Source: Crossiella sp. CA-258035 (GTDB taxonomy: Bacteria; Actinomycetota; Actinomycetes; Mycobacteriales; Pseudonocardiaceae). From it: 64,000 nucleotides of DNA. Shown in pieces: positions 1-64,000 of this stretch. Position 1 is the stretch's first letter. The number at the start of each line of letters is the position of its first letter. The notes below the pieces were generated by a model, which made no database searches, was not told the DNA's origin, and saw nothing but the letters and a program-made list of their open reading frames with translations. The stretch is from the NCBI RefSeq assembly GCF_030064675.1, contig NZ_CP116413.1, positions 3,194,001 through 3,258,000 of the forward strand. The letters are read 5' to 3'. Made by a program: the position numbers and the translations under genes.

Positions 1-324
1 CCGCCCTCGACCTACGAGGCCACCATCCGGCTCGGCCTCGAGGACCCGCGGATCCACGCGCTCATCCTCGGCTACTGGCACACCATCGTGACCCCGCCGA
101 TGGTCTTCGCCGAGGTCACCGCGCGGGTGGTGAACGAGGCCAGGGCCAAGGGCATCGACAAGCCGGTGGTCGCCTCACTGGCGGGTGACACCGAGGTGGA
201 GCGGGCTAGTGAATACCTGTTCGACCATCGTATTGTCGCCTATCCCTACACCACGGAGCTCCCGGTCGCGGTGCTGGGCGCGAAGTACCGCTGGGCACGC
301 GCGGCGGGATTGATCGAGAAGTAG
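1..324 (+). CDS. NDP-forming acyl-CoA synthetase, C-terminal end (partial)
   Basis: This is the last 107 codons of a gene that begins before the window. The visible part reads through in frame from base 1 and matches the flavodoxin-like ligase domain of ADP/NDP-forming acetate/acyl-CoA synthetases. It has an 'EDPRIHALIL' strand-turn, a 'KPVVASLAG' strand and the closing segment in which the last helix carries 'AKYRWARAAG'. Family members join a carboxylate to CoA at the expense of a nucleoside triphosphate in the cytoplasm. The substrate cannot be told from this fragment, and the CoA-binding and ATP-grasp parts lie outside. A hairpin follows 15 bases after the stop, so it probably ends its own transcript and is not joined to the next gene. 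Confidence 0.7.
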   Translation, partial: PPSTYEATIRLGLEDPRIHALILGYWHTIVTPPMVFAEVTARVVNEARAKGIDKPVVASLAGDTEVERASEYLFDHRIVAYPYTTELPVAVLGAKYRWARAAGLIEK

Positions 325-338
325 GCCGACGGCTGACC

Positions 339-379
339 GGTAGCAGGGGTCCCGTCGGCCAGCCGGGACCCCTGCTACC
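339..379 (+). terminator. Hairpin terminator after the acyl-CoA ligase
   Basis: A perfect 16-bp stem (339-354 with 364-379) encloses a 9-base loop. There is no T tract, as is usual for actinobacterial terminators. It lies between two genes on the same strand. Confidence 0.7.
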
Positions 380-437
380 AGGCCAGGGAGGTTCAACGGG
401 CGGAGTCCGAGAGTTCTCGTGAAAGAGGTTTCTCATC

Positions 438-1955
438 ATGGATCCTTCGAACACCCCGAGCGCGGGGCCGGCCACCAGCGGGGGTAGCGACCTCGCCGGT
501 GGCGGCCAGGAACGCGTGTGGCGGGCCGGTCGGCTCGATCCGATGCCCATCCGGAAGCTGCCCGACGCGCCACCGTCGGTGCACCTGATCGGCCCCACGG
601 TGTTCCTGGTGGCACTCGGGGTCGGCATGGGCGAGTCCTACATGTGGCCCCGGCTGGTGCTGATCTTCGGCCCGGAGATCCGCTGGCTGTTCCTGATCGG
701 CGTCACCCTGCAGGCCGTGGTGATGCTGGAGATGGCCCGCTACGCCATGGCTACCGGCGAGAGCATCTTCGCCGGCGCGGCCCGCGTGTTCAAACCGATC
801 ATGTGGTTCTTCTTCGTGGTCGCGATCGCGGTCTACATCTGGCCGGGCCACCTCTCCGCGGGCATGTCGGCGCTGGAGAACATCACCGGAATACCTTGGC
901 AGCTCAGCGCAATCGTCGGCCTGATCCTGGTCGGCGTGATCTTCAGCCTGGCCAAGGTGATCTACAACCTGCTGGAGAACGTGCTCTCGGTCCTGATCGG
1001 GATCCTGGTGGTCAGTACCGCGGTGGTGGCGGCACTGGTCGGCACCTGGGGCGACCTGGCCAGCACGATCAGCGGCATGTTCACCTTCGGGTACTTCCCG
1101 AGCGAGATGTTCACCTCTACCTGGTTCCCGATCGTGGTGGGCTCCATCGCCTTCGCCGGACCCTCCGGTATGCAGCAGATGTGGTACACGCTGCACCTGC
1201 GGGACTCCGGGGCCGGCATGGGCGCGCACATCCCGAAGATCAAGGGCCTGCGCAGCTCCGAATCGGGCGCGGACGAGCAGATGCCGGCCCGCGGCTTCAT
1301 GTTCGACACCGAGGACCCGGAGGAGATGGCCAAGTGGAAGGGCTGGCGGCGCTGGGTCACCTTCGACGCGCTGCTGCTGTTCTGGGGCGTGACCATGTTG
1401 GTCACGGTCTCCTTCACGGTGCTGGCGCAGACCGCGGCCCGGCAGAACCCCAACGTGAAGGAGCTGATCGCGGCCGGCGACCGCGGTGCCGCGTTCAACG
1501 CGATGGCCGACGCCTTCTCCTCACTCGGCGGTCCCGCGCTGGGCACGGTGTTCTTCGGCTTCATCGCGCTGATCGGGTTGAACGCCACCCTGGGCCTGTT
1601 CGACTCCTTCTCCCGCGGCCAGGCCGACATGACCTACTTCTTCGTGCCCGGCGCCAAGAAGATCGGCATGTCCCGGCTCTACGCCGGCTTCCTGTGGGGC
1701 CTGATCGTCTTCGGCATCATCATCCTGCTGTGGGGCCCGGCCAAGGGCCCGGCGGCGATCCTGGACATCCTGGCGTTCCTGTCCGCCTTCGCCATGGGCG
1801 CCTACTGCATCGTGTTGCTGTTGGTGAACAACAAGATGCTGCCCAAACCGATCCGGCCGAAGTGGTGGACCAACGTCATCATCGGCTTCGGCGCGGTGTT
1901 CTACCTGAGCGGGTTGTTCTACTCCCTGTTCGCCTACGGCGTGGTATTGGACTGA
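438..1955 (+). CDS. Divergent Nramp-family membrane transporter
   Basis: A 505-residue polytopic membrane protein with about 11 hydrophobic segments after a ~45-residue soluble N-terminus. Length and helix pattern fit the Nramp (LeuT-fold) family of divalent-metal/proton symporters. The two metal-binding motifs are not canonical. The TM1 position reads 'GVGMGESY' where Nramp proteins have DPGN. The TM6 position reads 'GPSGMQQMWYTLHLR' where they have MPHNLYLHS. Transport of Mn/Fe by the usual mechanism is therefore not assured. An acidic insertion ('DTEDPEEMAKWKGW') sits between the two halves. ATG 438 follows a GAAAGAGG ribosome site. The stop is one base from the next start, and terC follows, so metal homeostasis is the best guess for the operon. 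Confidence 0.75.
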   Translation: MDPSNTPSAGPATSGGSDLAGGGQERVWRAGRLDPMPIRKLPDAPPSVHLIGPTVFLVALGVGMGESYMWPRLVLIFGPEIRWLFLIGVTLQAVVMLEMARYAMATGESIFAGAARVFKPIMWFFFVVAIAVYIWPGHLSAGMSALENITGIPWQLSAIVGLILVGVIFSLAKVIYNLLENVLSVLIGILVVSTAVVAALVGTWGDLASTISGMFTFGYFPSEMFTSTWFPIVVGSIAFAGPSGMQQMWYTLHLRDSGAGMGAHIPKIKGLRSSESGADEQMPARGFMFDTEDPEEMAKWKGWRRWVTFDALLLFWGVTMLVTVSFTVLAQTAARQNPNVKELIAAGDRGAAFNAMADAFSSLGGPALGTVFFGFIALIGLNATLGLFDSFSRGQADMTYFFVPGAKKIGMSRLYAGFLWGLIVFGIIILLWGPAKGPAAILDILAFLSAFAMGAYCIVLLLVNNKMLPKPIRPKWWTNVIIGFGAVFYLSGLFYSLFAYGVVLD

Positions 1956-1956
1956 C

Positions 1957-2511
1957 ATGAGTGAATCGCGGCAACCGCCACGCATCAGCGCCTTCGCTCA
2001 ACTGGCCGCCCCCGGCGCGCTGGTGGGTGCGCTGGCCGGCTCGATCGCCGGCCTGCTGGCCCTGCTCGTCGGCCAGCCCCCCGCCTGGGCGCTGACCACC
2101 GCACTCGGTCTCGGCCTGCCGCTGGCCCTGCTCGGCGGGCTCTACGGGATTGGCGCGGCCACCGGCCGCATCCGGCTCGGCGTGTTCGCGCCGGCCGCGG
2201 TGTTCTGGCTCATCGGGTTCCCGCTGAGCAGGCTCATCCAGGAGGTCGCGCTGCCGCTGGTGGTGGCGGGCGAGCTGCGGGTGCCCGCGGACCTGCTCGG
2301 GTTCCTGGCCTACCAGGGGATCGTGAGCGCCGGGTTCGCGATCGGCTTCATCTGGCTGCACGAACGCCTTGCCCCGCAGCTGTTCCGGCGGTTCGCCGCG
2401 ACGAACCCGTTGGCCGCCAACGCATTCACCCGTTACGCGACCCACGCGGAGACGGTGTGGGCGGCCAAGACCCGTGCCCGCGCCGCGCGAGCGGCTGCCA
2501 GAGGAGCCTGA
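1957..2511 (+). CDS. Small polytopic membrane protein, unknown function
   Basis: A 184-residue protein with about four hydrophobic segments (roughly residues 18-40, 43-66, 72-98 and 110-135) and a basic, alanine/arginine-rich C-terminal tail ('AKTRARAARAAARGA'). I do not recognise a family. It starts one base after the Nramp-like gene and its TGA overlaps the ATG of terC (TGATG), so it is co-translated between two metal-transport-type proteins. A role as accessory subunit or membrane partner is inference from position only. Confidence 0.7.
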   Translation: MSESRQPPRISAFAQLAAPGALVGALAGSIAGLLALLVGQPPAWALTTALGLGLPLALLGGLYGIGAATGRIRLGVFAPAAVFWLIGFPLSRLIQEVALPLVVAGELRVPADLLGFLAYQGIVSAGFAIGFIWLHERLAPQLFRRFAATNPLAANAFTRYATHAETVWAAKTRARAARAAARGA

Positions 2512-3545
2512 TGACCTTCTCCATGTGGGTCTGGATCGCCACGGTGGGTGGTCTGGGCGCGATCCTCGCGTTCGACTTCTACCTGGCCGCCCGCAACCCG
2601 AGGGACCCCTCGTTCAGAGAATGTGTTGGCTGGACCGTCGCTTACGTCACCCTGGCCGTCCTCTTCGGACTCGGGGTGCTGTGGCTGGCCGGTCCGCGCT
2701 ACGGCGGGGAGTTCTTCGCCGGCTGGATCACTGAGTACTCGTTGTCGGTGGACAACCTGTTCGTGTTCATGCTGATCATGAGCAGGTTCGCGGTGCCCAA
2801 GCTGTACCGGCAGAAGGTGTTGCTGGTGGGCATCGTGATCGCGCTGCTGATGCGCGCGGTGTTCATCGCGGTGGGCGCGGAAGCGGTGTCCCGGTTCAAC
2901 TGGCTGTTCTACGTCTTCGGCGCCTTCCTGATCTACACGGCCTGGAAGCTGCTCCGGCAGGACCCGAACGCGGAGGAGGAGTTCTCCGAGAACGTGGTGC
3001 TGCGCACGGTGAAACGGTTCGCTCCCACGACGGATGACTACGTGGGCGCGAAGATGGTGACCAGGATCGACGGGCGGCGGATGGTGACGCCGATGCTCAT
3101 CGTGATGGTCGCGATCGGCACCACCGACCTGTTGTTCGCCCTGGACTCGATCCCGGCGATCTTCGGGCTGACCAAGGAGCCGTACCTGGTCTTCACCGCC
3201 AACGCGTTCGCGCTGCTGGGGTTGCGCCAGCTGTTCTTCCTGATCGGCGGCCTGCTCGACCGGCTGGTCTACCTGTCCATCGGGCTGGCCGTGATCCTGG
3301 CGTTCATCGGCGTGAAGCTGGTGCTGGAGGCCATGCACACCTCCGGCGTGCCGTGGGCGCCGACGGTCTCCATCCAGATGTCGCTGTCGTTCATTGTGGG
3401 GACGCTGGCGGTGACCATCATTGCTAGTGTGATCAAATCCCGGCGGACCGAACGGGCCGCTGCCGCGACCGCGGCACCGGAGCCCGTTCCGTCGGCTCAG
3501 GCCTCGTCCAGCTCAGCGGCGCTGGACGAGACCGGAACCGGATGA
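2511..3545 (+). CDS. terC: TerC/Alx family membrane protein
   Basis: A 344-residue TerC-family protein. Members are integral membrane proteins linked to manganese export and tellurium resistance, and to metalation of exported proteins. About nine hydrophobic segments are visible. The paired acidic signatures of the family are present: 'SLSVDNLFVFML' near residue 80 and 'GTTDLLFALDSIPAIFG' near residue 205, whose aspartates are thought to bind metal. The C-terminus is a low-complexity Ala/Ser/Pro tail. ATG 2511 is preferred over upstream in-frame codons because GAGGAG lies five bases before it and it overlaps the previous stop. It is the last gene of the Nramp-like operon. Confidence 0.9.
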   Translation: MTFSMWVWIATVGGLGAILAFDFYLAARNPRDPSFRECVGWTVAYVTLAVLFGLGVLWLAGPRYGGEFFAGWITEYSLSVDNLFVFMLIMSRFAVPKLYRQKVLLVGIVIALLMRAVFIAVGAEAVSRFNWLFYVFGAFLIYTAWKLLRQDPNAEEEFSENVVLRTVKRFAPTTDDYVGAKMVTRIDGRRMVTPMLIVMVAIGTTDLLFALDSIPAIFGLTKEPYLVFTANAFALLGLRQLFFLIGGLLDRLVYLSIGLAVILAFIGVKLVLEAMHTSGVPWAPTVSIQMSLSFIVGTLAVTIIASVIKSRRTERAAAATAAPEPVPSAQASSSSAALDETGTG

Positions 3546-3553
3546 CCTACGTC

Positions 3554-3579
3554 CACTGGAGCTGTCCCTGGACCCAGTG
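3554..3579. terminator. Possible bidirectional terminator between convergent genes
   Basis: A CACTGG/CCAGTG stem is stacked on a GTCC/GGAC stem, with a 4-base bulge, just after terC and facing the small gene on the other strand. It is short, so the call is tentative. Confidence 0.35.
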
Positions 3580-3619
3580 AGCGGCAGTGCGGTTTCGGCG
3601 ATCATGAGGGTGGCCGGGG

Positions 3620-3823
3620 TCAGGAGGAGGCAACCTCCTGGCCCTGGTCCCGCCGCGTCGCGGTGGCACTCTGGCCTCGCAGGTAGTTCTCCACGCCCGC
3701 GGTCGGGTTCTTCTTGGCCTCGGCCATCGCCGTGGCCATGCCCAGACCCATCGGGCGGCTGCCGCGGTAGCCCGCGGGCTCCTCGGTCAGCGAGCGCAGC
3801 AGCTGCTTGAACTTGCGCATCAT
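3620..3823 (-). CDS. Small basic hypothetical protein
   Basis: A 67-residue protein with no recognised domain. It begins 'MMRKFKQLLRSL', a short basic amphipathic segment, and goes on with a Gly/Met/Ala-rich middle ('SRPMGLGMATAMAEAKKNP'). The case for a real gene is translational. A full AGGAGG site (3831-3836) lies seven bases upstream of the ATG, better than most starts in this window. It is monocistronic, converges on terC and follows gntR on the same strand. No function can be assigned. Confidence 0.65.
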   Translation of the reverse strand: MMRKFKQLLRSLTEEPAGYRGSRPMGLGMATAMAEAKKNPTAGVENYLRGQSATATRRDQGQEVASS

Positions 3824-3937
3824 CGATACACCTCCTCACATCTTGGGATACCCGAGGGCGTCGATGCCATTCGGGACTGTGGTGGGAAACTCTTCTCGCG
3901 GTCCGCCTGCTGGGATCGGGACCGGCGAGACCCGGTC

Positions 3938-4702
3938 CTAGATCTGGGGCTTCACGGCGGGCGAGGTGCGCGCCACGGTCCGCCTGCGGCGCCGCAGGGG
4001 CACCTCGGGGGCGGGGGTGGCGGCCTGCGTGCTCTGCCGGGCCTCCAGGTAGGACTGCCGGGTGCGGTCGGTGTGCTCGCGCATGATCTCCGCGGCCCGC
4101 TCGGCGTCACCGGTGGAGATCGCGCTGATCAGCTTGCGGTGCTCCCGCCAGGACTGCTTGCCGCGCTGGCGGGCGACCGGGGTGTAGAACCAGCGGACCC
4201 TGCGGTCGACCTGGGCGGCCAGCTCCAGCAGCACCTTGTTCCCGGACAGCTCGGTGACCAGGCGGTGCAGGGCGGCGTTGGCCGCCACCGCACCGTCCAC
4301 GTCGTCGGCCAGCACCGCGGCCTCGCCCTGCTGGCAGATCTCCCGCAGCCGGGCCACGCCCTCCTTGTCCGTGTTCAGCGCGGCCAGCCGCGCCGACTCG
4401 GTCTCCAGCAGGGTGCGCACCGCGAGCAGCTGGTCGGCCTCCTGTTCGGTCGGCACGTGCACGAACGCGCCGTAACCGGGTACCAGGTCCACCCAGCCCT
4501 CGTTGTTGAGCCACTGCAACGCCTCACGCACCGGCTGGCGGGACACGCCGAGCATCTCGGCCAGCTCGCCTTCGACCAGGTGCTGGCCGGGGGCGAGGCT
4601 GCCGGTGATGATGAGGTCGAGCAGGGCCTCGAAGACCCGCTCCCGCAGGGGAACCGGCCGATCGATCCGGCGTGCGGCCGTGCCCTGCGCAAGCTCCGAC
4701 AT
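3938..4702 (-). CDS. GntR/FadR-family regulator (FCD domain)
   Basis: A 254-residue regulator. Residues ~18-85 form the GntR winged helix ('LRERVFEALLDLIITGSLAPGQ', then 'LAEMLGVSRQPVREAL'). Residues ~95-220 form the all-helical FCD ligand domain, whose His/Asp metal-site helices usually sense a small carboxylate. The C-terminus is a basic tail rich in arginine and proline. It follows the MFS carrier on the same strand after 240 bases. A TACAGCATACAGTG site in that gap matches two sites between the carrier and sucC, so the protein probably represses itself, the carrier and the glyoxylate operon until a pathway acid releases it. A GGAG site precedes the ATG. Confidence 0.88.
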   Translation of the reverse strand: MSELAQGTAARRIDRPVPLRERVFEALLDLIITGSLAPGQHLVEGELAEMLGVSRQPVREALQWLNNEGWVDLVPGYGAFVHVPTEQEADQLLAVRTLLETESARLAALNTDKEGVARLREICQQGEAAVLADDVDGAVAANAALHRLVTELSGNKVLLELAAQVDRRVRWFYTPVARQRGKQSWREHRKLISAISTGDAERAAEIMREHTDRTRQSYLEARQSTQAATPAPEVPLRRRRRTVARTSPAVKPQI

Positions 4703-4778
4703 CGTGTGCTCCAGAGGTGAGGTGGGCGCTTTCGCCCGGTGTGCCGATCTTGAGTCTATTTGTGCCCGGTCGACTGCC

Positions 4779-4792
4779 TACAGCATACAGTG
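4779..4792. promoter_or_regulatory. Predicted GntR operator upstream of gntR
   Basis: TACAGCATACAGTG, a near palindrome of the same type as the sites at 6307-6320 and 6389-6402. It lies 77 bases before the gntR start, which suggests autoregulation. The rest of the 4703-4942 gap holds no other gene I can support. Confidence 0.6.
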
Positions 4793-4942
4793 TTCCATAT
4801 GCCCGAAATGCGTGAGGACTGCCACAAGCATTGGATCACCCATACCGAGTACCTAATTGGGAAAGCTACCCACCGATCGCACGCTGTAGGTGACCTGCTG
4901 CCACGGTCCAGATGTCCATAATGCCCCAAATGGCCGCGCACC

Positions 4943-6286
4943 TCAGCGGACACGCTGGGTTGTCCAGACTAATGGGATACGACCAGGCTGCCGCAGGCGC
5001 CGGCAGAGCAGTGCCGAACACAGTGCGAGCCCGCCCGCAAGCAGGAAAAGTACCGGGTACCCCGAAGTAGGGACGGCCAGCGCGGTCAGGCCCACCCCGG
5101 CTATTCCGCCAAAGGCCTTCGCGCTGTAGACCACCGCGTGTATCTCGCCGTGCCGCCGGTCCCCGAAGTACTCCCGGACCAGGCTGGCCACCATCGGGTA
5201 GCAGGCCCCGCCCGCGCCGGCCAGCACGGCTGCGGTCAGCAGCAGCGGCAGCGAGCGGTCGGTGGCACTGGCGGCCAGCGCGAGCTGTGACAGCGCGAGC
5301 ACGGTGAGTGCGCCGGCCAGCGTGCGCGCCCGGCCGATCCGGTCGGAGACCCGCAGCACCACCGCCCTGGCCGCCCCGTTGGCCGCTACCAGCAGTGCGG
5401 TGGCCGCGCCGATGACCGGCGCGGACAGCGCCATCCCGGCGGCGAAGGCGGCGAAGCTGGCCACCGTGAACAGGGTGACCGCGCTGGCGCAGAACAGGAT
5501 CACCGCGAGCGCGGGCAGCGCGCCGTCGCGCACCGCCTCGCCGGGGGAGTACTCGCGCACCGCGGGCAGGTTGGCCGAGCCGGGGCCGCGGCGACGGGAG
5601 AGCGCCCAGTCGCGCGGGTCCACGTGCGGCGGCCACCAGTTCGACGGCGGGTCGCGGAAGAACAGTCCCGCCGCGGCGATCACCAGGCCCAGCGCCAGGC
5701 CGGTGCCGTCGAGCACCGGGACCAGGTTGGCGGTGGTCACCGAGGGGAAGACGAAGAGCAGGAACGGGACCGCGCCGCAGGCGAACGCGCCGGTGACCAG
5801 GCTGACCCGAACCGCGGACCGGTCGGGGAACCACTTGGCCACGGTGGAGGCACTGACCGCGTAGACCAGTCCCGCGCCCGCGCCGCCCAGCAGCGAGAAG
5901 CCCAGCAGCGCGCCCAGGTAGCTCGGCGCGTGCCCGAGTGCCACCGGGCCGGTCAGGCACAGCGCCGCGCCCGCCATCACCAGGGCCACCGGGCCGACCA
6001 CCCCCCGTTCCCGCAGGTAGGCCACTGGCAAGCCGACGCCAGCCTGTGCCACGATCCACAGCGCCAGCAGCCAGCAGGTCTGTGCGGTGGACCAGCCGTG
6101 CAGTGCGGACAGGGTGGGCACCAGCGCGCCGAAGGAGTACTGGAGCACGCCCGCCGCGGCCATCGCGGCCAGCGGCAGGACCAGCTGCCAGGACCGGGAA
6201 CGCCCGGTCAGCAGTTCGGCGGTGGGGCCGACCTGGTAGTCGCGGCCGAAGCAGTCGCGGAGCTCACTGGGTGGGGGAGTGGTCAT
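4943..6286 (-). CDS. MFS transporter, oxalate/formate antiporter (OFA)-like
   Basis: A 447-residue, 12-helix major-facilitator protein. It resembles the OFA/OxlT branch: '[24 protein letters not shown]' features between TM4 and TM5 (quoted here only in part, '[11 protein letters not shown]') and, after TM6, '[13 protein letters not shown]', the proline/tryptophan motif seen in OFA carriers. Such proteins exchange or import small mono- and dicarboxylates. The gene is divergent from sucC-sucD-hyi-glxR-gcl, with two GntR-type operators between the starts. It probably brings in the acid that feeds glyoxylate metabolism, with oxalate or a related diacid as candidates. The ATG at 6286 has a GGAGG site five bases upstream. 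Confidence 0.8.
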
Positions 6287-6305
6287 CGTGGCCTCCCTCT
6301 ACTAG

Positions 6306-6323
6306 ATACTGTATGCAGTATAC
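6306..6323. promoter_or_regulatory. Predicted GntR operator, MFS-proximal
   Basis: ATACTGTATGCAGTATAC (core TACTGTATGCAGTA, 6307-6320) lies 20 bases upstream of the MFS ATG on the other strand. It is nearly identical to the sucC-proximal site. Confidence 0.7.
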
Positions 6324-6388
6324 ACAAGGTAGCCGGGTTGGGGACCTGCCGAAATCCATGCCGACAGGCACTGGTGCTGAGTCTCACA

Positions 6389-6402
6389 TACTGTATACAG
6401 TA
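6389..6402. promoter_or_regulatory. Perfect-palindrome operator overlapping the sucC promoter
   Basis: TACTGTATACAGTA is a perfect 14-bp palindrome. Within it TACAGT (6396-6401) sits seven bases before the GTG of sucC, the same geometry as other probable leaderless -10 boxes in this window. A repressor bound here would cover the -10 element. Confidence 0.7.
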
Positions 6403-6408
6403 GGCGGC

Positions 6409-7581
6409 GTGGATCTGTACGAGTACCAGGCGAAGGATCTCTTCGCGCAGCACGGGGTCCCGGTGGGTCCGCCGCAGCGGGTCGTCGAGGATCCGGCCGA
6501 CGCCCGCGCGGCAGCGGCCGAGTGGGGCGGCAGGGTCGTGGTCAAGGCGCAGGTGAAAACCGGCGGCCGTGGCAAGGCGGGCGGGGTGAAGCTCGCCGTC
6601 GACCCGGAGGACGCGGAAGTCAAGGCCGGAGCCATCTTGGGGCTGGACATCAAGGGGCACGTGGTGCGCCGGGTGCTGGTGACCCCCGCTTCGGAGATCG
6701 CCGAGGAGTACTACGTCTCCTTCTTGCTCGACCGGACCAATCGCACCTTCCTGGCGATGGCCTCGGTCGAAGGCGGGATGGACATCGAGGAGGTCGCTGC
6801 CACCAATCCGGCGGCCCTCGCCAAGGTGCCCGTTGACGCCATCGGCGGCGTCGACCTGGCCAAGGCCAGGGAGATCGTGACCGCCGCGCACTTCCCGGCC
6901 GAGGTGGCTGAAGATGTCGCCGCGGTGCTGGTGAAGCTGTGGAACACCTTTGTAGCCGAGGACGCCACCCTGGTGGAGGTCAACCCGCTGGTCCGTGACC
7001 CCCGGGGCAGCATTCTCGCCCTCGACGGCAAGGTGACACTGGACGAGAACGCCGGTTTCCGGCATCCGGGACACGGCGAGTTCGTGGACCGGGCCGCGGA
7101 GAACGAGCTGGAGCAGCGGGCCAAGGACAAGGGCCTCAACTACGTCAAGCTGGACGGCCAGGTCGGCGTCATCGGCAACGGCGCGGGCCTGGTCATGTCC
7201 ACTTTGGACGTTGTCGCCTACGCGGGCGAGCGGCACGGCGGGGTGAAGCCGGCCAACTTCCTGGACATCGGCGGCGGCGCCTCGGCCGAGGTGATGGCCA
7301 ACGGCCTGGAGATCATCCTGGGCGACGCCGACGTGCGCTCGGTGTTCGTCAACGTCTTCGGCGGCATCACCGCCTGCGACGCGGTGGCCAACGGCATCGT
7401 GGCCGCGCTGGAGATCCTGGGCGCGGAAGCCACCAAGCCACTGGTGGTGCGCCTGGACGGCAACAACGTGGCCGAGGGCCGCCGCATCCTGGCGGAGGCC
7501 GGCCATCCGCTGGTGACCGTGGTGGAGACGATGGACGACGCGGCCGACAAGGCCGCCCAACTGGCAGCGGCGGGGGTGTGA
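6409..7581 (+). CDS. sucC: Succinate-CoA ligase (ADP-forming) subunit beta
   Basis: A 390-residue ATP-grasp beta subunit. It joins succinate and CoA using ATP (or runs in reverse) with SucD. The protein is close to full actinobacterial SucC: '[11 protein letters not shown]' at the N-terminus, '[17 protein letters not shown]' in the nucleotide site, 'EVNPLV', '[12 protein letters not shown]' and 'NVFGGIT' in the C-terminal CoA/phosphohistidine half. GTG 6409 is chosen because the protein then begins V-D-L-Y-E-Y-Q like its relatives. No ribosome site is visible, so the mRNA is probably leaderless. Its place at the head of a gcl operon suggests a dedicated second copy: it could supply succinyl-CoA for CoA transfer to oxalate, or act as a malate-CoA ligase. 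Confidence 0.92.
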
Positions 7582-7585
7582 CTCG

Positions 7586-8479
7586 ATGGCCATCTTCCTG
7601 ACCGAGCACAGCAGGGTCATCGTGCAGGGCATGACCGGCGGCGAGGGCTCCAAGCACACCAGGCGCATGCAGGCCGCGGGTACCAACGTGGTCGGCGGCG
7701 TGACGCCCGGCAAGGGCGGCCGGCGCGTGGACTTCGACGGGGTGAGCGTGCCCGTCTTCGGCTCGGTGGCCGAGGCCATGGCTGGGACCGGCGCGGACGT
7801 CACGGTGGTCTTCGTGCCGCCGCGCTTCGCCAAGGGCGCGGTGATCGAGGCGATCGACGCGGGCATCGGCCTCGCGGTGGTCATCACCGAGGGCATCCCG
7901 GTGCACGACACCGCCTACTTCTGGGCGCACGCCAACGCCACCGGCAACAAGACCCGGATCATCGGGCCGAACTGCCCCGGCGTCATCTCGCCCGGCAAGT
8001 CCAACGCGGGCATCATCCCGGCCGACATCTCCGGCCCTGGCAAGATCGGTCTGGTGTCGAAGTCCGGCACCCTGACCTACCAGATGATGTACGAGCTGCG
8101 GGACTTCGGTTTCTCCACCGCGGTCGGCATCGGCGGTGACCCGATCATCGGCACCACGCACATCGACGCGCTGCAGGCCTTCCAGGACGACCCGGAGACC
8201 GCGGCCATCGTGATGATCGGTGAGATCGGCGGCGACGCCGAGGAGCGCGCGGCGGCCTACATCGCCGAGCACATCACCAAGCCGGTGGTCGGCTACGTCG
8301 CGGGCTTCACCGCCCCCGAGGGCAAGACCATGGGCCACGCCGGCGCCATCGTCTCCGGTTCCTCCGGCACCGCCGCGGCCAAGCAGGAAGCGCTGGAAGC
8401 CGCGGGCGTCAAGGTCGGCAAGACCCCCAGCGAAGCGGCTCGCCTGATGCGGGAGTGCCTCAAACCCCTGACCGTGTGA
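7586..8479 (+). CDS. sucD: Succinate-CoA ligase (ADP-forming) subunit alpha
   Basis: A 297-residue CoA-binding subunit, the usual length for SucD. '[15 protein letters not shown]' near the N-terminus is the CoA-binding loop. '[16 protein letters not shown]' and '[16 protein letters not shown]' follow in the middle. '[15 protein letters not shown]' near residue 250 carries the histidine that is phosphorylated in catalysis. It lies four bases after sucC and 14 bases before hyi in the same operon. The sequence is conventional, so succinate is the safest substrate. Malate use (as in malate thiokinases) cannot be excluded by inspection. Confidence 0.93.
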
Positions 8480-8493
8480 GAAATGGAGCCGTC

Positions 8494-9342
8494 TTGACCA
8501 GTCCGGTCCTGCGTTTCGACGTCAACCTCTCCATCCTGTTCACCGAGCTCCCGCTGCTCGAACGCTTCGCCGCGGCCAGGTCAGCCGGGTTAGACGCGGT
8601 GGAGCTGTGGTGGCCGCTGCCCGAAGCCGTTCCGCTGCAACGGGAACTGGACACGGTGCGGCACGCGATCGAGGACGCCGGAGTGCGCCTGGTCGGGCTC
8701 AACTTCGCCGCGGGCGACATGGCGGCGGGGGAGCGGGGCCTGCTGTCCCGGCCCGCCGACGTGCACCTGTTCCGGGAGAACGTCCACGTGGCCGTCGAGT
8801 TCGCCGGCCAGCTGGGCTGCCGGACGCTCAACGCCCTCTACGGCAACCGGGAACCCGGGCTGTGGCCGCAGGAGCAGGACGAGCTGGCCGTGGCCAACCT
8901 GACCTACGCCGCCCAGGCCGCCGACCGGATCGGGGCCACCGTGGTGGTGGAGGCGCTGAACTCGCACGAGAACCCGGTCTACCCCATCATCTCGCTCGCC
9001 TCCGCCTACCACGTGCTGGAGCTGGTGCGCGCGAACGGGCCGCGGAACGTGGCCTTCCTGGCCGACCTCTACCACCTGAGCCGGATGGGTGAGGACCTGG
9101 ACACCCAGATCGACCGGCGGGCCGCGGAGTTCGGCCACGTGCAGATCGCCGACGTCCCTGGCCGCGGCCAGCCGGGCACCGGCGGCATCGACTACGAGAA
9201 GGTGCTCGCCCGCCTGCTGCTCGCGGGCTACCAGGGCCACATCGGCCTGGAGTACCGCCCCGTCGGCTTCAGCGCGGACAGCTTCGGCTGGCTGCCCAAG
9301 CTCAGGGCCGCGGTGGAGTCCACTGTGGAGGGATCGGCATGA
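8494..9342 (+). CDS. hyi: Hydroxypyruvate isomerase
   Basis: A 282-residue TIM-barrel protein of the xylose-isomerase-like family. Hydroxypyruvate isomerases interconvert hydroxypyruvate and tartronate semialdehyde. Typical features are 'FDVNLSILFTELPLLERF' near the N-terminus, 'VVVEALNSHENP' with a metal-binding glutamate, 'FLADLYHLSRMGED' and 'HVQIADVPGRGQPGTG', then 'GLEYRP' near the end. The start is taken as TTG 8494, preceded by a GGAG site at 8485-8488. Its stop overlaps the next ATG (ATGA), so translation is coupled to glxR. It works with Gcl and GlxR in converting two glyoxylates to glycerate. Confidence 0.9.
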   Translation: MTSPVLRFDVNLSILFTELPLLERFAAARSAGLDAVELWWPLPEAVPLQRELDTVRHAIEDAGVRLVGLNFAAGDMAAGERGLLSRPADVHLFRENVHVAVEFAGQLGCRTLNALYGNREPGLWPQEQDELAVANLTYAAQAADRIGATVVVEALNSHENPVYPIISLASAYHVLELVRANGPRNVAFLADLYHLSRMGEDLDTQIDRRAAEFGHVQIADVPGRGQPGTGGIDYEKVLARLLLAGYQGHIGLEYRPVGFSADSFGWLPKLRAAVESTVEGSA

Positions 9343-10229
9343 CGGCTGTCGGATTCATCGGCCTCGGCATCATGGGCGCGCCCATGGCCATCAATCTGGT
9401 GCGCGCCGGGCGCCGGGTGATCGGCCACGACGTCTTCGGCGCCGGCCCGGCCCGGCTGGCCGAGGCCGGTGGCGAGACCGCGGGCAGCATCGCCGAGGTG
9501 CTGGGCCAGGCCGAGGTGGTGATCACCATGCTGCCGGACTCCCCGCAGGTGGAGCAGGTGGCTCTCGGCGACGGCGGGCTGTTCGAGCACGCCAAGCCCG
9601 GACTGCTGCACATCGACATGAGCTCCATCCGCCCGGAGACCTCCCGCAAGCTCGCCGAGCTGGGCGCGGCCGCCGGGATCAGGGTGCTGGACGCGCCGGT
9701 CAGCGGCGGGGAGAAGGGCGCGGTGGACGGCTCGCTGTCCATCATGGTCGGCGGTGCGGCGGAGGACTTCGCCGCCGCGCTGCCGCTGTTCGAGGTGCTC
9801 GGCGGCACCATCGTCCACGTTGGACAGTCCGGCGCGGGTCAGACGGTGAAGGCGGCCAACCAGCTGGTGGTCGGCGGCACCTACGCGCTGGTGGCCGAGG
9901 CGATCGTGCTGCTGGAGGCCGCCGGGGTGGACGCCGACCGCGGCCTGGACGTGCTGGCCGGTGGCCTGGCGGGCAGCCGCATCCTGGAACTCAAACGCAG
10001 GTCCATGGTGGCCAGGGAGTTCACCCCAGGCTTCCGGATCGACCTGCACCACAAGGACATGGGCATCGTGCTGGCCGAGGCCCGCTCGGCTGAGGTGGCC
10101 CTTCCCGTCACGGGAGTCACCGCGGCGCTGATCGCGGCGGCTCGTGGCCAGGGCTACGGCGCCCTGGACCACTCGGCCCTGCTGAAAGTGATCGAGAACC
10201 TCTCCGGACGAGGGAGCGACCCGCGATGA
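9339..10229 (+). CDS. glxR: 2-hydroxy-3-oxopropionate (tartronate semialdehyde) reductase
   Basis: A 296-residue member of the 3-hydroxyisobutyrate dehydrogenase-like family that reduces tartronate semialdehyde to D-glycerate with NAD(P)H. 'GFIGLGIMGAPMAINL' at the N-terminus is the Rossmann dinucleotide loop with the family signature. 'DAPVSGGEKGA' near residue 120 is the substrate loop. 'GQTVKAANQLVV' near residue 170 carries the catalytic lysine. 'HKDMGIVLAEAR' is typical of the C-terminal helical domain. Both ends overlap neighbours by ATGA junctions, so it is co-translated between hyi and gcl. Confidence 0.92.
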   Translation: MTAVGFIGLGIMGAPMAINLVRAGRRVIGHDVFGAGPARLAEAGGETAGSIAEVLGQAEVVITMLPDSPQVEQVALGDGGLFEHAKPGLLHIDMSSIRPETSRKLAELGAAAGIRVLDAPVSGGEKGAVDGSLSIMVGGAAEDFAAALPLFEVLGGTIVHVGQSGAGQTVKAANQLVVGGTYALVAEAIVLLEAAGVDADRGLDVLAGGLAGSRILELKRRSMVAREFTPGFRIDLHHKDMGIVLAEARSAEVALPVTGVTAALIAAARGQGYGALDHSALLKVIENLSGRGSDPR

Positions 10230-11941
10230 ACAGCATTCCCTGCATGGAGGCCGTGGTCAGGGTGCTGGAGTCCGAAGGCGTGGACACCGTCTTCGGCATT
10301 CCCGGCGCCGCGATCCTGCCGCTCTACGCCGCACTGCAACACAGCTCGATCCGCCACATCACCGTGCGCCACGAAGAAGGCGGCACGCACTCCGCGGACG
10401 GCTGGGCCAGGGTCACCGGCAACGTCGGGGTGTGCATCGGCACCTCCGGCCCGGCAGGCACCAACATGATCACCGGGTTGTACACCGCGCTGGCGGACTC
10501 GATCCCGATCATCTGCATCACCGGGCAGGCGGCCAAGGCCAAGCTGCACCAGGAGTCCTTCCAGGCCGTGGACATCGTGGAGATCGCCAAACCGGTCACC
10601 AAGTGGGCGGTGCAGCTCAAGGAACCGGCCCAGGCGGCCTGGGTGTTCCGCGAAGCCTTCCGGATCGCCCGGTCAGGGCGGCCCGGCCCGGTGCTGATCG
10701 ACCTGCCCATCGACGTGCAACGAGGACTGTGCCGCTACGACCCGGCGCTGGACGCCCCGCTGCCGGTGGAGGTGCCGCAACCCAGGGCCGAGCCGGTGCG
10801 CGCGGCCATCGAGATGCTCCTGGCAGCCGAACGGCCGCTGATCCTGGCCGGCGGCGGGGTGATCGTGGCCGAGGCCGCCGACGAGCTGCGCGGCCTCGCC
10901 GAGCACCTGGGCATCCCGGTGCAGGTCACCCTGATGGGCAAGGGCGCCTTCCCCGAGGACCACGAGCTGTTCGCCGGCCTGGCCGGGTTGCAGACCCAGA
11001 CCCGGTGGGGCAACGCGGCCTTCCTGGAGAGCGACTGCGTGCTCGCCGTCGGCGCCCGCTTCGGCGACCGGCACACCGGCGACCTGGAGACCTACACCAG
11101 GGGCCGCAAGTTCATCCACGTCGACATCGAGCCCACCCAGCTCGGCAAGGTCTTCGAGCCGGACCTGGGCATCGTCGGGCACGCCAGGCCCACCCTGGCC
11201 GCGCTTGCCTACCAGGCCAAGGAGCTGACCAGGCCGCGCACCCCCGGCGAGTGGCCCAAGCGGATCGGCGAGCTGCGCGAGACGCTGCCCAGGCGGGACG
11301 ACTTCGACGACGTGCCGATCAAACCGCCCAGGGTCTACCGGGAGCTCAACGAGTTCTACCCGCCGGACACCACCTTCGTCACCGCGATCGGGCTCTACCA
11401 GATCTGGTCCGGCCAGTTCCAGCGCACCTACCTGCCCCGCCGCTACCTGGTCTGCGGCCAGGCCGGGCCGCTCGGCTGGGAGATCCCGGCCGCGATCGGC
11501 GTCAAGTGCGCCCACCCGGAGCGCACCGTGGTCGCGGTCTGCGGCGACTACTCCTTCCAGTTCCTGATGGAGGAGGTCGCGGTCGCCGCCCAGTACGAGA
11601 TCCCGTTCGTCATCGTCATGGTCAACAACGAGTACCTCGGGCTGATCCGGCAGGCCGAGATCCCCTACGAGATGAACTACGCGGTGGACCTGCACTACGG
11701 CAGCAGCGGCATCGACCACGTGAAGGTGATGGACGCCTTCGGCTGCGCCGCGGTCCGGGTGGAGGAACCCGGCAAGATCCGCGAGGCGCTGGCCTGGGCC
11801 ACCGAGACCGCCGAGCGCGAGCGCAAGCCGGTGCTGGTGGAGGTCATGGTCGAGCGCGAGGCCAACGCGGCCATGGGGCAGTCCCTGGACGCGATCAAGG
11901 AGTTCGAGCCCGCGCCCGAGCTGGCGCCCGCCGCGGACTGA
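10226..11941 (+). CDS. gcl: Glyoxylate carboligase (ThDP enzyme)
   Basis: A 571-residue ThDP-dependent enzyme that condenses two glyoxylates to tartronate semialdehyde and CO2. Gcl-type features are 'GTSGPAGTNMITGLYTA', 'ITGQAAKAKLHQESFQAVDI', the ThDP-Mg site 'CGDYSFQFLMEEV...NNEYLGLIRQ' and the C-terminal 'MGQSLDAIKEFE'. An oddity is that the loop 'VRHEEGG' places glutamate (E50) where E. coli Gcl has valine 51, the position of the canonical ThDP-activating glutamate in most relatives. Operon context (hyi, glxR) strongly supports Gcl, but side activity of the acetolactate-synthase type should be considered. It is the last gene of the operon and a strong hairpin follows. Confidence 0.88.
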   Translation: MNSIPCMEAVVRVLESEGVDTVFGIPGAAILPLYAALQHSSIRHITVRHEEGGTHSADGWARVTGNVGVCIGTSGPAGTNMITGLYTALADSIPIICITGQAAKAKLHQESFQAVDIVEIAKPVTKWAVQLKEPAQAAWVFREAFRIARSGRPGPVLIDLPIDVQRGLCRYDPALDAPLPVEVPQPRAEPVRAAIEMLLAAERPLILAGGGVIVAEAADELRGLAEHLGIPVQVTLMGKGAFPEDHELFAGLAGLQTQTRWGNAAFLESDCVLAVGARFGDRHTGDLETYTRGRKFIHVDIEPTQLGKVFEPDLGIVGHARPTLAALAYQAKELTRPRTPGEWPKRIGELRETLPRRDDFDDVPIKPPRVYRELNEFYPPDTTFVTAIGLYQIWSGQFQRTYLPRRYLVCGQAGPLGWEIPAAIGVKCAHPERTVVAVCGDYSFQFLMEEVAVAAQYEIPFVIVMVNNEYLGLIRQAEIPYEMNYAVDLHYGSSGIDHVKVMDAFGCAAVRVEEPGKIREALAWATETAERERKPVLVEVMVEREANAAMGQSLDAIKEFEPAPELAPAAD

Positions 11942-11961
11942 CCGCCTCAGGCGTGTGGCGG

Positions 11962-12019
11962 GGGACCTCAGGCCCCCTTACCCCCTCACCGGGCGGGGTA
12001 AGGGGGCCTGAGGGGTCCC
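11962..12019 (+). terminator. Strong hairpin terminator of the glyoxylate operon
   Basis: Arms 11962-11984 and 11995-12019 pair over 23 bp with a 2-base bulge and a 10-base loop. It starts 20 bases after the gcl stop. Confidence 0.75.
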
Positions 12020-12128
12020 GGGTAAGGCGTCCGACGCCCGGAAGGTAGGTGATCGTCGGACGCGGGCGGGCACCCCTCAGCAGGACAGTTCTCCTCACCA
12101 CGACAGAAGTCCGAACGAGGAGAACACC

Positions 12129-12323
12129 ATGATCACCTGGACCGACCAGGCACTGCGCGCCGAGATCGCCTACCGGGCCGAGCGCGCCGAGCACGCGATG
12201 GGTCACGGCGAGGGCAAGGACCGCGCTGCCCGCCGCTGGCTGGGCATCGTGCGCAAGGACGAGGAGACCCAGCCCGAGCCCGACCCCGAGGAGCCCTCGG
12301 AACACTACCGTCACGCCGCCTGA
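12129..12323 (+). CDS. Small acidic hypothetical protein
   Basis: A 64-residue protein without a recognised domain. The first ~45 residues are probably helical and rich in Arg, Glu and Ala ('LRAEIAYRAERAEHAMGHG'). The tail is acidic and proline-rich ('ETQPEPDPEEPSEHY'). A GAGGAG site (12116-12121) lies seven bases before the ATG, and codon usage is typical for the genome. It stands alone between the gcl terminator and the large regulator that starts 14 bases after its stop, so the two may share a transcript. Confidence 0.65.
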   Translation: MITWTDQALRAEIAYRAERAEHAMGHGEGKDRAARRWLGIVRKDEETQPEPDPEEPSEHYRHAA

Positions 12324-12336
12324 AACCAGGTCAGGA

Positions 12337-15312
12337 ATGTCGGCCGGGTATGCCACGATTCAGGACGTGGCACGGTTGGGTTCAGGAATTCCGCTCGTCG
12401 CGCGGGGCGCGCAGCTGCGTCAGCTCCGCGCGGCGTTGCGGCAGGCGGTGCGCGGCACGCCGGGCGCGGTGCTGGTGGCCGGGGACGCCGGGGTGGGCAA
12501 GTCCCGGCTGCTCAGCGAGCTGAGCGAGCTGGCCGCGGCCGAGGACGCGCTGGTGCTCACCGGCCGCTGCCTGGACGTCGGCGAGGGCGGCCTGCCCTAC
12601 CTGCCGTTCGTGGAGGCCCTCGGCCAGCTGCGCGAGGGCCACCTGGACGCGCTGCGCGCCCATCCCGCGCTGGCCAAGCTGCTGCCGGAGCTGCTGCCCG
12701 AGCACGTGGTGCCCTACGACCCGCGGGCCGGCGAGCAGGACATGAGCCAGCTGCAGATGTTCGACGCGGTGCACTCGCTGTTGGTCGAGCTGGCCGCCGG
12801 GCGCACCGTGCTGCTGGCCCTGGAGGACCTGCACTGGGCCGACGGCTCCACCCGGCACCTGCTCTCCTTCCTGCTCTCCCGGCTGCGCGTGGGCCGGCTG
12901 CTGGTGGTGGCCACCTACCGCAGCGACGACCTGCACCGCCGCCACCCGCTGCGCCCGCTGCTGGCCGAGCTGGTCCGGCTGCCGGCGGTGGAGCGCCTCG
13001 ACCTGGCCCCCTTCACCGACAGCGACGCGCGCACCTTCGTCCGCCGCCTCTCCGACGGCACCCTGGCCGAGGACAAGATCGCCCAGATCGCCGAGCGCTC
13101 CGAGGGCAACGCCTTCTTCGCCGAGGAGCTCATCGCCGCCTGCGCCGACCAGGACGACCGGGTGCCGATCGGCCTGGCCGACGTGCTGCTGGCCCGGATC
13201 GAACGGCTCGCCCCGGCCACCCAGCAGATCATCCGGGTCGCCTCGGTCTCCGGCCGCCGGGTCACCGACGCCCGGCTGCGCACGGTCAGCGGCCTGCCCG
13301 AGGCCGAGATCGAGGCCGCGCTGCGCGAGGCGGTCACCCACCACGTGCTGCTGTACAAGGACGACAACCACGCCTACGTCTTCCGGCACGCCCTGCTCCG
13401 CGAGGCCGTCTACGCCGACCTGCTGCCCGGCGAGCGGGTCCGGCTGCACGCCGGGTACGCCCGGTTCCTGGCCGCCAAGGACGGCAGGCGCGGGGTGGCC
13501 GCCGAACTGGCCCACCACAGCCTGGAGAGCCACGCGCTGCCGCAGGCGCTGGCCGCCTCGGTGGTCGCCGCCCGCGAGGCCATGGAGGCCCGCGCCCCGG
13601 CCAAGGCGCTGCGGCACCTGGAACAGGCGATGAAGCTGTGGGGCGCGGTGCCCGACCCGGAAAAGGTCAGCGGCGGCGACGAGCTCAAGCTGGTGCACAA
13701 GGCGATGTACACGGCCAGCCTGGCCGGGGAGGACGACCGCGCGCTGGCCTACGGGCGCACCGCGGTGCACATGGCCGAGGAGCTGGGCGACCCGGTGCGC
13801 GCGGCCGAGGTGCGGCGCAAGTACGTGCAGACCCTGCTGGCCCTGGAAGGCAAGCGGGACAAGGCGCACCAGGTGATCGAACGCGCCTGGCAGCTGGTCG
13901 CCGACCAGCCCGCCAGCCCCACCCGGGCCTGGGTGCAGGCCATGCGGGCCAGGGTGGCGATGAGCGCGGACGAGCAGAGCTACGGCCCGGCCCGCGAGTA
14001 CGCCGAGGGCGCGCTGGCCGACGCCAGGGCCAGCGACGCCGTCGGCGCGGAGACCGACGCGCTGGTCTCGCTGTCGGTGATCCTGGTCCGCGGCGGCGAG
14101 GTGGCCGAGGCGGTGCGGCGGCTGCACGAGGCGGTGGAGCGGGCCCGCGCCGCCGACATCCCCAGCGTGGAGCTGCGCGCCTGGTTCAACCTGGCCGTCA
14201 CCCACTACGAACAGGGCCTGCTCACCGAGGCGCTGGCGGCCGCAGCCAGCGGTGGCCGCCGGGCCGCGGACACCGGCCTCAACTGGAGCCCCTACGGCAC
14301 CGAGCTGCGGGTGCTGCACATCCTGCTGCACTACGTGGCAGGCGACTGGGACGCCGCACTGGCCGCCGCCGACCTCGGCACCTGCTCGGTGCCGGACATC
14401 GCCAGCGCCCGGCTCACCGCGATCTCGCTGTTCCCGCTGGTCGGGCGGGGCGAGTCGGCCGCGGCGATGGAGCTGGTGCGGCGGCTGCGCCCGGAGTGGC
14501 ACAAGGACTGGGACATCGCGGTGATCGCCGCGGCCTGCGCCGCCGACGCCGAGCTGTGGCAGGGCCGCCCGGACAAGGCCCTGGAGTGGATCGACGAAGC
14601 CCTGTCGGTGGCCCGGCGCTACCGCGAGCTGGCGGTGATCCGGATCGGCACCCTCGGCCTGGCCGCGCACGCCGAGCTGGCGGCCAAAGCCAGGCAGCGC
14701 AAGGACACCGAGGCCGAGACCCGGCACCGGGAGGCGGGGGAGCGGCTGCTGGCCCAGATCCGCGGGGTGTCCACCGTGGCCGCCCCGCGCAGCGGCGAGC
14801 TGGGTCCCGAGGCCAGGGCCTGGCTGGCCCGCGCCGAGGCCGAGGCCGCCCGCGTGCACGGCGAGGACACCCCGGCACAGTGGAGCGCGGTGTTGGAGGC
14901 GTTCGGCTACGGCCACACCTACGAGCAGACCCTGGCCCGCTACCGCCTGGCCGCCGCCTGCCTGGTCGCCGGCGACAAACCCGCCGCCGAGACCGCGCTG
15001 TGCCAGGCCACCGAGGACGCCACCCGGCTCGGCGCGGCCCCGCTGCTGGACGCGCTGGCCAAGCTCGCCCGCCGCGCCCGCCTCAACCTGACCGGCCCGG
15101 CTCCGCAACGCGACACCGTCGACCCGTTCACCCCGCGTGAGCGCGCGGTGCTGGCCCTGGTCGCCCTCGGTCACACCAACCGGCAGGTCGGCGCGGAGCT
15201 CTACATCAGCGAGAAGACGGTGAGCGTGCACCTGAGCCGGGTGATGGCCAAACTGGGAGCCGCCAGCCGCACCGAGGCGGTCACCAAGGCCCACGAACGG
15301 GCGTTGCTGTGA
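12337..15312 (+). CDS. LAL-type LuxR regulator with AAA-like ATPase
   Basis: A 991-residue large ATP-binding regulator of the LuxR family. Residues ~25-330 form a STAND-type ATPase with Walker A 'GDAGVGKS' near 50 and Walker B 'VLLALEDLHWAD' near 160. Residues ~350-900 are alpha-helical repeats of TPR type. The last ~65 residues are a LuxR helix-turn-helix ('FTPRERAVLALVALGHTNRQ', 'ISEKTVSVHLSRVMAKLGA'). Such proteins bind a ligand and ATP and then activate nearby operons. The start is uncertain: ATG 12337 has only a weak AGGTCAGG site, and GTG 12367 in the same frame is an alternative. The neighbours do not reveal its target. Confidence 0.92.
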   Translation: MSAGYATIQDVARLGSGIPLVARGAQLRQLRAALRQAVRGTPGAVLVAGDAGVGKSRLLSELSELAAAEDALVLTGRCLDVGEGGLPYLPFVEALGQLREGHLDALRAHPALAKLLPELLPEHVVPYDPRAGEQDMSQLQMFDAVHSLLVELAAGRTVLLALEDLHWADGSTRHLLSFLLSRLRVGRLLVVATYRSDDLHRRHPLRPLLAELVRLPAVERLDLAPFTDSDARTFVRRLSDGTLAEDKIAQIAERSEGNAFFAEELIAACADQDDRVPIGLADVLLARIERLAPATQQIIRVASVSGRRVTDARLRTVSGLPEAEIEAALREAVTHHVLLYKDDNHAYVFRHALLREAVYADLLPGERVRLHAGYARFLAAKDGRRGVAAELAHHSLESHALPQALAASVVAAREAMEARAPAKALRHLEQAMKLWGAVPDPEKVSGGDELKLVHKAMYTASLAGEDDRALAYGRTAVHMAEELGDPVRAAEVRRKYVQTLLALEGKRDKAHQVIERAWQLVADQPASPTRAWVQAMRARVAMSADEQSYGPAREYAEGALADARASDAVGAETDALVSLSVILVRGGEVAEAVRRLHEAVERARAADIPSVELRAWFNLAVTHYEQGLLTEALAAAASGGRRAADTGLNWSPYGTELRVLHILLHYVAGDWDAALAAADLGTCSVPDIASARLTAISLFPLVGRGESAAAMELVRRLRPEWHKDWDIAVIAAACAADAELWQGRPDKALEWIDEALSVARRYRELAVIRIGTLGLAAHAELAAKARQRKDTEAETRHREAGERLLAQIRGVSTVAAPRSGELGPEARAWLARAEAEAARVHGEDTPAQWSAVLEAFGYGHTYEQTLARYRLAAACLVAGDKPAAETALCQATEDATRLGAAPLLDALAKLARRARLNLTGPAPQRDTVDPFTPRERAVLALVALGHTNRQVGAELYISEKTVSVHLSRVMAKLGAASRTEAVTKAHERALL

Positions 15313-15318
15313 CCGGGG

Positions 15319-15726
15319 TCAGCGCAGCGAACCGGCCGCGTGCAGCTCGTCGAAGATGATCTTGTCCACCGGCGCCACCCGCTCCCGGTCGGCGTAGCCC
15401 AGCCAGACCACCTCGGCGATCTCGCTGCTGGCCACCGGCGTGCCGGTGTACTCGGCCGAGTAGCAGGTCATCCGCACCAGCACACCCTCGGCGTGCCCGT
15501 GCGCCTGCGCCTGGAAGGTGCCCACGTGCACCGCGGTCTCCGGCGCGACCGCAACGCCCAGCTCCTCGGCGATCTCCCGCACCAGGGTCTGCACGTCGGT
15601 CTCGCCGGGCTCGCGCTTGCCGCCGGGCAGGTAGTAGGCGTCCTTGCCGTGCGAGCGGGTGCTCAGCACCCGGCCGTCGGCCAGGTCGATCAACGCGATC
15701 TTGTCGATGATGCGCATGTTCCCCAT
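15319..15726 (-). CDS. Nudix hydrolase
   Basis: A 135-residue Nudix protein. The Nudix box runs from 'GGKREPGE' to 'REIAEELGV' (about residues 35-58) with the metal-binding glutamates in place. Members hydrolyse nucleoside diphosphates linked to another group, often oxidised or surplus nucleotides. The substrate is not evident. The gene faces away from the EF-hand gene with only 32 bases between starts. A second ATG (residue 4, giving 'MRIIDKIALID') is a possible start because GACAAT lies seven bases before it. Confidence 0.88.
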   Translation of the reverse strand: MGNMRIIDKIALIDLADGRVLSTRSHGKDAYYLPGGKREPGETDVQTLVREIAEELGVAVAPETAVHVGTFQAQAHGHAEGVLVRMTCYSAEYTGTPVASSEIAEVVWLGYADRERVAPVDKIIFDELHAAGSLR

Positions 15727-15746
15727 TGTCGGCGGCGGTCAACCCC

Positions 15747-15752
15747 TACCAT
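15747..15752 (+). promoter_or_regulatory. Probable -10 box (TACCAT), leaderless EF-hand gene
   Basis: TACCAT ends six bases before GTG 15759. Its spacing matches the same motif before GTG 16473. Confidence 0.45.
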
Positions 15753-15758
15753 GTGCGC

Positions 15759-16307
15759 GTGACGCCGGAACTTCAGCGCAAGCTCGACCACGCCTTCGCC
15801 GCCTTCGACGAGGACCACGACGGCTACATCCAGCTCAGCGACCTGGAGGAGCGCAGCAGGCGCTTCTGCGTGCGGTTCAACGAAACCGACTCGCCCAAGG
15901 GCAACGCGGCCCTGGAGGGCATGCGGGCGCACTGGCAGGCGCTGGTCGAGCTGACCGACAGCGACAAGGACGGCCGGATCAGCAAGGCCGAGTTCATCGA
16001 CGCCGTCGGCACCGCCCTGGCCGAACCGGACGCCGGTTTCGACCGGGTGTTCCGGCCCGCGCTGGCCGCCGGGTTCGCGCTGGCCGACACCAACGACGAC
16101 GGGGCCATCGGGGTGGAGGAGTTCGTCGCCTTCATGTACCTGGCCGGTTTCTCGCTGGCCAAGGCGCCGAGGCTGTTCGCGCTGCTGGACACCAACGGCG
16201 ACGGCAAGGTCAGCGTGGAGGAGTGGCTCACCGCCTTCAAGACCCACTACACCGAGGCCACCGCCGACCTCGACCTCCCGGTGAACGCATTCTTCGGCAG
16301 CACCTGA
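15759..16307 (+). CDS. EF-hand calcium-binding protein (calerythrin-like)
   Basis: A 182-residue cytoplasmic protein with four EF-hand loops: 'DEDHDGYIQLSD' (residues 17-28), 'DSDKDGRISKAE', 'DTNDDGAIGVEE' and 'DTNGDGKVSVEE'. Loops two to four have the canonical glutamate at position 12. Loop one ends in aspartate and may bind weakly. Length and spacing fit the calerythrin/sarcoplasmic-type proteins of actinomycetes, thought to buffer or sense calcium. GTG 15759 is chosen because a TACCAT box lies six bases upstream. TTG 15726 and GTG 15753 are in-frame alternatives. It has no signal peptide. A nested hairpin begins five bases after the stop. Confidence 0.9.
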   Translation: MTPELQRKLDHAFAAFDEDHDGYIQLSDLEERSRRFCVRFNETDSPKGNAALEGMRAHWQALVELTDSDKDGRISKAEFIDAVGTALAEPDAGFDRVFRPALAAGFALADTNDDGAIGVEEFVAFMYLAGFSLAKAPRLFALLDTNGDGKVSVEEWLTAFKTHYTEATADLDLPVNAFFGST

Positions 16308-16311
16308 GACG

Positions 16312-16428
16312 CAGGTCGTGTGGGGCGGATCTCGCACGCGATCGCCGGGCCCAGCCCGTCCCTGGCGGCACCGCCAGGAACGACCTGGACTCCGGCGCTC
16401 ACGCACGAGATCCGCCCCACACGACCTG
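16312..16428. repeat. Nested inverted repeat between EF-hand and DUF4429 genes
   Basis: Outer arms 16312-16334 and 16406-16428 are a perfect 23-bp inverted repeat. Inside lie CGCCGG/CCGGCG and a tight CCTGGCGG-ca-CCGCCAGG hairpin (16361-16378). It may end EF-hand transcription, but the 71-base interior is larger than a simple terminator. Confidence 0.75.
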
Positions 16429-16460
16429 TCGCACACACACCGTCCACACGCGACGCTGAC

Positions 16461-16466
16461 TACCAT
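16461..16466 (+). promoter_or_regulatory. Probable -10 box (TACCAT), leaderless DUF4429 gene
   Basis: TACCAT ends six bases before GTG 16473. No ribosome site is visible there. Confidence 0.45.
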
Positions 16467-16472
16467 TGACCG

Positions 16473-17207
16473 GTGATTTCCGGGCCACCCAGCACCCTCC
16501 AGGGCCACGACGGCGACGCTGTCCTGCACCAGGACGTCGTTGAGCTGCACTTTCCGCGACGCCTGAGCACCAGGCAGGTCAAGAGCGCGCGCAGCCCCCG
16601 GCGGGTGCCGCTGTCCGCGATCACCGACGTGGAGTACGAGGCCGGGGGCCGCCGCCCGTACCTGCGGTTGCGGCTGGCCGGTGAGCTGCCGGGGCACGAG
16701 CCGCCGTTGCCCGAGCTGGACGTGGACGCGCTGGTGCTCCAGCCCACCCGCCGCGCCGGGAACGACGCGTTCGTGGCCGAGCTGCGCGCCCGCCTCTGCG
16801 CCGACCCGGTCCCGGAGCCCCGGCTGCTGTCCCCGGACGCGCACGCGCCCGGCCTGCCCAGGGTCACCGAGCCGGTGGAGCTGCGAGTGTCCACTTTGGA
16901 CGGTGTGGTCACCTTGGACGGGCAGCGGGTGGTCATCGAGTTCAACTCCACCATGCGCAAGCCGCGGCGGCGGGAGATCGCGGTGCGGGAGATCCAGGGC
17001 GTGGAGTTCGTGCCCGCCAAGCCGCACCGGTCCGGGCTGGTCCGGTTCCTGGTGCCGGGCGCGGAGCTGCGGCCGGATCCCCGGCGCGATCCGCACACCG
17101 TCCGGTTCATGGCCGGTGCCGAGGAGGGCCGGATGGCCGAGCTCGCCGCCGAGCTGGCCGCGCGGCTGGTCCCGGCCGCCGAATCCGTGCTGGTGGCCCA
17201 GAACTAG
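16473..17207 (+). CDS. DUF4429-type protein with two PH-like modules
   Basis: A 244-residue soluble protein with two similar halves. Each begins with a 'DG.V.L....V.' strand pair: 'DGDAVLHQDVVELHF' near residue 13 and 'DGVVTLDGQRVVIEF' near residue 142. This fits the DUF4429 arrangement of tandem bacterial PH-like domains. Such domains probably bind proteins or lipids, and no activity is established. GTG 16473 is used because of the TACCAT box six bases before it. Its TAG shares the CTAG palindrome (17204-17207) with the stop of the convergent lysR gene. Confidence 0.75.
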   Translation: MISGPPSTLQGHDGDAVLHQDVVELHFPRRLSTRQVKSARSPRRVPLSAITDVEYEAGGRRPYLRLRLAGELPGHEPPLPELDVDALVLQPTRRAGNDAFVAELRARLCADPVPEPRLLSPDAHAPGLPRVTEPVELRVSTLDGVVTLDGQRVVIEFNSTMRKPRRREIAVREIQGVEFVPAKPHRSGLVRFLVPGAELRPDPRRDPHTVRFMAGAEEGRMAELAAELAARLVPAAESVLVAQN

Positions 17208-18202
17208 ACCGCCAGCGGCGGGCACACCAGCATCGCCGCGTCCAGTTCCGCGTGCGCCTCGGGATGTTCGGCCCACCACTGGGCGAAGGTCGGGTTCCTG
17301 TCCACAATGGACCGATAGGCGTAGGCGGCGCTGGCGAAGACCTCGTGCGCCCGCCCGGCCAGCGCCCCGTCGGTGCGCACCCCGACCATGATGGGCACCT
17401 GGAGCGGGTCGCCGCGCAGCGGCCGCACCGCGATCCCGTTGCCACTGCGCGAAGCGGGCGCGGCCAGTGACACCGCGCCGTTCTCCACCAGCACCCGCGC
17501 CATGCCCGCTTCCCAGGTGTGGTGCCGGATCCGCGGGGTGAAACCCGCGGTGGCGCAGGCGGTGTGCAGCTGCATGCGCAGGCTGTTGGCCTCCGGCGGC
17601 GGCACCACCCAGTCGCAGTCGGCCAGCTCGTCGAGGGAGATCACCTCGCGGATGGCCAGCGGGTGGTCCTCGGCGACCGCGACGAACTGCGGCTCCAGCA
17701 CCAGGGTGCGGATCTCCACCCCGCTGAGCTTGCGCCGCTCCAGCCCGTCGAAGCGCTCGAACACGGCCAGGTGCAGCCGCGCGGAGTTGAGCATCTCCAC
17801 CAGGGTGTGGCCGACCGGCTCGATCTCGGTGCGCACCTCCGAGCAGGGCAGCCGGTTGCTCAGCTCGGCGACCAGCCGCGCCAGGAACAGCATCGGCATG
17901 CACCCGGCCAGCAGCGGCTGCGGGGTGAAGGTGCGCGCCCGGTCCTGCGCCGAGGCGAGCAGGTGGTCGAGGTCGTCGAGCACCAGGCGCGCGGTGTTGA
18001 CCACGTAGCGGCCCAGTTCGGTGGGGGTGCTGCCGGTCGGGCTGCGGTCGAACAGCCGACCGCCCACCAGGCGCTCGACCCGTTGCAGTTGCGCGGTGAG
18101 CGCGGGCTGGGTGAGGCCGAGCCGGACGGCGGCTTTGCTCATGCTGCCGGTCTCGACGATGGCGCAGACCGCACGGAGATGCCGTAACTCCAGGTCAGCC
18201 AT
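17204..18202 (-). CDS. LysR-family regulator
   Basis: A 332-residue LysR protein. The N-terminal helix-turn-helix reads 'DLELRHLRAVCAIVETGSMS' and 'AVRLGLTQPALTAQLQRVE'. The rest is the two-lobed effector domain. It resembles the LysR at 45581-46528 in subfamily and opening sequence ('LEVRHLRMLCAIAEAGSM' there). It is divergent from the secreted protease gene, 116 bases away, which is its most likely target besides itself. TAACTT (complement of 18209-18214) lies six bases before the ATG, so the message is probably leaderless. Confidence 0.92.
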   Translation of the reverse strand: MADLELRHLRAVCAIVETGSMSKAAVRLGLTQPALTAQLQRVERLVGGRLFDRSPTGSTPTELGRYVVNTARLVLDDLDHLLASAQDRARTFTPQPLLAGCMPMLFLARLVAELSNRLPCSEVRTEIEPVGHTLVEMLNSARLHLAVFERFDGLERRKLSGVEIRTLVLEPQFVAVAEDHPLAIREVISLDELADCDWVVPPPEANSLRMQLHTACATAGFTPRIRHHTWEAGMARVLVENGAVSLAAPASRSGNGIAVRPLRGDPLQVPIMVGVRTDGALAGRAHEVFASAAYAYRSIVDRNPTFAQWWAEHPEAHAELDAAMLVCPPLAV

Positions 18203-18208
18203 AAGCCG

Positions 18209-18214
18209 AAGTTA
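18209..18214 (-). promoter_or_regulatory. Probable -10 box (TAACTT) of lysR
   Basis: Read on the minus strand, TAACTT ends six bases before the ATG at 18202. Confidence 0.45.
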
Positions 18215-18318
18215 TCGCCAATTCCGATGACCGGGCACCCGACGTTCGGACGATATTTCAGTGCGTCCGCCGGACTACCTGCCCTGCTATTCCGGCGGCC
18301 CTGTGGAAAGGACGACTC

Positions 18319-19251
18319 ATGTGGTCAAGCTGGAGGGGATGGGGTGCGTCGCTGGTCGCCGCCCTGGCCCTGACGACCGGGTTCGCCTCGACGGTAAATG
18401 CTGCGACAACCAACAATGACGATGTTCAGCCGCTGATCGTCGGTGGCCGCCCGGCCAGTCAGACGTATTCGTTCATGGCCTCCCTGCAAGGCGGCCAAGG
18501 GCATTTCTGCGGCGGTTCGCTGATCACCCCGACCTGGGTGGTCACCGCGAAACACTGCGTCCAGGGCCAGAGCCCCGGCAGCTTCCGCGTCCGGGTCGGC
18601 ACCACCACCTGGAACGCCGGCGGCGAGCTCGCCCAGACCGCGCAGATCGTGCCGGGCCAAGGCGACATCGCCCTGGTGCGCCTGAGCGCCCCGGTCAGCC
18701 AGACCCCGATCCCGATCGCGGCTGACGGTGGCACCGCGGGCACCGACACCCGCCTGATCGGCTGGGGCCAGACCTGCCCCACCCGGGGTTGCGGCGGCGC
18801 CCCGGTCCAGCTCCAGGAGATCGACGTCCAGGTGCAGGCCAGCGGCTGCACGGACAACTTCAACCCGCAGACCGAGCTCTGCCTCGGCGGCCAGCCCAGC
18901 GCCGGCGCCTGCTACGGCGACTCCGGCGGCCCCTCGGTCCGCCAGTCCAACGGCCGCTGGGAGCTCACCGGCGCGACCAGCCGCGCCGGCCGCGGCCAGC
19001 CCACCTGCGGCCAGGCCCCGGCGATCTACATGAACGTGCCGGCGCACAAGCAGTGGATCGACCAGGTGACGGGCGGCGACCCCGGCCCCGGCTGCGGCAG
19101 CACTGCGGCCTGGTCCGCCGAGGAGCTGTACCCACCGGGAACGGAGGTCGCGCATAACGGGCGCAAGTGGCGCTCGGCCTGGTGGAACAGGGCCCAGGAA
19201 CCGGGCGCTGGCCCGTGGTACTGGCAGGACATCGGGGCCTGTACCGCGTGA
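18319..19251 (+). CDS. Secreted S1-family serine protease with C-terminal chitin-binding-like domain
   Basis: A 310-residue exported protease. A signal peptide covers residues 1-28 ('SLVAALALTTGFASTVNA'). The chymotrypsin-fold domain begins at 'IVGG' (40-43). The catalytic triad is H79 ('TAKHC'), D116 ('GDIALV') and S202 ('GDSGGP'). The base of the S1 pocket (six residues before S202) is glycine, so trypsin-like preference is not expected. After residue ~258 comes a short Cys/Trp-rich module ('TEVAHNGRKWRSAWW', 'WYWQDIGAC') of the CBM5/12 type that binds chitin or cellulose. GGAAAGGAC precedes the ATG. A hairpin follows the stop. Confidence 0.9.
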   Translation: MWSSWRGWGASLVAALALTTGFASTVNAATTNNDDVQPLIVGGRPASQTYSFMASLQGGQGHFCGGSLITPTWVVTAKHCVQGQSPGSFRVRVGTTTWNAGGELAQTAQIVPGQGDIALVRLSAPVSQTPIPIAADGGTAGTDTRLIGWGQTCPTRGCGGAPVQLQEIDVQVQASGCTDNFNPQTELCLGGQPSAGACYGDSGGPSVRQSNGRWELTGATSRAGRGQPTCGQAPAIYMNVPAHKQWIDQVTGGDPGPGCGSTAAWSAEELYPPGTEVAHNGRKWRSAWWNRAQEPGAGPWYWQDIGACTA

Positions 19252-19259
19252 CCCCGGGG

Positions 19260-19287
19260 GCGGCGCACGGGTTCGCCCGTGCGCCGC
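19260..19287 (+). terminator. Hairpin terminator with TTCG loop
   Basis: A perfect 12-bp stem (19260-19271 with 19276-19287) is closed by a TTCG tetraloop, eight bases after the protease stop. Confidence 0.8.
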
Positions 19288-19299
19288 TGCCATTGGCCC

Positions 19300-19705
19300 A
19301 GATCGGCCCGGCTGGGCGCGGCGCGACTCGATCCGGCGCGGAGTGACGGGGCCCGACCCCGCTGAGCGCGGCCCGGCGTGGCCCGGTCCGGCGCGGGCGG
19401 CGTTGGCGCGAGGCGGACCGGCGCGGCTCGGCTTGGAGTGGCGTGGTCCGGTCCAGCGCGGCGTGGGGTGTCGCAGTACGGCGCGGCGTGGCGCGGACGG
19501 CGCGGCGTGGCGTCGCGTGGGCGGCGCGGGGCTGCGTGGCGTGGGGCGATCCGGCGCGGCTCGGCTCGGTCCGGCAACCCCTCGGTCCGGTCCGGCGTGG
19601 CTCGGCCTGGCGTGGCTCGGCTTGGCCGAGATCGGTTCGGCTCGGAGCTGCCCGGCTCGGCGCTGCCCGGACTGGCTCGGCTCGCCTTGCTCCCCTGCGG
19701 TGCCC
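19300..19705. repeat. Degenerate 5-bp repeat tract (YGGCN-like)
   Basis: About 400 bases made almost wholly of degenerate pentamers such as CGGCG, TGGCT, CGGCT and CGGTC, in register over long runs (for example CGGCGTGGCTCGGCCTGGCG near 19600). No gene is supported here. Open frames on both strands give low-complexity Arg/Pro/Ala/Gly peptides and lack start signals. It fills the space between the protease terminator and the end of tetR. Confidence 0.7.
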
Positions 19706-19710
19706 GGCTG

Positions 19711-20274
19711 TCACAGCCCCCGGGTCAGCATGCCGGCGATCGCCCGTGCCGCCGACTCCGGGTCCCGGCCCAGGTCAGCTGGCAGTGCCCCGGACAGCCA
19801 CAGCGTGGCGAAGCCGTGCACCAGGGACCAGGCCGCGATCTCGCCGAGTTCCACGCCTTCCGGGCGGACCGAGCGCACGCCACTGACCAGGACCTCGTTG
19901 GCCCGTTCGCGGGCGGTGGTGAGCGCGGGGTCGTCGGTGCGGTACAGCTCGGGGCGGAACATCACCTCGAAGTGGGCGCGGTGGCCGATCGCGAAGCGCA
20001 CGTAGGCCACGCCGACCTCGGCGAAGCTGCCCGTGCGCTCGGCCGCGCCGGACAGTGCCTCGGCCAGCTTGTCGAAGCCCTCGGTGGCCAGGGCGGTGAG
20101 CACGCCTGCCTTGTCGCCGAAGTGGTGGACCGGCGCGGCGTGCGAGACGCCGGCGCGGCGGGCCAGTTCGCGCAGGCTGAAACCGGCGGGGCCCGCGTCG
20201 GTGATCGCGGTGACGGCCGCGTCCAGCAGCGTCCGGCGCAGGTCGCCGTGGTGGTAGGAGCCCTTGGTGCTCAT
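19711..20274 (-). CDS. TetR-family regulator
   Basis: A 187-residue TetR protein. The helix-turn-helix is 'FSLRELARRAGVSHAAPVHH' (about residues 29-48), followed by 'FGDKAGVL'. The C-terminal part is the usual helical ligand-binding domain of the TetR_C_33/WHG-like kind. ATG 20274 is chosen: the protein then opens 'MSTKGSYHHGDLRR', as relatives do. It is divergent from the doxX-like gene, and the gap carries palindromes with TTGTC/GACAA arms. It probably represses itself and doxX until an unknown, likely hydrophobic, inducer binds. Confidence 0.9.
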   Translation of the reverse strand: MSTKGSYHHGDLRRTLLDAAVTAITDAGPAGFSLRELARRAGVSHAAPVHHFGDKAGVLTALATEGFDKLAEALSGAAERTGSFAEVGVAYVRFAIGHRAHFEVMFRPELYRTDDPALTTARERANEVLVSGVRSVRPEGVELGEIAAWSLVHGFATLWLSGALPADLGRDPESAARAIAGMLTRGL

Positions 20275-20294
20275 GGGGGACCAGCCTAGTCGGA

Positions 20295-20361
20295 ATCTTG
20301 TCGTTGACAAGATGGCTGGTGGGGGTGCATCTTGTCAGTGGAAAGTTGTCAGTGACAAGAT
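20295..20361. promoter_or_regulatory. TetR operator cluster (TTGTC-N3-GACAA)
   Basis: ATCTTGTC-GTT-GACAAGAT (20295-20313) has perfect 8-bp arms. A half site ATCTTGTC lies at 20329-20336. A second full site TTGTC-AGT-GACAA lies at 20346-20358 and its right arm extends to AAGAT. The cluster fills the gap between tetR and the doxX-like gene. Confidence 0.75.
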
Positions 20362-20384
20362 TGGCGCTGGGGAAGGGTGGGGCG

Positions 20385-20849
20385 ATGGCTCCGTTGGTGA
20401 TCTTGGTGGTGGTGACGGCCGGGTTGTGGGTGGCCGGGCGGGCCGGGGTGCGGGCGCTGCGGCCGTGGACGGTGCCGTTGCGGGGTGGGCTGGCGGCGAT
20501 GTTCACCGCTACCGGGCTGGCGCACTTCGTCGGGCTGCGGCAGGAGCTGATCGCGATGGTGCCGCCCGCGCTGCCCGCGCCGGAGCTGCTGGTCACGGTC
20601 ACCGGGGTGCTGGAGCTGATCGGGGTGGCCGGGCTGCTGTGGACGCCCACGGCGCGGTGGGCCGCGGGCGCGCTGAGCGTGCTGCTGGTGGTGATGTTCC
20701 CGGCCAACGTCTACGCCGCGCTCAACGGCCTCTCGCCCGGTGTGGTGGACGAGCTGTGGCCGCGGACCGCGATCCAGGTCGTGTTCCTGGCTGCCACCAT
20801 CGGGGTGTTCCTCGGGGCTCGGGGAACTTTTTCGCCAGCGCACCGATGA
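20385..20849 (+). CDS. DoxX-like membrane protein
   Basis: A 154-residue protein with four hydrophobic segments. It fits the DoxX/DoxX-like family ('FTATGLAHFVGLRQELIAMV' in the second quarter, 'GVLELIGVAGLLW' in the third segment, 'FPANVYAAL' before the last). Family members are small quinone- or redox-related membrane proteins whose exact function is mostly unknown. ATG 20385 gives the standard length. It is divergent from tetR behind several TetR-type operators, so it is probably the regulated target, perhaps for a lipophilic or oxidative stress. Confidence 0.75.
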   Translation: MAPLVILVVVTAGLWVAGRAGVRALRPWTVPLRGGLAAMFTATGLAHFVGLRQELIAMVPPALPAPELLVTVTGVLELIGVAGLLWTPTARWAAGALSVLLVVMFPANVYAALNGLSPGVVDELWPRTAIQVVFLAATIGVFLGARGTFSPAHR

Positions 20850-20911
20850 GTTCCGTGCGCGGGGCTGGTCTACCCGGTGTACTGGCAGCCAGCCGTAGGA
20901 GGAGAACAGCG

Positions 20912-21331
20912 ATGAAGTGGACCCTCGAAGTGGTCGTGGTCCCGGTGTCCGACCTGGCCCGCGCCCGCGAGTTCTACGCCGGCAAGCTCGGCTTCGCCGT
21001 CGACCACGACACCCGGATCAGCGAGGACCTGCACATCATCCAGCTGACCCCGCCCGGCTCCGGCTGCTCCATCGTGATCGGCCGCGGCGTGGCCAAGATG
21101 GAGCCCGGTTCGCTCAAGGGCGTGCAGCTGGTGGTCGGTGACGTGCGGGCCGCGCGCGCCGAGCTCCTCGCGCGCGGGGTGGAGGTCTCCGAGGTCCAGT
21201 TCGCCGGGCCCGAGGGCTTCCGCCCGGCCACCGACGAGGACGACCTGAACAACAGCGGGTTCATTTCCTTCGACGACCCGGATGGGAACAGCTGGCTCGT
21301 GCAGCAGATCACCAGCCGCGGCACCGACTGA
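20912..21331 (+). CDS. VOC (glyoxalase/bleomycin-resistance-like) protein
   Basis: A 139-residue protein of the vicinal-oxygen-chelate fold with two beta-alpha-beta-beta-beta units. The first is 'VVVVPVSDLARAREFYAGKL' and the last ends 'FDDPDGNSWLVQQI'. Family members act as lyases, dioxygenases or antibiotic-binding proteins. No specific substrate is evident. TAGGAGGAG (20897-20905) is an excellent ribosome site for ATG 20912. It is followed seven bases later by alkD on the same strand and may be co-transcribed with it. Confidence 0.85.
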   Translation: MKWTLEVVVVPVSDLARAREFYAGKLGFAVDHDTRISEDLHIIQLTPPGSGCSIVIGRGVAKMEPGSLKGVQLVVGDVRAARAELLARGVEVSEVQFAGPEGFRPATDEDDLNNSGFISFDDPDGNSWLVQQITSRGTD

Positions 21332-21337
21332 GGCCGC

Positions 21338-22057
21338 GTGGACGCCGCCGCCTTCACCGCCAGGGTGCACGCGCTGGCCGATCCGGTGGAGAAGGAGAAG
21401 CTCCAGCGCTACTTCAAGACCGGGCCCGGCGAGTACGGCGAGGGCGACGTCTTCCTCGGCGTGCGGGTGGCCCGGTTGTCCGTGCTGTGCAAGGAGTTCA
21501 TCGACCTGCCCCCGGTCGAGTTGGACATCCTGCTGGGCAGTCCGCTGCACGAGGTCCGGGCCGGTGCGCTGTCCATCATGGACAGACAGGCCCGCCGCAG
21601 GCGCACCCCGGAGGACCGTCGCCGGGAACTGTACGAGCTGTACCTGCGGCGGCTGGACCGGATCAACAACTGGGACCTGGTGGACATGGCCGCCCCGTAC
21701 GTGGTCGGCGGCTACCTGCACCGGCGGGACCGGGCCCCGCTGTACGAGCTGGCCGCCTCGCCGAACCTGTGGGCCCGGCGCACCGCGGTGCTGGCCACCG
21801 CTTACTTCGTGCGCGCCGACGAGTTCGACGACACCCTGGCACTGGCGGAGATCCTGGTGCGGGACAAGGAAGATCTCCTGCACAAGGCGGTCGGCTGGTG
21901 GCTGCGCGAGGTCGGCAACCGGGACCAGGGGCGGCTGCTGGCGTTCCTGGACCGGCATGCGGCGGCGATGCCCCGGGTGATGCTCCGCTACGCCATCGAG
22001 CGGCTCCCGGAGGACCGCCGCCGCCACTACCGGGAGCTCAAGCGCGTCACAGCGTGA
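21338..22057 (+). CDS. alkD: AlkD-type DNA alkylation repair glycosylase
   Basis: A 239-residue all-helical HEAT-repeat protein of the AlkD family, which removes N3- and N7-alkylpurines from DNA. Family signatures are 'FKTGPGEYGEGDVFLGVRVA' near residue 27, 'INNWDLVDMAAPYV' near 110, and 'KAVGWWLREVGNRD' near 185. Together these carry the tryptophans and aspartate of the binding cleft. GTG 21338 starts six bases after the VOC stop. The 3' end overlaps the convergent MBL-fold gene by 11 bases. Confidence 0.9.
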   Translation: MDAAAFTARVHALADPVEKEKLQRYFKTGPGEYGEGDVFLGVRVARLSVLCKEFIDLPPVELDILLGSPLHEVRAGALSIMDRQARRRRTPEDRRRELYELYLRRLDRINNWDLVDMAAPYVVGGYLHRRDRAPLYELAASPNLWARRTAVLATAYFVRADEFDDTLALAEILVRDKEDLLHKAVGWWLREVGNRDQGRLLAFLDRHAAAMPRVMLRYAIERLPEDRRRHYRELKRVTA

Positions 22058-23051
22058 ACGGGGTCAGGTGGCCCGCCGGCTCGATCACCGTGCTGCGCGG
22101 GCTCACCCTGGCCACCGCGGCGCGGAACTCCGGCAGCAGCCGGGGGTCGATGTCCGGCTGGCCCAGCGGGGTGTCCATCTTGTCGTGGTGGCTGGGGATG
22201 ACGAACCTCGGCTTGCCCAGCGTGGTCAGTGCGCGCTCGACGAACTGGTAGGTGCCGCCGTTGCCCGCCGCGCTGAGCACCACCACGTCCGGGCGCTGAC
22301 CGGCCAGCTCGGTCTCGATGAAGTTGCCGGTGCCCAGGAACAGCACGGAGAGCCGGTCGGCGATGTCGATCCGGTAGGCCAGCGTGCCGCCCTCCACCAG
22401 CTCGCCGACGGTCCTGGGCCGGGGCGGGGTGCTGACCAGGGTGCCGGGCAGGAAGTACTGGTGCGAGGCGCCGATGCTGTGCAGGCTGTGGAAGGCGCGC
22501 ATGGTGAAGCCGCCGAAGTCCAGGTACTCGCCGCCGTGCAGCCCGCCGACCCGCTTCGGATCCGCGCCCATCGCGGTGAGCAGGAGCCGGTTGGTCTCGG
22601 TGCCGACCGCCTTCGGCGTGCCCTTGTCCTTGCGGTGCAAGGCGTTCATCAGGTACGGCACATCGGCCATGTGGTCCCAGTGGCTGTGCGTCACCATGAT
22701 CAGCTCGACCGGGGCCGGGTCGTCGACCACCGCGGCCAGGTTGCGCGGGTTGTTCGACAGCGGGGTGTTGAGGTCCACGTTGCCGTCCGGGCCGGTGTGC
22801 CGGAAGCGGCTCAGGTACGGGTCGAGCAGGACGCGGCGGTTGTCGAAGGTCAGTTCCCAGCCAGCCACGCCCAGCCAGCGGAACCGCACGCCGGCTGACC
22901 GCCAGCGGCCGAAGGCGGGTGTCGAGTCGGCGGCCGCGGCCGGGGTGGAGACGGCGGCGGCGGTCAGCGCGGCGCCCGCGGTGCCGGCCAGCGCGCCGCG
23001 CAGCAGGGAGCGGCGGCCCAGGGTCGAGGTGTCGGTGCAGTCGAGGCACAT
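22047..23051 (-). CDS. Tat-exported metallo-beta-lactamase-fold hydrolase
   Basis: A 334-residue MBL-fold protein. The N-terminus carries a twin-arginine signal ('GRRSLLRGALAGTAGAALTA'), preceded by an unusual 'MCLDCTDTSTL'. The metal motif is 'THSHWDHM' near residue 121, with further ligands in 'AFHSLHSIG' and 'PSHHDKMDTP'. The fold is of the YcbL/UlaG-like lactonase kind; the substrate is unknown. The Tat signal implies folding with metal in the cytoplasm before export. It is divergent from lysR (23139), and an inverted repeat between them may control both. Confidence 0.85.
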   Translation of the reverse strand: MCLDCTDTSTLGRRSLLRGALAGTAGAALTAAAVSTPAAAADSTPAFGRWRSAGVRFRWLGVAGWELTFDNRRVLLDPYLSRFRHTGPDGNVDLNTPLSNNPRNLAAVVDDPAPVELIMVTHSHWDHMADVPYLMNALHRKDKGTPKAVGTETNRLLLTAMGADPKRVGGLHGGEYLDFGGFTMRAFHSLHSIGASHQYFLPGTLVSTPPRPRTVGELVEGGTLAYRIDIADRLSVLFLGTGNFIETELAGQRPDVVVLSAAGNGGTYQFVERALTTLGKPRFVIPSHHDKMDTPLGQPDIDPRLLPEFRAAVARVSPRSTVIEPAGHLTPFTL

Positions 23052-23095
23052 GCCAGCGAGTTGATCAGACGCCGGACCGGCATGTCCAACATCGG

Positions 23096-23130
23096 TATCG
23101 CACCCACTGCGATAAATGATCCGATATCAT
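23096..23130. promoter_or_regulatory. LysR box and -10 element between MBL and lysR genes
   Basis: TATCGCA-CCCAC-TGCGATA (23096-23114) is an inverted repeat with perfect 7-bp arms containing T-N11-A. TATCAT (23125-23130) lies eight bases before GTG 23139 and may be the -10 of lysR. Confidence 0.6.
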
Positions 23131-23138
23131 CCCTGGTC

Positions 23139-24092
23139 GTGGACCTAGTTCGGCATCTCCGCTACTTCCTCGCGGTGGCCGATGAGCTGCACTTCGGCCG
23201 GGCCGCGCAGCGCCTGGGCATGGCGCAGCCGCCACTGTCCCAGCGCATCCAGCGGCTGGAGCGGGAGCTCGGCGTGCGGCTGTTCGACCGCTCGGCGCGC
23301 GCGGTGGCGCTCACCGAGGGCGGACGGCTGCTGCTGGCCGAGGCGCGGGAACTGGTCGAGCGGGCCGAGCGGCTGCGCGCGCTGGCCGGGCAGGTGGCGC
23401 GCGGGGAGATCGGCACCGTGCGGGCCGGCATCCTGCCCGACCTCGGCGGCGGGGTGATCGCGGCGCTGGTGGCCGCCTTCCGCGCCCGCTGCGCCGGGGT
23501 GGAGCTGGAGCTGCACGAGATCACCACCGCCGAACAGCAGCGCGGGCTCACCGAGCGTCGGCTGGACGTGGGCATCCTGCGGCATCCCTTTGACGTCCAC
23601 AGTGGACTGGCGCTCGGGCCGGTGCTGGTGCGGGACCTGGGCGTGGCGCTGCCCGCGCGGCACCCCCTGGCGGAGCGGGAGGAGATCGGATTGGCCGAGC
23701 TGAGCGGGGGACTGGTGCTCTTCCCCAGACAGGCCGCGCCCGCCCTGCACGACGAGCTGCTCACCGGCTGCGCCCGGCACGGGTTCACCCCGGCCGAGGT
23801 GCACCCGGCCAGCAACCCGGAGTTCGCGGCCGGGCTGGTGCTCAGCGGCGCGGCGGTCGCCCTGGACGACGGCAGCCTCGCGGGCAGGCACCCCGACCTG
23901 GTGACCCGGCCGTTGCGCGGCGCTCCGCTGACCCTGCGCACCTCCCCGGTCTGGCCCGCCGACCGGCCCACCGCGGCCACCGCCGCCTTCGCGGCCGCGG
24001 TTGAGGAAGTGCTGTGCGCGGCCGGTATGCGCCGGGCCGGGGGAGCGGGCGGCACCCTGCACCCCCGGCCGGTCTCGGAGTTCTGGGTATGA
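23139..24092 (+). CDS. LysR-family regulator
   Basis: A 317-residue LysR protein. The helix-turn-helix reads 'LRYFLAVADELHFGRAAQ' and 'LGMAQPPLSQRIQRLERELG'. The remainder is the periplasmic-binding-protein-like effector domain. GTG 23139 is chosen over in-frame codons upstream because the protein then begins 'VDLVRHLRYF' like its relatives and because a TATCAT box sits just before it. Its TGA overlaps the ATG of a beta-lactamase-like gene, and it is divergent from the MBL-fold gene. The AmpR-AmpC arrangement comes to mind, but here regulator and enzyme run in the same direction and are translationally coupled. Confidence 0.92.
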   Translation: MDLVRHLRYFLAVADELHFGRAAQRLGMAQPPLSQRIQRLERELGVRLFDRSARAVALTEGGRLLLAEARELVERAERLRALAGQVARGEIGTVRAGILPDLGGGVIAALVAAFRARCAGVELELHEITTAEQQRGLTERRLDVGILRHPFDVHSGLALGPVLVRDLGVALPARHPLAEREEIGLAELSGGLVLFPRQAAPALHDELLTGCARHGFTPAEVHPASNPEFAAGLVLSGAAVALDDGSLAGRHPDLVTRPLRGAPLTLRTSPVWPADRPTAATAAFAAAVEEVLCAAGMRRAGGAGGTLHPRPVSEFWV

Positions 24093-24943
24093 GCGGCATC
24101 CGCGACCGGATCGAGGCCGCCTTCGCCGCGGCCGGGGTCACCGGCTGCCTGCACGCCGCGCACGTCGACGGCCCTGGCCAGGTCGCGGTGCGCGCGGACA
24201 CCCCGGTCACCCTGGCCAGCGTGTTCAAGGTGCCGCTGCTGATCGCCTGGCACCGCAGCGGACTCGACCCCACCGAACAGGTCACCCTGCGCCCCGGCGA
24301 GCGCAGCGGCGGGCCGACCGGGATCGGCGCCATGCTCGACCCGGTCACCATGTCCCTGCGCGACCTGGCCTACCTGGCCATCGCGGTCAGCGACAACGCC
24401 GCCGCGGACGCCCTGCTGGACCGGGTCGGCCTGGCCGCGGTCAACCGGGCGATGGCCGAGCTGGGCCTGACCGGCACCACCATCCGGCACGGCGGCCGGG
24501 ACTTCGCCGCCACCATGGCCGAGGACGCCGGCGGCCCCGACCCGGCGCTGCTGGCCGACCCGGCCGTGCTGGCCCGGCTGCGGGTGCTCGACCCCGCGCG
24601 CACCAACCGCTCCACCCCCCGCGAGATGACCAGGATGCTCGGCATCCTCTGGCGGGAGGAGACCCCCGGCGCGGCGCAGATCCAGCGGCTGATGGGACTC
24701 CAGGTCTGGCCGCACCGGCTGTCCTCCGGCTTCCCGTTCGACGACGTCCGGGTCTCCGGCAAGACCGGCACGCTGCCCACGGTGCGCAACGAGATCGGCG
24801 TGGTGGAGTACCCCGACGGCGGCCGGTACGCGGTCGCGGTGTTCACCCGCAGCGCCAGCACCGCCTTCGCCCTGCCCGCCGCCGACGCGGTGATCGGCGC
24901 GGCGGCCCGCCTCGCGGTGGACCACCTGCGGGCGCGCGGTTAG
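24089..24943 (+). CDS. Class A beta-lactamase-like serine hydrolase
   Basis: A 284-residue penicillin-binding-type serine hydrolase. The catalytic motifs are 'SVFK' (S44, K47), 'SDN' (101-103) and 'SGKTGT' (K225-G227), in the order and spacing of class A enzymes. I cannot find an omega-loop ExxLN motif: the segment before 'TNRSTPREMTRML' has no suitable glutamate. There is no signal peptide. Deacylation of beta-lactams by the usual route is therefore doubtful, and a cytoplasmic esterase or peptidase role is possible. It is coupled to the preceding lysR by an ATGA overlap and converges on the arsR-like gene. Confidence 0.8.
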   Translation: MSGIRDRIEAAFAAAGVTGCLHAAHVDGPGQVAVRADTPVTLASVFKVPLLIAWHRSGLDPTEQVTLRPGERSGGPTGIGAMLDPVTMSLRDLAYLAIAVSDNAAADALLDRVGLAAVNRAMAELGLTGTTIRHGGRDFAATMAEDAGGPDPALLADPAVLARLRVLDPARTNRSTPREMTRMLGILWREETPGAAQIQRLMGLQVWPHRLSSGFPFDDVRVSGKTGTLPTVRNEIGVVEYPDGGRYAVAVFTRSASTAFALPAADAVIGAAARLAVDHLRARG

Positions 24944-25953
24944 CGAGGTTGCCGGGGAGCCAGGCGCGGCTGCGCCAGCGAGGTGTCCAGCAGCGCCGAA
25001 CCGCCCGCGCTGAGCCGGTGGTAGGCCGCCCCGGCCCGCCGCTCGGTGGTGATCAGCCCCGCGTTGCGCAGCACGCTGGCGTGCTGGCTGGCCCCGGCCA
25101 GCGAGATGTGCAGCAGCTTGGCCAGCTCGGTGGTGGTCAGGCTCGGTGTGGTGGCGATGGTGTCCAGCAGCTGCGCCCTGGTCCGCCCCAGCAGCGTGCC
25201 CAGCGAGGCGCTGCCCGCCGGGCGGTCCCGCAGCGACCAGGCCCAGTTGTCCACCCTGGTCACCGGGTAGACCAGCACCGGCGGCTGCTCGGGGTCCTCC
25301 AGCGTGATCGCGTGCCCCCAGCAGAAGAACGAGGGGATCAGCCGCAGGCCGCGGCCGCCCAGGTGCAGGTCCTGCTCGACCGGGTAGTCGACCTCCAGCA
25401 CCGGGGCGCGCCAGCGCACCGAGGAGTGCAGGGTGCTGAACAGCGCGTCCAGGCCCCCGCCCAGCAGGGTCTCGCCCCTGCTCTGCCGGTCCAGCCGCAC
25501 CGTGGCGGTCACCGCTGGCCAGTACGGGGCCAGCGCGACCTGGTGGTACTGCCGCAGCGCGGCGCCGAGGCGGTGCATCATGGTCGCCTCGCCCCTGGCC
25601 AGCTCCCCGGCCCAGCTGGGCAGCCTGCGCTCGACGGCCAGCCTGCTCAGGTCCCGGTGCAGCACCGGTTTCGCGGTGCCGCACAGCCGCTCGATCCCGC
25701 CGAGCAGGGTCTGCCCGTCCGAGGGCGGGGTCAGGAAGTCCGCCGAGTAGCCGTGCGGCGGGGCGAGCATGGTCAGCAGCCCGGCCGAGGCGTCCAGCTC
25801 GGCGCGGGCGGTCTTGCGCCAGTGGCCGAAGGTCTGCGATCCGGTGGCCGCCTGCAGCAGGTGCAGGCTGAGCAGGATCTCCCACAGCGGGTCAGCGCTG
25901 TCGTTGATCCGGACCCTGGCCAGGTCGGCTGGCGTGAAGTGGATGCGGAGCAC
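24940..25953 (-). CDS. ArsR-like regulator with large N-terminal domain
   Basis: A 337-residue regulator. The C-terminal ~100 residues form an ArsR-type winged helix ('TTTELAKLLHISLAGASQHA' then 'LRNAGLITTERRAGAAYHRL'). The N-terminal ~220 residues match the DUF5937-like region of actinobacterial ArsR homologues ('ADPLWEILLSLHLLQ'). No metal-binding cysteine pair is evident, so it probably senses something other than metal. GTG 25953 is preferred because GGAAG lies six bases before it. A 17-bp near-perfect palindrome at 26014-26030 is its likely autoregulatory site. The 3' end overlaps the beta-lactamase-like gene by four bases. Confidence 0.8.
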   Translation of the reverse strand: MLRIHFTPADLARVRINDSADPLWEILLSLHLLQAATGSQTFGHWRKTARAELDASAGLLTMLAPPHGYSADFLTPPSDGQTLLGGIERLCGTAKPVLHRDLSRLAVERRLPSWAGELARGEATMMHRLGAALRQYHQVALAPYWPAVTATVRLDRQSRGETLLGGGLDALFSTLHSSVRWRAPVLEVDYPVEQDLHLGGRGLRLIPSFFCWGHAITLEDPEQPPVLVYPVTRVDNWAWSLRDRPAGSASLGTLLGRTRAQLLDTIATTPSLTTTELAKLLHISLAGASQHASVLRNAGLITTERRAGAAYHRLSAGGSALLDTSLAQPRLAPRQPR

Positions 25954-26013
25954 GGGCGACTTCCAGCACAACTCGGGTGGACGGGGCGCGGCTGGCGGAC
26001 CGCTCGACCTATA

Positions 26014-26030
26014 TGTTACAGCCTGAAACA
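26014..26030. promoter_or_regulatory. Predicted operator upstream of the arsR-like gene
   Basis: TGTTACAGCCTGAAACA is a 17-bp palindrome with one mismatched pair, about 60 bases upstream of GTG 25953 in an AT-rich stretch. Confidence 0.55.
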
Positions 26031-26069
26031 GTTAGCCGACCCGTTAAATCTTGAACATCGAAAACTCTG

Positions 26070-26735
26070 TCAGGTGCCGGTCTCGTGGTGCGGCTCGGCC
26101 ACGTTCTTGGACTGGGCGGAGTTGCGCTGCCGCAGGAAGATGGTGAACACGATCAGCACCCCGACCGCGAGGAACTCCGACTGCCAGTTCTGCATCGACT
26201 GCGACCAGAACTCGCTGCTGCCCAGGAACTCCCCGACGCCGACCGGCGGCTTGCCGTGCAGCGCCTGCTGGTCGTTGTAGGCCGCGGCGCCGGTGAGCAG
26301 GTGCAGGGTGAAGGAGAGCAGGAACATGCCGATCAGGGCCAGGCCGAGGCTGTTCTCGTAGAGCTTGAGCACCCAGCCGCCGCGCTTGACCGGGCCGGGC
26401 GCGTCCGGGTGCGGGCCGGGGTCGTCGTCCTTGTCGCCGTCGAGCGGGTTGGACTCCGGCGACCCCTGCTGCACCAGGAAGGCGGTCAGCAGCACGTAGG
26501 AGCCCATCTGCAGGAACTCCGACTCCCAGTTCTCGAAGGTCTGCTCGCCGAAGTCGCCGCTGAGCACGTAGTCCCAGTACGCCATGGCCGGTCGGCCGAA
26601 GTCGGCCAGCTCGTTGTTGTTCGCCTGCCAGCCGAAGACGCTCTGCAGCACCAGGAAGATCAGGAAGCTGCCGAACATGACCAGCGACAGGCCGTTGAGC
26701 CACAGCCAGTGACGTCCGTCTCGTTTCGCACCCAT
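26070..26735 (-). CDS. DUF6766-like membrane protein
   Basis: A 221-residue protein with four hydrophobic segments in two similar halves. Each half ends with a related stretch: 'FGEQTFENWESEFLQMGSYV' in the first and 'WSQSMQNWQSEFLAVGVLIV' in the second. Such internal duplication and the 'NWxSEFL' motif fit the DUF6766 family of unknown function. A charged linker ('GDKDDDPGPHPDAP') separates the halves. ATG 26735 is used because the protein then starts just before 'GRHWLWLNGLS', the first membrane segment. No strong ribosome site is seen. Confidence 0.75.
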   Translation of the reverse strand: MGAKRDGRHWLWLNGLSLVMFGSFLIFLVLQSVFGWQANNNELADFGRPAMAYWDYVLSGDFGEQTFENWESEFLQMGSYVLLTAFLVQQGSPESNPLDGDKDDDPGPHPDAPGPVKRGGWVLKLYENSLGLALIGMFLLSFTLHLLTGAAAYNDQQALHGKPPVGVGEFLGSSEFWSQSMQNWQSEFLAVGVLIVFTIFLRQRNSAQSKNVAEPHHETGT

Positions 26736-26892
26736 GTGAGCGCGGGTACCCGCTCTGACCTGCGTTGATGCCTGTCCATTTCGGACAGACCCGGGGTCCG
26801 ACCGGAACGGAGTATGGATCACCCCTGGCGGTGGCCTAGAGTTGCAGGCTGCGCTGCGTGTCGTGCGTAGCGGGATGGAGGTAGTTAGCGGA

Positions 26893-28110
26893 ATGGTCGA
26901 GCGCCTCGCCGTTGCCGGAGTGCACACGGATTCACGCACCCGCCCCACGGTCGCTTCGACTTTTCCGCCGACAGCCGCCGATACCGGCCGAGTCCAGCGT
27001 TTTCTGGACACCCAGCGGCCGGCCACCCCCTGCCTGGTGATCGACCTCGAGATCGTGCGGCAGCGCTACCTGGACCTGCGCGCGGCGCTGCCCGGCGCGG
27101 AGATCTTCTACGCGGTCAAGGCCTGCCCGGCGCCGGAAGTGGTGGCGCTGCTGGTGGAACTGGGCGCCTGCTTCGACGTGGCCAGCCCGGCCGAGATCGA
27201 CCTGTGCCTGGCCCAGGGCGCCCGCCCGGAGACCATCTCCTACGGCAACACCATCAAGAAGGCCGCCGACATCGCGCACGCCTACGCCGCCGGGGTCCGC
27301 CTCTACGTCACCGACAGCGCCGAGGACCTGGCCAAGCTCGCCGAGCACGCGCCGGGCTCCGCGGTCTTCTGCCGCGTGCTGGTGGTCAACGAGAGCGCGG
27401 GCACGCCCTTCGGCAAGAAGTTCGGCTGCGCCGAGGACATGGCCCTTGACCTGCTGGCGCAGGCGCGCGAGCTCGGCCTGCGCCCGGCCGGGGTGTCCTT
27501 CCACGTCGGCTCCCAGCAGCTCGACCCACACGCCTGGCACGACGGCATCGCCCAGGCCGGCCGGATCACCGCCACCCTGCGCGCCAGGGGGATCGAGCCG
27601 ACCCTGGTCAACCTCGGCGGCGGCTTCCCGGCCCGCTACACCGAGACCGCGCCGCCGCTGGCCGAGTACGCCGAGGCGATCGAGCAGGCGCTCACCGAGC
27701 ACTTCGGCCCGGCCCGCCCCAGGGTGCTGATCGAACCCGGCCGCGCGATCGCCGCGGACGCCGGGATCATCCGCACCGAGGTGGTGCTGGTCGCGCGGAA
27801 GTCCTATGTGGACGACCGGCGCTGGGTGTACCTGGACATCGGCCGCTACAACGGACTCGCCGAGACCGAGGGTGAGATGATCACCTACCGGCTCGCGGCT
27901 GGCGCGCAGGACAGCGAACGCGGTCCGGTGGTGCTGGCCGGGCCCACCTGCGACGGCGACGACGTGTTGTACCAGCGCACGGTGTACGAGTTGCCCATGG
28001 CGCTGCGCGCCGGGGACCACCTCGACATCCTCAGCGCGGGCGCGTACACGGCCAGCTACGCCTCGGTGGAGTTCAACGGCTTCGCGCCACTGCCCACGCA
28101 CTGCGTCTGA
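26893..28110 (+). CDS. Ornithine/lysine decarboxylase-type PLP enzyme (fold III)
   Basis: A 405-residue alanine-racemase-fold decarboxylase of the eukaryote-like ornithine/DAP decarboxylase group. It makes a diamine (putrescine or cadaverine) from a basic amino acid. PLP-lysine is in 'FYAVKACPAP' (K76 with this start). 'SFHVGSQQ', 'NLGGGFP' and 'IEPGRAI' bind the cofactor phosphate. 'GPTCDGDDVL' near residue 357 supplies the active-site cysteine and aspartate of the other subunit. ATG 26893 follows GGAGG. TTG 26842 and ATG 26875 are in-frame alternatives. It stands 104 bases before speH and spermidine-synthase-like genes, so putrescine supply for polyamine synthesis is the likely role. Confidence 0.88.
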   Translation: MVERLAVAGVHTDSRTRPTVASTFPPTAADTGRVQRFLDTQRPATPCLVIDLEIVRQRYLDLRAALPGAEIFYAVKACPAPEVVALLVELGACFDVASPAEIDLCLAQGARPETISYGNTIKKAADIAHAYAAGVRLYVTDSAEDLAKLAEHAPGSAVFCRVLVVNESAGTPFGKKFGCAEDMALDLLAQARELGLRPAGVSFHVGSQQLDPHAWHDGIAQAGRITATLRARGIEPTLVNLGGGFPARYTETAPPLAEYAEAIEQALTEHFGPARPRVLIEPGRAIAADAGIIRTEVVLVARKSYVDDRRWVYLDIGRYNGLAETEGEMITYRLAAGAQDSERGPVVLAGPTCDGDDVLYQRTVYELPMALRAGDHLDILSAGAYTASYASVEFNGFAPLPTHCV

Positions 28111-28214
28111 GGACGACACCACCCCACACCCATCCAACTCCCCATTCCCGTGCGGGATGGGCCTTCCCTGCGCGCGAACCCCGCGCGCTACTTCGACAGT
28201 AGGGAGGTTGATAG

Positions 28215-28622
28215 ATGTCCATTGCTCCTGAAGCAGTGCAGACCGTCGGTTTGTTCAGCGGACAGCATGTCCTCGCTGAATTCGACGGGATCGACACCGC
28301 GTTGCTGGATGACGAGGTGTTCCTCTGCCAGATCCTGGATGACGCCCTGAAGCGGGCAGGCGCCACCGTGCTGCAAGTCATCTCCAAGCAGTTCGACCCG
28401 CAGGGGGTGACGGTGCTCGCCCTGCTGTCGGAGTCCCATGCCTCCCTGCACACCTATCCGGAGAACGGGTCGGTGTTCGTCGACGTGTTCACCTGCGGCA
28501 CCAAGGCGCAGCCGGAACTGGCGGTCGCGCTGCTGGCCGAGGCCATGGGCGCCAAGTCCGCGCAGAGCCGCACCATCCGGCGCGGCCTGGAGAACGAGAA
28601 CGAGATGAAGGTGACCCCATGA
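28215..28622 (+). CDS. speH: S-adenosylmethionine decarboxylase proenzyme
   Basis: A 135-residue prokaryotic class 1B AdoMet decarboxylase. It supplies decarboxylated AdoMet, the aminopropyl donor. The protein self-cleaves in 'LLSESHASLHTYPE' between E73 and S74, and S74 becomes the pyruvoyl group. 'FVDVFTCG' further on carries the catalytic cysteine. GGGAGG lies eight bases before the ATG. The 104-base gap after the decarboxylase gene holds a GCGCGCG/CGCGCGC hairpin (28170-28188), which could attenuate or process the transcript. Its stop overlaps the ATG of the next gene (ATGA). Confidence 0.92.
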   Translation: MSIAPEAVQTVGLFSGQHVLAEFDGIDTALLDDEVFLCQILDDALKRAGATVLQVISKQFDPQGVTVLALLSESHASLHTYPENGSVFVDVFTCGTKAQPELAVALLAEAMGAKSAQSRTIRRGLENENEMKVTP

Positions 28623-29500
28623 CCAGTGTCATCGAGTCCACGCGGGTCATCCGCGAGCCCGTGGGCGCGGGCCTGACCCGCGTCTGGGAGCTGAACGAGG
28701 TGCTGTGGGAGGGCGACACCGCCTTCCAGCACGTGGTGATCGGCCGCACCGAGCAGGGCGTGTCGCTGTTCTGCGACAACGACCGGCAGAGCACCGAGCT
28801 CACCCAGGTGACCTACCACGAGGCGCTGCTGGTGCCCGGCCTGCTGCTGGCCGATCAGGTCAAGCGGGTGCTGGTGGTCGGCTCCAGCGAGGGCGTGGTC
28901 TGCCAGATGTCGGTGGCCTTCGGCGCGGAGGTGGTCGACCACGTCGACATCGACGCCGAGTGTGTCAAGGTCTGCGCCGAGCAGCTGCCCTACGGCTACA
29001 CCCCGGCCGAGCTGGCCGCGGCCGAGCGGCACGAGGGCCCGGTGCGGGTGCACTACACCGACGGCTGGCAGTACCTGCTCGACGCCGCCGCCGACGAGAG
29101 CCTGCGCTACGACATCGTGCTGGTCGACCTGCCGGACGAGCGCGAGGAGGAGGCCCAGCACAACCGCCTGTACGGCGAGGAGTTCCTCGGCATGTGCAAG
29201 GCGGTGCTGGCCCCCGGCGGCGTGGTGATCACCCAGGCCGGCTGCCAGACCATGTGGCGCAACACCACCCTGGTCCGCTCCTGGCAGCGGTTCAACGACA
29301 CCTTCGGCACCGTCGTCTACTACGGCTCCGACGAGCACGAGTGGGCCTACCTGTTCGGCCGCGCCGACGAGGTGGACAACCCGGTGGAGAAGATGGTCGA
29401 CCGGCTCAAGACCAGCAGCTACCTGCCGGAGTCGATCGACGCGGATGCCTTGCGCGGCAACAGCGTGCCGCCGTACCTGGTGCGCAAGAGCTACCGCTGA
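28619..29500 (+). CDS. speE: Spermidine synthase-like aminopropyltransferase
   Basis: A 293-residue Rossmann-type aminopropyltransferase, the third gene of the polyamine operon. It keeps the family layout: an N-terminal beta domain, 'QSTELTQVTYHEALLVPGLL' where others have the substrate 'YHE' motif, and 'YDIVLVDLPDE' with the conserved acid after the AdoMet site. The usual glycine loop GGGDGG is replaced by 'VVGSSEGVV', and the DSSDP-type loop is altered. The acceptor may therefore not be putrescine alone. The ATG overlaps the speH stop, so expression is coupled. A bidirectional terminator follows. Confidence 0.82.
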   Translation: MTSVIESTRVIREPVGAGLTRVWELNEVLWEGDTAFQHVVIGRTEQGVSLFCDNDRQSTELTQVTYHEALLVPGLLLADQVKRVLVVGSSEGVVCQMSVAFGAEVVDHVDIDAECVKVCAEQLPYGYTPAELAAAERHEGPVRVHYTDGWQYLLDAAADESLRYDIVLVDLPDEREEEAQHNRLYGEEFLGMCKAVLAPGGVVITQAGCQTMWRNTTLVRSWQRFNDTFGTVVYYGSDEHEWAYLFGRADEVDNPVEKMVDRLKTSSYLPESIDADALRGNSVPPYLVRKSYR

Positions 29501-29507
29501 GACGCAC

Positions 29508-29538
29508 CTGCCGGTCCGCCGTGGTGGCGGACCGGCAG
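29508..29538. terminator. Bidirectional terminator between speE and the ESX-like cassette
   Basis: A perfect 13-bp stem (29508-29520 with 29526-29538) and a GTGGT loop lie between two convergent genes. Confidence 0.8.
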
Positions 29539-29545
29539 TGCGGGC

Positions 29546-30829
29546 TCAGCCGTAGGGGCCGCCGGACTCGCCGATCACCGGCGGCGCCACGGTTCTGATG
29601 TCGCCGAAGATGTCCTCGGTCTCGATCAGGTACTCCGGCCGCCGGTGCTCCTTGTCCTCCTCGCCGCGGTTCCCGGCCCCGCCGCCCATCGGCCCGCCCG
29701 GCGCACCGGCGGCACCCCTGGCCCCCGCGCCCCCGGCGCCACCGCGCCCGGCCGCGCCATGGGCGTCCGCGCCGATCCCGGCCGACCCGCCAGGCCCGAA
29801 CCCGCCCCGGATCCCGCCCTGACCACCGGATCCGCCAGAGCCGCCAGGTCCGAAGGCCCCGCCACTGCCGCGCGGCCCGAACCCACCGCCACCACCGCTA
29901 CGACCGCTGCCACCACCGGGCGGGGTCGCGCCACCGCCGGGTGGCGTGCCGCCACCGGGCGGGAAACCGGGCGGCGGCAAGGGCATCGGCAGCGGCGACG
30001 GCCCTGGTCCAGGGAGCGGACCCGGTCCGGGAATCGGCTGCGGCAGGGGCGGACCGCCCACCGGTGGCGGGGCGGGGATGTTCCAGTCGTTGCGCACCTG
30101 GTCGTTGCCGGTGCCGCCACCGCCACCGCCGCCACCGCCGCCACCGGTGACGCCGCCGGGCGGGTCGACGCGGCCCGGCTGGCCGGGGAGTCCGCGCGGT
30201 GGGTCCACCCGGCCCGGGTCCCGGCGACCGGGATCGACCTCGCCGGGGTTGCCGTTGCCGGTGTCCAGGGTCAGCTCGGGCTGCGGCTGGAACTGGTACT
30301 GCGGCAAGGAGTCCACGGTGCCCTGGGTGTTGCCCCGGTAGGACTCGAAGCGCTCCTGGTTGCGCTTGACCGCCTCGCCCTCGGCCTGCTTCGCCTTGTC
30401 GAAGTCGGTGTCCATCGGGATGAAGTCGTTCAGCCACGGCTCCGGCGGCACATCCGGCACCTTCTCCATGGCCTGCTGCGCCGCCCGCGCGTGATCCCCC
30501 TGCGCGGCCACCTGCAGCGCCACGCTGTCACAGACCCCCTTGGCCTGGGTCGCGATGGCCACCACGGGCGCGATCCTGTTCTGCATGGCATCGGCGCCCT
30601 TGCCCTCGAAGGCGATCCTGCCGACAGCCATGGCCTCCTCGATCAGCCGCGCGACCTTGTCGTAGCGCTTGCCGAGCTGGCTCCAGTCGTCCTTGTTGGC
30701 CTCGGTGGTGGGGCCGGTGCCCTTGACGTTGTTGTTGAAGTACTCGTAGATCGTGCGCCCGTCGAACGCTTGCGCGCGCGGCAGGCTGCCGTCCCGGCTG
30801 ATCGCGCCGTATCGGACAACCTCACCCAT
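29546..30829 (-). CDS. PPE/WXG-like protein with Gly/Pro-rich tail
   Basis: A 427-residue protein of the kind found next to type VII (ESX) genes in Pseudonocardiaceae. Residues ~1-170 are helical ('KDDWSQLGKRYDKVARLIEE', 'GKGADAMQNRI') and resemble the helical hairpin of WXG100/PPE proteins, though no exact WxG is present. Residues ~190-400 are disordered and rich in Pro then Gly. The C-terminus ends with 'YLIETEDIFGDIRTVAPPVI', a short conserved-looking tail. No Sec signal is present. It begins one base after the DUF3558 lipoprotein gene, so the three minus-strand genes form one operon, probably a secreted or surface module. Confidence 0.7.
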   Translation of the reverse strand: MGEVVRYGAISRDGSLPRAQAFDGRTIYEYFNNNVKGTGPTTEANKDDWSQLGKRYDKVARLIEEAMAVGRIAFEGKGADAMQNRIAPVVAIATQAKGVCDSVALQVAAQGDHARAAQQAMEKVPDVPPEPWLNDFIPMDTDFDKAKQAEGEAVKRNQERFESYRGNTQGTVDSLPQYQFQPQPELTLDTGNGNPGEVDPGRRDPGRVDPPRGLPGQPGRVDPPGGVTGGGGGGGGGGGTGNDQVRNDWNIPAPPPVGGPPLPQPIPGPGPLPGPGPSPLPMPLPPPGFPPGGGTPPGGGATPPGGGSGRSGGGGGFGPRGSGGAFGPGGSGGSGGQGGIRGGFGPGGSAGIGADAHGAAGRGGAGGAGARGAAGAPGGPMGGGAGNRGEEDKEHRRPEYLIETEDIFGDIRTVAPPVIGESGGPYG

Positions 30830-30830
30830 G

Positions 30831-31430
30831 TCAGCCCCCTGCCCGCAGGTTCTGGATCACAAACGCCGCCATTCGGTCGGAGACCTTGCACGGCGTCTTG
30901 TAGTCCGGGGATTTGAGCGGGAGGTCCACCGCGACCTCCATCATGAGGTCCTTGTTCAGGCCCAGATGAGTGGTGCAGCCGCCGCGCTCGGCCGTCTTCT
31001 CGTCGTTGGTGTGCACGGCAGGGACCCCTTCGATCTCCCCGGCGGGATGGAAGTAGGGGTTGCGGTCGCTAAGCTCGAAGAACCGGTCCCACTTCACGGC
31101 CTCGGGCTTGGTGTAGAGGGTCGCGTCCACGGCGGCATCCTCGCCGACTTCCTTGGCGAGCCAGACGCAAGACGGTCCGAGCCTGGAGTCTTCAGCCTTA
31201 GGCCGGGTCGCCCCGACGCTCTCCCGTTGGGCGGGGGTGAGCAGGTCGCACGGCCGGTCTTTGAAGGCGTCAGCGGAGATCGGGTTGTTGATCGGCGGAG
31301 CCGCGCTCTGCTTGCTGGTGCTGGTGGGCGCGCCGGTCGTCTGAGCCGGGTCGGGATCGCCGCCGCCGCAGCTGGCCAGCACCAGCGTGCTCAAGGTGAT
31401 GATCGCGGCGAGCTGGACTGTGCGGGTCAC
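30831..31430 (-). CDS. DUF3558-type lipoprotein
   Basis: A 199-residue predicted lipoprotein. The signal segment ends with lipobox 'LASC' (C21), after which follows a low-complexity Thr/Ser/Pro stretch. The mature domain fits DUF3558 of actinomycetes, with 'PCDLLTPAQRESVG' at its start and paired cysteines ('PSCVW', 'GGCTTHLG', 'PCKV'). GTG 31430 overlaps the upstream stop as GTGA, and GGAGG lies nine bases before it. It is anchored on the outside of the membrane. Its function is unknown, but it accompanies WXG/PPE-like proteins in this family. Confidence 0.85.
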   Translation of the reverse strand: MTRTVQLAAIITLSTLVLASCGGGDPDPAQTTGAPTSTSKQSAAPPINNPISADAFKDRPCDLLTPAQRESVGATRPKAEDSRLGPSCVWLAKEVGEDAAVDATLYTKPEAVKWDRFFELSDRNPYFHPAGEIEGVPAVHTNDEKTAERGGCTTHLGLNKDLMMEVAVDLPLKSPDYKTPCKVSDRMAAFVIQNLRAGG

Positions 31431-31858
31431 GAGCGGTGTCCTCCGATGCCCTTGTTCTTGCCCTCGGCGTTCTCGTGCTCGCGCACCATAGCCTTGATGT
31501 TGTCGATCATGTTTTTCAACGTTTCGGCCAAGTCCCGGTTGGCCTTGCCGTGGCACCCGTTCTCGTCGCTGGCCCGCTGGATGATCGACTTCACCGCGGC
31601 CTTGCTGTACGGGTCGTTGTACGGCGGGTCGAGGCGCTGGAGCTTCCTGGCCTCTCGCCCGATAACCTGGACTTCCTCCAGCGCTTCTTGCAGCTTGGCC
31701 AGGGCCTTGCTGGCGTGCGCCGGGTCTATCCGGTACCGGCCCGCCTGGCTCAGCGACCCCTGCACGTCCACCGGCCGTGGGCTCGGGTTCGCGCGTTTCT
31801 GCTGGTCCAGCAGGTGGCGTTGGCTGGGCGTGAGTAGGTGCTCGTCTGGATCCGCCAT
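31427..31858 (-). CDS. Helical hypothetical protein of the ESX-like cassette
   Basis: A 143-residue soluble protein, mainly alpha-helical and highly charged. 'SKALAKLQEALEEVQVIGRE' near residue 50 and 'RDLAETLKNMIDNIKAMVRE' near 107 suggest a coiled coil or a WXG100-like hairpin. There is no signal peptide. It is the first gene of the three-gene minus-strand operon with the lipoprotein and the Gly/Pro-rich protein, and overlaps the lipoprotein start by four bases. It may be a chaperone or partner of the exported protein. That is inference from position. Confidence 0.65.
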   Translation of the reverse strand: MADPDEHLLTPSQRHLLDQQKRANPSPRPVDVQGSLSQAGRYRIDPAHASKALAKLQEALEEVQVIGREARKLQRLDPPYNDPYSKAAVKSIIQRASDENGCHGKANRDLAETLKNMIDNIKAMVREHENAEGKNKGIGGHRS

Positions 31859-32004
31859 GGTCCCCCCTTGGCATCGCGGCGATTATCCACCGCGGCTGGC
31901 AATTTCCATCCCCCAGGCATCGTAACCATGGACGGATCGGGAACGGCAGCGGATCCACTCGACCGCAGGATCCCTCAAAAGGAGTAGTACTACGCATAAA
32001 AAAG

Positions 32005-32041
32005 TGACGCTCCGCCAGTGCAATTGACTGGCGGAGCGTCA
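32005..32041 (-). terminator. Intrinsic terminator of the protease operon
   Basis: A perfect 15-bp stem (32005-32019 with 32027-32041) is followed, reading the minus strand, by a run of six T (complement of 31998-32003). It is the most classical rho-independent terminator in the window, 13 bases after the protease stop. Confidence 0.88.
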
Positions 32042-32054
32042 TTTGGTCAATTGG

Positions 32055-32915
32055 TCAGGCTTTTGCCTTTGGTGAGATGTACTCGCCGATCTCCACATTG
32101 GACAGCTTGGCGTAGACACCGGGGTAACCGGTTGCCGCGCAGCCCTGGCCTCGGCTGACCACGCCGATCTGGATGAAGGTGTTGCGGCTGGGCAGGGAGA
32201 CGAACAGCGGGCCGCCGGAGTCGCCCTGGCAGGTGTCCTTGCCGGTCCGGCCGGCGCACAGGTCGCGGTCGGAGGTCTCGGGGTAGGAGACCGCGCATTC
32301 GTCGTTGGAGATCAGCGGCAGCTCGACCTCCTGCAGGCGGTCCGGCCGGTTCACCACGCCGCCGCCGGGGAAGCCGGGCTGGGCCTCCATGTTGCCCCAG
32401 CCGATGCCAGTGACCATGCGGCCCGGGCGCTCCAGCGCGTCGGTGCCGGGGGTGACCAGCTGGATGGGCTTGATGGTGGTGATGGGGGTGGCCAAGTACA
32501 GCAGCGCCACGTCGTAGCTGCCGTCCTCGAGGTACTTGTCATGCATCTCGAAGCCGACCACCGGGCGTTCCTCGCCCTGGGTGGCCGAGAGCGCGGTGCG
32601 GCCGACGAGCACCGAGACGTTCTTGATGGTCTCCGCGTCGTAGCCCTCCACGCAGTGCGCCGCGGTCAGGACGACGCGCGGACCCACCAGCGAACCGCCG
32701 CAGCGGTGCCGGTTGTACGCGGTCGGGCCGCGGCGGGAGTCCTGCAGGGTGGCCATGAACGGGTACTTGCCGTCCGGCACCGGGGTGCCGCCCACGACGA
32801 GCGCGCCCGGGTCGCCCGGCGGGGTGGACGGGGACGCGGCGGAGGTCCCCGTCAGCAGGCCGAGGCTGAGTGCGGCGGTGAGGGCGGCGAAGAGCACGCG
32901 CTTGCCACGGTTCAC
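32055..32915 (-). CDS. Secreted trypsin-like serine protease (second of tandem pair)
   Basis: A 286-residue exported S1 protease. A signal peptide covers about residues 1-28. Activation site 'LVVGG' is near 39. The triad is H87 ('TAAHC'), D135 ('YDVALL') and S233 ('GDSGGP'). Aspartate six residues before the serine ('KDTCQGDSGG') predicts cleavage after Arg/Lys. A short proregion 'SPSTPPGDPGA' precedes the mature start. It is a close paralogue of the upstream gene and shares long identical stretches. GTG 32915 overlaps the upstream stop as GTGA, so the two are co-translated. The C-terminus ends 'EYISPKAKA', without extra domains. Confidence 0.9.
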   Translation of the reverse strand: MNRGKRVLFAALTAALSLGLLTGTSAASPSTPPGDPGALVVGGTPVPDGKYPFMATLQDSRRGPTAYNRHRCGGSLVGPRVVLTAAHCVEGYDAETIKNVSVLVGRTALSATQGEERPVVGFEMHDKYLEDGSYDVALLYLATPITTIKPIQLVTPGTDALERPGRMVTGIGWGNMEAQPGFPGGGVVNRPDRLQEVELPLISNDECAVSYPETSDRDLCAGRTGKDTCQGDSGGPLFVSLPSRNTFIQIGVVSRGQGCAATGYPGVYAKLSNVEIGEYISPKAKA

Positions 32916-33790
32916 TGGGTGACCCCCAGTGCGGCCAGGGTGGTGGGGGCCTGGATCCAGCCGCCCAGCTCCTCGTTCGACAGCTTGCTGTACACGCCCG
33001 GGAAGCCGTGCGCGGCGCAGCCACGACCGCGGCTGACCACACCGATCTGGATGAAGGTGTTGCGGCTGGGCAGCGAGACGAACAGTGGGCCGCCGGAGTC
33101 GCCCTGGCAGGTGTCCTTGCCGGTCTTGCCCGCGCACAGGTCGCGGTCGGAGGTCTCCGGGTAGGAGACGGCGCACTCGTCGTTGGAGATCAGTGGGACG
33201 TCGACCTCCTGCATGCGGTCCGGGTAGTTGACCACGCCGCCGCCCGGGAAACCGGGCTGGGCCTCGGTGTTGCCCCAGCCGATGCCGGTGACGATGCGGC
33301 CCGGCCGCTCCAGCGCGTCGGTGCCGGGGGTGACCAGCTGGATCGGCTTGATCGTGGTGATCGGCTGGTCGATGGACAGCAGCGCGATGTCGTAGCTGCG
33401 GTCGGCCTTGTACTTCGGGTGCACCGAGACGAAGCGGACCTTGCGCTCCTCGCCCTGGTTCATCGAGAGCTGGGTGCGCCCGGCGATGACGGTCAGGCTG
33501 GGCAGGGTCTCCGGCGTGTAGCCGTCGACGCAGTGCGCCGCGGTCAGCACCACGCGCGGGCCCACCAGGGTGCCGCCGCAGTTGTGCCGGTCGTAGGCGG
33601 TCGGCCCGAACCGGGCGTCCTGCAAGGTGACCATGAACGGGTACTTGCCGTCCGGCACCGGGGTGCCGCCGACCACGAGCGCGCCCGGGTCGCCGGGGTT
33701 GTTCGGCGGCGCGGCCGCGGCTGCCCCGGCGGTGGCCACCACGCCGAGGGTCGCGGCCAACACGGCCATGAGGAGACGTTTGCCAAGCAT
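32912..33790 (-). CDS. Secreted trypsin-like serine protease (first of tandem pair)
   Basis: A 292-residue S1 protease with a signal peptide at residues 1-27, H86, D134, S232 and the specificity aspartate D226, so trypsin-like cleavage is expected. It differs from its neighbour mostly in the signal peptide, the H-to-D segment and the C-terminal helix ('LGGWIQAPTTLAALGVTQ'). The middle and S1-pocket regions are almost identical, which points to recent duplication or gene conversion. AGGGG precedes the ATG at a good distance. The long intergenic region upstream probably holds the operon promoter. Confidence 0.92.
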   Translation of the reverse strand: MLGKRLLMAVLAATLGVVATAGAAAAAPPNNPGDPGALVVGGTPVPDGKYPFMVTLQDARFGPTAYDRHNCGGTLVGPRVVLTAAHCVDGYTPETLPSLTVIAGRTQLSMNQGEERKVRFVSVHPKYKADRSYDIALLSIDQPITTIKPIQLVTPGTDALERPGRIVTGIGWGNTEAQPGFPGGGVVNYPDRMQEVDVPLISNDECAVSYPETSDRDLCAGKTGKDTCQGDSGGPLFVSLPSRNTFIQIGVVSRGRGCAAHGFPGVYSKLSNEELGGWIQAPTTLAALGVTQ

Positions 33791-34263
33791 GAGTGCCCCT
33801 TTTGTCTCTGTGCTGGCAGAAAGGTGTGCAGACCCCGTTTGCGAGAAGATCGGAAATGGGGTGCCCGCGACGCTATGCGCAGGTGAGACGGGGCCACATC
33901 AGACGATCGACGGGAGATCGACCGCCCATCGGCGTGGACCGAATGGACGGTGATCCAGGTCACTTTCAGTTGGGGCAACTCCGCCGGTGGGTCGGGCGTC
34001 AGAGATTGAGGACCCACTCGTGTGCCCCGGGCAATCGAGGGCCCCGGGCAGACCTTCGTCAGCGTGGCACTCGACGAAAGCTCGCTGACCGGCCCCCAGT
34101 TGAAACACTACTGTCTCTTCTGGAACCAAGTTGCCGCGTTCGGCGTTGGTTCATCGTAAGTTCTCAACTACGGGGCAGACCTGAAGCCCAGCTGAAGCTC
34201 GGTTAGGGTCGGTGCCGCGCCAGGGGAACGTCCCTGGTGGCGAGCAGGGGAGGGAATCACCCG
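33791..34263. other. Intergenic region, two divergent promoters, no gene supported
   Basis: A 473-base gap between the protease operon (minus) and the DHA2 exporter (plus). Composition is less GC-rich than the genes. It contains a repeated GCCCCGGGCA (near 34024 and 34040) and a GTCAGCG/CGCTGAC inverted repeat near 34059-34098. Open frames here lack starts or typical codon usage. It probably holds both promoters and regulator sites. I cannot place them with confidence. Confidence 0.5.
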
Positions 34264-35796
34264 ATGGACACCGCACCCACCGCGGTCGTCTCGCGTCGGC
34301 GCTGGGCCGTGCTCACCGTGTTGTCGGTGAGCCTGCTGCTGGTCGCGGTGGACGCCACCGTGCTGCACACCGCGGTCCCCTCGCTCGCCGCTGATCTCAA
34401 GCCGGGCCCGGTCGGGCTGCTCTGGATCATCGACGTCTACTCGCTGCTGGCCGCCCCGCTGCTGATCGCCTTCGGCACCCTGGGCGACCGGTACGGCCGC
34501 CGCCGCATCCTGATGTACGGCTACCTGGTCTTCGGCGCCGCCTCGATCGCGGCCGCACTGTCCACCAGCACCGGCATGCTGATCGCCGCGCGCGCCGGGC
34601 TGGGCATCGGCGGCGCGATGATCATGCCGGCCACCCTGTCGGTGCTGCGGCACATCTTCCCCGACCGCAAGGAACGCCAGTTCGCCATCGGCGTGTGGAG
34701 CGCGGTGGCTGCCTCCGGCGCGGCGCTGGGCCCGCTGCTGGGCGGCGTGCTGGTGGAGTTCTTCTCCTGGCACGCGGCCTTCCTGATCAACGTGCCGGTC
34801 ATGCTGGTCGCCATCCCGCTGGCGCTGTGGCTGGTGCCCGAGTCGGCCGACCCGGCCAAGGGCCGCTGGGACATCCTCTCCGCGCTGCTGTCCGCGCTCG
34901 GCGTGCTCGGCATCGCCTACGGCGTCAAGCAGGCCGGGCACCACGGCGTGCTCGACCCGGTGGCGATCGCCACCGGCCTCGGCGGCCTGCTGATGCTGGT
35001 CTGGTTCGTCCGGCGGCAGCTCAGCATGGAGAAACCGCTGCTGGACATGCGGATGTTCCGCAACGCCACCTTCAGCACCGCGGTGGCCTGCGTGGTGCTG
35101 GTGATGAGCTCGCTGGCCGGTCTCGGCCTGACGTTCTCCCAGTACCTCCAGTACGTCCTGCAACTCGGGCCGCTCGAGGCCGGGGTGCGGCTGATGCCCG
35201 CGATGCTCGCGGCCATCGCCGGTGGCCTGGTCGCCGCGCCGCTGCTGCAACGCTTCTCCACCAGCGTGGTCACCGCGGGCGGCTTCACCATCACCGCGAT
35301 CGCGCTGGTGCCCGCCGGGTTCTGGCTGGACACCCAGGACCACCCGTGGCTGCTGGTGCCCTGCCTGCTCGGCGTCGGCCTCGGCGTGTCCGCGGCCTTC
35401 ACCGCCTCCTCCGACGCGCTGCTGGCCTCCGCGCCACCCGCGCAGGCAGGCGCCGCGGCCGCGGTGGAGGAGACCGGCTACGAGCTGGGCACCGGGCTGG
35501 GCACCGCGATCGTGGGCAGCGTGATGTCCGCGGTCTACACCGCGCACCTGGCCGCCGTGCCCGGGGTGCCGCAGGGCAGCCTGGACGTGGCGCGGCAGTC
35601 CATGTCCGAGGCCGACCGGGCCGGGCGCGAGCTGGGCGGGCCGGCCGGTGAGGCGCTGCTCGGCGCGGCCAGGCAGGCGTTCGTGGACGGGCTCACCGTC
35701 ACCCTGGTGATCGCCGCGGTGGTGCTCACCCTGGCCGCGATCGTCGCCTCCCGACTCCTGCCCCGGCAGGTCATCAAGTCCGCAGGACACGACTGA
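34264..35796 (+). CDS. DHA2-family (EmrB/QacA-like) drug exporter
   Basis: A 510-residue, 14-helix MFS drug:proton antiporter. TM1 carries the DHA2 motif around 'LLLVAVDATVLHTAVPSLA'. Motif A 'GTLGDRYGRRRIL' follows TM2. Antiporter motif C is 'ASGAALGPLLGGVL' in TM5. The C-terminal half has the extra pair of helices. Substrates are probably cationic or lipophilic drugs. ATG 34264 is preferred over GTG 34237 because GGGAGGGAA lies just before it. A methyltransferase gene follows after 10 bases in the same direction and is probably co-transcribed. Confidence 0.9.
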   Translation: MDTAPTAVVSRRRWAVLTVLSVSLLLVAVDATVLHTAVPSLAADLKPGPVGLLWIIDVYSLLAAPLLIAFGTLGDRYGRRRILMYGYLVFGAASIAAALSTSTGMLIAARAGLGIGGAMIMPATLSVLRHIFPDRKERQFAIGVWSAVAASGAALGPLLGGVLVEFFSWHAAFLINVPVMLVAIPLALWLVPESADPAKGRWDILSALLSALGVLGIAYGVKQAGHHGVLDPVAIATGLGGLLMLVWFVRRQLSMEKPLLDMRMFRNATFSTAVACVVLVMSSLAGLGLTFSQYLQYVLQLGPLEAGVRLMPAMLAAIAGGLVAAPLLQRFSTSVVTAGGFTITAIALVPAGFWLDTQDHPWLLVPCLLGVGLGVSAAFTASSDALLASAPPAQAGAAAAVEETGYELGTGLGTAIVGSVMSAVYTAHLAAVPGVPQGSLDVARQSMSEADRAGRELGGPAGEALLGAARQAFVDGLTVTLVIAAVVLTLAAIVASRLLPRQVIKSAGHD

Positions 35797-35806
35797 GAGA
35801 GAAGCT

Positions 35807-36409
35807 GTGACCCCCACCGCTACCGAGTCCGAGCCCCAGGTCCGCAAGGGCTGGCGCACCCCGGCCGTGCTGTACCGCCTGATCAGCCACCCCGTGCTGC
35901 GCTTCGTGCTGGGCTGGGACCTGCCCAGCAGGGACGTGCGCAAGTGGGTGCCGAGCAGGCCGGGCAGCACCACCGTGGAGATCGGCAGCGGCGGCGGCTT
36001 CTTCACCAAGGCGCTGCGTGAGCACCTCGGCGGCGAGGCCCGGCTGATCGGGCTGGACCCGGCCGCGGGCGCGCAGAAGAAGCTGGCTGACAAGCACGCG
36101 GGCACGCCGGGCGCGGAGCTGGTGCTGGTGGCCGGGGACGGCTGCAAGCTGCCCTTCGCCGACAACAGCGTGGACACCATCTTCTTCACCTACAGCCTGG
36201 AAGAGGTGCCCGACCCGCTGGCCGCGGTGCGCGAGGCGGTCCGGGTGCTGCGGCCCGGCGGGGAGTTCGTCGCGTTCGTGTGGCGGCCGGTGATCCTGCA
36301 CAAGCGGCGCAAGCCGGTGCAGCAGCTCATCGACTCGCTGCTGACCAAGCAGAACCTGAGCAAGGGCCCGCAGAACCTGCGCATGGCCTACCGCAAGCCC
36401 GCGGCCTGA
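35807..36409 (+). CDS. Class I SAM-dependent methyltransferase
   Basis: A 200-residue methyltransferase of the UbiE/Methyltransf_11 type. AdoMet motif I is 'TVEIGSGGGFFTKAL' near residue 62. 'GLDPAAG' is the acidic end of strand two. 'DGCKLPFADNSVDTIFF' and 'VLRPGGEFVAF' are motifs II and III. The ~40-residue N-terminus ('VLYRLISHPVLRFVLGWDLP') looks amphipathic and may contact membrane or lipid substrate. It starts at GTG ten bases after the exporter gene, so it may modify the exported compound or a lipid target. A 12-bp hairpin follows the stop. Confidence 0.85.
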   Translation: MTPTATESEPQVRKGWRTPAVLYRLISHPVLRFVLGWDLPSRDVRKWVPSRPGSTTVEIGSGGGFFTKALREHLGGEARLIGLDPAAGAQKKLADKHAGTPGAELVLVAGDGCKLPFADNSVDTIFFTYSLEEVPDPLAAVREAVRVLRPGGEFVAFVWRPVILHKRRKPVQQLIDSLLTKQNLSKGPQNLRMAYRKPAA

Positions 36410-36416
36410 CCCGACA

Positions 36417-36443
36417 GCGGGCGGCCGGATCCCGGTCGCCCGC
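36417..36443 (+). terminator. Hairpin terminator after the methyltransferase gene
   Basis: A 12-bp stem with one G-T pair (36417-36428 with 36432-36443) and a 3-base loop, eight bases after the stop. Confidence 0.65.
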
Positions 36444-36470
36444 GGCTCGGCCCACTGCCGGGAGCATTAA

Positions 36471-36490
36471 CGTACTAAGTACGCTACCTT
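36471..36490 (+). promoter_or_regulatory. Palindromic operator and -10 box before the serine hydrolase
   Basis: CGTACT-A-AGTACG (36471-36483) is a perfect 13-bp palindrome directly upstream of TACCTT (36485-36490), which ends seven bases before ATG 36498. A repressor site over the promoter is likely. Confidence 0.5.
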
Positions 36491-36497
36491 GGGTGGC

Positions 36498-37874
36498 ATG
36501 ACCCGTATCGAGGACATCCGCGCCCGGCTCCAGGAGCAGCTGCCCGAACTGGCCGCCACGCACGGGGTGCCGGGGGCACAGGCCGCGGTGCTGGTGGACG
36601 GCGAGATCGTCGCGGCCGCCACCGGGGTGCTCAACCTGGGCACGGGGGTCGCGGCCACCACCGACTCGCTGTTCCAGGTCGGCTCGATCACCAAGCTGTG
36701 GACCGCGACCCTGGTGCTCCAGCTCCTCGACGACGGCCTGCTGGAGCTGGACCGGCCGGTGCGCGAGTACCTGCCGGAGCTGACCCTGGCCGACGAGGCC
36801 GCGGCCGCGGTGATCACCACCCGGCAGCTGCTCGCGCACACCGCGGGGTTCGCCGGAGACCTCTTCCGGGACACCGGCCACGGCGCGGACGCGGTCGAGA
36901 AGTTCGTGGCCACCCTCGGCGATGCGGCGCAGCTGTTCCCGCCCGGCGAGATGTTCTCCTACAACAACGCCGGCTACGTCGTGCTCGGCCGCCTGGTCGA
37001 GGTGCTGCGCGGCAAGCCCTTCAGCCAGGCCCTGCGCGAGCACCTGATCACCCCGCTCGGCCTGACGCACACCGCGACCGACGCCACCGAGGCCATCTGC
37101 TACCGCGCCGCGCTCGGCCACCTGCCCGGCCCGGACGGCGACCTGGTCCCGGCCCCGGTGTGGTCGCTGGTCGCCTCCTCGGCGCCGGCCGGCGCGCTGC
37201 TGTCCATGCGCGCTGCCGACCTGCTGGAGTTCGCCAGGCTCGCCGTGGACGGTGGCAGGGAGGGCGTGCTGTCCGCCGAGCTGGCCAAGGGGATGCTGGC
37301 GCCGCAGGTGGCCGTGCCCGAGGTTGGCCTGCTGCCCAGCCACTACGGCCTGGGCTGGGGTGTGTGGGACCTCCCGGACAACCGGGTGGTCGGGCACGAC
37401 GGCGGCACCATCGGCCAGAACGCCTTCCTTCGCGTGGTGCCCGCCGCGGGGGTGGCGGTGGCGCTGCTGACCAACGGCGGCGACGCGTTCCGCCTCTACC
37501 AGGACCTGGTGCGCCCCTTGGTCGCCGAGCTGGGCGGGGCAGAGCTGCCCGGCGCGCTGGTCCCGCCTGCCGAACCGGTCGCGGTGGACCCCGGCCGAGC
37601 GGTCGGCAGGTACGACGCGGTCATGGCCAGCCAGGAGATCACCTTCGACGAGCAGGGCCGGTGCTGGCTGACCATGCTGCCGCTGACCGAGGAGGCCAAG
37701 ATGATGCTGCCGTCGGTGGAACCGGTGGAACTGCTCGGGCTCACCGCGAACTCGTTGATCGCCAAGGAGCCGAGGATGGGCCTGCACCCGGTGTACGTGC
37801 TGGTGGGGGAGCCTGGTCAGCCCGCGCGGTTCCTGCACAGCAGCCGGGCGGCGGCTCGGATCCCGGGCAGCTGA
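36498..37874 (+). CDS. Class C beta-lactamase-related serine hydrolase
   Basis: A 458-residue cytoplasmic serine hydrolase of the AmpC/EstB group. Motifs are 'SITK' (S63, K66), 'YNN' (Y155, N157) and, in place of KTG, 'HDGGTIGQ' near residue 297. The C-terminal ~100 residues form a separate beta domain, as in D-aminopeptidase- or esterase-like members. No signal peptide is visible, so peptidase or esterase activity inside the cell is more likely than antibiotic resistance. ATG 36498 is used rather than TTG 36489. The M20 peptidase gene follows on the same strand, so the pair may act on related amide substrates. Confidence 0.85.
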   Translation: MTRIEDIRARLQEQLPELAATHGVPGAQAAVLVDGEIVAAATGVLNLGTGVAATTDSLFQVGSITKLWTATLVLQLLDDGLLELDRPVREYLPELTLADEAAAAVITTRQLLAHTAGFAGDLFRDTGHGADAVEKFVATLGDAAQLFPPGEMFSYNNAGYVVLGRLVEVLRGKPFSQALREHLITPLGLTHTATDATEAICYRAALGHLPGPDGDLVPAPVWSLVASSAPAGALLSMRAADLLEFARLAVDGGREGVLSAELAKGMLAPQVAVPEVGLLPSHYGLGWGVWDLPDNRVVGHDGGTIGQNAFLRVVPAAGVAVALLTNGGDAFRLYQDLVRPLVAELGGAELPGALVPPAEPVAVDPGRAVGRYDAVMASQEITFDEQGRCWLTMLPLTEEAKMMLPSVEPVELLGLTANSLIAKEPRMGLHPVYVLVGEPGQPARFLHSSRAAARIPGS

Positions 37875-37942
37875 GCGCGGCCTGGCCGCAACCGGCCGAC
37901 CCGGACAACACCGACCGGGTCGTCATCTCGCAGACTGTGCCG

Positions 37943-39067
37943 GTGACCTCCGATCTGCTCCGGCGCGCCGCCCAAGCCCTGCCCGCCCTGCTCGAGGACC
38001 TCGGCGAGCTGATCTCCTGCGAGTCGCCCTCGGCCGATCTGGCCGCGGTGGCGCGCAGCGCGGACCTGGTGGCGGAACAGGGCACCCGACTGCTCGGCGC
38101 AGCCCCGGAACGCCTGGAGCTAGGCGGGGTCAGCCACCTGCGCTGGCGCTTCGGCGACCGGCCCAGGGTGCTGGTGCTGGCCCACCACGACACGGTGTGG
38201 CCGATCGGCACCCTGGCCCGGCTTCCGTTCTCGGTCACCGACGGCGTGCTGCGCGGGCCCGGCTGCTTCGACATGAAGACCGGGCTGGCCCAGGCCCTGC
38301 ACGCGCTGTCCTGGCTGCCCAGCCTGGCCGGGGTGAGCGTGCTGGTCAGCGGGGACGAGGAGGTCGGCTCGCTGACCTCGCGGGAGCTGATCGAGGACAC
38401 CGCGCGGGGCTGCGCCGCGGTGTTCGTGCTGGAGGGCAGCGGCGAGCAGGGCGCGCTCAAGACCGAGCGCAAGGGCACCAGCATGTACCAGCTGGCCATC
38501 ACCGGCCGCGCCGCGCACGCCGGGCTGGAGCCGGAGCTGGGCGCCAACGCGGGCATCGAGCTGGCGCACCAGGTGCTGGCGCTGGCCGCGCTGGGCGATC
38601 CGGAACTGGGCACCACGGTCACCCCCACCGTGCTGTCCGCGGGCACCACCACCAACACCGTGCCCGCCGCGGCCGTGGTGCACTGCGATGTGCGCGCCCG
38701 CACCGCCGCCGAACAGCAGCGCGTGCACCAGGCCATCCGCGCCTTCGCCCCGGTGGTGCCCGGGGTGCGGCTCGATCCGCTGGGCGGCCCCAACCGGCCG
38801 CCGATGGAAGCCGCGTCCTCGGCGGCGCTCTACGCCCGCGCGCTCGCGCTGGCCGCCGGGCTGGGACTGCCGCCGCTGAGCTCGGTCGCGGTCGGCGGGG
38901 CCTCCGACGGCAACTTCACCGCCGGGATCGGCGTGCCCACCCTGGACGGGCTCGGCGCGGTCGGCGGCGGCGCGCACGCCGAGCACGAACACGTGCTCAC
39001 CGCGCACATCCCGCCCCGCACCGCGCTGCTGGCCGCACTGGTCGACGACCTGCGGAGCCGTGGATGA
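37943..39067 (+). CDS. M20-family metallopeptidase (carboxypeptidase G2-like)
   Basis: A 374-residue zinc peptidase or amidohydrolase. Metal and catalytic motifs are in place: 'AHHDTVWP' (H81, D83), 'GPGCFDMKTG' (D110), 'SGDEEVGS' (E139/E140) and a late 'GGGAHAEHEHV' histidine. The dimerisation lid runs between about residues 180 and 290. Members release C-terminal or N-acyl amino acids. The start is taken as GTG 37943; GTG 37937 is equally possible. Its stop overlaps the ATG of the GNAT-like gene (ATGA), and a peptidase-acetyltransferase pair suggests N-acyl amino acid turnover. Confidence 0.88.
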   Translation: MTSDLLRRAAQALPALLEDLGELISCESPSADLAAVARSADLVAEQGTRLLGAAPERLELGGVSHLRWRFGDRPRVLVLAHHDTVWPIGTLARLPFSVTDGVLRGPGCFDMKTGLAQALHALSWLPSLAGVSVLVSGDEEVGSLTSRELIEDTARGCAAVFVLEGSGEQGALKTERKGTSMYQLAITGRAAHAGLEPELGANAGIELAHQVLALAALGDPELGTTVTPTVLSAGTTTNTVPAAAVVHCDVRARTAAEQQRVHQAIRAFAPVVPGVRLDPLGGPNRPPMEAASSAALYARALALAAGLGLPPLSSVAVGGASDGNFTAGIGVPTLDGLGAVGGGAHAEHEHVLTAHIPPRTALLAALVDDLRSRG

Positions 39068-39912
39068 GCGCCGAAGCGGCCCTGGTGGAGACCGCCAAGC
39101 GGGACGCGCTGGCCGCCGCGCACGCCGCCGGGGTGGAGCTGGCCGAGCTGGCCGAGCTCAGCGACCTGCAACGCGCTTTCCAGCTGTTCCAGGACATCTG
39201 ACTGCCCAAGCCGGGCAGCGAGCCGATCACCGTCGAGCTGATGCGGGTGCTGGAGCACACCGGCGGCTACGTGGCAGGCGCGTTCAGCGCCGACGAGCTG
39301 GTGGGCGCGGGCGCCGGGTTCCTGGCCGCGCCGATCGGCCGCGGCCTGCACTCGCACGTGGCCGGGGTGTCCGGCCAGGCCCAGGGCCGCTCGGTCGGCT
39401 ACGCGCTCAAGCTGCACCAGCGGGCCTGGGCGCTGGTGCGCGGCCTGGACACGGTCAGCTGGACCTTCGACCCGCTGGTGCGCCGCAACGCCTTCTTCAA
39501 CCTGGCCAAGCTGGCCGCGCTGCCCGCGGAGTACCTGCCCGACTTCTACGGCCCGATGGCCGATGAGATCAACGACGCCGGGCCCAGCGACCGGGTGCTG
39601 CTGAACTGGCGGCTCACCGACCCCTCGGTCGCCGCGGCCTGCGCCGGCCGCCCGCTCACCCCGGACATCACCACCGCCGAACCACTGCTGTCCGATGTGG
39701 ACGGTCGGCCGGTGCGGCGGGCGACCGGGGCGGACACCGTGCTGGTCGCGGTGCCCGCCGACATCGAGACCTTGCGCGGCAAGGATCCGGTGCTCGCGGT
39801 GGAGTGGCGGTTCGCGGTCAGGGACACCCTCGGCGAGCTGCTGGACGCCGGTGCCAGGGTGACCGGGTTCCTGCGCAGCGGGTCCTACGTGGTGTCCCGG
39901 CCGGACCGCTGA
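39064..39912 (+). pseudogene. GNAT acetyltransferase (COG3375-like) broken by one in-frame TGA
   Basis: Reading from ATG 39064 gives 45 residues ending 'RAFQLFQDI', then TGA at 39199-39201. The same frame then stays open to 39912 and continues as a typical GNAT of the COG3375 kind ('LMRVLEHTGGYVAGAF', 'GRSVGYALKLHQRAWAL', 'SWTFDPLVRRNAFFNLAKL', 'YLPDFYG'). In relatives the interrupted spot is a tryptophan ('..VWG..' before the Leu/Pro-rich segment), so TGG to TGA is the simplest explanation. Total length with the stop read through is 282 residues, normal for the family. Restart at ATG 39241 would lose the first strand. It was coupled to the M20 gene by ATGA. Confidence 0.85.
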
Positions 39913-39918
39913 AGCGGG

Positions 39919-41010
39919 TCAGGGCGCGACGGTCACCTCGACCGTGCCCGCCTCCGGCTCCTGGAAGCGCAGCAGCGCCTCGCCCTCCTCGACCAGCTCG
40001 TCCAGGGTGCCCCGGGACAGCGGCAGGAACGGGCGCAGGGTGAGGATCGCCTTGTCCTTCTTGCGGGTGGTCTCCCACACGCCGCGGACCTGGCCGTCGA
40101 CCAGGAAGGTGGCCCGCACCCGCAGGTTCTTGGTCACCACCTCGCCGCGGTGCGCCTCGGCCAGTACCCTGGTGCGGTCGGAGTGCGCCAGCACCAGGTT
40201 GTCGAACTCCGGCAGGTATCGCACCGGGGCGGGCACGTCCTCCTCCGGGCGCGGGGCCTCCGGCAGGTCGAAGAGCTCGCGCCCCTGCTCGTCCTGGAAG
40301 ACCTCCAGCTTGTGCCGCAACCGGTCCATGATCTGCTTGGCCTCGGCCAGCCCGGACCAGGTGTGGAAGTCCTGGGCGGAGGCCGGGCCGAACGCGCCGA
40401 GGTAGCGCAGCGCCAGCTGGTCCGTCTCGTCCACAGTGGACAGTGGCTCGGGCAGCCACTCGTCGGCCAGGGTGAAGGCGGCCACCGTCGGGAACGACCA
40501 GCGGTCCTGGGTCGGCCGCATCACCAGCGGCAGCTGGGTGCGCACCGCGTAGCCCAGCGCGCGGTCGTTCACCGCGGGGAATGCCTCCTGCAGCAGCGGG
40601 CGCAGCTCGGTGAAGCTGCGCGGCGCGGCGGCCAGGATCGCCCGCGCGGTGGGCAGCAACCGCTCCAGGTCCAGGCCGTTGGCGCGGGAACCCAGCACCC
40701 GCAGCGAGGCAGTCAGCATCGGTTGCAGGGTGTGCCGGAACCGGAGGTAGTCCGCCGCGCTCATCAGGTGCAGGGTGCCGCGCAGCAGCGTGGCCCGGAC
40801 GATCCGGCGCTCGTGCAGCGCCTCGTGCAGCTCCCGCCGGTCGAAGCCGGCGATCCGGGTCCACAGCGCCACGAACGGCGGCCGCGCCTCCTGCGCCTGG
40901 ATCCCGCACAGTCGCTCCACCAGGTCGACCGCGGAGACCTGCTCCCTGCTCAGCAGGTGCTGGCGCGCCAGCGTCGCCCGGTTGAGCCGGCCACGGGTCA
41001 CGATGTCCAT
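39919..41010 (-). CDS. AlkZ/YcaQ-like winged-helix protein (HTH_42)
   Basis: A 363-residue protein of the winged-helix family that includes the DNA glycosylases AlkZ and YcaQ. The N-terminal region has the QxQ-type motif in 'GIQAQEARPPFVALWTRI', which is catalytic in AlkZ. Further family traits are 'RGTLHLMSAADY', a middle 'LRYLGAFGPASAQDFHTWSG' and the C-terminal 'VDGQVRGVWE'. AlkZ repairs toxin-induced crosslinks; many homologues remain untested. ATG 41010 is chosen since upstream codons give no conserved sequence. Its stop lies seven bases from that of the broken GNAT gene, which converges on it. Confidence 0.82.
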   Translation of the reverse strand: MDIVTRGRLNRATLARQHLLSREQVSAVDLVERLCGIQAQEARPPFVALWTRIAGFDRRELHEALHERRIVRATLLRGTLHLMSAADYLRFRHTLQPMLTASLRVLGSRANGLDLERLLPTARAILAAAPRSFTELRPLLQEAFPAVNDRALGYAVRTQLPLVMRPTQDRWSFPTVAAFTLADEWLPEPLSTVDETDQLALRYLGAFGPASAQDFHTWSGLAEAKQIMDRLRHKLEVFQDEQGRELFDLPEAPRPEEDVPAPVRYLPEFDNLVLAHSDRTRVLAEAHRGEVVTKNLRVRATFLVDGQVRGVWETTRKKDKAILTLRPFLPLSRGTLDELVEEGEALLRFQEPEAGTVEVTVAP

Positions 41011-41135
41011 ACCGGCCAGCTCATCATGTTCCCGTCGCGGACCGGGCACAATCCGGCCAAGAACCCGAGGATGTTACCCGTTTGATGAGTAGCCCGCTGG
41101 CCCGTCCGGTCGTCGGTTGTCCACTCAGGCAACCA

Positions 41136-41765
41136 TTACTCAGCCCAGCTGGACTCCAGGATCACGTCCACGAAGTCGGTGCGCCTGAACCCGGGCTCGT
41201 ACCGCGCCAGCACGTCGGCCTTGATGTTGCCGAAGGTCGTCTCCGGCCGGTGCGCCAGTCCACGGTGGAACGCTTCCAGAATGCGCCGCTTGAACTCCGG
41301 CCGGGGATGCAGGGCGACCACCGCGGCCCGGTCGGCCTCGCGCACCTCGTCCAGGCCGACGCCCACCACGTCGACCTCCACGCCCGCGATCACCAGTGCG
41401 ATCTCCGGAGCCATGTGGTGCGGGACCTCCATCGTGGTGTGCAAGGCGATCGCGGTCCACACCGTGGTCACCGCCTGCTCGGGCAGGCCGTGGCGGCGCA
41501 GGAACTCGGCCGCGTCGTCCGCGCCGTCGATCTCGAACCGTTGCCGGGACTGGCGGTGCCGTTCGGTGAGGCCGAGGTCGTGGAACATCGCGCCCACGTA
41601 GAGCAGCTCCCGGTCGAAGGTCAGGCCCCGGTGCTCGCCGCGCAGCGCGCCGAAGTGGTAGACGCGGCGGGAGTGGTGGTAGAGCAGGTCGTCGGTGAGG
41701 TCGCGCACGAGCTCGGTGGCCTCGGCGGCCAGCGCGCTGTCCGGGACGGTGAGGGTGGCGGGCAC
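41136..41765 (-). CDS. HD-domain protein
   Basis: A 209-residue HD-superfamily metal-dependent phosphohydrolase-like protein. The first histidine is in 'LLYHHSRRVYHFGALRG', and H62-D63 are in 'GAMFHDLGLT'. Later ligands are probable in 'ALHTTMEVPHHM'. The layout 'RFEIDGADDAAEFLRRHG' resembles the cyanamide-hydratase-like HD group, so hydration of a nitrile-type substrate is one option and nucleotide hydrolysis another. GTG 41765 has GGAG five to eight bases upstream. It is divergent from the GlxA-type regulator 114 bases away, which may control it. Confidence 0.8.
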   Translation of the reverse strand: MPATLTVPDSALAAEATELVRDLTDDLLYHHSRRVYHFGALRGEHRGLTFDRELLYVGAMFHDLGLTERHRQSRQRFEIDGADDAAEFLRRHGLPEQAVTTVWTAIALHTTMEVPHHMAPEIALVIAGVEVDVVGVGLDEVREADRAAVVALHPRPEFKRRILEAFHRGLAHRPETTFGNIKADVLARYEPGFRRTDFVDVILESSWAE

Positions 41766-41867
41766 GGGGTTCTCCGTTGCACTGGAAGAGGATCGGACCT
41801 GTTCAGGCTGTCAGCGGAACCGGCCCGCCACGCGCGGTGATCTGGCCGCGAATCCCTCGGTTCCGGA

Positions 41868-41873
41868 CATACT
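41868..41873 (+). promoter_or_regulatory. Probable -10 box (CATACT) of the GlxA-type regulator
   Basis: CATACT ends six bases before GTG 41880. The intervening GGGGAG could also act as a ribosome site. Confidence 0.4.
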
Positions 41874-41879
41874 GGGGAG

Positions 41880-42842
41880 GTGCCAGCCGCGCCCCGCACC
41901 GTGCTCGTCGTGCTCTACGACGGCGTCCGCTTGCTCGACGTCACCGGGCCGCTGGAAGTCTTCGCGGTGGCCAACGAGCAGGGCGGGGACTACCGGCTGC
42001 GGCTGGCCGCGCCCGGCGGGCGGGACATCCGGGCCAACACCGGATCGCGGCTGGGCGCGGACCTCGACCTGGCCGAGGCGCAGGCGCACGGGGCGACATT
42101 GGTGGTGCCGGGCGGGCCGAACTGGGCGCACACCGTCAGCGACAGCGAGCTGCTGGCCCAGGTGCGGCGGCTGGCCGGGCAGGCCGAGCGCACCGCCTCG
42201 GTGTGCGCGGGCGCGTTCGTGCTGGCCGCGGCCGGGCTGCTGGACGGGCGGCGGGCCACCACGCACTGGGACCTGGCCGAGGCGCTGGCCAGGAAGTTCC
42301 CCGCGATCGAGGTGGACGCGGACGCGATCTTCGTCCGGGACGGGCCGGTGATCACCTCCGCCGGGGTCACCTCCGGCATCGACCTGGCGCTGAGCCTGGT
42401 GGAGGAGGACCTGGGCGTGGAGACCGCGCGGCTGGTGGCCAAGCACCTGGTGGTGTTCCTGCAACGGCCGGGCGGGCAGTCCCAGTTCAGCGCGCGGCTG
42501 CGGGCCGGGCGGCCGCGCACCGAGGGCCTGCGCCGGTTGCTGGACACCGTGGTCGCCGACCCGGCGGGCACGCACTCGCTGGCCGAGCTGGCCGCCAGGG
42601 CCGGGATGAGCGCCCGGCACCTGACCCGGCTGTTCCGCGAGGAGCTGGACACCACCCCGCAGCGCTACGTGGAGCAGGTGCGGGTGGAGGCGGCCCGGCA
42701 GCACCTGGAGGGCACCGCCGATCCGCTGGACGTGGTGGCCCGGCGGGCCGGTTTCGGCTCGGTGGAGACGCTGCGCCGGGCCTTCCACCGGGAGACCGGG
42801 GTCTCGCCCAGCGGCTACCGCGGCCGGTTCCGCCGCGGCTAG
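41880..42842 (+). CDS. GlxA-family regulator (DJ-1/PfpI + AraC)
   Basis: A 320-residue regulator. Residues ~5-175 form a DJ-1/PfpI-like amidotransferase-fold domain with the elbow 'ASVCAGAFVLAAAGLLDGRR' near residue 108. Residues ~215-315 form an AraC-type double helix-turn-helix ('LAELAARAGMSARHLTRLFR', 'DVVARRAGFGSVETLRRAF'). Such proteins sense small nitrogenous metabolites and activate catabolic genes. It lies between the HD protein (divergent) and the ceramidase (convergent). Its TAG shares the palindrome CTAG (42839-42842) with the ceramidase stop. Confidence 0.92.
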   Translation: MPAAPRTVLVVLYDGVRLLDVTGPLEVFAVANEQGGDYRLRLAAPGGRDIRANTGSRLGADLDLAEAQAHGATLVVPGGPNWAHTVSDSELLAQVRRLAGQAERTASVCAGAFVLAAAGLLDGRRATTHWDLAEALARKFPAIEVDADAIFVRDGPVITSAGVTSGIDLALSLVEEDLGVETARLVAKHLVVFLQRPGGQSQFSARLRAGRPRTEGLRRLLDTVVADPAGTHSLAELAARAGMSARHLTRLFREELDTTPQRYVEQVRVEAARQHLEGTADPLDVVARRAGFGSVETLRRAFHRETGVSPSGYRGRFRRG

Positions 42843-44749
42843 CCGACCCGGAACTCCCGCGTGCACCCGGAAACCGGACGGCAGCGGCCACCGGCAGTGC
42901 GCGCATCGCCGTGGTAGCGCAGCCGGAAGGTCCCCGCGGTCCCGGCCGGAATGTCCCAGGTGATGGTGACGCGCTGCCTGACCCAGTGCAGCTTCGTGCA
43001 CCAGTCGCCGTCGTCGGCCACCGCGACCCAGTCCGCGCCCTCTTGCCGCTGCACCTCCAGGAACGTGCCGCCGCGCCGCAGGTCGTTGGCCAGGTGCGCG
43101 CCCGCGAACACCGCCCGCACCAGCTCGCCCGGCCGGTAGGAATCCCGTGGCTGGAGAAGCACATCGCCGAACTCGCGGCCCGCAGGCGGTGTGTCCAGCC
43201 CGCGCCGCCGGTGCGCGCGCACCCGCTTGGCCAGCTCCGGCGGCGGAGTGCCCAGGGGCACCGGGACTCCGTCGCGCAGCGCGGTGGCCAGGCCGGCCGC
43301 GACCTGGGTCAGCGCGGGCAGTTGCCAGCGGCCGAACAGCGTGCTGCCGCCCTCGTAGCGCTGGGCCAGGTACTCCTCCGGCGTGGTGACGTAGTGGAAG
43401 TAGCCGTTGCTGTATCCGGCCACCAGCACATCGGCCAGCTCCGCGCCGAGGATCGCGGCCACCGCCCGCCGCAGCCGCAGCCCCGCGGTGATGGTGACCT
43501 CGCCGGGGATGCCGATCAGGTGCAGCTGCCCGATCCGCAGCAGCTGCACCGGACACCGCTCCTGCACCAGCCGGCCGGCCCGCCGCACCAGCCGCGCGGG
43601 CAGCGCGATTCCCTTGGGGGACTGGGTTTCCCGCAGCCGCGCGGACCGCCGGTACCAGACCCGGCGGGAGAGCACGTCCAGCACCGAGTCCCGGCCCTGC
43701 CGGAAGCCGGGGAATCCTGGACCTTCGTCTGTGCCAGCGAGGCAGGCGGCCCCGGTCACCGGCGGACCGGTCCGGTGCACCCGGCCGTCGCCGGTGAACT
43801 CCGGCCGGACCTCCACCTCGGACAGGTCCACATAGGTCAGTCGCGCGTCCACGCCCCCGGTCACCGGCGTGCCGGGCTGGGCGGCCAGCGCCGCGGCCGC
43901 CTCGTACTGGCGCAGCCCGATCAGCCGGGTGTTGTCGAACTCGTCCTCGGTGGGACCGCTGTGCGGGCGCAGGTTCAGGTTCGGCGACATGTCCCCGGCG
44001 TTGGTCTGGGCGAACGCGCCGACGAACGCGGGCCGCTCGTCGGCCAGGTAGTCCACGCCGGTGACCAGGCGCTCCCAGTGGTAGGCGGCATAACCCTTGT
44101 TGTCCCCGCTGATCAGCCGGTTCGTGTTGCACATGCTGGTGCCGTGGGTGGCGAAGAAGTTGACCGCACCGGCCAGCCGCCCGTCCCGCTCGATGCGCAG
44201 CAGCGTGGTCTGCGGGTCGATCGCCGCCGGGAACACCGCGCGCTCGGCAGGCGGGTTGCGCAGCCAGGCCGCGCGGGAGCGGTTCACGCTGGCGTCGCGG
44301 AGCTCGCCGTGCGCCAGGGTCAGCGTGGCCGGGGCGAGGTCGGCGTGCGCGCGCTCGACCGACTCCACGATCCCGGCCACGATCGCGGCGAAGGTCTTCG
44401 GCCGGAAGCCGGGCACGGTCAGGTTGTACAGCGCGTGATGGCTGTAGCCGCCGGGGCCAGCGTGCGTGTGGGTGACCGTGAGCAGGGTGTTCCGCGCGGT
44501 GTAGAGCTCGCCGAACCGGGCGCGCAGCCTGGTCAGCACCGTTCGGTGCACGCTGTCGAACATCAGCGGCAGTTCGCTGACCACCAGCAGCACCCGCAAC
44601 CCGCCGTGCGCCACCACGAACGCCCTGGCCCGCAGCCGCAGGTGGATGCCCGCGCTGCGCTGGCTGGCCTTGCCGTAGCCGAGCAGTCCGCACCCGGCGG
44701 CCTCGCCGGTGATGTCGGCGATGCCGCGCCCGACGAGGTAGCCGGTCAC
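42839..44749 (-). CDS. Neutral/alkaline ceramidase-like hydrolase
   Basis: A 636-residue protein of the neutral ceramidase family, which hydrolyses the N-acyl bond of ceramide. It opens with 'GRGIADITGEAAGCGLLGYG' and 'RARAFVV', the family start. Zinc site 'VTHTHAGPGGYSHH' is near residue 98. The nucleophile serine is in 'NAGDMSPNLNL', as in characterised enzymes. The C-terminal ~150 residues form the Ig-like beta domain. Family members are normally secreted, yet with GTG 44749 the conserved domain begins at residue 5 and no signal peptide exists. Codons further upstream lie in another frame of the overlapping flavodoxin gene. The start overlaps that gene's stop (GTGA), so the two are coupled. 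Confidence 0.88.
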   Translation of the reverse strand: MTGYLVGRGIADITGEAAGCGLLGYGKASQRSAGIHLRLRARAFVVAHGGLRVLLVVSELPLMFDSVHRTVLTRLRARFGELYTARNTLLTVTHTHAGPGGYSHHALYNLTVPGFRPKTFAAIVAGIVESVERAHADLAPATLTLAHGELRDASVNRSRAAWLRNPPAERAVFPAAIDPQTTLLRIERDGRLAGAVNFFATHGTSMCNTNRLISGDNKGYAAYHWERLVTGVDYLADERPAFVGAFAQTNAGDMSPNLNLRPHSGPTEDEFDNTRLIGLRQYEAAAALAAQPGTPVTGGVDARLTYVDLSEVEVRPEFTGDGRVHRTGPPVTGAACLAGTDEGPGFPGFRQGRDSVLDVLSRRVWYRRSARLRETQSPKGIALPARLVRRAGRLVQERCPVQLLRIGQLHLIGIPGEVTITAGLRLRRAVAAILGAELADVLVAGYSNGYFHYVTTPEEYLAQRYEGGSTLFGRWQLPALTQVAAGLATALRDGVPVPLGTPPPELAKRVRAHRRRGLDTPPAGREFGDVLLQPRDSYRPGELVRAVFAGAHLANDLRRGGTFLEVQRQEGADWVAVADDGDWCTKLHWVRQRVTITWDIPAGTAGTFRLRYHGDARTAGGRCRPVSGCTREFRVG

Positions 44750-45201
44750 TGGTCCAGCAGGCTCGCGGCCACGGTCGCGCCCAGCTCCAAGCAGGACTCC
44801 AGGTCCTGCTTGCCGGGCTGGCCGAGCACGGTCACCGGGGGGAAGGCCTTGCGCCACTTCAGGCCGGTCGCGATGGCCTCCACCGCGCGGACCGCGCCCT
44901 CCACACCTTCGTTGCCGTGCACGTAGAGGCCATAAGGCCGGCCGATGGTCGCCGACAGGCACGGGTAGTACACCGTGTCGAAGAAGTGCTTGAGCGCGCC
45001 GCTCATGTAACCGATGTTCGCCGGGGTGCCCAGCAGGCAGCCGTCGGCGCCGAGCACGTCCACCGGCGAGGCGGTCAGCGCGGGCCTGACCTGCACCTCG
45101 ATGCCGTCCAGCTCATCGGTGGACGCGCCGGAGACCACCGCCTCCAGCAGGGCCTGGGTGGCGGGGGAGGGGGTGTGGTGGACGATCAGCAGGGTTGGCA
45201 T
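44746..45201 (-). CDS. Flavodoxin-like NAD(P)H-dependent oxidoreductase
   Basis: A 151-residue flavodoxin-fold protein of the FMN-reductase/NADPH quinone reductase kind. 'LLIVHHTPSPATQALLEAV' carries the FMN-phosphate loop. 'LLGTPANIGYMSGALKHFFD' is the second flavin-binding loop. 'LYVHGNEGVEGAVRAVEAIA' follows. Such proteins reduce FMN or quinones in the cytoplasm. The gene overlaps the ceramidase start by four bases in a minus-strand operon. No functional link to ceramide is known. Confidence 0.85.
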   Translation of the reverse strand: MPTLLIVHHTPSPATQALLEAVVSGASTDELDGIEVQVRPALTASPVDVLGADGCLLGTPANIGYMSGALKHFFDTVYYPCLSATIGRPYGLYVHGNEGVEGAVRAVEAIATGLKWRKAFPPVTVLGQPGKQDLESCLELGATVAASLLDQ

Positions 45202-45245
45202 CGTCCACCCACCTTGGCAGCTGGCGGGAGGGGCCGCCAGTCACG

Positions 45246-45476
45246 TCAACCGGGGCTGCCGTGTGCCAGGTCCCGCAGTGCGAGGGGGCGGGTCAGGGCC
45301 TGGACCGTGCGGTTGAGGAACAGGGAGTCGAACGGGCTGGGGGCGGCCAGCGGACCGCCGAACTGGCGGAAGTAGTGCAGGTCGGTGTCATTGTCAGGCT
45401 GATGCAGGGGGAGCTGCCTGGCCACGTGCCGGTAGTCCTCGATCTGCCGTTTGAGGTCCCAGTAGCGAGGTGACAT
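45246..45476 (-). CDS. Small hypothetical protein
   Basis: A 76-residue protein, not recognised. It begins 'MSPRYWDLKRQIEDYRHVAR', a likely amphipathic helix, and ends in a loop rich in Leu, Ala and Pro. Third codon positions are strongly G/C, as in real genes here, and no alternative frame looks better. It precedes the flavodoxin gene by 44 bases on the same strand, so it may be the first gene of that operon. The ATG is preceded by TGTGATGTT but no clear ribosome site. Confidence 0.5.
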   Translation of the reverse strand: MSPRYWDLKRQIEDYRHVARQLPLHQPDNDTDLHYFRQFGGPLAAPSPFDSLFLNRTVQALTRPLALRDLAHGSPG

Positions 45477-45580
45477 AACATCACAGTGCGCCAGATCACA
45501 ACGGTTGGGTAATGTCAGCAGGCCATAGCTTCCGCGTATGACCCCCGTTGCCCGCTCTTTACCTTCGCTTTCACTTCTGG

Positions 45581-46528
45581 CTAGGACAGACTCCCGTGAC
45601 GGTCCAGCCAGTACGCGTAGACCGGGTGGTACTCGACCTGCTCGGCGTAGTCCTCCACCAGGAAGCGCAGCAGCTTGTCCGACTGGCGGGCGATGGTGCC
45701 CTCGCGGTGGTGCACCAGCAGCCGGGTGGTGCGCAGCGGGGTGTCCCGCAGCGGCCGGTTCACCGTGCCGGCCGGTGGGTCCGACAGCGGCGGGCAGAGC
45801 AGCACCGCCTGCTGGCTGCGCACCAGCTCATCGGCCTGCGGCAGGTCCACCCGGTGCCGGATGCGCGGCACGAAACCGGCCCGGCCGCAGGCGGCGTAGA
45901 TGGACTCGTCGTCGTTGTTGCCGCACGGTGAGGGCGTGGCCCAGTCCTCACCGGCCAGGTCGGCGAGGCTCACCTCGCACTGGGCGGCCAGTGGGTGGCC
46001 GGAGGCGAGGCGGACGAACACCGGTTCCACCACCACCACGTGGTAGGCCAGGCTGGGCCGTCGGCGCAGTTCGTAGCCGTCGCACTCGTTGAGCAGCGCG
46101 ACATCCAGCCTGCCGCTGTCCAGCACCTCGGCCACCGCGTGCGAGGACGGGCCCTCCTCGGTGCGCAGTTCGGCCGCCGGGTGCAGGGTGTTCAGGCCGC
46201 GCACCAGGCTGGGCAGCAGCGGGCCGGGGCGCACGCCGATGCGGATCTCGCGCAGCTCCTCGTCCTCGGCCAGTCCGCGCGAGGGCGCGAGGCCGTCCAG
46301 CACTGGCAGCACGGAGTTGGCGCGGACCAGGATGAACTCGCCCAGCGCGGTGGGCCGCACGCCGTCCCGCTCGCGCACGAACAGCGGCCCGCCCATGAAG
46401 CGCTCCAGGCGCTGCACCTGGCGGGTCAACGTGGGTTGGGACAGCCCGAGAACCGCGGCCGCCTTGGTCATGCTGCCGGCCTCGGCGATCGCGCACAGCA
46501 TCCGCAGGTGACGGACCTCCAGGTCCAT
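45581..46528 (-). CDS. LysR-family regulator
   Basis: A 315-residue LysR protein of the same subfamily as the one at 17204-18202. The helix-turn-helix reads 'LCAIAEAGSMTKAAAVLGLS' and 'QPTLTRQVQRLERFMGG'; the rest is the two-lobed effector domain. ATG 46528 is used because the conserved start 'MDLEVRHLRMLCAI' lies there and TACGAT (complement of 46535-46540) sits six bases upstream. No divergent partner lies close, so its target is not obvious. It might act on the flavodoxin/ceramidase operon downstream. Confidence 0.92.
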   Translation of the reverse strand: MDLEVRHLRMLCAIAEAGSMTKAAAVLGLSQPTLTRQVQRLERFMGGPLFVRERDGVRPTALGEFILVRANSVLPVLDGLAPSRGLAEDEELREIRIGVRPGPLLPSLVRGLNTLHPAAELRTEEGPSSHAVAEVLDSGRLDVALLNECDGYELRRRPSLAYHVVVVEPVFVRLASGHPLAAQCEVSLADLAGEDWATPSPCGNNDDESIYAACGRAGFVPRIRHRVDLPQADELVRSQQAVLLCPPLSDPPAGTVNRPLRDTPLRTTRLLVHHREGTIARQSDKLLRFLVEDYAEQVEYHPVYAYWLDRHGSLS

Positions 46529-46534
46529 GCCGCC

Positions 46535-46540
46535 ATCGTA
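46535..46540 (-). promoter_or_regulatory. Probable -10 box (TACGAT) of lysR
   Basis: Read on the minus strand, TACGAT ends six bases before ATG 46528. Confidence 0.45.
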
Positions 46541-46657
46541 TGGACCCGAACGGCAGGGTGAAAGGCGCAAACGACTGAGGGCCCCGGTTGGCCAATACTG
46601 TTTTGTTCAGTTGTCGAGACGCGTTCAGTTCTGTTTCGTGGCAACGGTTTGCATTGC

Positions 46658-47146
46658 TCAGTCCGGCTGCGCGTCGAGCTCGGCGATGAGGCGGCGCAGC
46701 GCGGGCAGCGCGTCGGTGATGGTGTCCAGCTCGGCCGCGGACATCCGGTCCATCGCCTCGCCGACCACCCGGTTGCGGTGCCCGTCGAACTCGGCCAGGC
46801 GGCCCAGCGCGAGCTCGGTCGGCAGCAACCGGGCGCTGCGCCGGTCCGTCGGGCAGACCCGCCGTTCCAGCAGGCCCTCCGCGCTGAGCGCCGCGACCAG
46901 CGTGCTCACCGTGTTCGCGGCCAGCTGGAGGGTGTGCGCGGCCTCGCGCACGGTCAGGCCGGGGCTGGCCGCGACGGTGCGCAGCAGGTTGGCCTGGGCC
47001 TCGGGCAGCGGCGGGTGCGGGAAGTGCCGGCGGGTGTTGCGCAGCACCGCCATCCGCAGCCGCGGCAGCACCGCGAACAGGTCTTCGGCCAGGGCGGACC
47101 GGTGGTCGTCGGGGCGGGCGGGATCACGTTTCCCCGGCGCGGGCAT
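46658..47146 (-). CDS. MarR-family regulator
   Basis: A 162-residue MarR protein. The winged helix is 'LTVREAAHTLQLAANTVSTL' then 'LSAEGLLERRVCPTDRRSAR', with the Asp-Arg-Arg wing typical of the family. It is divergent from a Bcr/CflA exporter gene with only 38 bases between the starts, so one short AT-rich region must serve both promoters and its operator. A role as drug-responsive repressor of the exporter follows from this layout. TAAGAT (complement of 47153-47158) lies six bases before the ATG. Confidence 0.9.
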   Translation of the reverse strand: MPAPGKRDPARPDDHRSALAEDLFAVLPRLRMAVLRNTRRHFPHPPLPEAQANLLRTVAASPGLTVREAAHTLQLAANTVSTLVAALSAEGLLERRVCPTDRRSARLLPTELALGRLAEFDGHRNRVVGEAMDRMSAAELDTITDALPALRRLIAELDAQPD

Positions 47147-47152
47147 TCCCGT

Positions 47153-47158
47153 ATCTTA
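47153..47158 (-). promoter_or_regulatory. Probable -10 box (TAAGAT) of marR
   Basis: Read on the minus strand, TAAGAT ends six bases before ATG 47146. CCTATATATCG (47164-47174) beside it is a candidate -10 for the divergent exporter and may overlap the MarR operator. Confidence 0.45.
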
Positions 47159-47184
47159 ACCCCTATATATCGTTCGCAGAGGTA

Positions 47185-48444
47185 ATGAGCTGGGGAGCTT
47201 CCGTGGTTGACCTGCAGACCGCACCGGCGACAGCGAAGTCCAGGGCGGCGACCGCCCTGCTGGCGGTGCTGCTCGGTGGCTGCACCGCCTTCGGGCCGCT
47301 CACCATCGACATGTACCTGCCCGCGTTCCCGCAGATCGCGGCGGATCTGGGCAGCACCGCCGCGCAGGTGCAGCTGACCCTGACCGCCTGCCTGATCGGC
47401 CTGGCCCTGGGCCAGCTGGTGATCGGCCCGCTCAGCGACATCCTGGGCCGCCGCCGTCCGCTGCTGGCCGGGCTCGCGGTGTACGCGGTGACCTCGGTGG
47501 CCTGCGTGTTCGCCAACAGCGTCGGCCTGCTGGTGGGCCTGCGGTTCATCCAGGGCGTGGCGGGCGCGGCCGGCATCGTGATCGCCAGGGCGATCGTGCG
47601 GGACCTGTACTCCGGCGTGGCCGCGGCGAAGTTCTTCTCCAACCTGATGCTGATCTCCGGCCTGGCCCCGATCCTGGCCCCGGTCATCGGCGGCCAACTG
47701 CTCAAGGTGGCCACCTGGCACGGCGTCTTCGCGGTGCTGGCCGCCTTCGCGGTGCTGTTGTTCCTCGGCGGCCTGTTCGGCCTCCGCGAGACCCTGCCGG
47801 TGGAACGCAGGCACGGCGGCGGCCTCGGCCAGACCTTCCGCTCCATCCGCACCCTGCTCCGCGACCGGGCCTTCGTCGGCTACGTGCTCACCTCGGGCCT
47901 GACCATGGCCGCGATGTTCGCCTACATCTCCGGCTCCCCGTTCGTGATCCAGGACCTCTACGGCGCCTCCCCGCAGGTCTACAGCCTGATCTTCGGCGCC
48001 AACGCGATCGGCATCGTCGCGGTCGCCCAGCTCAACGGCCGCCTGGCGCACCGGGTGCACTCCAGGACCCTGCTCGCCATCGGCGTCCAGGTGGTCGCGC
48101 TGGCGGGCCTGGCGCTGCTGGCCGTGGTCCTCATCGGCGGCACCGACCTGGGCCTGACCGGCTTCCTCATCCCGCTGTTCGTCATGATCGCCAGCATCGG
48201 CATGATCCTGCCGACCACCACCACCCTGGCCATGGCCGACCACCCGGAGGCCGCGGGCGCGGCCTCGGCGCTGCTGGGCTCGGTCCAGTTCGTCATCGGC
48301 GGCCTCACCGCACCCCTGGTGGGCCTGGCGGGTCAGGACAGCGCGGTTCCGATGGCCGCCGCGATGGCGCTTATGGGTATAGCCGCGTTCGCGATGTACT
48401 TCTTCGTGGCGCGTCCCGCCGCCAGAAAGGCCAACGCGGCCTAG
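47185..48444 (+). CDS. Bcr/CflA-family drug exporter
   Basis: A 419-residue, 12-helix MFS protein of the DHA1 Bcr/CflA group, which exports bicyclomycin, chloramphenicol and similar compounds. Signatures are 'FGPLTIDMYLPAFPQIA' in TM1, 'GQLVIGPLSDILGRRRPLL' (motif A) and 'FIQGVAGAAGIVIARAIVRD' in TM4. ATG 47185 has a weak AGAGG site. It is divergent from marR. Its stop TAG is part of the TAGCAT box that probably serves the next gene. Confidence 0.92.
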   Translation: MSWGASVVDLQTAPATAKSRAATALLAVLLGGCTAFGPLTIDMYLPAFPQIAADLGSTAAQVQLTLTACLIGLALGQLVIGPLSDILGRRRPLLAGLAVYAVTSVACVFANSVGLLVGLRFIQGVAGAAGIVIARAIVRDLYSGVAAAKFFSNLMLISGLAPILAPVIGGQLLKVATWHGVFAVLAAFAVLLFLGGLFGLRETLPVERRHGGGLGQTFRSIRTLLRDRAFVGYVLTSGLTMAAMFAYISGSPFVIQDLYGASPQVYSLIFGANAIGIVAVAQLNGRLAHRVHSRTLLAIGVQVVALAGLALLAVVLIGGTDLGLTGFLIPLFVMIASIGMILPTTTTLAMADHPEAAGAASALLGSVQFVIGGLTAPLVGLAGQDSAVPMAAAMALMGIAAFAMYFFVARPAARKANAA

Positions 48445-48447
48445 CAT
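48442..48447 (+). promoter_or_regulatory. Probable -10 box (TAGCAT) overlapping the exporter stop codon
   Basis: TAGCAT contains the TAG stop of the exporter gene and ends seven bases before GTG 48455, so the next gene may have its own leaderless promoter. Confidence 0.45.
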
Positions 48448-48454
48448 CCGGTTC

Positions 48455-49123
48455 GTGCAGTGGAACCACAACCTGGCTCTCGCGCTGCTCGGACGGGACT
48501 GGCTGGGAAACGAGCGCCTCAAGGCCTTGGCCTGCGCCGAATCCCTGCCCAACGGCAGATTCCACGTCAAAGGCCTGGACAACCACGGAATCCCCACCAC
48601 CCGCTCCCGCACCCGCGCCGCCACCTGGTCCGACGACGACATAGCGGCGGGCCGGAGCGCGGCAGTCCACGCCCGCCAACCCGACAGCCCCGCCGTGCGC
48701 CTGTACCGAGCGGTGCAAGCCCCCGAGGCCTGCTGGCTGGCGTTGGGCACGGAACGGATCGCGGTACTCCGCATCCGCGACACCGCGGTGAGAGCTGAAC
48801 CGATCGTGAGCCCCACGGCACAACGGTTGGTGCGGCAGAAGTCGGTGGGCAAGGTACTGCGCGGAGTGGGCAGGCTGGTGCGTGACGTGGCGACCGGTTT
48901 ACAGGAGGACATCGGCCGCCCGCCGCTGCACGAACGGCCGGAGGACGCGGTGCTGGAGTTCGAGTTCGAGGCACCGAGGGCGGAACTGTTGCGGGTGGAG
49001 CGGTGCAGGCAGCTGGCGGTGGGCTCAGCGAGCAGACAGGTCCGGCTGCACTTCACCGACGGTTCGTGGGCGCGAATCAGGACGGATGTCGACGGTGTTG
49101 AGGCATTGACGCTGCCTTACTGA
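48455..49123 (+). CDS. Hypothetical protein
   Basis: A 222-residue soluble protein that I do not recognise. The N-terminal half is mixed ('WNHNLALALLGRDWLGNERL'). Near residue 130 comes a basic helix ('RLVRQKSVGKVLRGVGRLVR'). The C-terminal third looks like a beta domain ('LEFEFEAPRAELLRVERC', 'VRLHFTDGSWARIRTDV'), reminiscent of PH-like modules. It lies 10 bases after the exporter gene but probably has its own promoter. The hairpin block begins 56 bases after its stop. Confidence 0.7.
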   Translation: MQWNHNLALALLGRDWLGNERLKALACAESLPNGRFHVKGLDNHGIPTTRSRTRAATWSDDDIAAGRSAAVHARQPDSPAVRLYRAVQAPEACWLALGTERIAVLRIRDTAVRAEPIVSPTAQRLVRQKSVGKVLRGVGRLVRDVATGLQEDIGRPPLHERPEDAVLEFEFEAPRAELLRVERCRQLAVGSASRQVRLHFTDGSWARIRTDVDGVEALTLPY

Positions 49124-49179
49124 CCGGGGCTCGCGACAGGGAACCAGCGACGGGGTGGCTTTTCGAAAACCTGTCCGAA

Positions 49180-49341
49180 GTCTTGAGGTTCCCCATGCCC
49201 GTCAACCTGGAGAAAACGAACCACATCCCAGCCCACGGACGTTCACAGCAACCGCCGCCAAGGCCACGCAACGCAAGGGCGGCCGTGGGCTGGGATGTGG
49301 TTTGATTTCGGAGGGTTGACGGGCATGGGGAACCTCAAGAC
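49180..49341. repeat. Long nested hairpin element A (162 nt)
   Basis: Outer arms 49180-49207 and 49314-49341 pair perfectly over 28 bp. After a small internal loop, inner arms 49219-49238 and 49283-49302 pair perfectly over 20 bp and extend outward with one mismatch and one G-T pair. The apical loop is 44 nt. AACCACATC sits at offset 39, the same offset as in element C. No gene is supported on either strand. Confidence 0.85.
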
Positions 49342-49354
49342 CTGCCTGCGTCTT

Positions 49355-49507
49355 GGCCTTTGACTTTCCCCCCCCATGCTTTGATCTCTGCCCGTCCGGC
49401 GAGGACGCTCTTGACTGTCGCCTTTGACTGAAAACCTAAGATCAAAAGCAAAAGAATGTCCTCGCCGGACGGGCAGACCACCGGAGGGGTGTGACAAGTC
49501 AAAAGCC
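49355..49507. repeat. Long nested hairpin element B (153 nt)
   Basis: Outer arms 49355-49366 and 49496-49507 pair over 12 positions with one mismatch. Inner arms 49387-49406 and 49458-49477 pair perfectly over 20 bp. The 51-nt apical part (49407-49457) is only about 39% GC, very low for this genome, and contains a further GCCTTTGA/TCAAAAGC near-match. A run of eight C lies at 49368-49375. It starts 13 bases after element A. Confidence 0.85.
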
Positions 49508-49562
49508 GGGACGAGCAGGTTGCGGGGCTGAGCAGGCTGCCGGGGCCGGTTCCAGCGTGCTC

Positions 49563-49724
49563 GCGGGCCTCTCGTCTTCTCCGCACGACCTTCCGACAGC
49601 AAACCACATCTCTCCACCCGGCCCCCGTCACGTTGGGCGGGGCGGGCGGCGGCAGGTTGCAGGGGCCGGGTGGAGAGATGCGGTCAGCAGTCTCCAGGCC
49701 GTACGGAGAAGACGAGAGGCCCGC
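49563..49724. repeat. Long nested hairpin element C (162 nt)
   Basis: Outer arms 49563-49583 and 49704-49724 pair perfectly over 21 bp. Inner arms 49607-49625 and 49662-49680 pair perfectly over 19 bp. Between them most positions also pair, giving one imperfect stem of about 60 bp. Length equals element A, and ACCT (offset 25) and AACCACATC (offset 39) are shared with A at the same offsets. Confidence 0.85.
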
Positions 49725-49750
49725 TTTGTGGGTTTTCACCCCGTGTCGGG

Positions 49751-49778
49751 AGCCGTGTCGCTGAAGCCGTGTCGCTGA
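49751..49778. repeat. Two exact tandem copies of a 14-bp unit
   Basis: AGCCGTGTCGCTGA is repeated twice without spacer, between hairpin C and the CPBP promoter. A related CCCGTGTCGGG lies just before it. Confidence 0.7.
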
Positions 49779-49820
49779 TCTCCCGCCTTGGGGTGGCAGC
49801 GCGTTGTCGCCCCGGCCGGA

Positions 49821-49826
49821 TATGTT
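49821..49826 (+). promoter_or_regulatory. Probable -10 box (TATGTT) of the CPBP gene
   Basis: TATGTT ends seven bases before ATG 49834; no ribosome site is visible. Confidence 0.45.
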
Positions 49827-49833
49827 GGTGTGT

Positions 49834-50676
49834 ATGGGGGAGCGGCGTTACTGGGCCCGGCTCGGCGGGTTTGTCCTGGTCGGCGGACTGACAGTCATCT
49901 TCGGCTGTCTGCTGTTGTTGCTGCTCACCGGGCACTTCCGGGTGCACTACACCGCCGATCACGACGACACCCTCCCGCTCTGGCTGCTGATCGTGCCCGC
50001 TCTGCTGGCCATCGTCGTCACCCGGGTCGTCCCGCCCAAGGTCAAGTGGCACAACCCGTTCCGCATCGAACCCGACCGGACCCGGCTGGAGGCGGGCTGG
50101 CTCACCGGTATCGCGCTGCTCTACGCGGTCATCATGGTCTTACCGGGTGGGCCGATCTGGTTCCTGTCCGTCAAACCGTTGTTGCTCATCGTGGTCCCGC
50201 TCAGCCTGTTCTGGTACCTGCGGCGGCACGGTGGCAAGCGGGAGCGCTGGTTGCCCATGACGCCGGTGCGGTGGGTCGCGCCGCTGGCGCCTGCGGTCGT
50301 CTTCCTCTCGCTGACCTATCTTGTCGGGGCCTATCCCGAGTCCCGGATCATTCCCTCTTGGCCGGTCATGGTCTTGGTGTTCCTGTTCAACGCCGTGATC
50401 GAGGAGTTCTTCTACCGCCGTTGGTTGCAGACGCGGCTGGAGGCCGTGCTGGGACTGTGGCCCGGGATTGTGCTGGCCGCCGTGCTCTGGGCGGTGTGGC
50501 ACATCGGGATCCAGTCCCACCACGGCCTCGGCCTCGGTCTGCTCACCGTGCTGGCTGGGCACGGGGTGCGCGGGATGTTCCTCGGTTACCTGTGGGCGCG
50601 CTACCGCAACTTCCCCGTGTTGTTGCTGGTGCACGGGCTGATCAACGCGCCCTTCCTGCTCACCTCACTGCTCTGA
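49834..50676 (+). CDS. CPBP-family intramembrane metalloprotease
   Basis: A 280-residue membrane protein with about eight hydrophobic segments. The CPBP (Abi/CAAX protease-like) motifs are in the C-terminal half: 'NAVIEEFFYRRWLQTRLE' near residue 188 with the EExxxR signature, and 'AVLWAVWHIGIQ' with the FxxxH-like histidine. A last 'LLVHGLINAPF' holds the third motif. Members cleave or process membrane-bound proteins and peptides, in bacteria often linked to bacteriocin immunity. ATG 49834 is used over ATG 49804 because of the TATGTT box. It follows the hairpin block directly. Its stop is two bases from that of convergent secDF. Confidence 0.85.
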   Translation: MGERRYWARLGGFVLVGGLTVIFGCLLLLLLTGHFRVHYTADHDDTLPLWLLIVPALLAIVVTRVVPPKVKWHNPFRIEPDRTRLEAGWLTGIALLYAVIMVLPGGPIWFLSVKPLLLIVVPLSLFWYLRRHGGKRERWLPMTPVRWVAPLAPAVVFLSLTYLVGAYPESRIIPSWPVMVLVFLFNAVIEEFFYRRWLQTRLEAVLGLWPGIVLAAVLWAVWHIGIQSHHGLGLGLLTVLAGHGVRGMFLGYLWARYRNFPVLLLVHGLINAPFLLTSLL

Positions 50677-50678
50677 GC

Positions 50679-52985
50679 TCACACCACCGCGCCGGAGTCG
50701 ACGCGCCGGCGGGTCTGCTGGCGAGGCTTGGCGCGCTGGCGGCCCGCGCCCGGGGACTTCCGGTCCAGCAGCACCGCCATCGGTGAGGCGGTGGCGACCG
50801 TGGAGATGGTGCCCGCGACCACGCCGATCAGCACCGCCAGGGCGAAGTCGGCCAGGGAGCCGTCGCCCAGGAACAGCAGGCACAGCAGCACCGCGAGCAC
50901 GCCGACGCCGGTGTTCACCGTGCGGGGCAGGGTTTGCAGCACCGCGGTGCCCGCGACCTGGTGGAACGGTTCCCTGGGGCGCAGGCCGCGGAGTTCGCGG
51001 ACCCGGTCGAAGACCACCACCGAGTCGTTCACCGAGTAGCCGATGACGGTCAGCAGGGCGGCCAGGAACACCGCGTCCATGGTGATCCCGAGCCAGGAGA
51101 ACAGGCCCAGCAGCACGATCACGTCGGTGAGCAGCGCGGCCACCGTGGCCAGGCCCAGCCGCCAGTCGAAGCGGATCGCCAGGTAGGCCAGCTGGGCGGC
51201 GACCGCGATGGCCAGGGCGATCAGCGCGTTGGCGCGCAGCTCCTCGCCGAGGCTGGGGCCGATCAGCTCGCTGCGCACCTGCTCCGCGCCGCCGCCGAGC
51301 CCGGCCAGCACCTCCTTGACCTTCGCGGTCTGGGTCTCGTCCAGCGGGGCGGTCTTGACCGTCAGCTCCTTCGCGCCGCTGGCCGAGACCGTGGTGCGGT
51401 CAAAACCCGCTGCCTGCAAGGCGTCCCTGGCCGCGTCCGCGCCGACCTGCTGGGTGGTGGTGTACTCGATCAGCCTGCCGCCGGTGAACTCCACGCCCAG
51501 CTCCGGGCCCCGGATCACCAGTCCCAGCGCGATCAGCAGGGTGACCGCGCCGGTGGCCAGCAGCCAGCGCTTCGGGTTGGCGTACAGGCCACCGAACCGG
51601 CCGGAGAGCCAGGTGCGCACCCGGCCCAGGTTGCCCAGACCGGTCAGCCAGGGCCGCTTGGCCACGAACTCGTTGTCGCACACCGCGATCACCAGCACCC
51701 TGGTCAGCACCAGCGCGCTGAACAGCGAGGCCAGCACACCCACCGACAGCGTCACGCCGAACCCGCGCACCGGCCCGGTGGCCAGGAAGAACAACAGTCC
51801 GGCGGCGAGCAGGGTGGTCACGTTGGAGTCCGCGATCGCCGACACCGCGCCCTTGAACCCGCCTTCCACCGCCCGGCTCAGCCGCTGTCGTGGCGGGAGC
51901 CCCTTCCTGGCCGCGAAGTCCTCCCGCGCCCGTTCGAACACGAGCACGTTGGCGTCCACCGCCATGCCCACCGCCAGCACCAGCCCGGCCAAACCGGGCA
52001 GGGTGAGCGTCGCGCCGATGGCCAGCAGCGAGGCATAGGACAGCGCCGCGTACCCGGCCAGCGCGAGCACCGCCAGGAAACCGACCAGCCGGTAGACGAA
52101 GGTCAGGAACAGCCCGGTGATCGCGACCCCGATCAGCGCCGCCCACGCGCTGGCCTCGATCGCCTGCGCGCCCAGGGTCGGCCCCACGGTCCGCTGTTCC
52201 AGCACCTCCACCGGCAAGGGCAGCGCGCCGCCGCTGATCAGCAGCGACAGCTCCTTGGCCTCGGCCTGGGTGAACTTGCCGGTGATCCGGGTGTTGCCGC
52301 CGCCCATCCCGGCCTGGCAGCCGACCGTCTGGTCGACCTGCGGCGAGGAGATCACCTTCTCGTCCAGCACGATCGCCACCCGCCGCTTCGGATCACCCGG
52401 CGGCGAGCAGGCGGCCTCCCCGGTGAGCTTGCGCCAGCTCTCGCTGCCCGCGCCGGAGAAGTCGATGCCGACCTGCCAGCCCACACCCTGCGGCACCGGC
52501 CCCGAGCTGGCCCCGGACACGTTCTCCCCGGTCAGCGCGGCCGGCGCGAGCCGCAACGGCATGCCGGACTCATCCGGCAGCACCTTCTCGCCCGGTCCGG
52601 CCTTGGTCTCCGGCGCGGCCGCGCCGAGCACCGGGTGCATGGTCAGCTGGGCGGTGCGGCCCAGCACCGCCACCGCCTCCTTCGGGTCCTGCACGCCGGG
52701 CAGTTCGACGATGATCCGGTTCTCCCCGGAGCGGACCAGCCCCGGTTCGGCCACGCCGAGGCTGTCCACCCGGCGGCGGATCACCTCAAGGGCCCGGTCG
52801 GTGGCGTTGGCGTCGGCGGTGACGGTCGGGGTGGACTTGGCTTCCAGCACGATCTGGGTGCCGCCGCGCAGGTCCAGGCCGAGGCGCGGGGCGGTGCTGA
52901 GCACGAGGTAGGTGGCGGTGACCAGCACGGCGAGGGACAGCAGCCCGCGCACGAGAAGTCCCCGCCACGCCGAAGGGCGTGACAT
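50679..52985 (-). CDS. secDF: SecD-SecF fusion (protein export membrane protein)
   Basis: A 768-residue fusion of SecD (about residues 1-430) and SecF (about 450-740), which use the proton gradient to complete Sec-dependent export. SecD has 'GLDLRGGTQIVLEA' after TM1, a large periplasmic P1 domain, and 'LVLAVGMAVDANVLVFERAR' in TM4. SecF has 'GVEFTGGRL' and 'TVIGYSVNDSVVVFDRVREL'. Twelve membrane segments are expected. Most actinobacteria encode secD and secF separately beside yajC, so this is probably an additional or divergent copy. A GGAGGAAA site precedes the ATG. The small secreted protein gene lies 51 bases upstream on the same strand. Confidence 0.92.
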   Translation of the reverse strand: MSRPSAWRGLLVRGLLSLAVLVTATYLVLSTAPRLGLDLRGGTQIVLEAKSTPTVTADANATDRALEVIRRRVDSLGVAEPGLVRSGENRIIVELPGVQDPKEAVAVLGRTAQLTMHPVLGAAAPETKAGPGEKVLPDESGMPLRLAPAALTGENVSGASSGPVPQGVGWQVGIDFSGAGSESWRKLTGEAACSPPGDPKRRVAIVLDEKVISSPQVDQTVGCQAGMGGGNTRITGKFTQAEAKELSLLISGGALPLPVEVLEQRTVGPTLGAQAIEASAWAALIGVAITGLFLTFVYRLVGFLAVLALAGYAALSYASLLAIGATLTLPGLAGLVLAVGMAVDANVLVFERAREDFAARKGLPPRQRLSRAVEGGFKGAVSAIADSNVTTLLAAGLLFFLATGPVRGFGVTLSVGVLASLFSALVLTRVLVIAVCDNEFVAKRPWLTGLGNLGRVRTWLSGRFGGLYANPKRWLLATGAVTLLIALGLVIRGPELGVEFTGGRLIEYTTTQQVGADAARDALQAAGFDRTTVSASGAKELTVKTAPLDETQTAKVKEVLAGLGGGAEQVRSELIGPSLGEELRANALIALAIAVAAQLAYLAIRFDWRLGLATVAALLTDVIVLLGLFSWLGITMDAVFLAALLTVIGYSVNDSVVVFDRVRELRGLRPREPFHQVAGTAVLQTLPRTVNTGVGVLAVLLCLLFLGDGSLADFALAVLIGVVAGTISTVATASPMAVLLDRKSPGAGRQRAKPRQQTRRRVDSGAVV

Positions 52986-53036
52986 GGGCGAGTTTCCTCC
53001 AGGAATGAGGTCCGTCCACAGTGGACGGCGAGTGGG

Positions 53037-53426
53037 TCAGGTTCCTGGAGTGGCGGGTGGCCCTCTGGTGGGCGCCTGCGGCGGACCGGCCCCGTCGGCG
53101 GCGGCGAACACCGCCTGGTCAGTGGTGACCTCGAGGCTGGGCCGGGGGTACACGGGCTCGGCCACCGGCAGACCGGCGGGCAGCTCGGCGAAGTGCTGGT
53201 GCGCCTGCGGGTTCGCGATGGCCACCCGGTCGGCGGTGAGCCTGGTGTCCCGGTGGTCCGAAGTGGACCCGCCGAGATGGGTGGAGACCGCGACCTCGTT
53301 GTCGGCCAAGGAGACCGGCGCGGCGGTGGCCACCGGGGCGGCCACCAGCACCAGCAGCGCGGTGAGCAGCACCGCCTGGATGAAGCCGAGCAGCGCGAAC
53401 CGGGGCGGGACACCGTGCGTGCGCAC
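53037..53426 (-). CDS. Small secreted hypothetical protein
   Basis: A 129-residue protein with an N-terminal signal segment (residues ~10-36, 'LLTALLVLVAAPVATAAPVS') and a hydrophilic, proline-rich C-terminus ('GAGPPQAPTRGPPATPGT'). No domain is recognised and there are no cysteines. GTG 53426 has an excellent GGAGGTG site. It is just upstream of secDF on the same strand and probably in the same operon. It may be an accessory or substrate of that translocase; this is inference from position. Confidence 0.65.
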   Translation of the reverse strand: MRTHGVPPRFALLGFIQAVLLTALLVLVAAPVATAAPVSLADNEVAVSTHLGGSTSDHRDTRLTADRVAIANPQAHQHFAELPAGLPVAEPVYPRPSLEVTTDQAVFAAADGAGPPQAPTRGPPATPGT

Positions 53427-53472
53427 AGTCCACCTCCAGTTCTCGGCTGCCGACCCGCCCAGTCTAGAGGAC

Positions 53473-54219
53473 TCAGTCCGGGATGAGCACCGTCATGGAC
53501 TCCTCCACGTGCCGGAACCCCGCCTTCTCGTACACCCAGCGCGCCGGGTTCCCGTCGGTGACGGCCAGTCCGACCGCGGGCAGCCCGGCCTGCGCGGCCA
53601 GCGCGACCGCCCGCCGCAGCAGCACCATGCCCAGCCCTCGGTAGCGCGGCGCGGGGTCCCGGTAGACCTGCCCGATCCACGGCCCGGCCAGCGGCGGGTC
53701 CCCGGCCCGGTTGTTGACCACCACGACCGCGACCACCTCGTCCCCGTCCCGGATGAGGCCGCTGCACGGCAGCACCGGGCCGAGCACCTCCCCGGCCAGC
53801 AGCTGGGCGAAGTTCGCCCGCTCGCCCTCGGCGTCGAGCACGTGGTCCACGTGGCCGGGCGGGAAGGCGCGCTGGTAGGCGGGGAAGATCTCCTCCAGGG
53901 TGGCGGTGAACTCGTCTGCCCGCAGCCCGTCGGCCAGCGGCGGGTTCAGCCAGTCCGGGTCCGCCTGCTGCTCGCGCAGGTCGAAGCTGTAGGCGTGCGC
54001 GTGGCGGACCACCGTGCCGCCATTGGCCTTGGCCAGCAGGCAGATCTCCGGGGCCGCGCTGAACACCCAGCCCTTGCGCTCGGTGAACAGCAGCCGCACC
54101 AGGTCCTCGGCCGAGATGTTCACCGCCTCCAGCTCGGCGGCATAGGGCAGGTCCAGCCGGGTCCGCCGGTCGTAGTGGGCGACCACCCGGCCCGTGCCGT
54201 CGAGTAGTTCCTCACGCAT
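53473..54219 (-). CDS. GNAT-family acetyltransferase
   Basis: A 248-residue protein. The C-terminal ~110 residues form a GNAT fold with the acetyl-CoA loop 'VYRDPAPRYRGLGMVLLRRA' (Q/RxxGxG/A near residue 200) and the closing 'LAVTDGNPARWVYEKAGFRH'. The N-terminal ~130 residues are mixed and may form a second, degenerate GNAT unit. ATG 54219 is preferred, since GGAG lies seven to ten bases before it. ATG 54231 would have almost no spacing. The start lies inside the end of the PAS-LuxR gene, so the two are coupled, and the acetyltransferase may be under that regulator. Confidence 0.85.
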   Translation of the reverse strand: MREELLDGTGRVVAHYDRRTRLDLPYAAELEAVNISAEDLVRLLFTERKGWVFSAAPEICLLAKANGGTVVRHAHAYSFDLREQQADPDWLNPPLADGLRADEFTATLEEIFPAYQRAFPPGHVDHVLDAEGERANFAQLLAGEVLGPVLPCSGLIRDGDEVVAVVVVNNRAGDPPLAGPWIGQVYRDPAPRYRGLGMVLLRRAVALAAQAGLPAVGLAVTDGNPARWVYEKAGFRHVEESMTVLIPD

Positions 54220-55603
54220 AAGGTGCTCCATTCCTCCGCCACACCGGTGGCCACGCCGACGCGTCCAGCACGCCGGTCACATACGCCCTGGCCACCAGCG
54301 CGGTGCGGTTGGCCGCGCCGAACCGCTGGCAGAGCCGGGTGACGTGGTAGGTCACCCCGTCCGGGGTCAGGCCGATCGCGGCGGCGATCGCCGCGGTGGT
54401 GTCCCCGGCCGCGACCCTAGTGATGATCTCCGCTTCCCGGATACTGATTTCCGGTGGCCGCACGGCCGGCTCCGGCTGCTCCGGGTCGGCGGCCAGGGTC
54501 AGCAGCAGCCCGGTCTCCACGTCCTTGACCAGCTGGATGGTCAGCTCCCCGGTGCGCTCCCGCTCCGCCCGCCGCGGCCGCCAGCGCACCGCCAGCGTGC
54601 GCTTGCCACGTTTCCCCGAGCTGAACTCCCGCATCAGCCGGTCGTGTTTCTCCTGGTCACGGGCCTGCATCAGGCTGGTGAGCAGGGTTCCGTGCAGACG
54701 CCCCGGGCTACTGCCCAGCAGGGCGGCGAACTCCGGATTGAGCATGCTCAGCCTGCCGTCGGGCAGGCAGACCGCGGTCGGCACCGAGATCCGGTCCAAC
54801 AGGGTGAGGAACCGGTTGCGCCACAACGCCACCTCCCGCTGCGCGGCGCGGAACTCGGTGACGTCGAACAGGATGGTGCCCACGTGCCAGGTCCCGTCCG
54901 GCTGCGGCAGCGGGAACCGGTACCCGGACCACTCCACCTCCCGGCCGTCCAGCTCGGTGCGCAGCCGCACCTGGCGGCCGGTGCCGGAGAGCAGCACCGC
55001 CGCGTTCTGCTCGACCGACTGCTCGGCCAGCTCCGGCGGCAGCACCTCCGGCACCGTGCGCCCCACCACCTCGCCCAGCGGGCGGCGCAGCAGCCGGTGC
55101 CCGGCCTCGCCGAACCAGACGTAGCGGTGCCGCTCGTCGGTGATCATGGCCAGCACCGGGGCGTGCGCCACGAACTGGGCCAGCCGCTGCTCGGCCACGG
55201 CCAGCGCGGTCCGGTCGGCCAGCCAGTCGCCGACGTCCACCGCGACCATGCCCAGCAACGGTTCCCCGTCGGCCGGGTGCAGCAGCAGCTTGTGCCCGGC
55301 CAGCCACACCTGCCGCCCGGCCCCGCCCGGCAGCGCGGTCGGCGCGGGATCGCTGGGCCGCCAGCGCAGCGGCTCGCCGGTGCGCCACACCCGCTCGTCC
55401 TCGGCGTCCACCGGCGCGGCCAGTTCCGGCCCGATCCAGTCGGCCAGCGTGCTGCCGGCCACCCGGTCGGCGGTGGCCCCGATCAGGTCCAGGTAGCTCG
55501 GCGAGGCCCAGGTGAACCGGCCCGCGCGGTCCCGCAGCGCGGCCAGCGCGCCCGAGGCGGCCAGCAGCTCGGCCAGGCCGAGCCGGGACAGCGGATCGCT
55601 CAC
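54212..55603 (-). CDS. PAS-domain LuxR-type regulator
   Basis: A 463-residue regulator. Residues ~10-260 contain two or more PAS-like domains ('ALRDRAGRFTWASPSYLDLI', 'MITDERHRYVWFGEAGHRLL'). Another PAS is near 275-380 ('PTAVCLPDGRLSMLNPEFAA'). The last ~65 residues form a LuxR helix-turn-helix ('ISIREAEIITRVAAGDTTAA', 'GLTPDGVTYHVTRLCQRFGA'). No receiver domain is present, so it probably senses redox state or a ligand directly. GTG 55603 is the likely start; upstream frame gives no PAS-like sequence. It is divergent from the CYP102 gene with a palindrome between, and overlaps the GNAT gene. Confidence 0.88.
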   Translation of the reverse strand: MSDPLSRLGLAELLAASGALAALRDRAGRFTWASPSYLDLIGATADRVAGSTLADWIGPELAAPVDAEDERVWRTGEPLRWRPSDPAPTALPGGAGRQVWLAGHKLLLHPADGEPLLGMVAVDVGDWLADRTALAVAEQRLAQFVAHAPVLAMITDERHRYVWFGEAGHRLLRRPLGEVVGRTVPEVLPPELAEQSVEQNAAVLLSGTGRQVRLRTELDGREVEWSGYRFPLPQPDGTWHVGTILFDVTEFRAAQREVALWRNRFLTLLDRISVPTAVCLPDGRLSMLNPEFAALLGSSPGRLHGTLLTSLMQARDQEKHDRLMREFSSGKRGKRTLAVRWRPRRAERERTGELTIQLVKDVETGLLLTLAADPEQPEPAVRPPEISIREAEIITRVAAGDTTAAIAAAIGLTPDGVTYHVTRLCQRFGAANRTALVARAYVTGVLDASAWPPVWRRNGAPYA

Positions 55604-55625
55604 AAGGCGGAAACGGTAGCCGAGT

Positions 55626-55643
55626 ACTACAAGATTGTGTAGT
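55626..55643. promoter_or_regulatory. Palindromic operator between PAS-LuxR and CYP102 genes
   Basis: ACTACA-AGATTG-TGTAGT has perfect 6-bp arms and lies 23 bases upstream of the regulator start and 83 bases upstream of the P450 start. Confidence 0.5.
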
Positions 55644-55725
55644 GCGTTCGCTCTGGCGTGCGCCCCGCCGGTGCCAGTGTTGATCTCGACAACCAACCGC
55701 GGCACAGCGAAATCGGGGATTCGAG

Positions 55726-58700
55726 ATGGGCATGCAGGAAACACCGGACCGAGTGGCGCTCCCGCATCCGGCGAACCGCCTGCCGGTGCTCGGCGATGTG
55801 CTGGGCTCCTCCTCGGACCGCCTGGTGCAGAGCGCGATGGACGACGCCCGCGCGCTCGGGCCGATCTTCACCCGCAAGTTCTTCGGCACCGAGGTGGTGT
55901 TCGTCTCCGGCGCCGACCTGGTCGCCGAGCTCGCCGACGAGGACCGCTTCGCCAAGCACGTGGGCAGCTCGCTGGTCACCATCCGCGGCCTCACCGGCGA
56001 CGGCCTGTTCACCGCGTTCAACGAGGAGCCCAACTGGGCCAAGGCGCACGACATCCTGCTGCCCGCCTTCGCCATGTCCTCGATGCGCACCTACCACCCG
56101 ACCATGCTCGCGGTGGCCCGCAAGCTCATCGCGCACTGGGACGCCCGCGCCGGGAAGTCCACTGTGGACGTTTCGGCGGACATGACCAAGCTGACCCTGG
56201 ACACCATCGGCCTGGCCGGGTTCGGCTACGACTTCGGCTCCTTCGACCGGGACGATCCGCACCCGTTCATCACCGCACTGGTCCGCGGCCTCGCCTTCGC
56301 CCAGGCCAAGAACCGGCACATCCCCGGCCTGGACTTCCTCTACCGCAAGGACAGTGCGCGGTTCGCCGCCGATGTGGAGTTCCTCAACGGTGTGGTGGAC
56401 GAGGTGATCCGGGAGCGGATCGCCAGCGGGGACACCAGCACCGACGACCTGCTCGGCCTGATGCTCAACGCGCCGCACCCGGCCTCCGGCGAGACCCTGG
56501 ACGAGGTCAACATCCGCAACCAGGTGGTCACCTTCCTGATCGCCGGGCACGAGACCACCTCCGGCACGCTGTCCTTCGCGCTGCACTTCCTGGCCAAGCA
56601 CCCGGCCGTGCTGGCCCGCGCCCAGGCCGAGGTGGACGCGCTGTGGGGCGAGGCCGCCGACCCGGAGCCGAGCTTCGAGGACATCGGCAAGCTGCGCTAC
56701 GTCCGGCAGATCCTTAACGAGACGCTGCGGCTGTGGCCGACCGCGGCGGTGTTCGCCCGCCAGGCGTTGCGGGACACCGTGATCGGCGGCAGGTACCCGG
56801 TGCGTGCGGGACAGCCGATGCTGGTGCTGACCCCGATGCTGCACCGGGACCCGGTGTGGGGCGACAACGTGGAGGCATTCGACCCGGAGCGGTTCAGCCC
56901 GGAGGCCGAGCGGGCCCGCCCGGTGCACGCGTTCAAGCCCTTCGGCACCGGCGAGCGGGCCTGCATCGGCCGCCAGTTCGCCCTGCACGAGGCCACCCTG
57001 CTGCTCGGCCTGCTGATCCACCGCTTCCGCTTCCTGGACCAGGACGACTACCAGCTCAAGGTCAAGGAGACCCTCACCCTCAAGCCCGAGGGCCTGCACC
57101 TGGGCCTGGCCCGCCGCACCCAGCGCCGCAAGCCCGCGGCCACCACGACCGCACCCGCCACGGCCAAGGCCGCCGGTCGCGCCCGCCAGGGCACCGCGCT
57201 GACCGTGCTGCACGGCTCCAACCTCGGCACCTGCCGCGCCCTGGCCAAGGAGCTCGCCGAAGCGGGGGAGCAGCGGGGCTTCGAGGTCACCGTGGCCCCG
57301 CTGGACGCCGCCACCCGCGCCCTGCCCACCGGCGACCCGGTGGTGATCGTGGCCGCCTCCTACAACGGCCGCCCGACCGACGACGCCACCGAGTTCTGGA
57401 ACTGGCTCAACGAAGCCAAATCTGGCGAGCTCGACGGCCTCCGGTACGCGCTGCTCGGCGTCGGCGACCGCAACTGGGCCGCCACCTACCAGCACGTGCC
57501 CACCACCCTGGACGCCCGGCTGGCCGAGCTGGGCGGCACCCGGCTGCTCGACCGCGGCGAGGCCGACGCCTCCGGCGACCTCGCGGGCGCGGTCACCGAC
57601 TGGAGCGAACAGCTCTGGACCGCGCTGCTCACCGAGTACGGCGACCCGGACGCAGTGTCCACTGTGGACACTGCCGACGGTCCCCGGTACGCGGTGCGCA
57701 CGCTGACCGGCCCGGTCACCGCCGCCCGCGACGCCCGGCACGAGCTGCGGCCGATGACCGTGCTGGAAACCGGCGACCTGGCCGACCTGGCGCACCCGCT
57801 CGGCCGGTCCAAGCGGTTCCTGCGGATCGCGCTGCCCGAGGGCCTGACCTACCGCACCGCCGACCACCTCACCGTGCTGCCCGCCAACGACCCGGCCCAG
57901 GTCGACCGCGCCGCCCGGATCCTGCGGGTGGACCCGGAGGCGGTGCTGGACATCACCGACCGGCGGCCCGGCCGGGGCGCGCTCGGCCTGGACCGCCCGG
58001 TCAGCGCCCGCGAGCTGCTCACCCACTTCGTCGAGCTGCACGACCCGGCCACCCCGGCCCAGCTGGCGGTGCTGGCCGCGAACAACCCCTGCCCGCCCGA
58101 GCGCAAAGCCCTGGCAGCGCTGGCCGAGCGGCCGGACGGCAGGGCAGTGCTGGACCTCCTGGCAGCCAACCCGGCCTGCCAGCTGACCCTGGACGCCGCG
58201 CTGGAGCTGCTGCCCCCGCTGCGCCCCCGGCACTACTCGATCTCCTCCTCGGCCGCCGCGCAGCCGGACGCGGTCGACCTGATGGTGTCCCTGCTGGACA
58301 AGGGCTCCTGCCACGGCGTCGGCTCCGGCTACCTGACCGGCATGCGCCCCGGCGACACCGTGCTGGCCAAGGTCCAGCCCTGCCGGGAGGCGTTCCGCAT
58401 CGCCCCGGACACCGGCCGCCCGGTCATCATGATCAGCGCGGGCACCGGTCTGGCCCCCTTCCGGGGCGCCATCGCCGACCGACTGGTGGCCGGGAACACC
58501 ACCCCCGCGCTCTGCTACTTCGGCTGCGACCACCCCGAGGTCGACTACCTGCACCGTGCGGAGCTGGAAGCCGCCGAGGCCGCCGGGGTGGTCTCCCTGC
58601 GCCCCGCCTACTCCCAGGCTCCGGTGCAGGACCAGCGGTTCGTGCAACACCGGATCGCCGCCGAAACCGAAGAGGTGTGGCGACTTCTGGACAACGGTGC

Positions 58701-58866
58701 CGCGGTCTACGTCTGCGGTGACGGAGCCCGGATGGCCCCGGGCGTGCGCGCCGCCTTCCTCGACCTGCACCGCAAGCACACCGGCGGCACGGCCGAGCAG
58801 GCCGAGGTCTGGCTGACCGGGCTCATCGCGGAAAACCGCTACATCGAGGACGTCTACGCGGGATGA
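55726..58866 (+). CDS. Self-sufficient cytochrome P450/reductase fusion (CYP102, P450 BM3-like)
   Basis: A 1046-residue fusion of heme and diflavin reductase domains that hydroxylates fatty acids with NADPH and O2. The heme domain (1-~470) has 'GDGLFTAF' (F87-equivalent of P450 BM3 kept), I-helix 'AGHETTSG', 'NETLRLWPTA', and heme loop 'FGTGERACIGRQFALHEA' with C413. An Ala/Thr/Lys-rich linker follows. The FMN domain begins 'TVLHGSNLGTCRALAKEL' near 490. The FAD/NADPH part has 'RHYSISSS', 'GTGLAPFRG' and the terminal 'YVCGDGARM'. It is divergent from the PAS-LuxR gene. A DUF1304 gene follows after 61 bases. Confidence 0.95.
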   Translation: MGMQETPDRVALPHPANRLPVLGDVLGSSSDRLVQSAMDDARALGPIFTRKFFGTEVVFVSGADLVAELADEDRFAKHVGSSLVTIRGLTGDGLFTAFNEEPNWAKAHDILLPAFAMSSMRTYHPTMLAVARKLIAHWDARAGKSTVDVSADMTKLTLDTIGLAGFGYDFGSFDRDDPHPFITALVRGLAFAQAKNRHIPGLDFLYRKDSARFAADVEFLNGVVDEVIRERIASGDTSTDDLLGLMLNAPHPASGETLDEVNIRNQVVTFLIAGHETTSGTLSFALHFLAKHPAVLARAQAEVDALWGEAADPEPSFEDIGKLRYVRQILNETLRLWPTAAVFARQALRDTVIGGRYPVRAGQPMLVLTPMLHRDPVWGDNVEAFDPERFSPEAERARPVHAFKPFGTGERACIGRQFALHEATLLLGLLIHRFRFLDQDDYQLKVKETLTLKPEGLHLGLARRTQRRKPAATTTAPATAKAAGRARQGTALTVLHGSNLGTCRALAKELAEAGEQRGFEVTVAPLDAATRALPTGDPVVIVAASYNGRPTDDATEFWNWLNEAKSGELDGLRYALLGVGDRNWAATYQHVPTTLDARLAELGGTRLLDRGEADASGDLAGAVTDWSEQLWTALLTEYGDPDAVSTVDTADGPRYAVRTLTGPVTAARDARHELRPMTVLETGDLADLAHPLGRSKRFLRIALPEGLTYRTADHLTVLPANDPAQVDRAARILRVDPEAVLDITDRRPGRGALGLDRPVSARELLTHFVELHDPATPAQLAVLAANNPCPPERKALAALAERPDGRAVLDLLAANPACQLTLDAALELLPPLRPRHYSISSSAAAQPDAVDLMVSLLDKGSCHGVGSGYLTGMRPGDTVLAKVQPCREAFRIAPDTGRPVIMISAGTGLAPFRGAIADRLVAGNTTPALCYFGCDHPEVDYLHRAELEAAEAAGVVSLRPAYSQAPVQDQRFVQHRIAAETEEVWRLLDNGAAVYVCGDGARMAPGVRAAFLDLHRKHTGGTAEQAEVWLTGLIAENRYIEDVYAG

Positions 58867-58927
58867 CTCACCCCCGCGCGGAGCGCACAATGACTGTCCA
58901 CAGTGGATCGACGAAGGAGCAGGTCTG

Positions 58928-59290
58928 ATGGGTGTCGTGGCGGGGATCCTGGTCGGGTTGGTCGCGCTGATCCACGTGTACATCCTGGTGCTGGAGATGT
59001 TCCTGTGGACCACTCCCCGGGGTCAGAAGGCGTTCGGGCTGACCCCGGAGTTCGCCGAGCAGACCAAGACCTTGGGCGCGAACCAGGGCCTGTACAACGG
59101 GTTCCTGGCCGCCGGGCTGATCTGGGCGCTGATCGCCAGTGACCCGGTCGGCTACCAGGCGAAGATCTTCTTCCTGGTGTGCGTGTTCGTCGCCGGGGTC
59201 TACGGCGCGGCCACGGCCAGCAAGAAGATCCTCTACGTCCAGGTGGCGCCCTCGGTGCTGGCGCTGGCCGCGGTGTTCGCCGCGAGCTGA
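58928..59290 (+). CDS. DUF1304-type membrane protein
   Basis: A 120-residue protein with four hydrophobic segments. It fits DUF1304: 'LVALIHVYILVLEMFLWTTP' at the start, 'LGANQGLYNGFLAAGLIWAL' in the second segment, and two more helices. The function of the family is unknown. GGAG lies about ten bases before the ATG. It follows the CYP102 gene after 61 bases that contain a copy of the GTCCACAGTGGA motif. Its stop lies one base from that of the convergent ADP-ribosylglycohydrolase gene. Confidence 0.85.
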   Translation: MGVVAGILVGLVALIHVYILVLEMFLWTTPRGQKAFGLTPEFAEQTKTLGANQGLYNGFLAAGLIWALIASDPVGYQAKIFFLVCVFVAGVYGAATASKKILYVQVAPSVLALAAVFAAS

Positions 59291-59291
59291 G

Positions 59292-60386
59292 TCACCAGGT
59301 GGGATAGCAGTGCAGGAACCCGCTGGAGGTCGGCGGGTTCGCGCTGTACTCCGCGACGGCGTCCCGGCTCAGCAGCTCGGTCGCCGCGCGGAGCTCCAGC
59401 TTGGCCAGCCACTCCTTGGGCAGCGCGCCGACCCCGTGCGCCGCGCCGAAGAGGTTCCCGGCGATCGCGCCGGTGGAGTCGCTGTCCCCGGTGTGGTTGA
59501 CCGCGACCCGCATGGTCTCCCGGAAGTCGCCGCCCCCGTGCAGGAACGCGTAGAGCCCGATGGCCAGCGCCTCCTCGCCGACCCAGCCGCCGCCCAGTTC
59601 GCGCTCGATCCGCTCCGGGGTGACCGTGTCGATCGGCCCGCCCAGCCGCACCGCGCCCTTGATGGCCTCCAGGGTCTCCTCGTGGCCCTCGTGGGTGCGC
59701 AGGATCTGCTCGGCCTTGTCGATGGCCACGTTGATGTGCGCGCCGTGGAACAGCGCCCACACCATCACCGCGAGGCACCCGGCGGAGAGGTAGCCGCTGG
59801 GGTGGGTGTGGGTCAGCGCCGCGCCCGCCGCCGCCACCCGGAACACCTCGGCCGGATCGTTGCCTAACAAGGCCACCGGGGCCGCGCGCATCACGCCGCC
59901 GCAGCCCTTGGAGTTGTTGATCTTGTTGGTGAAGGAGCCCGGCGCGCGGCCCCGGCCGATGTCCTCCAGCGCGCGCACGCAGGTCTTGCCGGGGGCGCGC
60001 CGGTCGAACAGGTCGGGCTCGCGGATCAGCCAGCCGTCCGGCTGCGGGTGCGCCTCGGCCAGTGAGCCGAGCGCGTCCGCCCACGGGTAGCCCTGGGTGT
60101 GCATCCAGCGCAGGTAGGCCGAGAGCAGGAAGGGCACTGGATCGGTCGGCCCGTGCTGCCGCTGGTGCACGTGCGCCCTGATCATGCCTTCCAGGGTGAA
60201 CAGGGTCATCTGGGTGTCATCGGTGATCGCGCCGACCTTGCCGTAGGCCGCGTGCAGCTCGGTGATGCCGCGCTGGCCGTGCCGCTGCCGGATCTTCTCG
60301 ATCGACTCGAACTCCACGTCCGCGCCGAGCGCGTCCCCGAGCGCGCCCCCCAGCATGCAGCCCAGCACGCGCTCTTCCCAGGTCAC
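59292..60386 (-). CDS. ADP-ribosylglycohydrolase family protein
   Basis: A 364-residue all-helical protein of the ADP-ribosylglycohydrolase (DraG/ARH) family. Members remove ADP-ribose from proteins or cleave O-acetyl-ADP-ribose. Mg-binding motifs are visible: 'GGALGDALGADVEF' near residue 11, 'ITDDTQMTLFTLEG' near 50, and 'NHTGDSDSTGAIAGN' near 305. A basic-aromatic segment 'FTNKINNSKGCGGVMRAAP' lies between. GTG 60386 has GGGGAGG upstream, five to eleven bases away. No ADP-ribosyltransferase gene is in the window, so the target is unknown. Confidence 0.92.
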   Translation of the reverse strand: MTWEERVLGCMLGGALGDALGADVEFESIEKIRQRHGQRGITELHAAYGKVGAITDDTQMTLFTLEGMIRAHVHQRQHGPTDPVPFLLSAYLRWMHTQGYPWADALGSLAEAHPQPDGWLIREPDLFDRRAPGKTCVRALEDIGRGRAPGSFTNKINNSKGCGGVMRAAPVALLGNDPAEVFRVAAAGAALTHTHPSGYLSAGCLAVMVWALFHGAHINVAIDKAEQILRTHEGHEETLEAIKGAVRLGGPIDTVTPERIERELGGGWVGEEALAIGLYAFLHGGGDFRETMRVAVNHTGDSDSTGAIAGNLFGAAHGVGALPKEWLAKLELRAATELLSRDAVAEYSANPPTSSGFLHCYPTW

Positions 60387-60539
60387 CGGCAGCCTCCCCG
60401 AATGGTCGCGCCCAGCCCGTCTGCCAGGCCGGCACCAGAATGTTGCCAGCCTAGCCCGATCGCCCGGCGGGCGGTGAGCTGTTCGGGGGAATCGCGGTTC
60501 CACAGTGGAGGGTGGCGCGGGAACGGTTGAGCGGCAACG

Positions 60540-61160
60540 TCATCGGGCCCGCACCCTGGCCAGGTCGTTGTACAGGGTGGCCCGCGAGATGCCCAGGTGT
60601 TCGGCCACCCTGGCCGCCGAGCGCTGCACCGCGAACACCCCGCGCCGGTCCAGTGCGGCGATGATCCGGCGGCGGTCGGCCCGGTCGGCGCGGTCGCAGC
60701 CGCCCTCCTCCGCGATCACCGCGTCCACCACCTGGTCCACGTCGTCGGAGAACACGGTCACCGGCGCGGGTTCGAGCGGACCGGCCATCCCGCTGAGGGT
60801 GTCCGCGGCCTGGCGCAGCGCGGTGACGTCCAGATTCACGCACAGCGCGCCGACCACCTCGCCGCGCACCCGCAGCAGCATGGTGGAGGAGCGCACCAGC
60901 CGGCCGTTCGGCAGCCGGGTGAGGTAGTTGAGCCGGTCCTCCGCCTCGGGTCCGGCCGCGAGCAGGCCGAGGCCGATCTCGCTCATCGCGCCGCCGACGT
61001 GCCGGTCGGTCACCGCGCCGCTGATGGCGACCACACTGGCCTCCGGGCTGCGGTAGTCGTGCAGCACGATCTCGGCGGTGGGGCCGTAGGTGGCGGCCAG
61101 GCCCGCGACCAGGGGGCGCACCGACTCGAACAGGTCATCGGCCGCAACAGTGTCGCTCAC
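60540..61160 (-). CDS. YheO/DauR-like regulator (PAS-like + HTH)
   Basis: A 206-residue regulator. Residues ~8-115 form the YheO-like PAS domain ('VLHDYRSPEASVVAISGAVT', 'LLRVRGEVVGALCVNLDVTA'). Residues ~160-205 form the DauR-type helix-turn-helix ('RRGVFAVQRSAARVAEHLGI', 'SRATLYNDLARVRA'). DauR represses D-arginine catabolism. Homologues often sit next to amino-acid-catabolic PLP enzymes, as here. GTG 61160 is chosen because TAGCCT (complement of 61167-61172) lies six bases before it. GTG 61163 is adjacent. It is divergent from the PLP gene 75 bases away, and the gap carries two palindromes. Confidence 0.85.
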   Translation of the reverse strand: MSDTVAADDLFESVRPLVAGLAATYGPTAEIVLHDYRSPEASVVAISGAVTDRHVGGAMSEIGLGLLAAGPEAEDRLNYLTRLPNGRLVRSSTMLLRVRGEVVGALCVNLDVTALRQAADTLSGMAGPLEPAPVTVFSDDVDQVVDAVIAEEGGCDRADRADRRRIIAALDRRGVFAVQRSAARVAEHLGISRATLYNDLARVRAR

Positions 61161-61181
61161 CACCTCAGGCTATCCCGACTT

Positions 61182-61217
61182 GACAGTCTGTCCAAGTTTT
61201 CTGGACGATCAGTCCAG
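61182..61217. promoter_or_regulatory. Paired palindromes between dauR-like and PLP enzyme genes
   Basis: GACAG-T-CTGTC (61182-61192) is a perfect 11-bp palindrome. CTGGAC-GATCA-GTCCAG (61201-61217) has perfect 6-bp arms. Both lie in the 75-base divergent gap and are candidate sites for the DauR-like regulator. Confidence 0.55.
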
Positions 61218-61235
61218 TCGAGTTCTGGAGGAACC

Positions 61236-62378
61236 GTGTCCCACCAGCTGCCGCCGCTGCGCTGCACCCGTTGCTACACCGAGTTCCCGGTGCAGAGCCT
61301 GGTCTGGCACTGCCCCTGCGGCGGTGTCCTGGACGTCGCCGACTTCGGCGCCCGGCTGCCCGGCCGGTCGGAGCTGGCCACCCGCCCTGCCACCCTGTGG
61401 CGCTACGCCGAGGCGCTGCCGGTGCCGGAGCTGGCCGAGGTGAGCCTGGGGGAGGGGATGACCCCGGTGGTGCCCGCGGTCGGCCTGGCCGATGCCAGGG
61501 TGAAGCTGGAGTACCTCTCGCCGACGCTGTCGTTCAAGGACCGCGGCGCGGTCATGCTGGCCACCCTGGCCAAGCTGCTCGGCGTGCGCAGGCTGATCGC
61601 GGACAGCAGCGGCAACGCGGGCACCGCGCTGTCGGCCTACGCCGCCCGCATCGGCGTGCCGTGCGAGATCTACGTGCCGGCCAGCACCTCGCCCGGCAAG
61701 CTCGGCCAGATGCGTGCGCACGGCGCGGACGTGCACCTCATCGAAGGCAACCGGGAGGACGCCGCCCGCGCGGCCAAGGTCGCCGCCGAGGCCCCGGATG
61801 CCAGCTACGCCAGCCACATGTTCCACCCGTACTTCCTGCACGGCACCAAGACCTTCGCCTTCGAGCTGTGGGAACAGGGCATGCCGGAGACCGTGGTGCT
61901 GCCGGTCGGCCACGGCACCCTGCTGCTCGGCGCCTACCTCGGCTTCCAGGAACTCCTTGCCCAGCAGCTGATCCCGCGCCTGCCGGTGATCATCGGCGTG
62001 CAGTCGGCCAACTGCGGCCCGCTGGCCGCCGCCGCGGACGCCGGCAGCCCCAGCCCCGCGGTCATCACCCCGGTGCCCACCAGGGCCGAGGGCATCGCCA
62101 TCGCCGAACCCGCCCGCGGTGAGGCCATCCTGGCCGCGGTGGCCGCCACCGGCGGCACCATCCTCGGCGTCACCGACAACCAGGTGCACACCGCCCGCGC
62201 CGAGCTGGCCGGGGCCGGTTTCTACGTCGAACCGACCTCCGCGGTCTGCTGGGCCGCCATCCAGGCCGCCCGCACCGGCACCGCTCCGGCCAGCCCGGCC
62301 TGGGCCACCGCGGTCCCGCACCTCACCGGCCCGCTGACCCTCGCCCTCTCCGGCGCTGGCCTGAAGTCGCCGAACTAG
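61236..62378 (+). CDS. PLP-dependent enzyme, threonine synthase-like (fold II)
   Basis: A 380-residue PLP enzyme of the tryptophan-synthase-beta fold. A four-cysteine knuckle opens the protein ('CTRCYTEF', 'WHCPCGG'; C10, C13, C26, C28), as in threonine-synthase-like proteins. The PLP lysine is K100 in 'TLSFKDRGAVML', and the phosphate loop is 'SSGNAGTALSAYAARIG'. 'VGHGTLLLGAYLGFQEL' is the later cofactor loop. Substrate could be O-phosphohomoserine, threonine or diaminopropionate. The divergent DauR-like regulator favours amino acid breakdown over threonine synthesis. GTG 61236 follows a GGAGG site. Confidence 0.85.
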   Translation: MSHQLPPLRCTRCYTEFPVQSLVWHCPCGGVLDVADFGARLPGRSELATRPATLWRYAEALPVPELAEVSLGEGMTPVVPAVGLADARVKLEYLSPTLSFKDRGAVMLATLAKLLGVRRLIADSSGNAGTALSAYAARIGVPCEIYVPASTSPGKLGQMRAHGADVHLIEGNREDAARAAKVAAEAPDASYASHMFHPYFLHGTKTFAFELWEQGMPETVVLPVGHGTLLLGAYLGFQELLAQQLIPRLPVIIGVQSANCGPLAAAADAGSPSPAVITPVPTRAEGIAIAEPARGEAILAAVAATGGTILGVTDNQVHTARAELAGAGFYVEPTSAVCWAAIQAARTGTAPASPAWATAVPHLTGPLTLALSGAGLKSPN

Positions 62379-62387
62379 CCCGCGCGG

Positions 62388-63200
62388 TCAGCGGGTCAGC
62401 TGCGGCAGGATCGCGGCCTCGGGGGCGGCGTCGTAGGTGAACTCGTGCGCCTTGGCGACCTCCCTGGCCAGCTCGGCGAACAGCACCGCGGTCGCGTGCG
62501 CCGCGCGCAGCGCGCTGTCGCCGTCGAACCCGCCGAACAGCTCGGGCAGCCGGTCCCACACCCCGGGTGCGGCCCACCGCCGCATCCGGGTGCCCGCGTG
62601 CCACACGTCGTGCGCCGGCCCGTGCACCGCCTGCGCGTGCCACTCGATCATGGCTTCGAGCAGCTCCTTGGTGGTGGCGTCCCGCGACTTCACCACCCAC
62701 AGCTCGCCACGGGCCACGTACCGCGGCAGGTGCGCGATCTCGAACCAGAACTCCGTGCACAGCTCCTGGAAGTCCTGCTCCGCCAACGGTTCCGGCCGCG
62801 GCCGGCCACTCGGCGCGGCCAGCCGGGCGGCCAGCCCGTCGGGGTCGTGCAGGACTTCGTAGCCGCGTTCGTGCAGGTCGTCCAGCTCCTCGGCCAGTTC
62901 GTCCACTATGGACAGTGGCAGGAGCTGGAAGTCGGCCTTGGTGCCGTCGGTGAACAGGACCAGCCGCGCCGGGTTCTCCCACGGACCTTCCAGGCCGACG
63001 CTGACCAGCACCGGGCCGAACCCGGCCAGCCAGTCCGCGGTCCCGGCGTAGGACTCGGGATCGGTGGTGAACAGCTCGATGTCGTGGTCGGAGAAGGCGT
63101 CCACACTGCCGTCCCGGCGTGCCCGGGAACCGGTGCGCAGCACCAGCCTGATGTCCGGCCTGCCCGCCGCCCACGCGGCCAGCCCCGCTTCGGTGATCAC
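62388..63200 (-). CDS. Aminoglycoside 6-adenylyltransferase-like nucleotidyltransferase
   Basis: A 270-residue protein of the streptomycin/aminoglycoside 6-adenylyltransferase (ANT(6)/AadK) family. The nucleotidyltransferase motif is 'GSRARRDGSVDAFSDHDIEL' near residue 24, with both metal-binding aspartates. 'TKADFQLLPLS' carries the third acid. 'FWFEIAHLPRYVARGELWVV' and 'HGPAHDVWHAGTRMRRW' belong to the C-terminal helical domain. Known members adenylate streptomycin. Whether this one does is unknown, since many actinobacterial homologues have other substrates. Its stop lies nine bases from that of the PLP gene, which converges on it. Confidence 0.82.
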   Translation of the reverse strand: MITEAGLAAWAAGRPDIRLVLRTGSRARRDGSVDAFSDHDIELFTTDPESYAGTADWLAGFGPVLVSVGLEGPWENPARLVLFTDGTKADFQLLPLSIVDELAEELDDLHERGYEVLHDPDGLAARLAAPSGRPRPEPLAEQDFQELCTEFWFEIAHLPRYVARGELWVVKSRDATTKELLEAMIEWHAQAVHGPAHDVWHAGTRMRRWAAPGVWDRLPELFGGFDGDSALRAAHATAVLFAELAREVAKAHEFTYDAAPEAAILPQLTR

Positions 63201-63209
63201 ACGGCCAAG

Positions 63210-64000
63210 CTACCCGGCCCAGGCCAGCAGTGGGTCGTGCCTGCTCGGCTCGCGCAGCTGCCGCAGCGCCTGCTTCTCCAGCTGCCGGATGCGTTCCCTG
63301 GTCAGCCCCACCTGGTCGGCGACCTCCTGCAGCGTGTGCGGCCTGCCGTCGTGCAGCCCGTACCGCAATGTGATGATCATCGCCTCCCTCGGCGGCAGCG
63401 TGTCGATGAGCGAGCGCAGCTCCCTGGCGAAGGACTGGTACTCCACCACATCCGCGGCCTGCAACACGTCCTCGTCGGTGATCAGGTCACCCAGCCTGGT
63501 GTCGCCCTCGGCCCCGACCGGGGAGTCCAGGCTGACCGACTCCCTGGCCAGCAGCCGCAGCTCGGCCACCCTCGCCTGGCTGACCTTCGCCGCCTCGGCC
63601 ACCTCGGCGATGGTCGGCTCCCGGTGCAGCCGCAGCTGGAGCTGACGTTCGGTCTTGGCCACCTTGGTCAGCTCCTCCACCACGTGCACCGGCAGCCGCA
63701 CACCCCGGCTCTGCTGGGCGATGCCGCGGTCCATGGCCTGCCGGATCCACCAGGTGGCGTAGGTGGAGAACTTGAACCCCTTGGCGTAGTCGAACTTCTC
63801 CACCGCCCGGATCAACCCGAGGTTGCCCTCCTGGATGAGGTCGAGCAGCGACAGCCCGCGCCGGGCGTGCTTCTTGGCGATCGAGACGACCAGGCGCAGG
63901 TTCGCCCGGATCATGTGGTCCTTGGCCCGCTGCCCGTCAGCGGCGACGGCGGCCAGCCCAGCTCGATCACCCTCACCCCGGCGCAGCAGCTCGGCGGCGT
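63210..64000 (-). CDS. Principal-type sigma-70 factor, C-terminal part (5' end outside window)
   Basis: The frame is open from the window edge to the stop at 63210, giving 263 residues of a group 1/2 sigma factor. Visible are region 1.2/2.1 ('[11 protein letters not shown]', '[20 protein letters not shown]'), the core-binding '[18 protein letters not shown]', the -10-recognising '[16 protein letters not shown]', region 3 ('[20 protein letters not shown]'), and region 4 with '[20 protein letters not shown]'. The intact regions 2.4 and 4.2 indicate a RpoD/HrdB-like or SigB-like sigma rather than an ECF type. The N-terminus and start lie beyond base 64000, so the class cannot be settled. An ATG at 63914 is internal and should not be taken as the start. 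Confidence 0.92.

Follow-up and report, generated by a model that had tools for sequence, protein, structure and literature searches.

The hairpin block and its surroundings

The window analysed here is a stretch of 64,000 nucleotides from Crossiella sp. CA-258035, and all positions refer to this stretch. Between a + strand gene whose product matches no Pfam family (48455-49123) and an Rce1-like CAAX protease gene on the same strand (49834-50676, start chosen by eye with another species' empty site as guide) lies a block of three large inverted repeats, A, B and C. The arms of A (49180-49241/49280-49341, 62 nt), B (49387-49412/49452-49477, 26 nt) and C (49563-49625/49662-49724, 63 nt) are 89%, 92% and 86% complementary in the window sequence. 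An earlier note on this DNA had described three hairpins here, and they are indeed present: the region 49150-49750 folds as RNA with -386.1 kcal/mol, against -256.7 +/- 6.2 kcal/mol for 20 shuffled sequences (z -20.8). Hairpins A and C are each 162 nt long, the equal length remarked on in the note, and the strings that it quoted, ACCT and AACCACATC, occur in the block.

Hairpin A (49180-49341, proposed RNA sense +) has two storeys, with a symmetric GGA/GGA internal loop separating the outer stem (49180-49208/49313-49341) from the inner stem (49217-49236/49285-49304). It is followed on the + strand by a linker (CTTTGACTTTCCCCCCC region, 49342-49387) and by a tag in sense orientation (CTGCCCGTCCGGCGAGGAC, 19 of 20 bases, 49388-49406); a weak terminator-like match lies at 49335-49356, in a scanned region with three such matches versus 1.1 expected. 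Hairpin B (49387-49477) consists of two inverted tags that face each other across a T-rich/A-rich spacer, and its outer stem is seen in the minimum-energy fold of the window copy. The second of these tags is the 20-nt tag of the C unit (49457-49476), which is the exact TGTCCTCGCCGGACGGGCAG on the + strand and reads in sense on the - strand. Hairpin C (49563-49724) is the inverted homologue of A and is assigned RNA sense - from its wobble polarity. From an alignment of 12 near full-length copies in the same genome, the whole dispersed element measures about 595 bp (49146-49742, +). Its left edge is approximate, with a short patch of similarity between copies reaching slightly further left. The element begins with GCGACGGGGTGGC and ends with GGGTTTTCACCCC, and details of the ends vary among copies. 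The left gene reads into hairpin A. The window copy is thus a tandem-gene case, in which A follows the left gene and C lies ahead of the Rce1-like gene, with no gene reading into C.

The note knew of no named family for the block, and no Rfam family reached its gathering score; there were only sub-threshold matches to miRNA precursors, in the window block and at eight further loci (seven in other genera, one in Crossiella genome G003). Literature searches, which covered openly licensed PMC papers, brought up nothing recognised as a description of this element.

Dispersal and empty sites

The genome of the window (G000; 9.17 Mb, one contig) was searched with 601 bases and compared with a genome of the same species (G111) and with three genomes of other Crossiella species (G001, G002 and G003). 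At least 26 places in G000 carry the element, 12 near full length (83-100% identity, window copy included) and 14 partial. This is a lower bound, with 40 of 122 first-look candidates scored, as are all per-genome copy counts given here (10-40 candidates scored each). In G111, 22 of the 26 places have a counterpart that bears the element and matches in one flank or both, and in the sister species G002 the element is present at 41 places or more, mostly with 71-79% identity. The flanks of the copies are unalike, except for the short patch at the left edge. There is a second type of copy, in which a different left hairpin is joined to B and C. Plasmids gave no match to the hairpin block. The location of the hairpins at gene ends would suit a set of unrelated strong terminators, an outcome that the note had named as contrary to its view, or chance palindromes. 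This explanation is refuted because sequence-related copies sit at unrelated sites, and in view also of the fold z of -20.8 it can practically be dismissed. A decayed insertion sequence, another contrary outcome named in the note, was not found.

The dispersal is MITE-like, as one suggestion of the note had it, with presence and absence between species. In G003 the window site is empty, with 19 nt between the same two genes compared to 710 nt in G000, and nine further G000 sites lack the element at the orthologous position in one or more of G001, G002 and G003. The ends of homology at empty sites lie 7, 12 or 24 nt apart in some cases and, in others, up to 175 nt apart with other sequence in between. 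Four G000 sites are occupied in G002 too (one judged by sequence, three by coordinates), and at one of the three judged by coordinates the element has the opposite direction. At one element site of G000 both G002 and G003 have instead a short hairpin, which on visual inspection resembles an ordinary terminator.

MITEs are short, non-autonomous, dispersed elements with empty sites, and a classical MITE, with terminal inverted repeats on which a DDE transposase acts in trans, would account for a dispersed, non-coding element that is absent from orthologous sites. The ends of the window copy, ACGGGGTG and CACCCCGT, can pair, and the ends of the Saccharothrix form (see below) make up a long inverted repeat. 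However, the ends vary among Crossiella copies and the order of the units differs among genera, and neither a defined set of terminal repeats nor, in a transposase search that covered Y1_Tnp, a transposase partner was found. The target-site duplication that the note proposed to look for was not recognisable at the empty sites because the compared species are too diverged. We consider a classical MITE quite unlikely.

Several other observations were made on the distribution of copies. The distance of the listed copies from the origin ranges over 0.50-3.24 Mb in G000, where half the genome is 4.6 Mb, and over 0.51-3.90 Mb in G002, where it is 5.0 Mb, with no copy nearer or farther. A solo hairpin at about 6.749 Mb in G000 (L032), also present in G111 (L135), has one outer arm from A and the other from C, and these arms do not pair in either strain; it is apparently a recombinant remnant. 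Orthologous gaps in G001 and G002 (L313, L325, L330, L318, L328) contain another repeat family of GTTGGCCGTTCTCGTACGG-like units in tandem and inverted arrangement, and a tandem repeat of about 27 nt like GCGACCAGGGACGAGCGGTCGGGGTT adjoins the left side of copy L019.

Position relative to genes

Gene context was callable at 25 of the 26 G000 places and at 28 of 37 G002 loci, using a codon-usage ORF scorer trained on seven window genes; the gene calls are approximate. Read in the A-to-C orientation, the neighbouring genes are convergent at 14 of 25 copies in G000 (10 tandem, 1 divergent) and at 21 of 28 in G002 (7 tandem, none divergent). Convergent neighbours are thus found at 35 of 53 pooled copies versus 12 of the 62 gene pairs of the window that served as background, called with slightly stricter settings (p 5e-7), and divergent neighbours at 1 of 53 versus 11 of 62 (p 0.006). 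The end of the left gene lies within 26 bp of the element at 8 of the 26 G000 places. Convergent genes of the window leave hardly any space between them: of the 12 gaps, 11 measure at most 74 nt, and nine of these are below 10 nt. A convergent gap of 459 nt at 19251-19710 holds low-complexity repeats of the CGGCGCGGCGTGG type.

Inverted homology and conservation of pairing

The note took A and C for direct homologues. The homology proved to be inverted instead: in the window copy A aligns with the reverse complement of C with a score of +20, whereas A against C scores -12 and the best of 200 shuffles -15. In all 55 full copies the inverted alignment scores higher than the direct one, and both hairpins keep lengths of 154-166 nt and fold strongly (A, -109 to -132 kcal/mol; C, -99 to -124 kcal/mol).

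For analysis of covariation, full copies were used, coming from 12 of 26 places in G000, 37 of 41 in G002 and 6 of the 23 strongest G111 rows; after removal of identical rows 48 of 55 A and 50 of 55 C sequences were distinct. In hairpin A 96.1% of cells are paired, compared to 87.1% after shuffling and 32-48% when the partners are slid; cells with changes on both sides number 231, versus 86 in shuffles. The corresponding values for hairpin C are 89.4%, 80.5% and 34-48%, with 199 cells changed on both sides versus 60; here the paired fraction is lowered because the window copy supplied the structure and some of its C pairs do not apply to G002. Counted by pairs, both-side changes occur in 14 pairs of A, a number reached by 212 of 500 shuffles, and in 19 pairs of C, reached by none of 500. 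Further pair types were not above shuffles for A or C among the Crossiella copies. The GGA/GGA internal loop does not vary among 48 copies, and this invariance suggests either that a partner binds it or that it forms an RNA fold. That pairing rather than sequence is conserved, as the note supposed, is borne out by these compensatory changes.

Stems are also exchanged. Between G000 and G111, the inner stem of A is replaced by a different version that still pairs at four of seven sites with A in both (by eye), and at the five sites with full copies in both strains one or more paralogues exceed the orthologue in similarity, for A (5/5) as well as for C (5/5). This could be expected of a selfish DNA palindrome without any function as RNA, in which conversion between arms or between copies keeps the arms complementary, since orthologous copies would then hold different, still-pairing stems and some paralogue would be the closest relative, as in these 10 of 10 comparisons. 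Such a DNA palindrome predicts neither the invariant internal loop nor the location at gene ends, nor the mismatches of G.T type in A and of A.C type in C described below, and its probability appears small. We read the exchange of stems as ectopic conversion combined with selection on pairing. Among the alternatives listed in the note, a structured RNA fits best and conversion between copies is evident; the G.T versus A.C asymmetry narrows the list, as it speaks against a single DNA strand.

Wobble polarity and the strand that folds

A G.T mismatch in the DNA of a stem is tolerated as G.U if that strand is the RNA, and an A.C mismatch on the + strand equals G.U on the - strand. Counted by pair position, the wobble-type mismatches of hairpin A are G.T at nine positions and A.C at none, and those of hairpin C, on the + strand, are A.C at 13 and G.T at one (Fisher p 1.2e-5 for A versus C). 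Counted by cells, A has 48 G.T, no A.C and five other mismatches, and C has 46 A.C, one G.T and five others. These counts omit pairs with less than 60% (cell count) or less than 50% (position count) Watson-Crick cells per species. Relative to the majority state, changes of the C-to-T type and of the A-to-G type both contribute. It follows that C would be maintained as - strand RNA and A as + strand RNA, so that, as judged from mismatch polarity, reading proceeds inward from the flanks in both. A mutation bias linked to transcription could be the source of part of the asymmetry, and would itself imply inward transcription. For Crossiella, comparison of the copies thus shows a constraint on pairing together with inward polarity.

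The opposite polarity also bears on the way the element moves. Two inverted hairpins with a spacer look like a REPIN, and a giant hairpin pair of this kind could be moved as single-stranded DNA by an IS200/IS605-type (Y1, RAYT) transposase. Such movement would agree with the bias in orientation relative to replication (48 of 66 copies the same way, p 3e-4; G000 21/25, G002 27/41) and with the Y1 matches in two carriers of the element, G001 and G002. A single DNA strand, however, predicts the same polarity in A and C; the opposite was observed, which favours two RNAs, each read inward, over a single strand of DNA. Moreover, the orientation bias may follow gene direction, and six of eight genomes gave no match to Y1_Tnp (PF01797): G000, G111, G003 and the tag-bearing genomes of other genera G195, G198 and G137. 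Transposition of single strands driven by a RAYT was rejected for this last reason, and the REPIN-like explanation is very improbable. A reverse transcriptase was likewise rejected as shared driver. RVT_1 was matched in the five Crossiella genomes and was unmatched in G195, G198 and G137, all tag-bearing, so a reverse transcriptase is not required.

Outside Crossiella the polarity is less uniform. Counted by pairs in other genera, A.C (33) exceeds G.T (15), the same lean but not a clean one, and the hairpins located before the tag show no polarity (10 versus 9). Wobble cells in Saccharothrix lean the opposite way (15 G.T versus 5 A.C), and the raw counts for the Amycolatopsis thermalba/deserti group, from a tag set without its four Crossiella loci, are opposite too.

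The 20-nt tag and related forms in other genera

Of the 297 family genomes, 72 contain the exact 20-mer of hairpin B, TGTCCTCGCCGGACGGGCAG, and these fall in 23 of the 46 genera tallied; the reversed control had none among the matches listed. Among the holders listed by name are Amycolatopsis, Saccharothrix, Kutzneria, Lentzea, Prauserella, Saccharomonospora, Kibdelosporangium and Actinophytocola. G001 and G002 carry the element but lack the exact tag.

The surroundings of the tag outside Crossiella were analysed at 95 of 111 tag loci, the other 16 being Crossiella loci, MAGs and coding hits; the loci are not independent, with several per genome. A hairpin of more than 100 nt begins 20-70 nt past the tag at 78 of the 95. 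The 10 nt ahead of the tag are 50% A, which is U-rich in the sense orientation, compared to 13-18% at distances above 20 nt. In Crossiella the 20 nt following the tag have a T content of 41% in the A unit (55 of 55 full copies) and of 56% in the C unit (18 copies with exact tag), so the U-rich tract is present in sense orientation on both strands. The sense order of the unit is hairpin, 20-nt tag and U-rich tail in Crossiella, and tag loci of other genera are alike. The strong hairpin sits about 50-90 nt ahead of the U-rich tract, and the 4-bp mini-stem of the tag itself folds no better than shuffles. In Saccharothrix the two units are reversed, with the tags outermost and inside an inverted repeat. 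At loci L090-L095 and at Amycolatopsis loci, outside Crossiella, the junction of outer and inner stem seems, by eye, to consist of two tiny hairpins facing each other, such as GGCGAAGCC and CCCGTAGGG, which gives the look of a four-way junction where Crossiella has the GGA/GGA loop.

Gene ends are preferred in other genera as well. The tag loci there are convergent at 30 of 54 and divergent at 3 of 54. Among 80 named loci, four of them from Crossiella, convergent arrangement was found for 24 of 43 tag intervals versus 52 of 339 other gene pairs, and divergent arrangement for none of 43 versus 59 of 339.

The exact 20-mer was also encountered in MAGs assigned to Hyphomicrobiales, Alphaproteobacteria and Clostridiales and in Taishania, in DNA that looks intergenic. 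It is followed by GGCTGG at four of six of these loci (L170, L180, L181, L187, L202, L240). The Hyphomicrobiales MAG has 16 places with at most two mismatches (control, 1), three of which are inverted pairs 108-130 bp apart.

A viral origin of the tag was rejected, as no exact match was present in IMG/VR. An autonomous copy with genes between tags was looked for in three intervals, each with tags on the same strand 4.4-4.6 kb apart, and this candidate was also rejected; the ORFs of one interval are presumably ordinary host genes.

Possible role of the element

A proposal for this element should account for features that comparison of the genomes brought out: its dispersal and empty sites, the inverted homology of A and C, compensatory changes, wobble polarity, location at gene ends, the tag and the U-rich tail. 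The explanation that we consider probable treats the block as a single copy of a non-coding mobile repeat, formed by a tail-to-tail pair of 3'-end RNA/terminator modules that are inverted copies of one another. By sequence comparison the repeat is scattered through Crossiella genomes, with related forms in many sister genera, and each half appears to be preserved as a folded RNA made by read-in from the neighbouring gene. Read from that gene, a module would comprise the stop codon, the two-storey hairpin of about 160 nt with its conserved internal loop, the linker, the 20-nt tag CTGCCCGTCCGGCGAGGACA and the U-rich tract. The modules may act at the RNA level as 3'-UTR or transcription-terminator units, and a pair could then end or stabilise the transcripts of two facing genes and, by virtue of its two 3'-end units, insulate these convergent genes from each other. 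Copies would spread by a trans-acting or recombination route, be retained where they are harmless or helpful, and exchange stems by ectopic conversion. The copies between tandem genes (17 of 53, window copy included) count against this model, as one module there has no gene reading into it. Further points against it are the covariation measures that do not exceed shuffles, the uneven wobble polarity in other genera, the lack of the exact tag in G001 and G002, and the mini-stem of the tag, which folds like shuffled sequence.

Parts of this arrangement resemble known systems, and the element may in part work like ERIC/YPAL or REP-type repeats. ERIC and YPAL (127 and about 168 bp; enterobacteria and yersiniae) are likewise dispersed intergenic hairpin repeats, and copies of ERIC reportedly tune the genes next to them via RNA hairpins (PMC2267715). 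They are single units of 127-169 bp, whereas the Crossiella element is about 595 bp, belongs to another phylum and combines a 20-nt tag with two inverted hairpins of two storeys each and halves of opposite RNA polarity. REP and BIME sequences, GTAG- or CGTC-tagged palindromes often present as inverted pairs, are described in one study as lying for the most part downstream of genes, in intervals flanked by convergent or co-directional ORFs, and G.T pairing in REP repeats is taken there as a sign of RNA function (PMC3733652). The likeness of REP, BIME and REPIN lies in tagged palindromes forming inverted pairs at gene ends. REP units measure 20-40 bp and GTAG REPs accompany RAYTs, whereas the Crossiella units are hairpins of about 160 nt with a 20-nt tag lacking GTAG, and PF01797 is mostly unmatched, as given above. 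Bidirectional intrinsic terminators also lie between stop codons with a U-rich tract in sense. They have a GC-rich stem directly ahead of the U-tract, where the element has as nearest stem the 4-bp stem of the tag, and they differ from an element that extends over hundreds of nucleotides, is dispersed and has a shared tag and internal loop.

A bolder and less probable version can be offered tentatively. In this version the element would represent a class of selfish gene-end elements, in which a mobile RNA module with a family-wide 20-nt tag spreads as tail-to-tail pairs between convergent stop codons only a few bases apart, each gene gaining its own terminator. Movement would occur without a RAYT or linked transposase, possibly through RNA or by tag-guided recombination.

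The G.T/A.C test gives the working strand of each hairpin from sequence alone and may serve for further repeats in bacteria. The 20-nt tag, which occurs exactly in half of the genera tallied and has no known partner protein, is a concrete experimental handle. Finally, since the convergent genes of the window nearly touch, an element with two opposed RNA ends that inserts between such genes could change how neighbours are separated.
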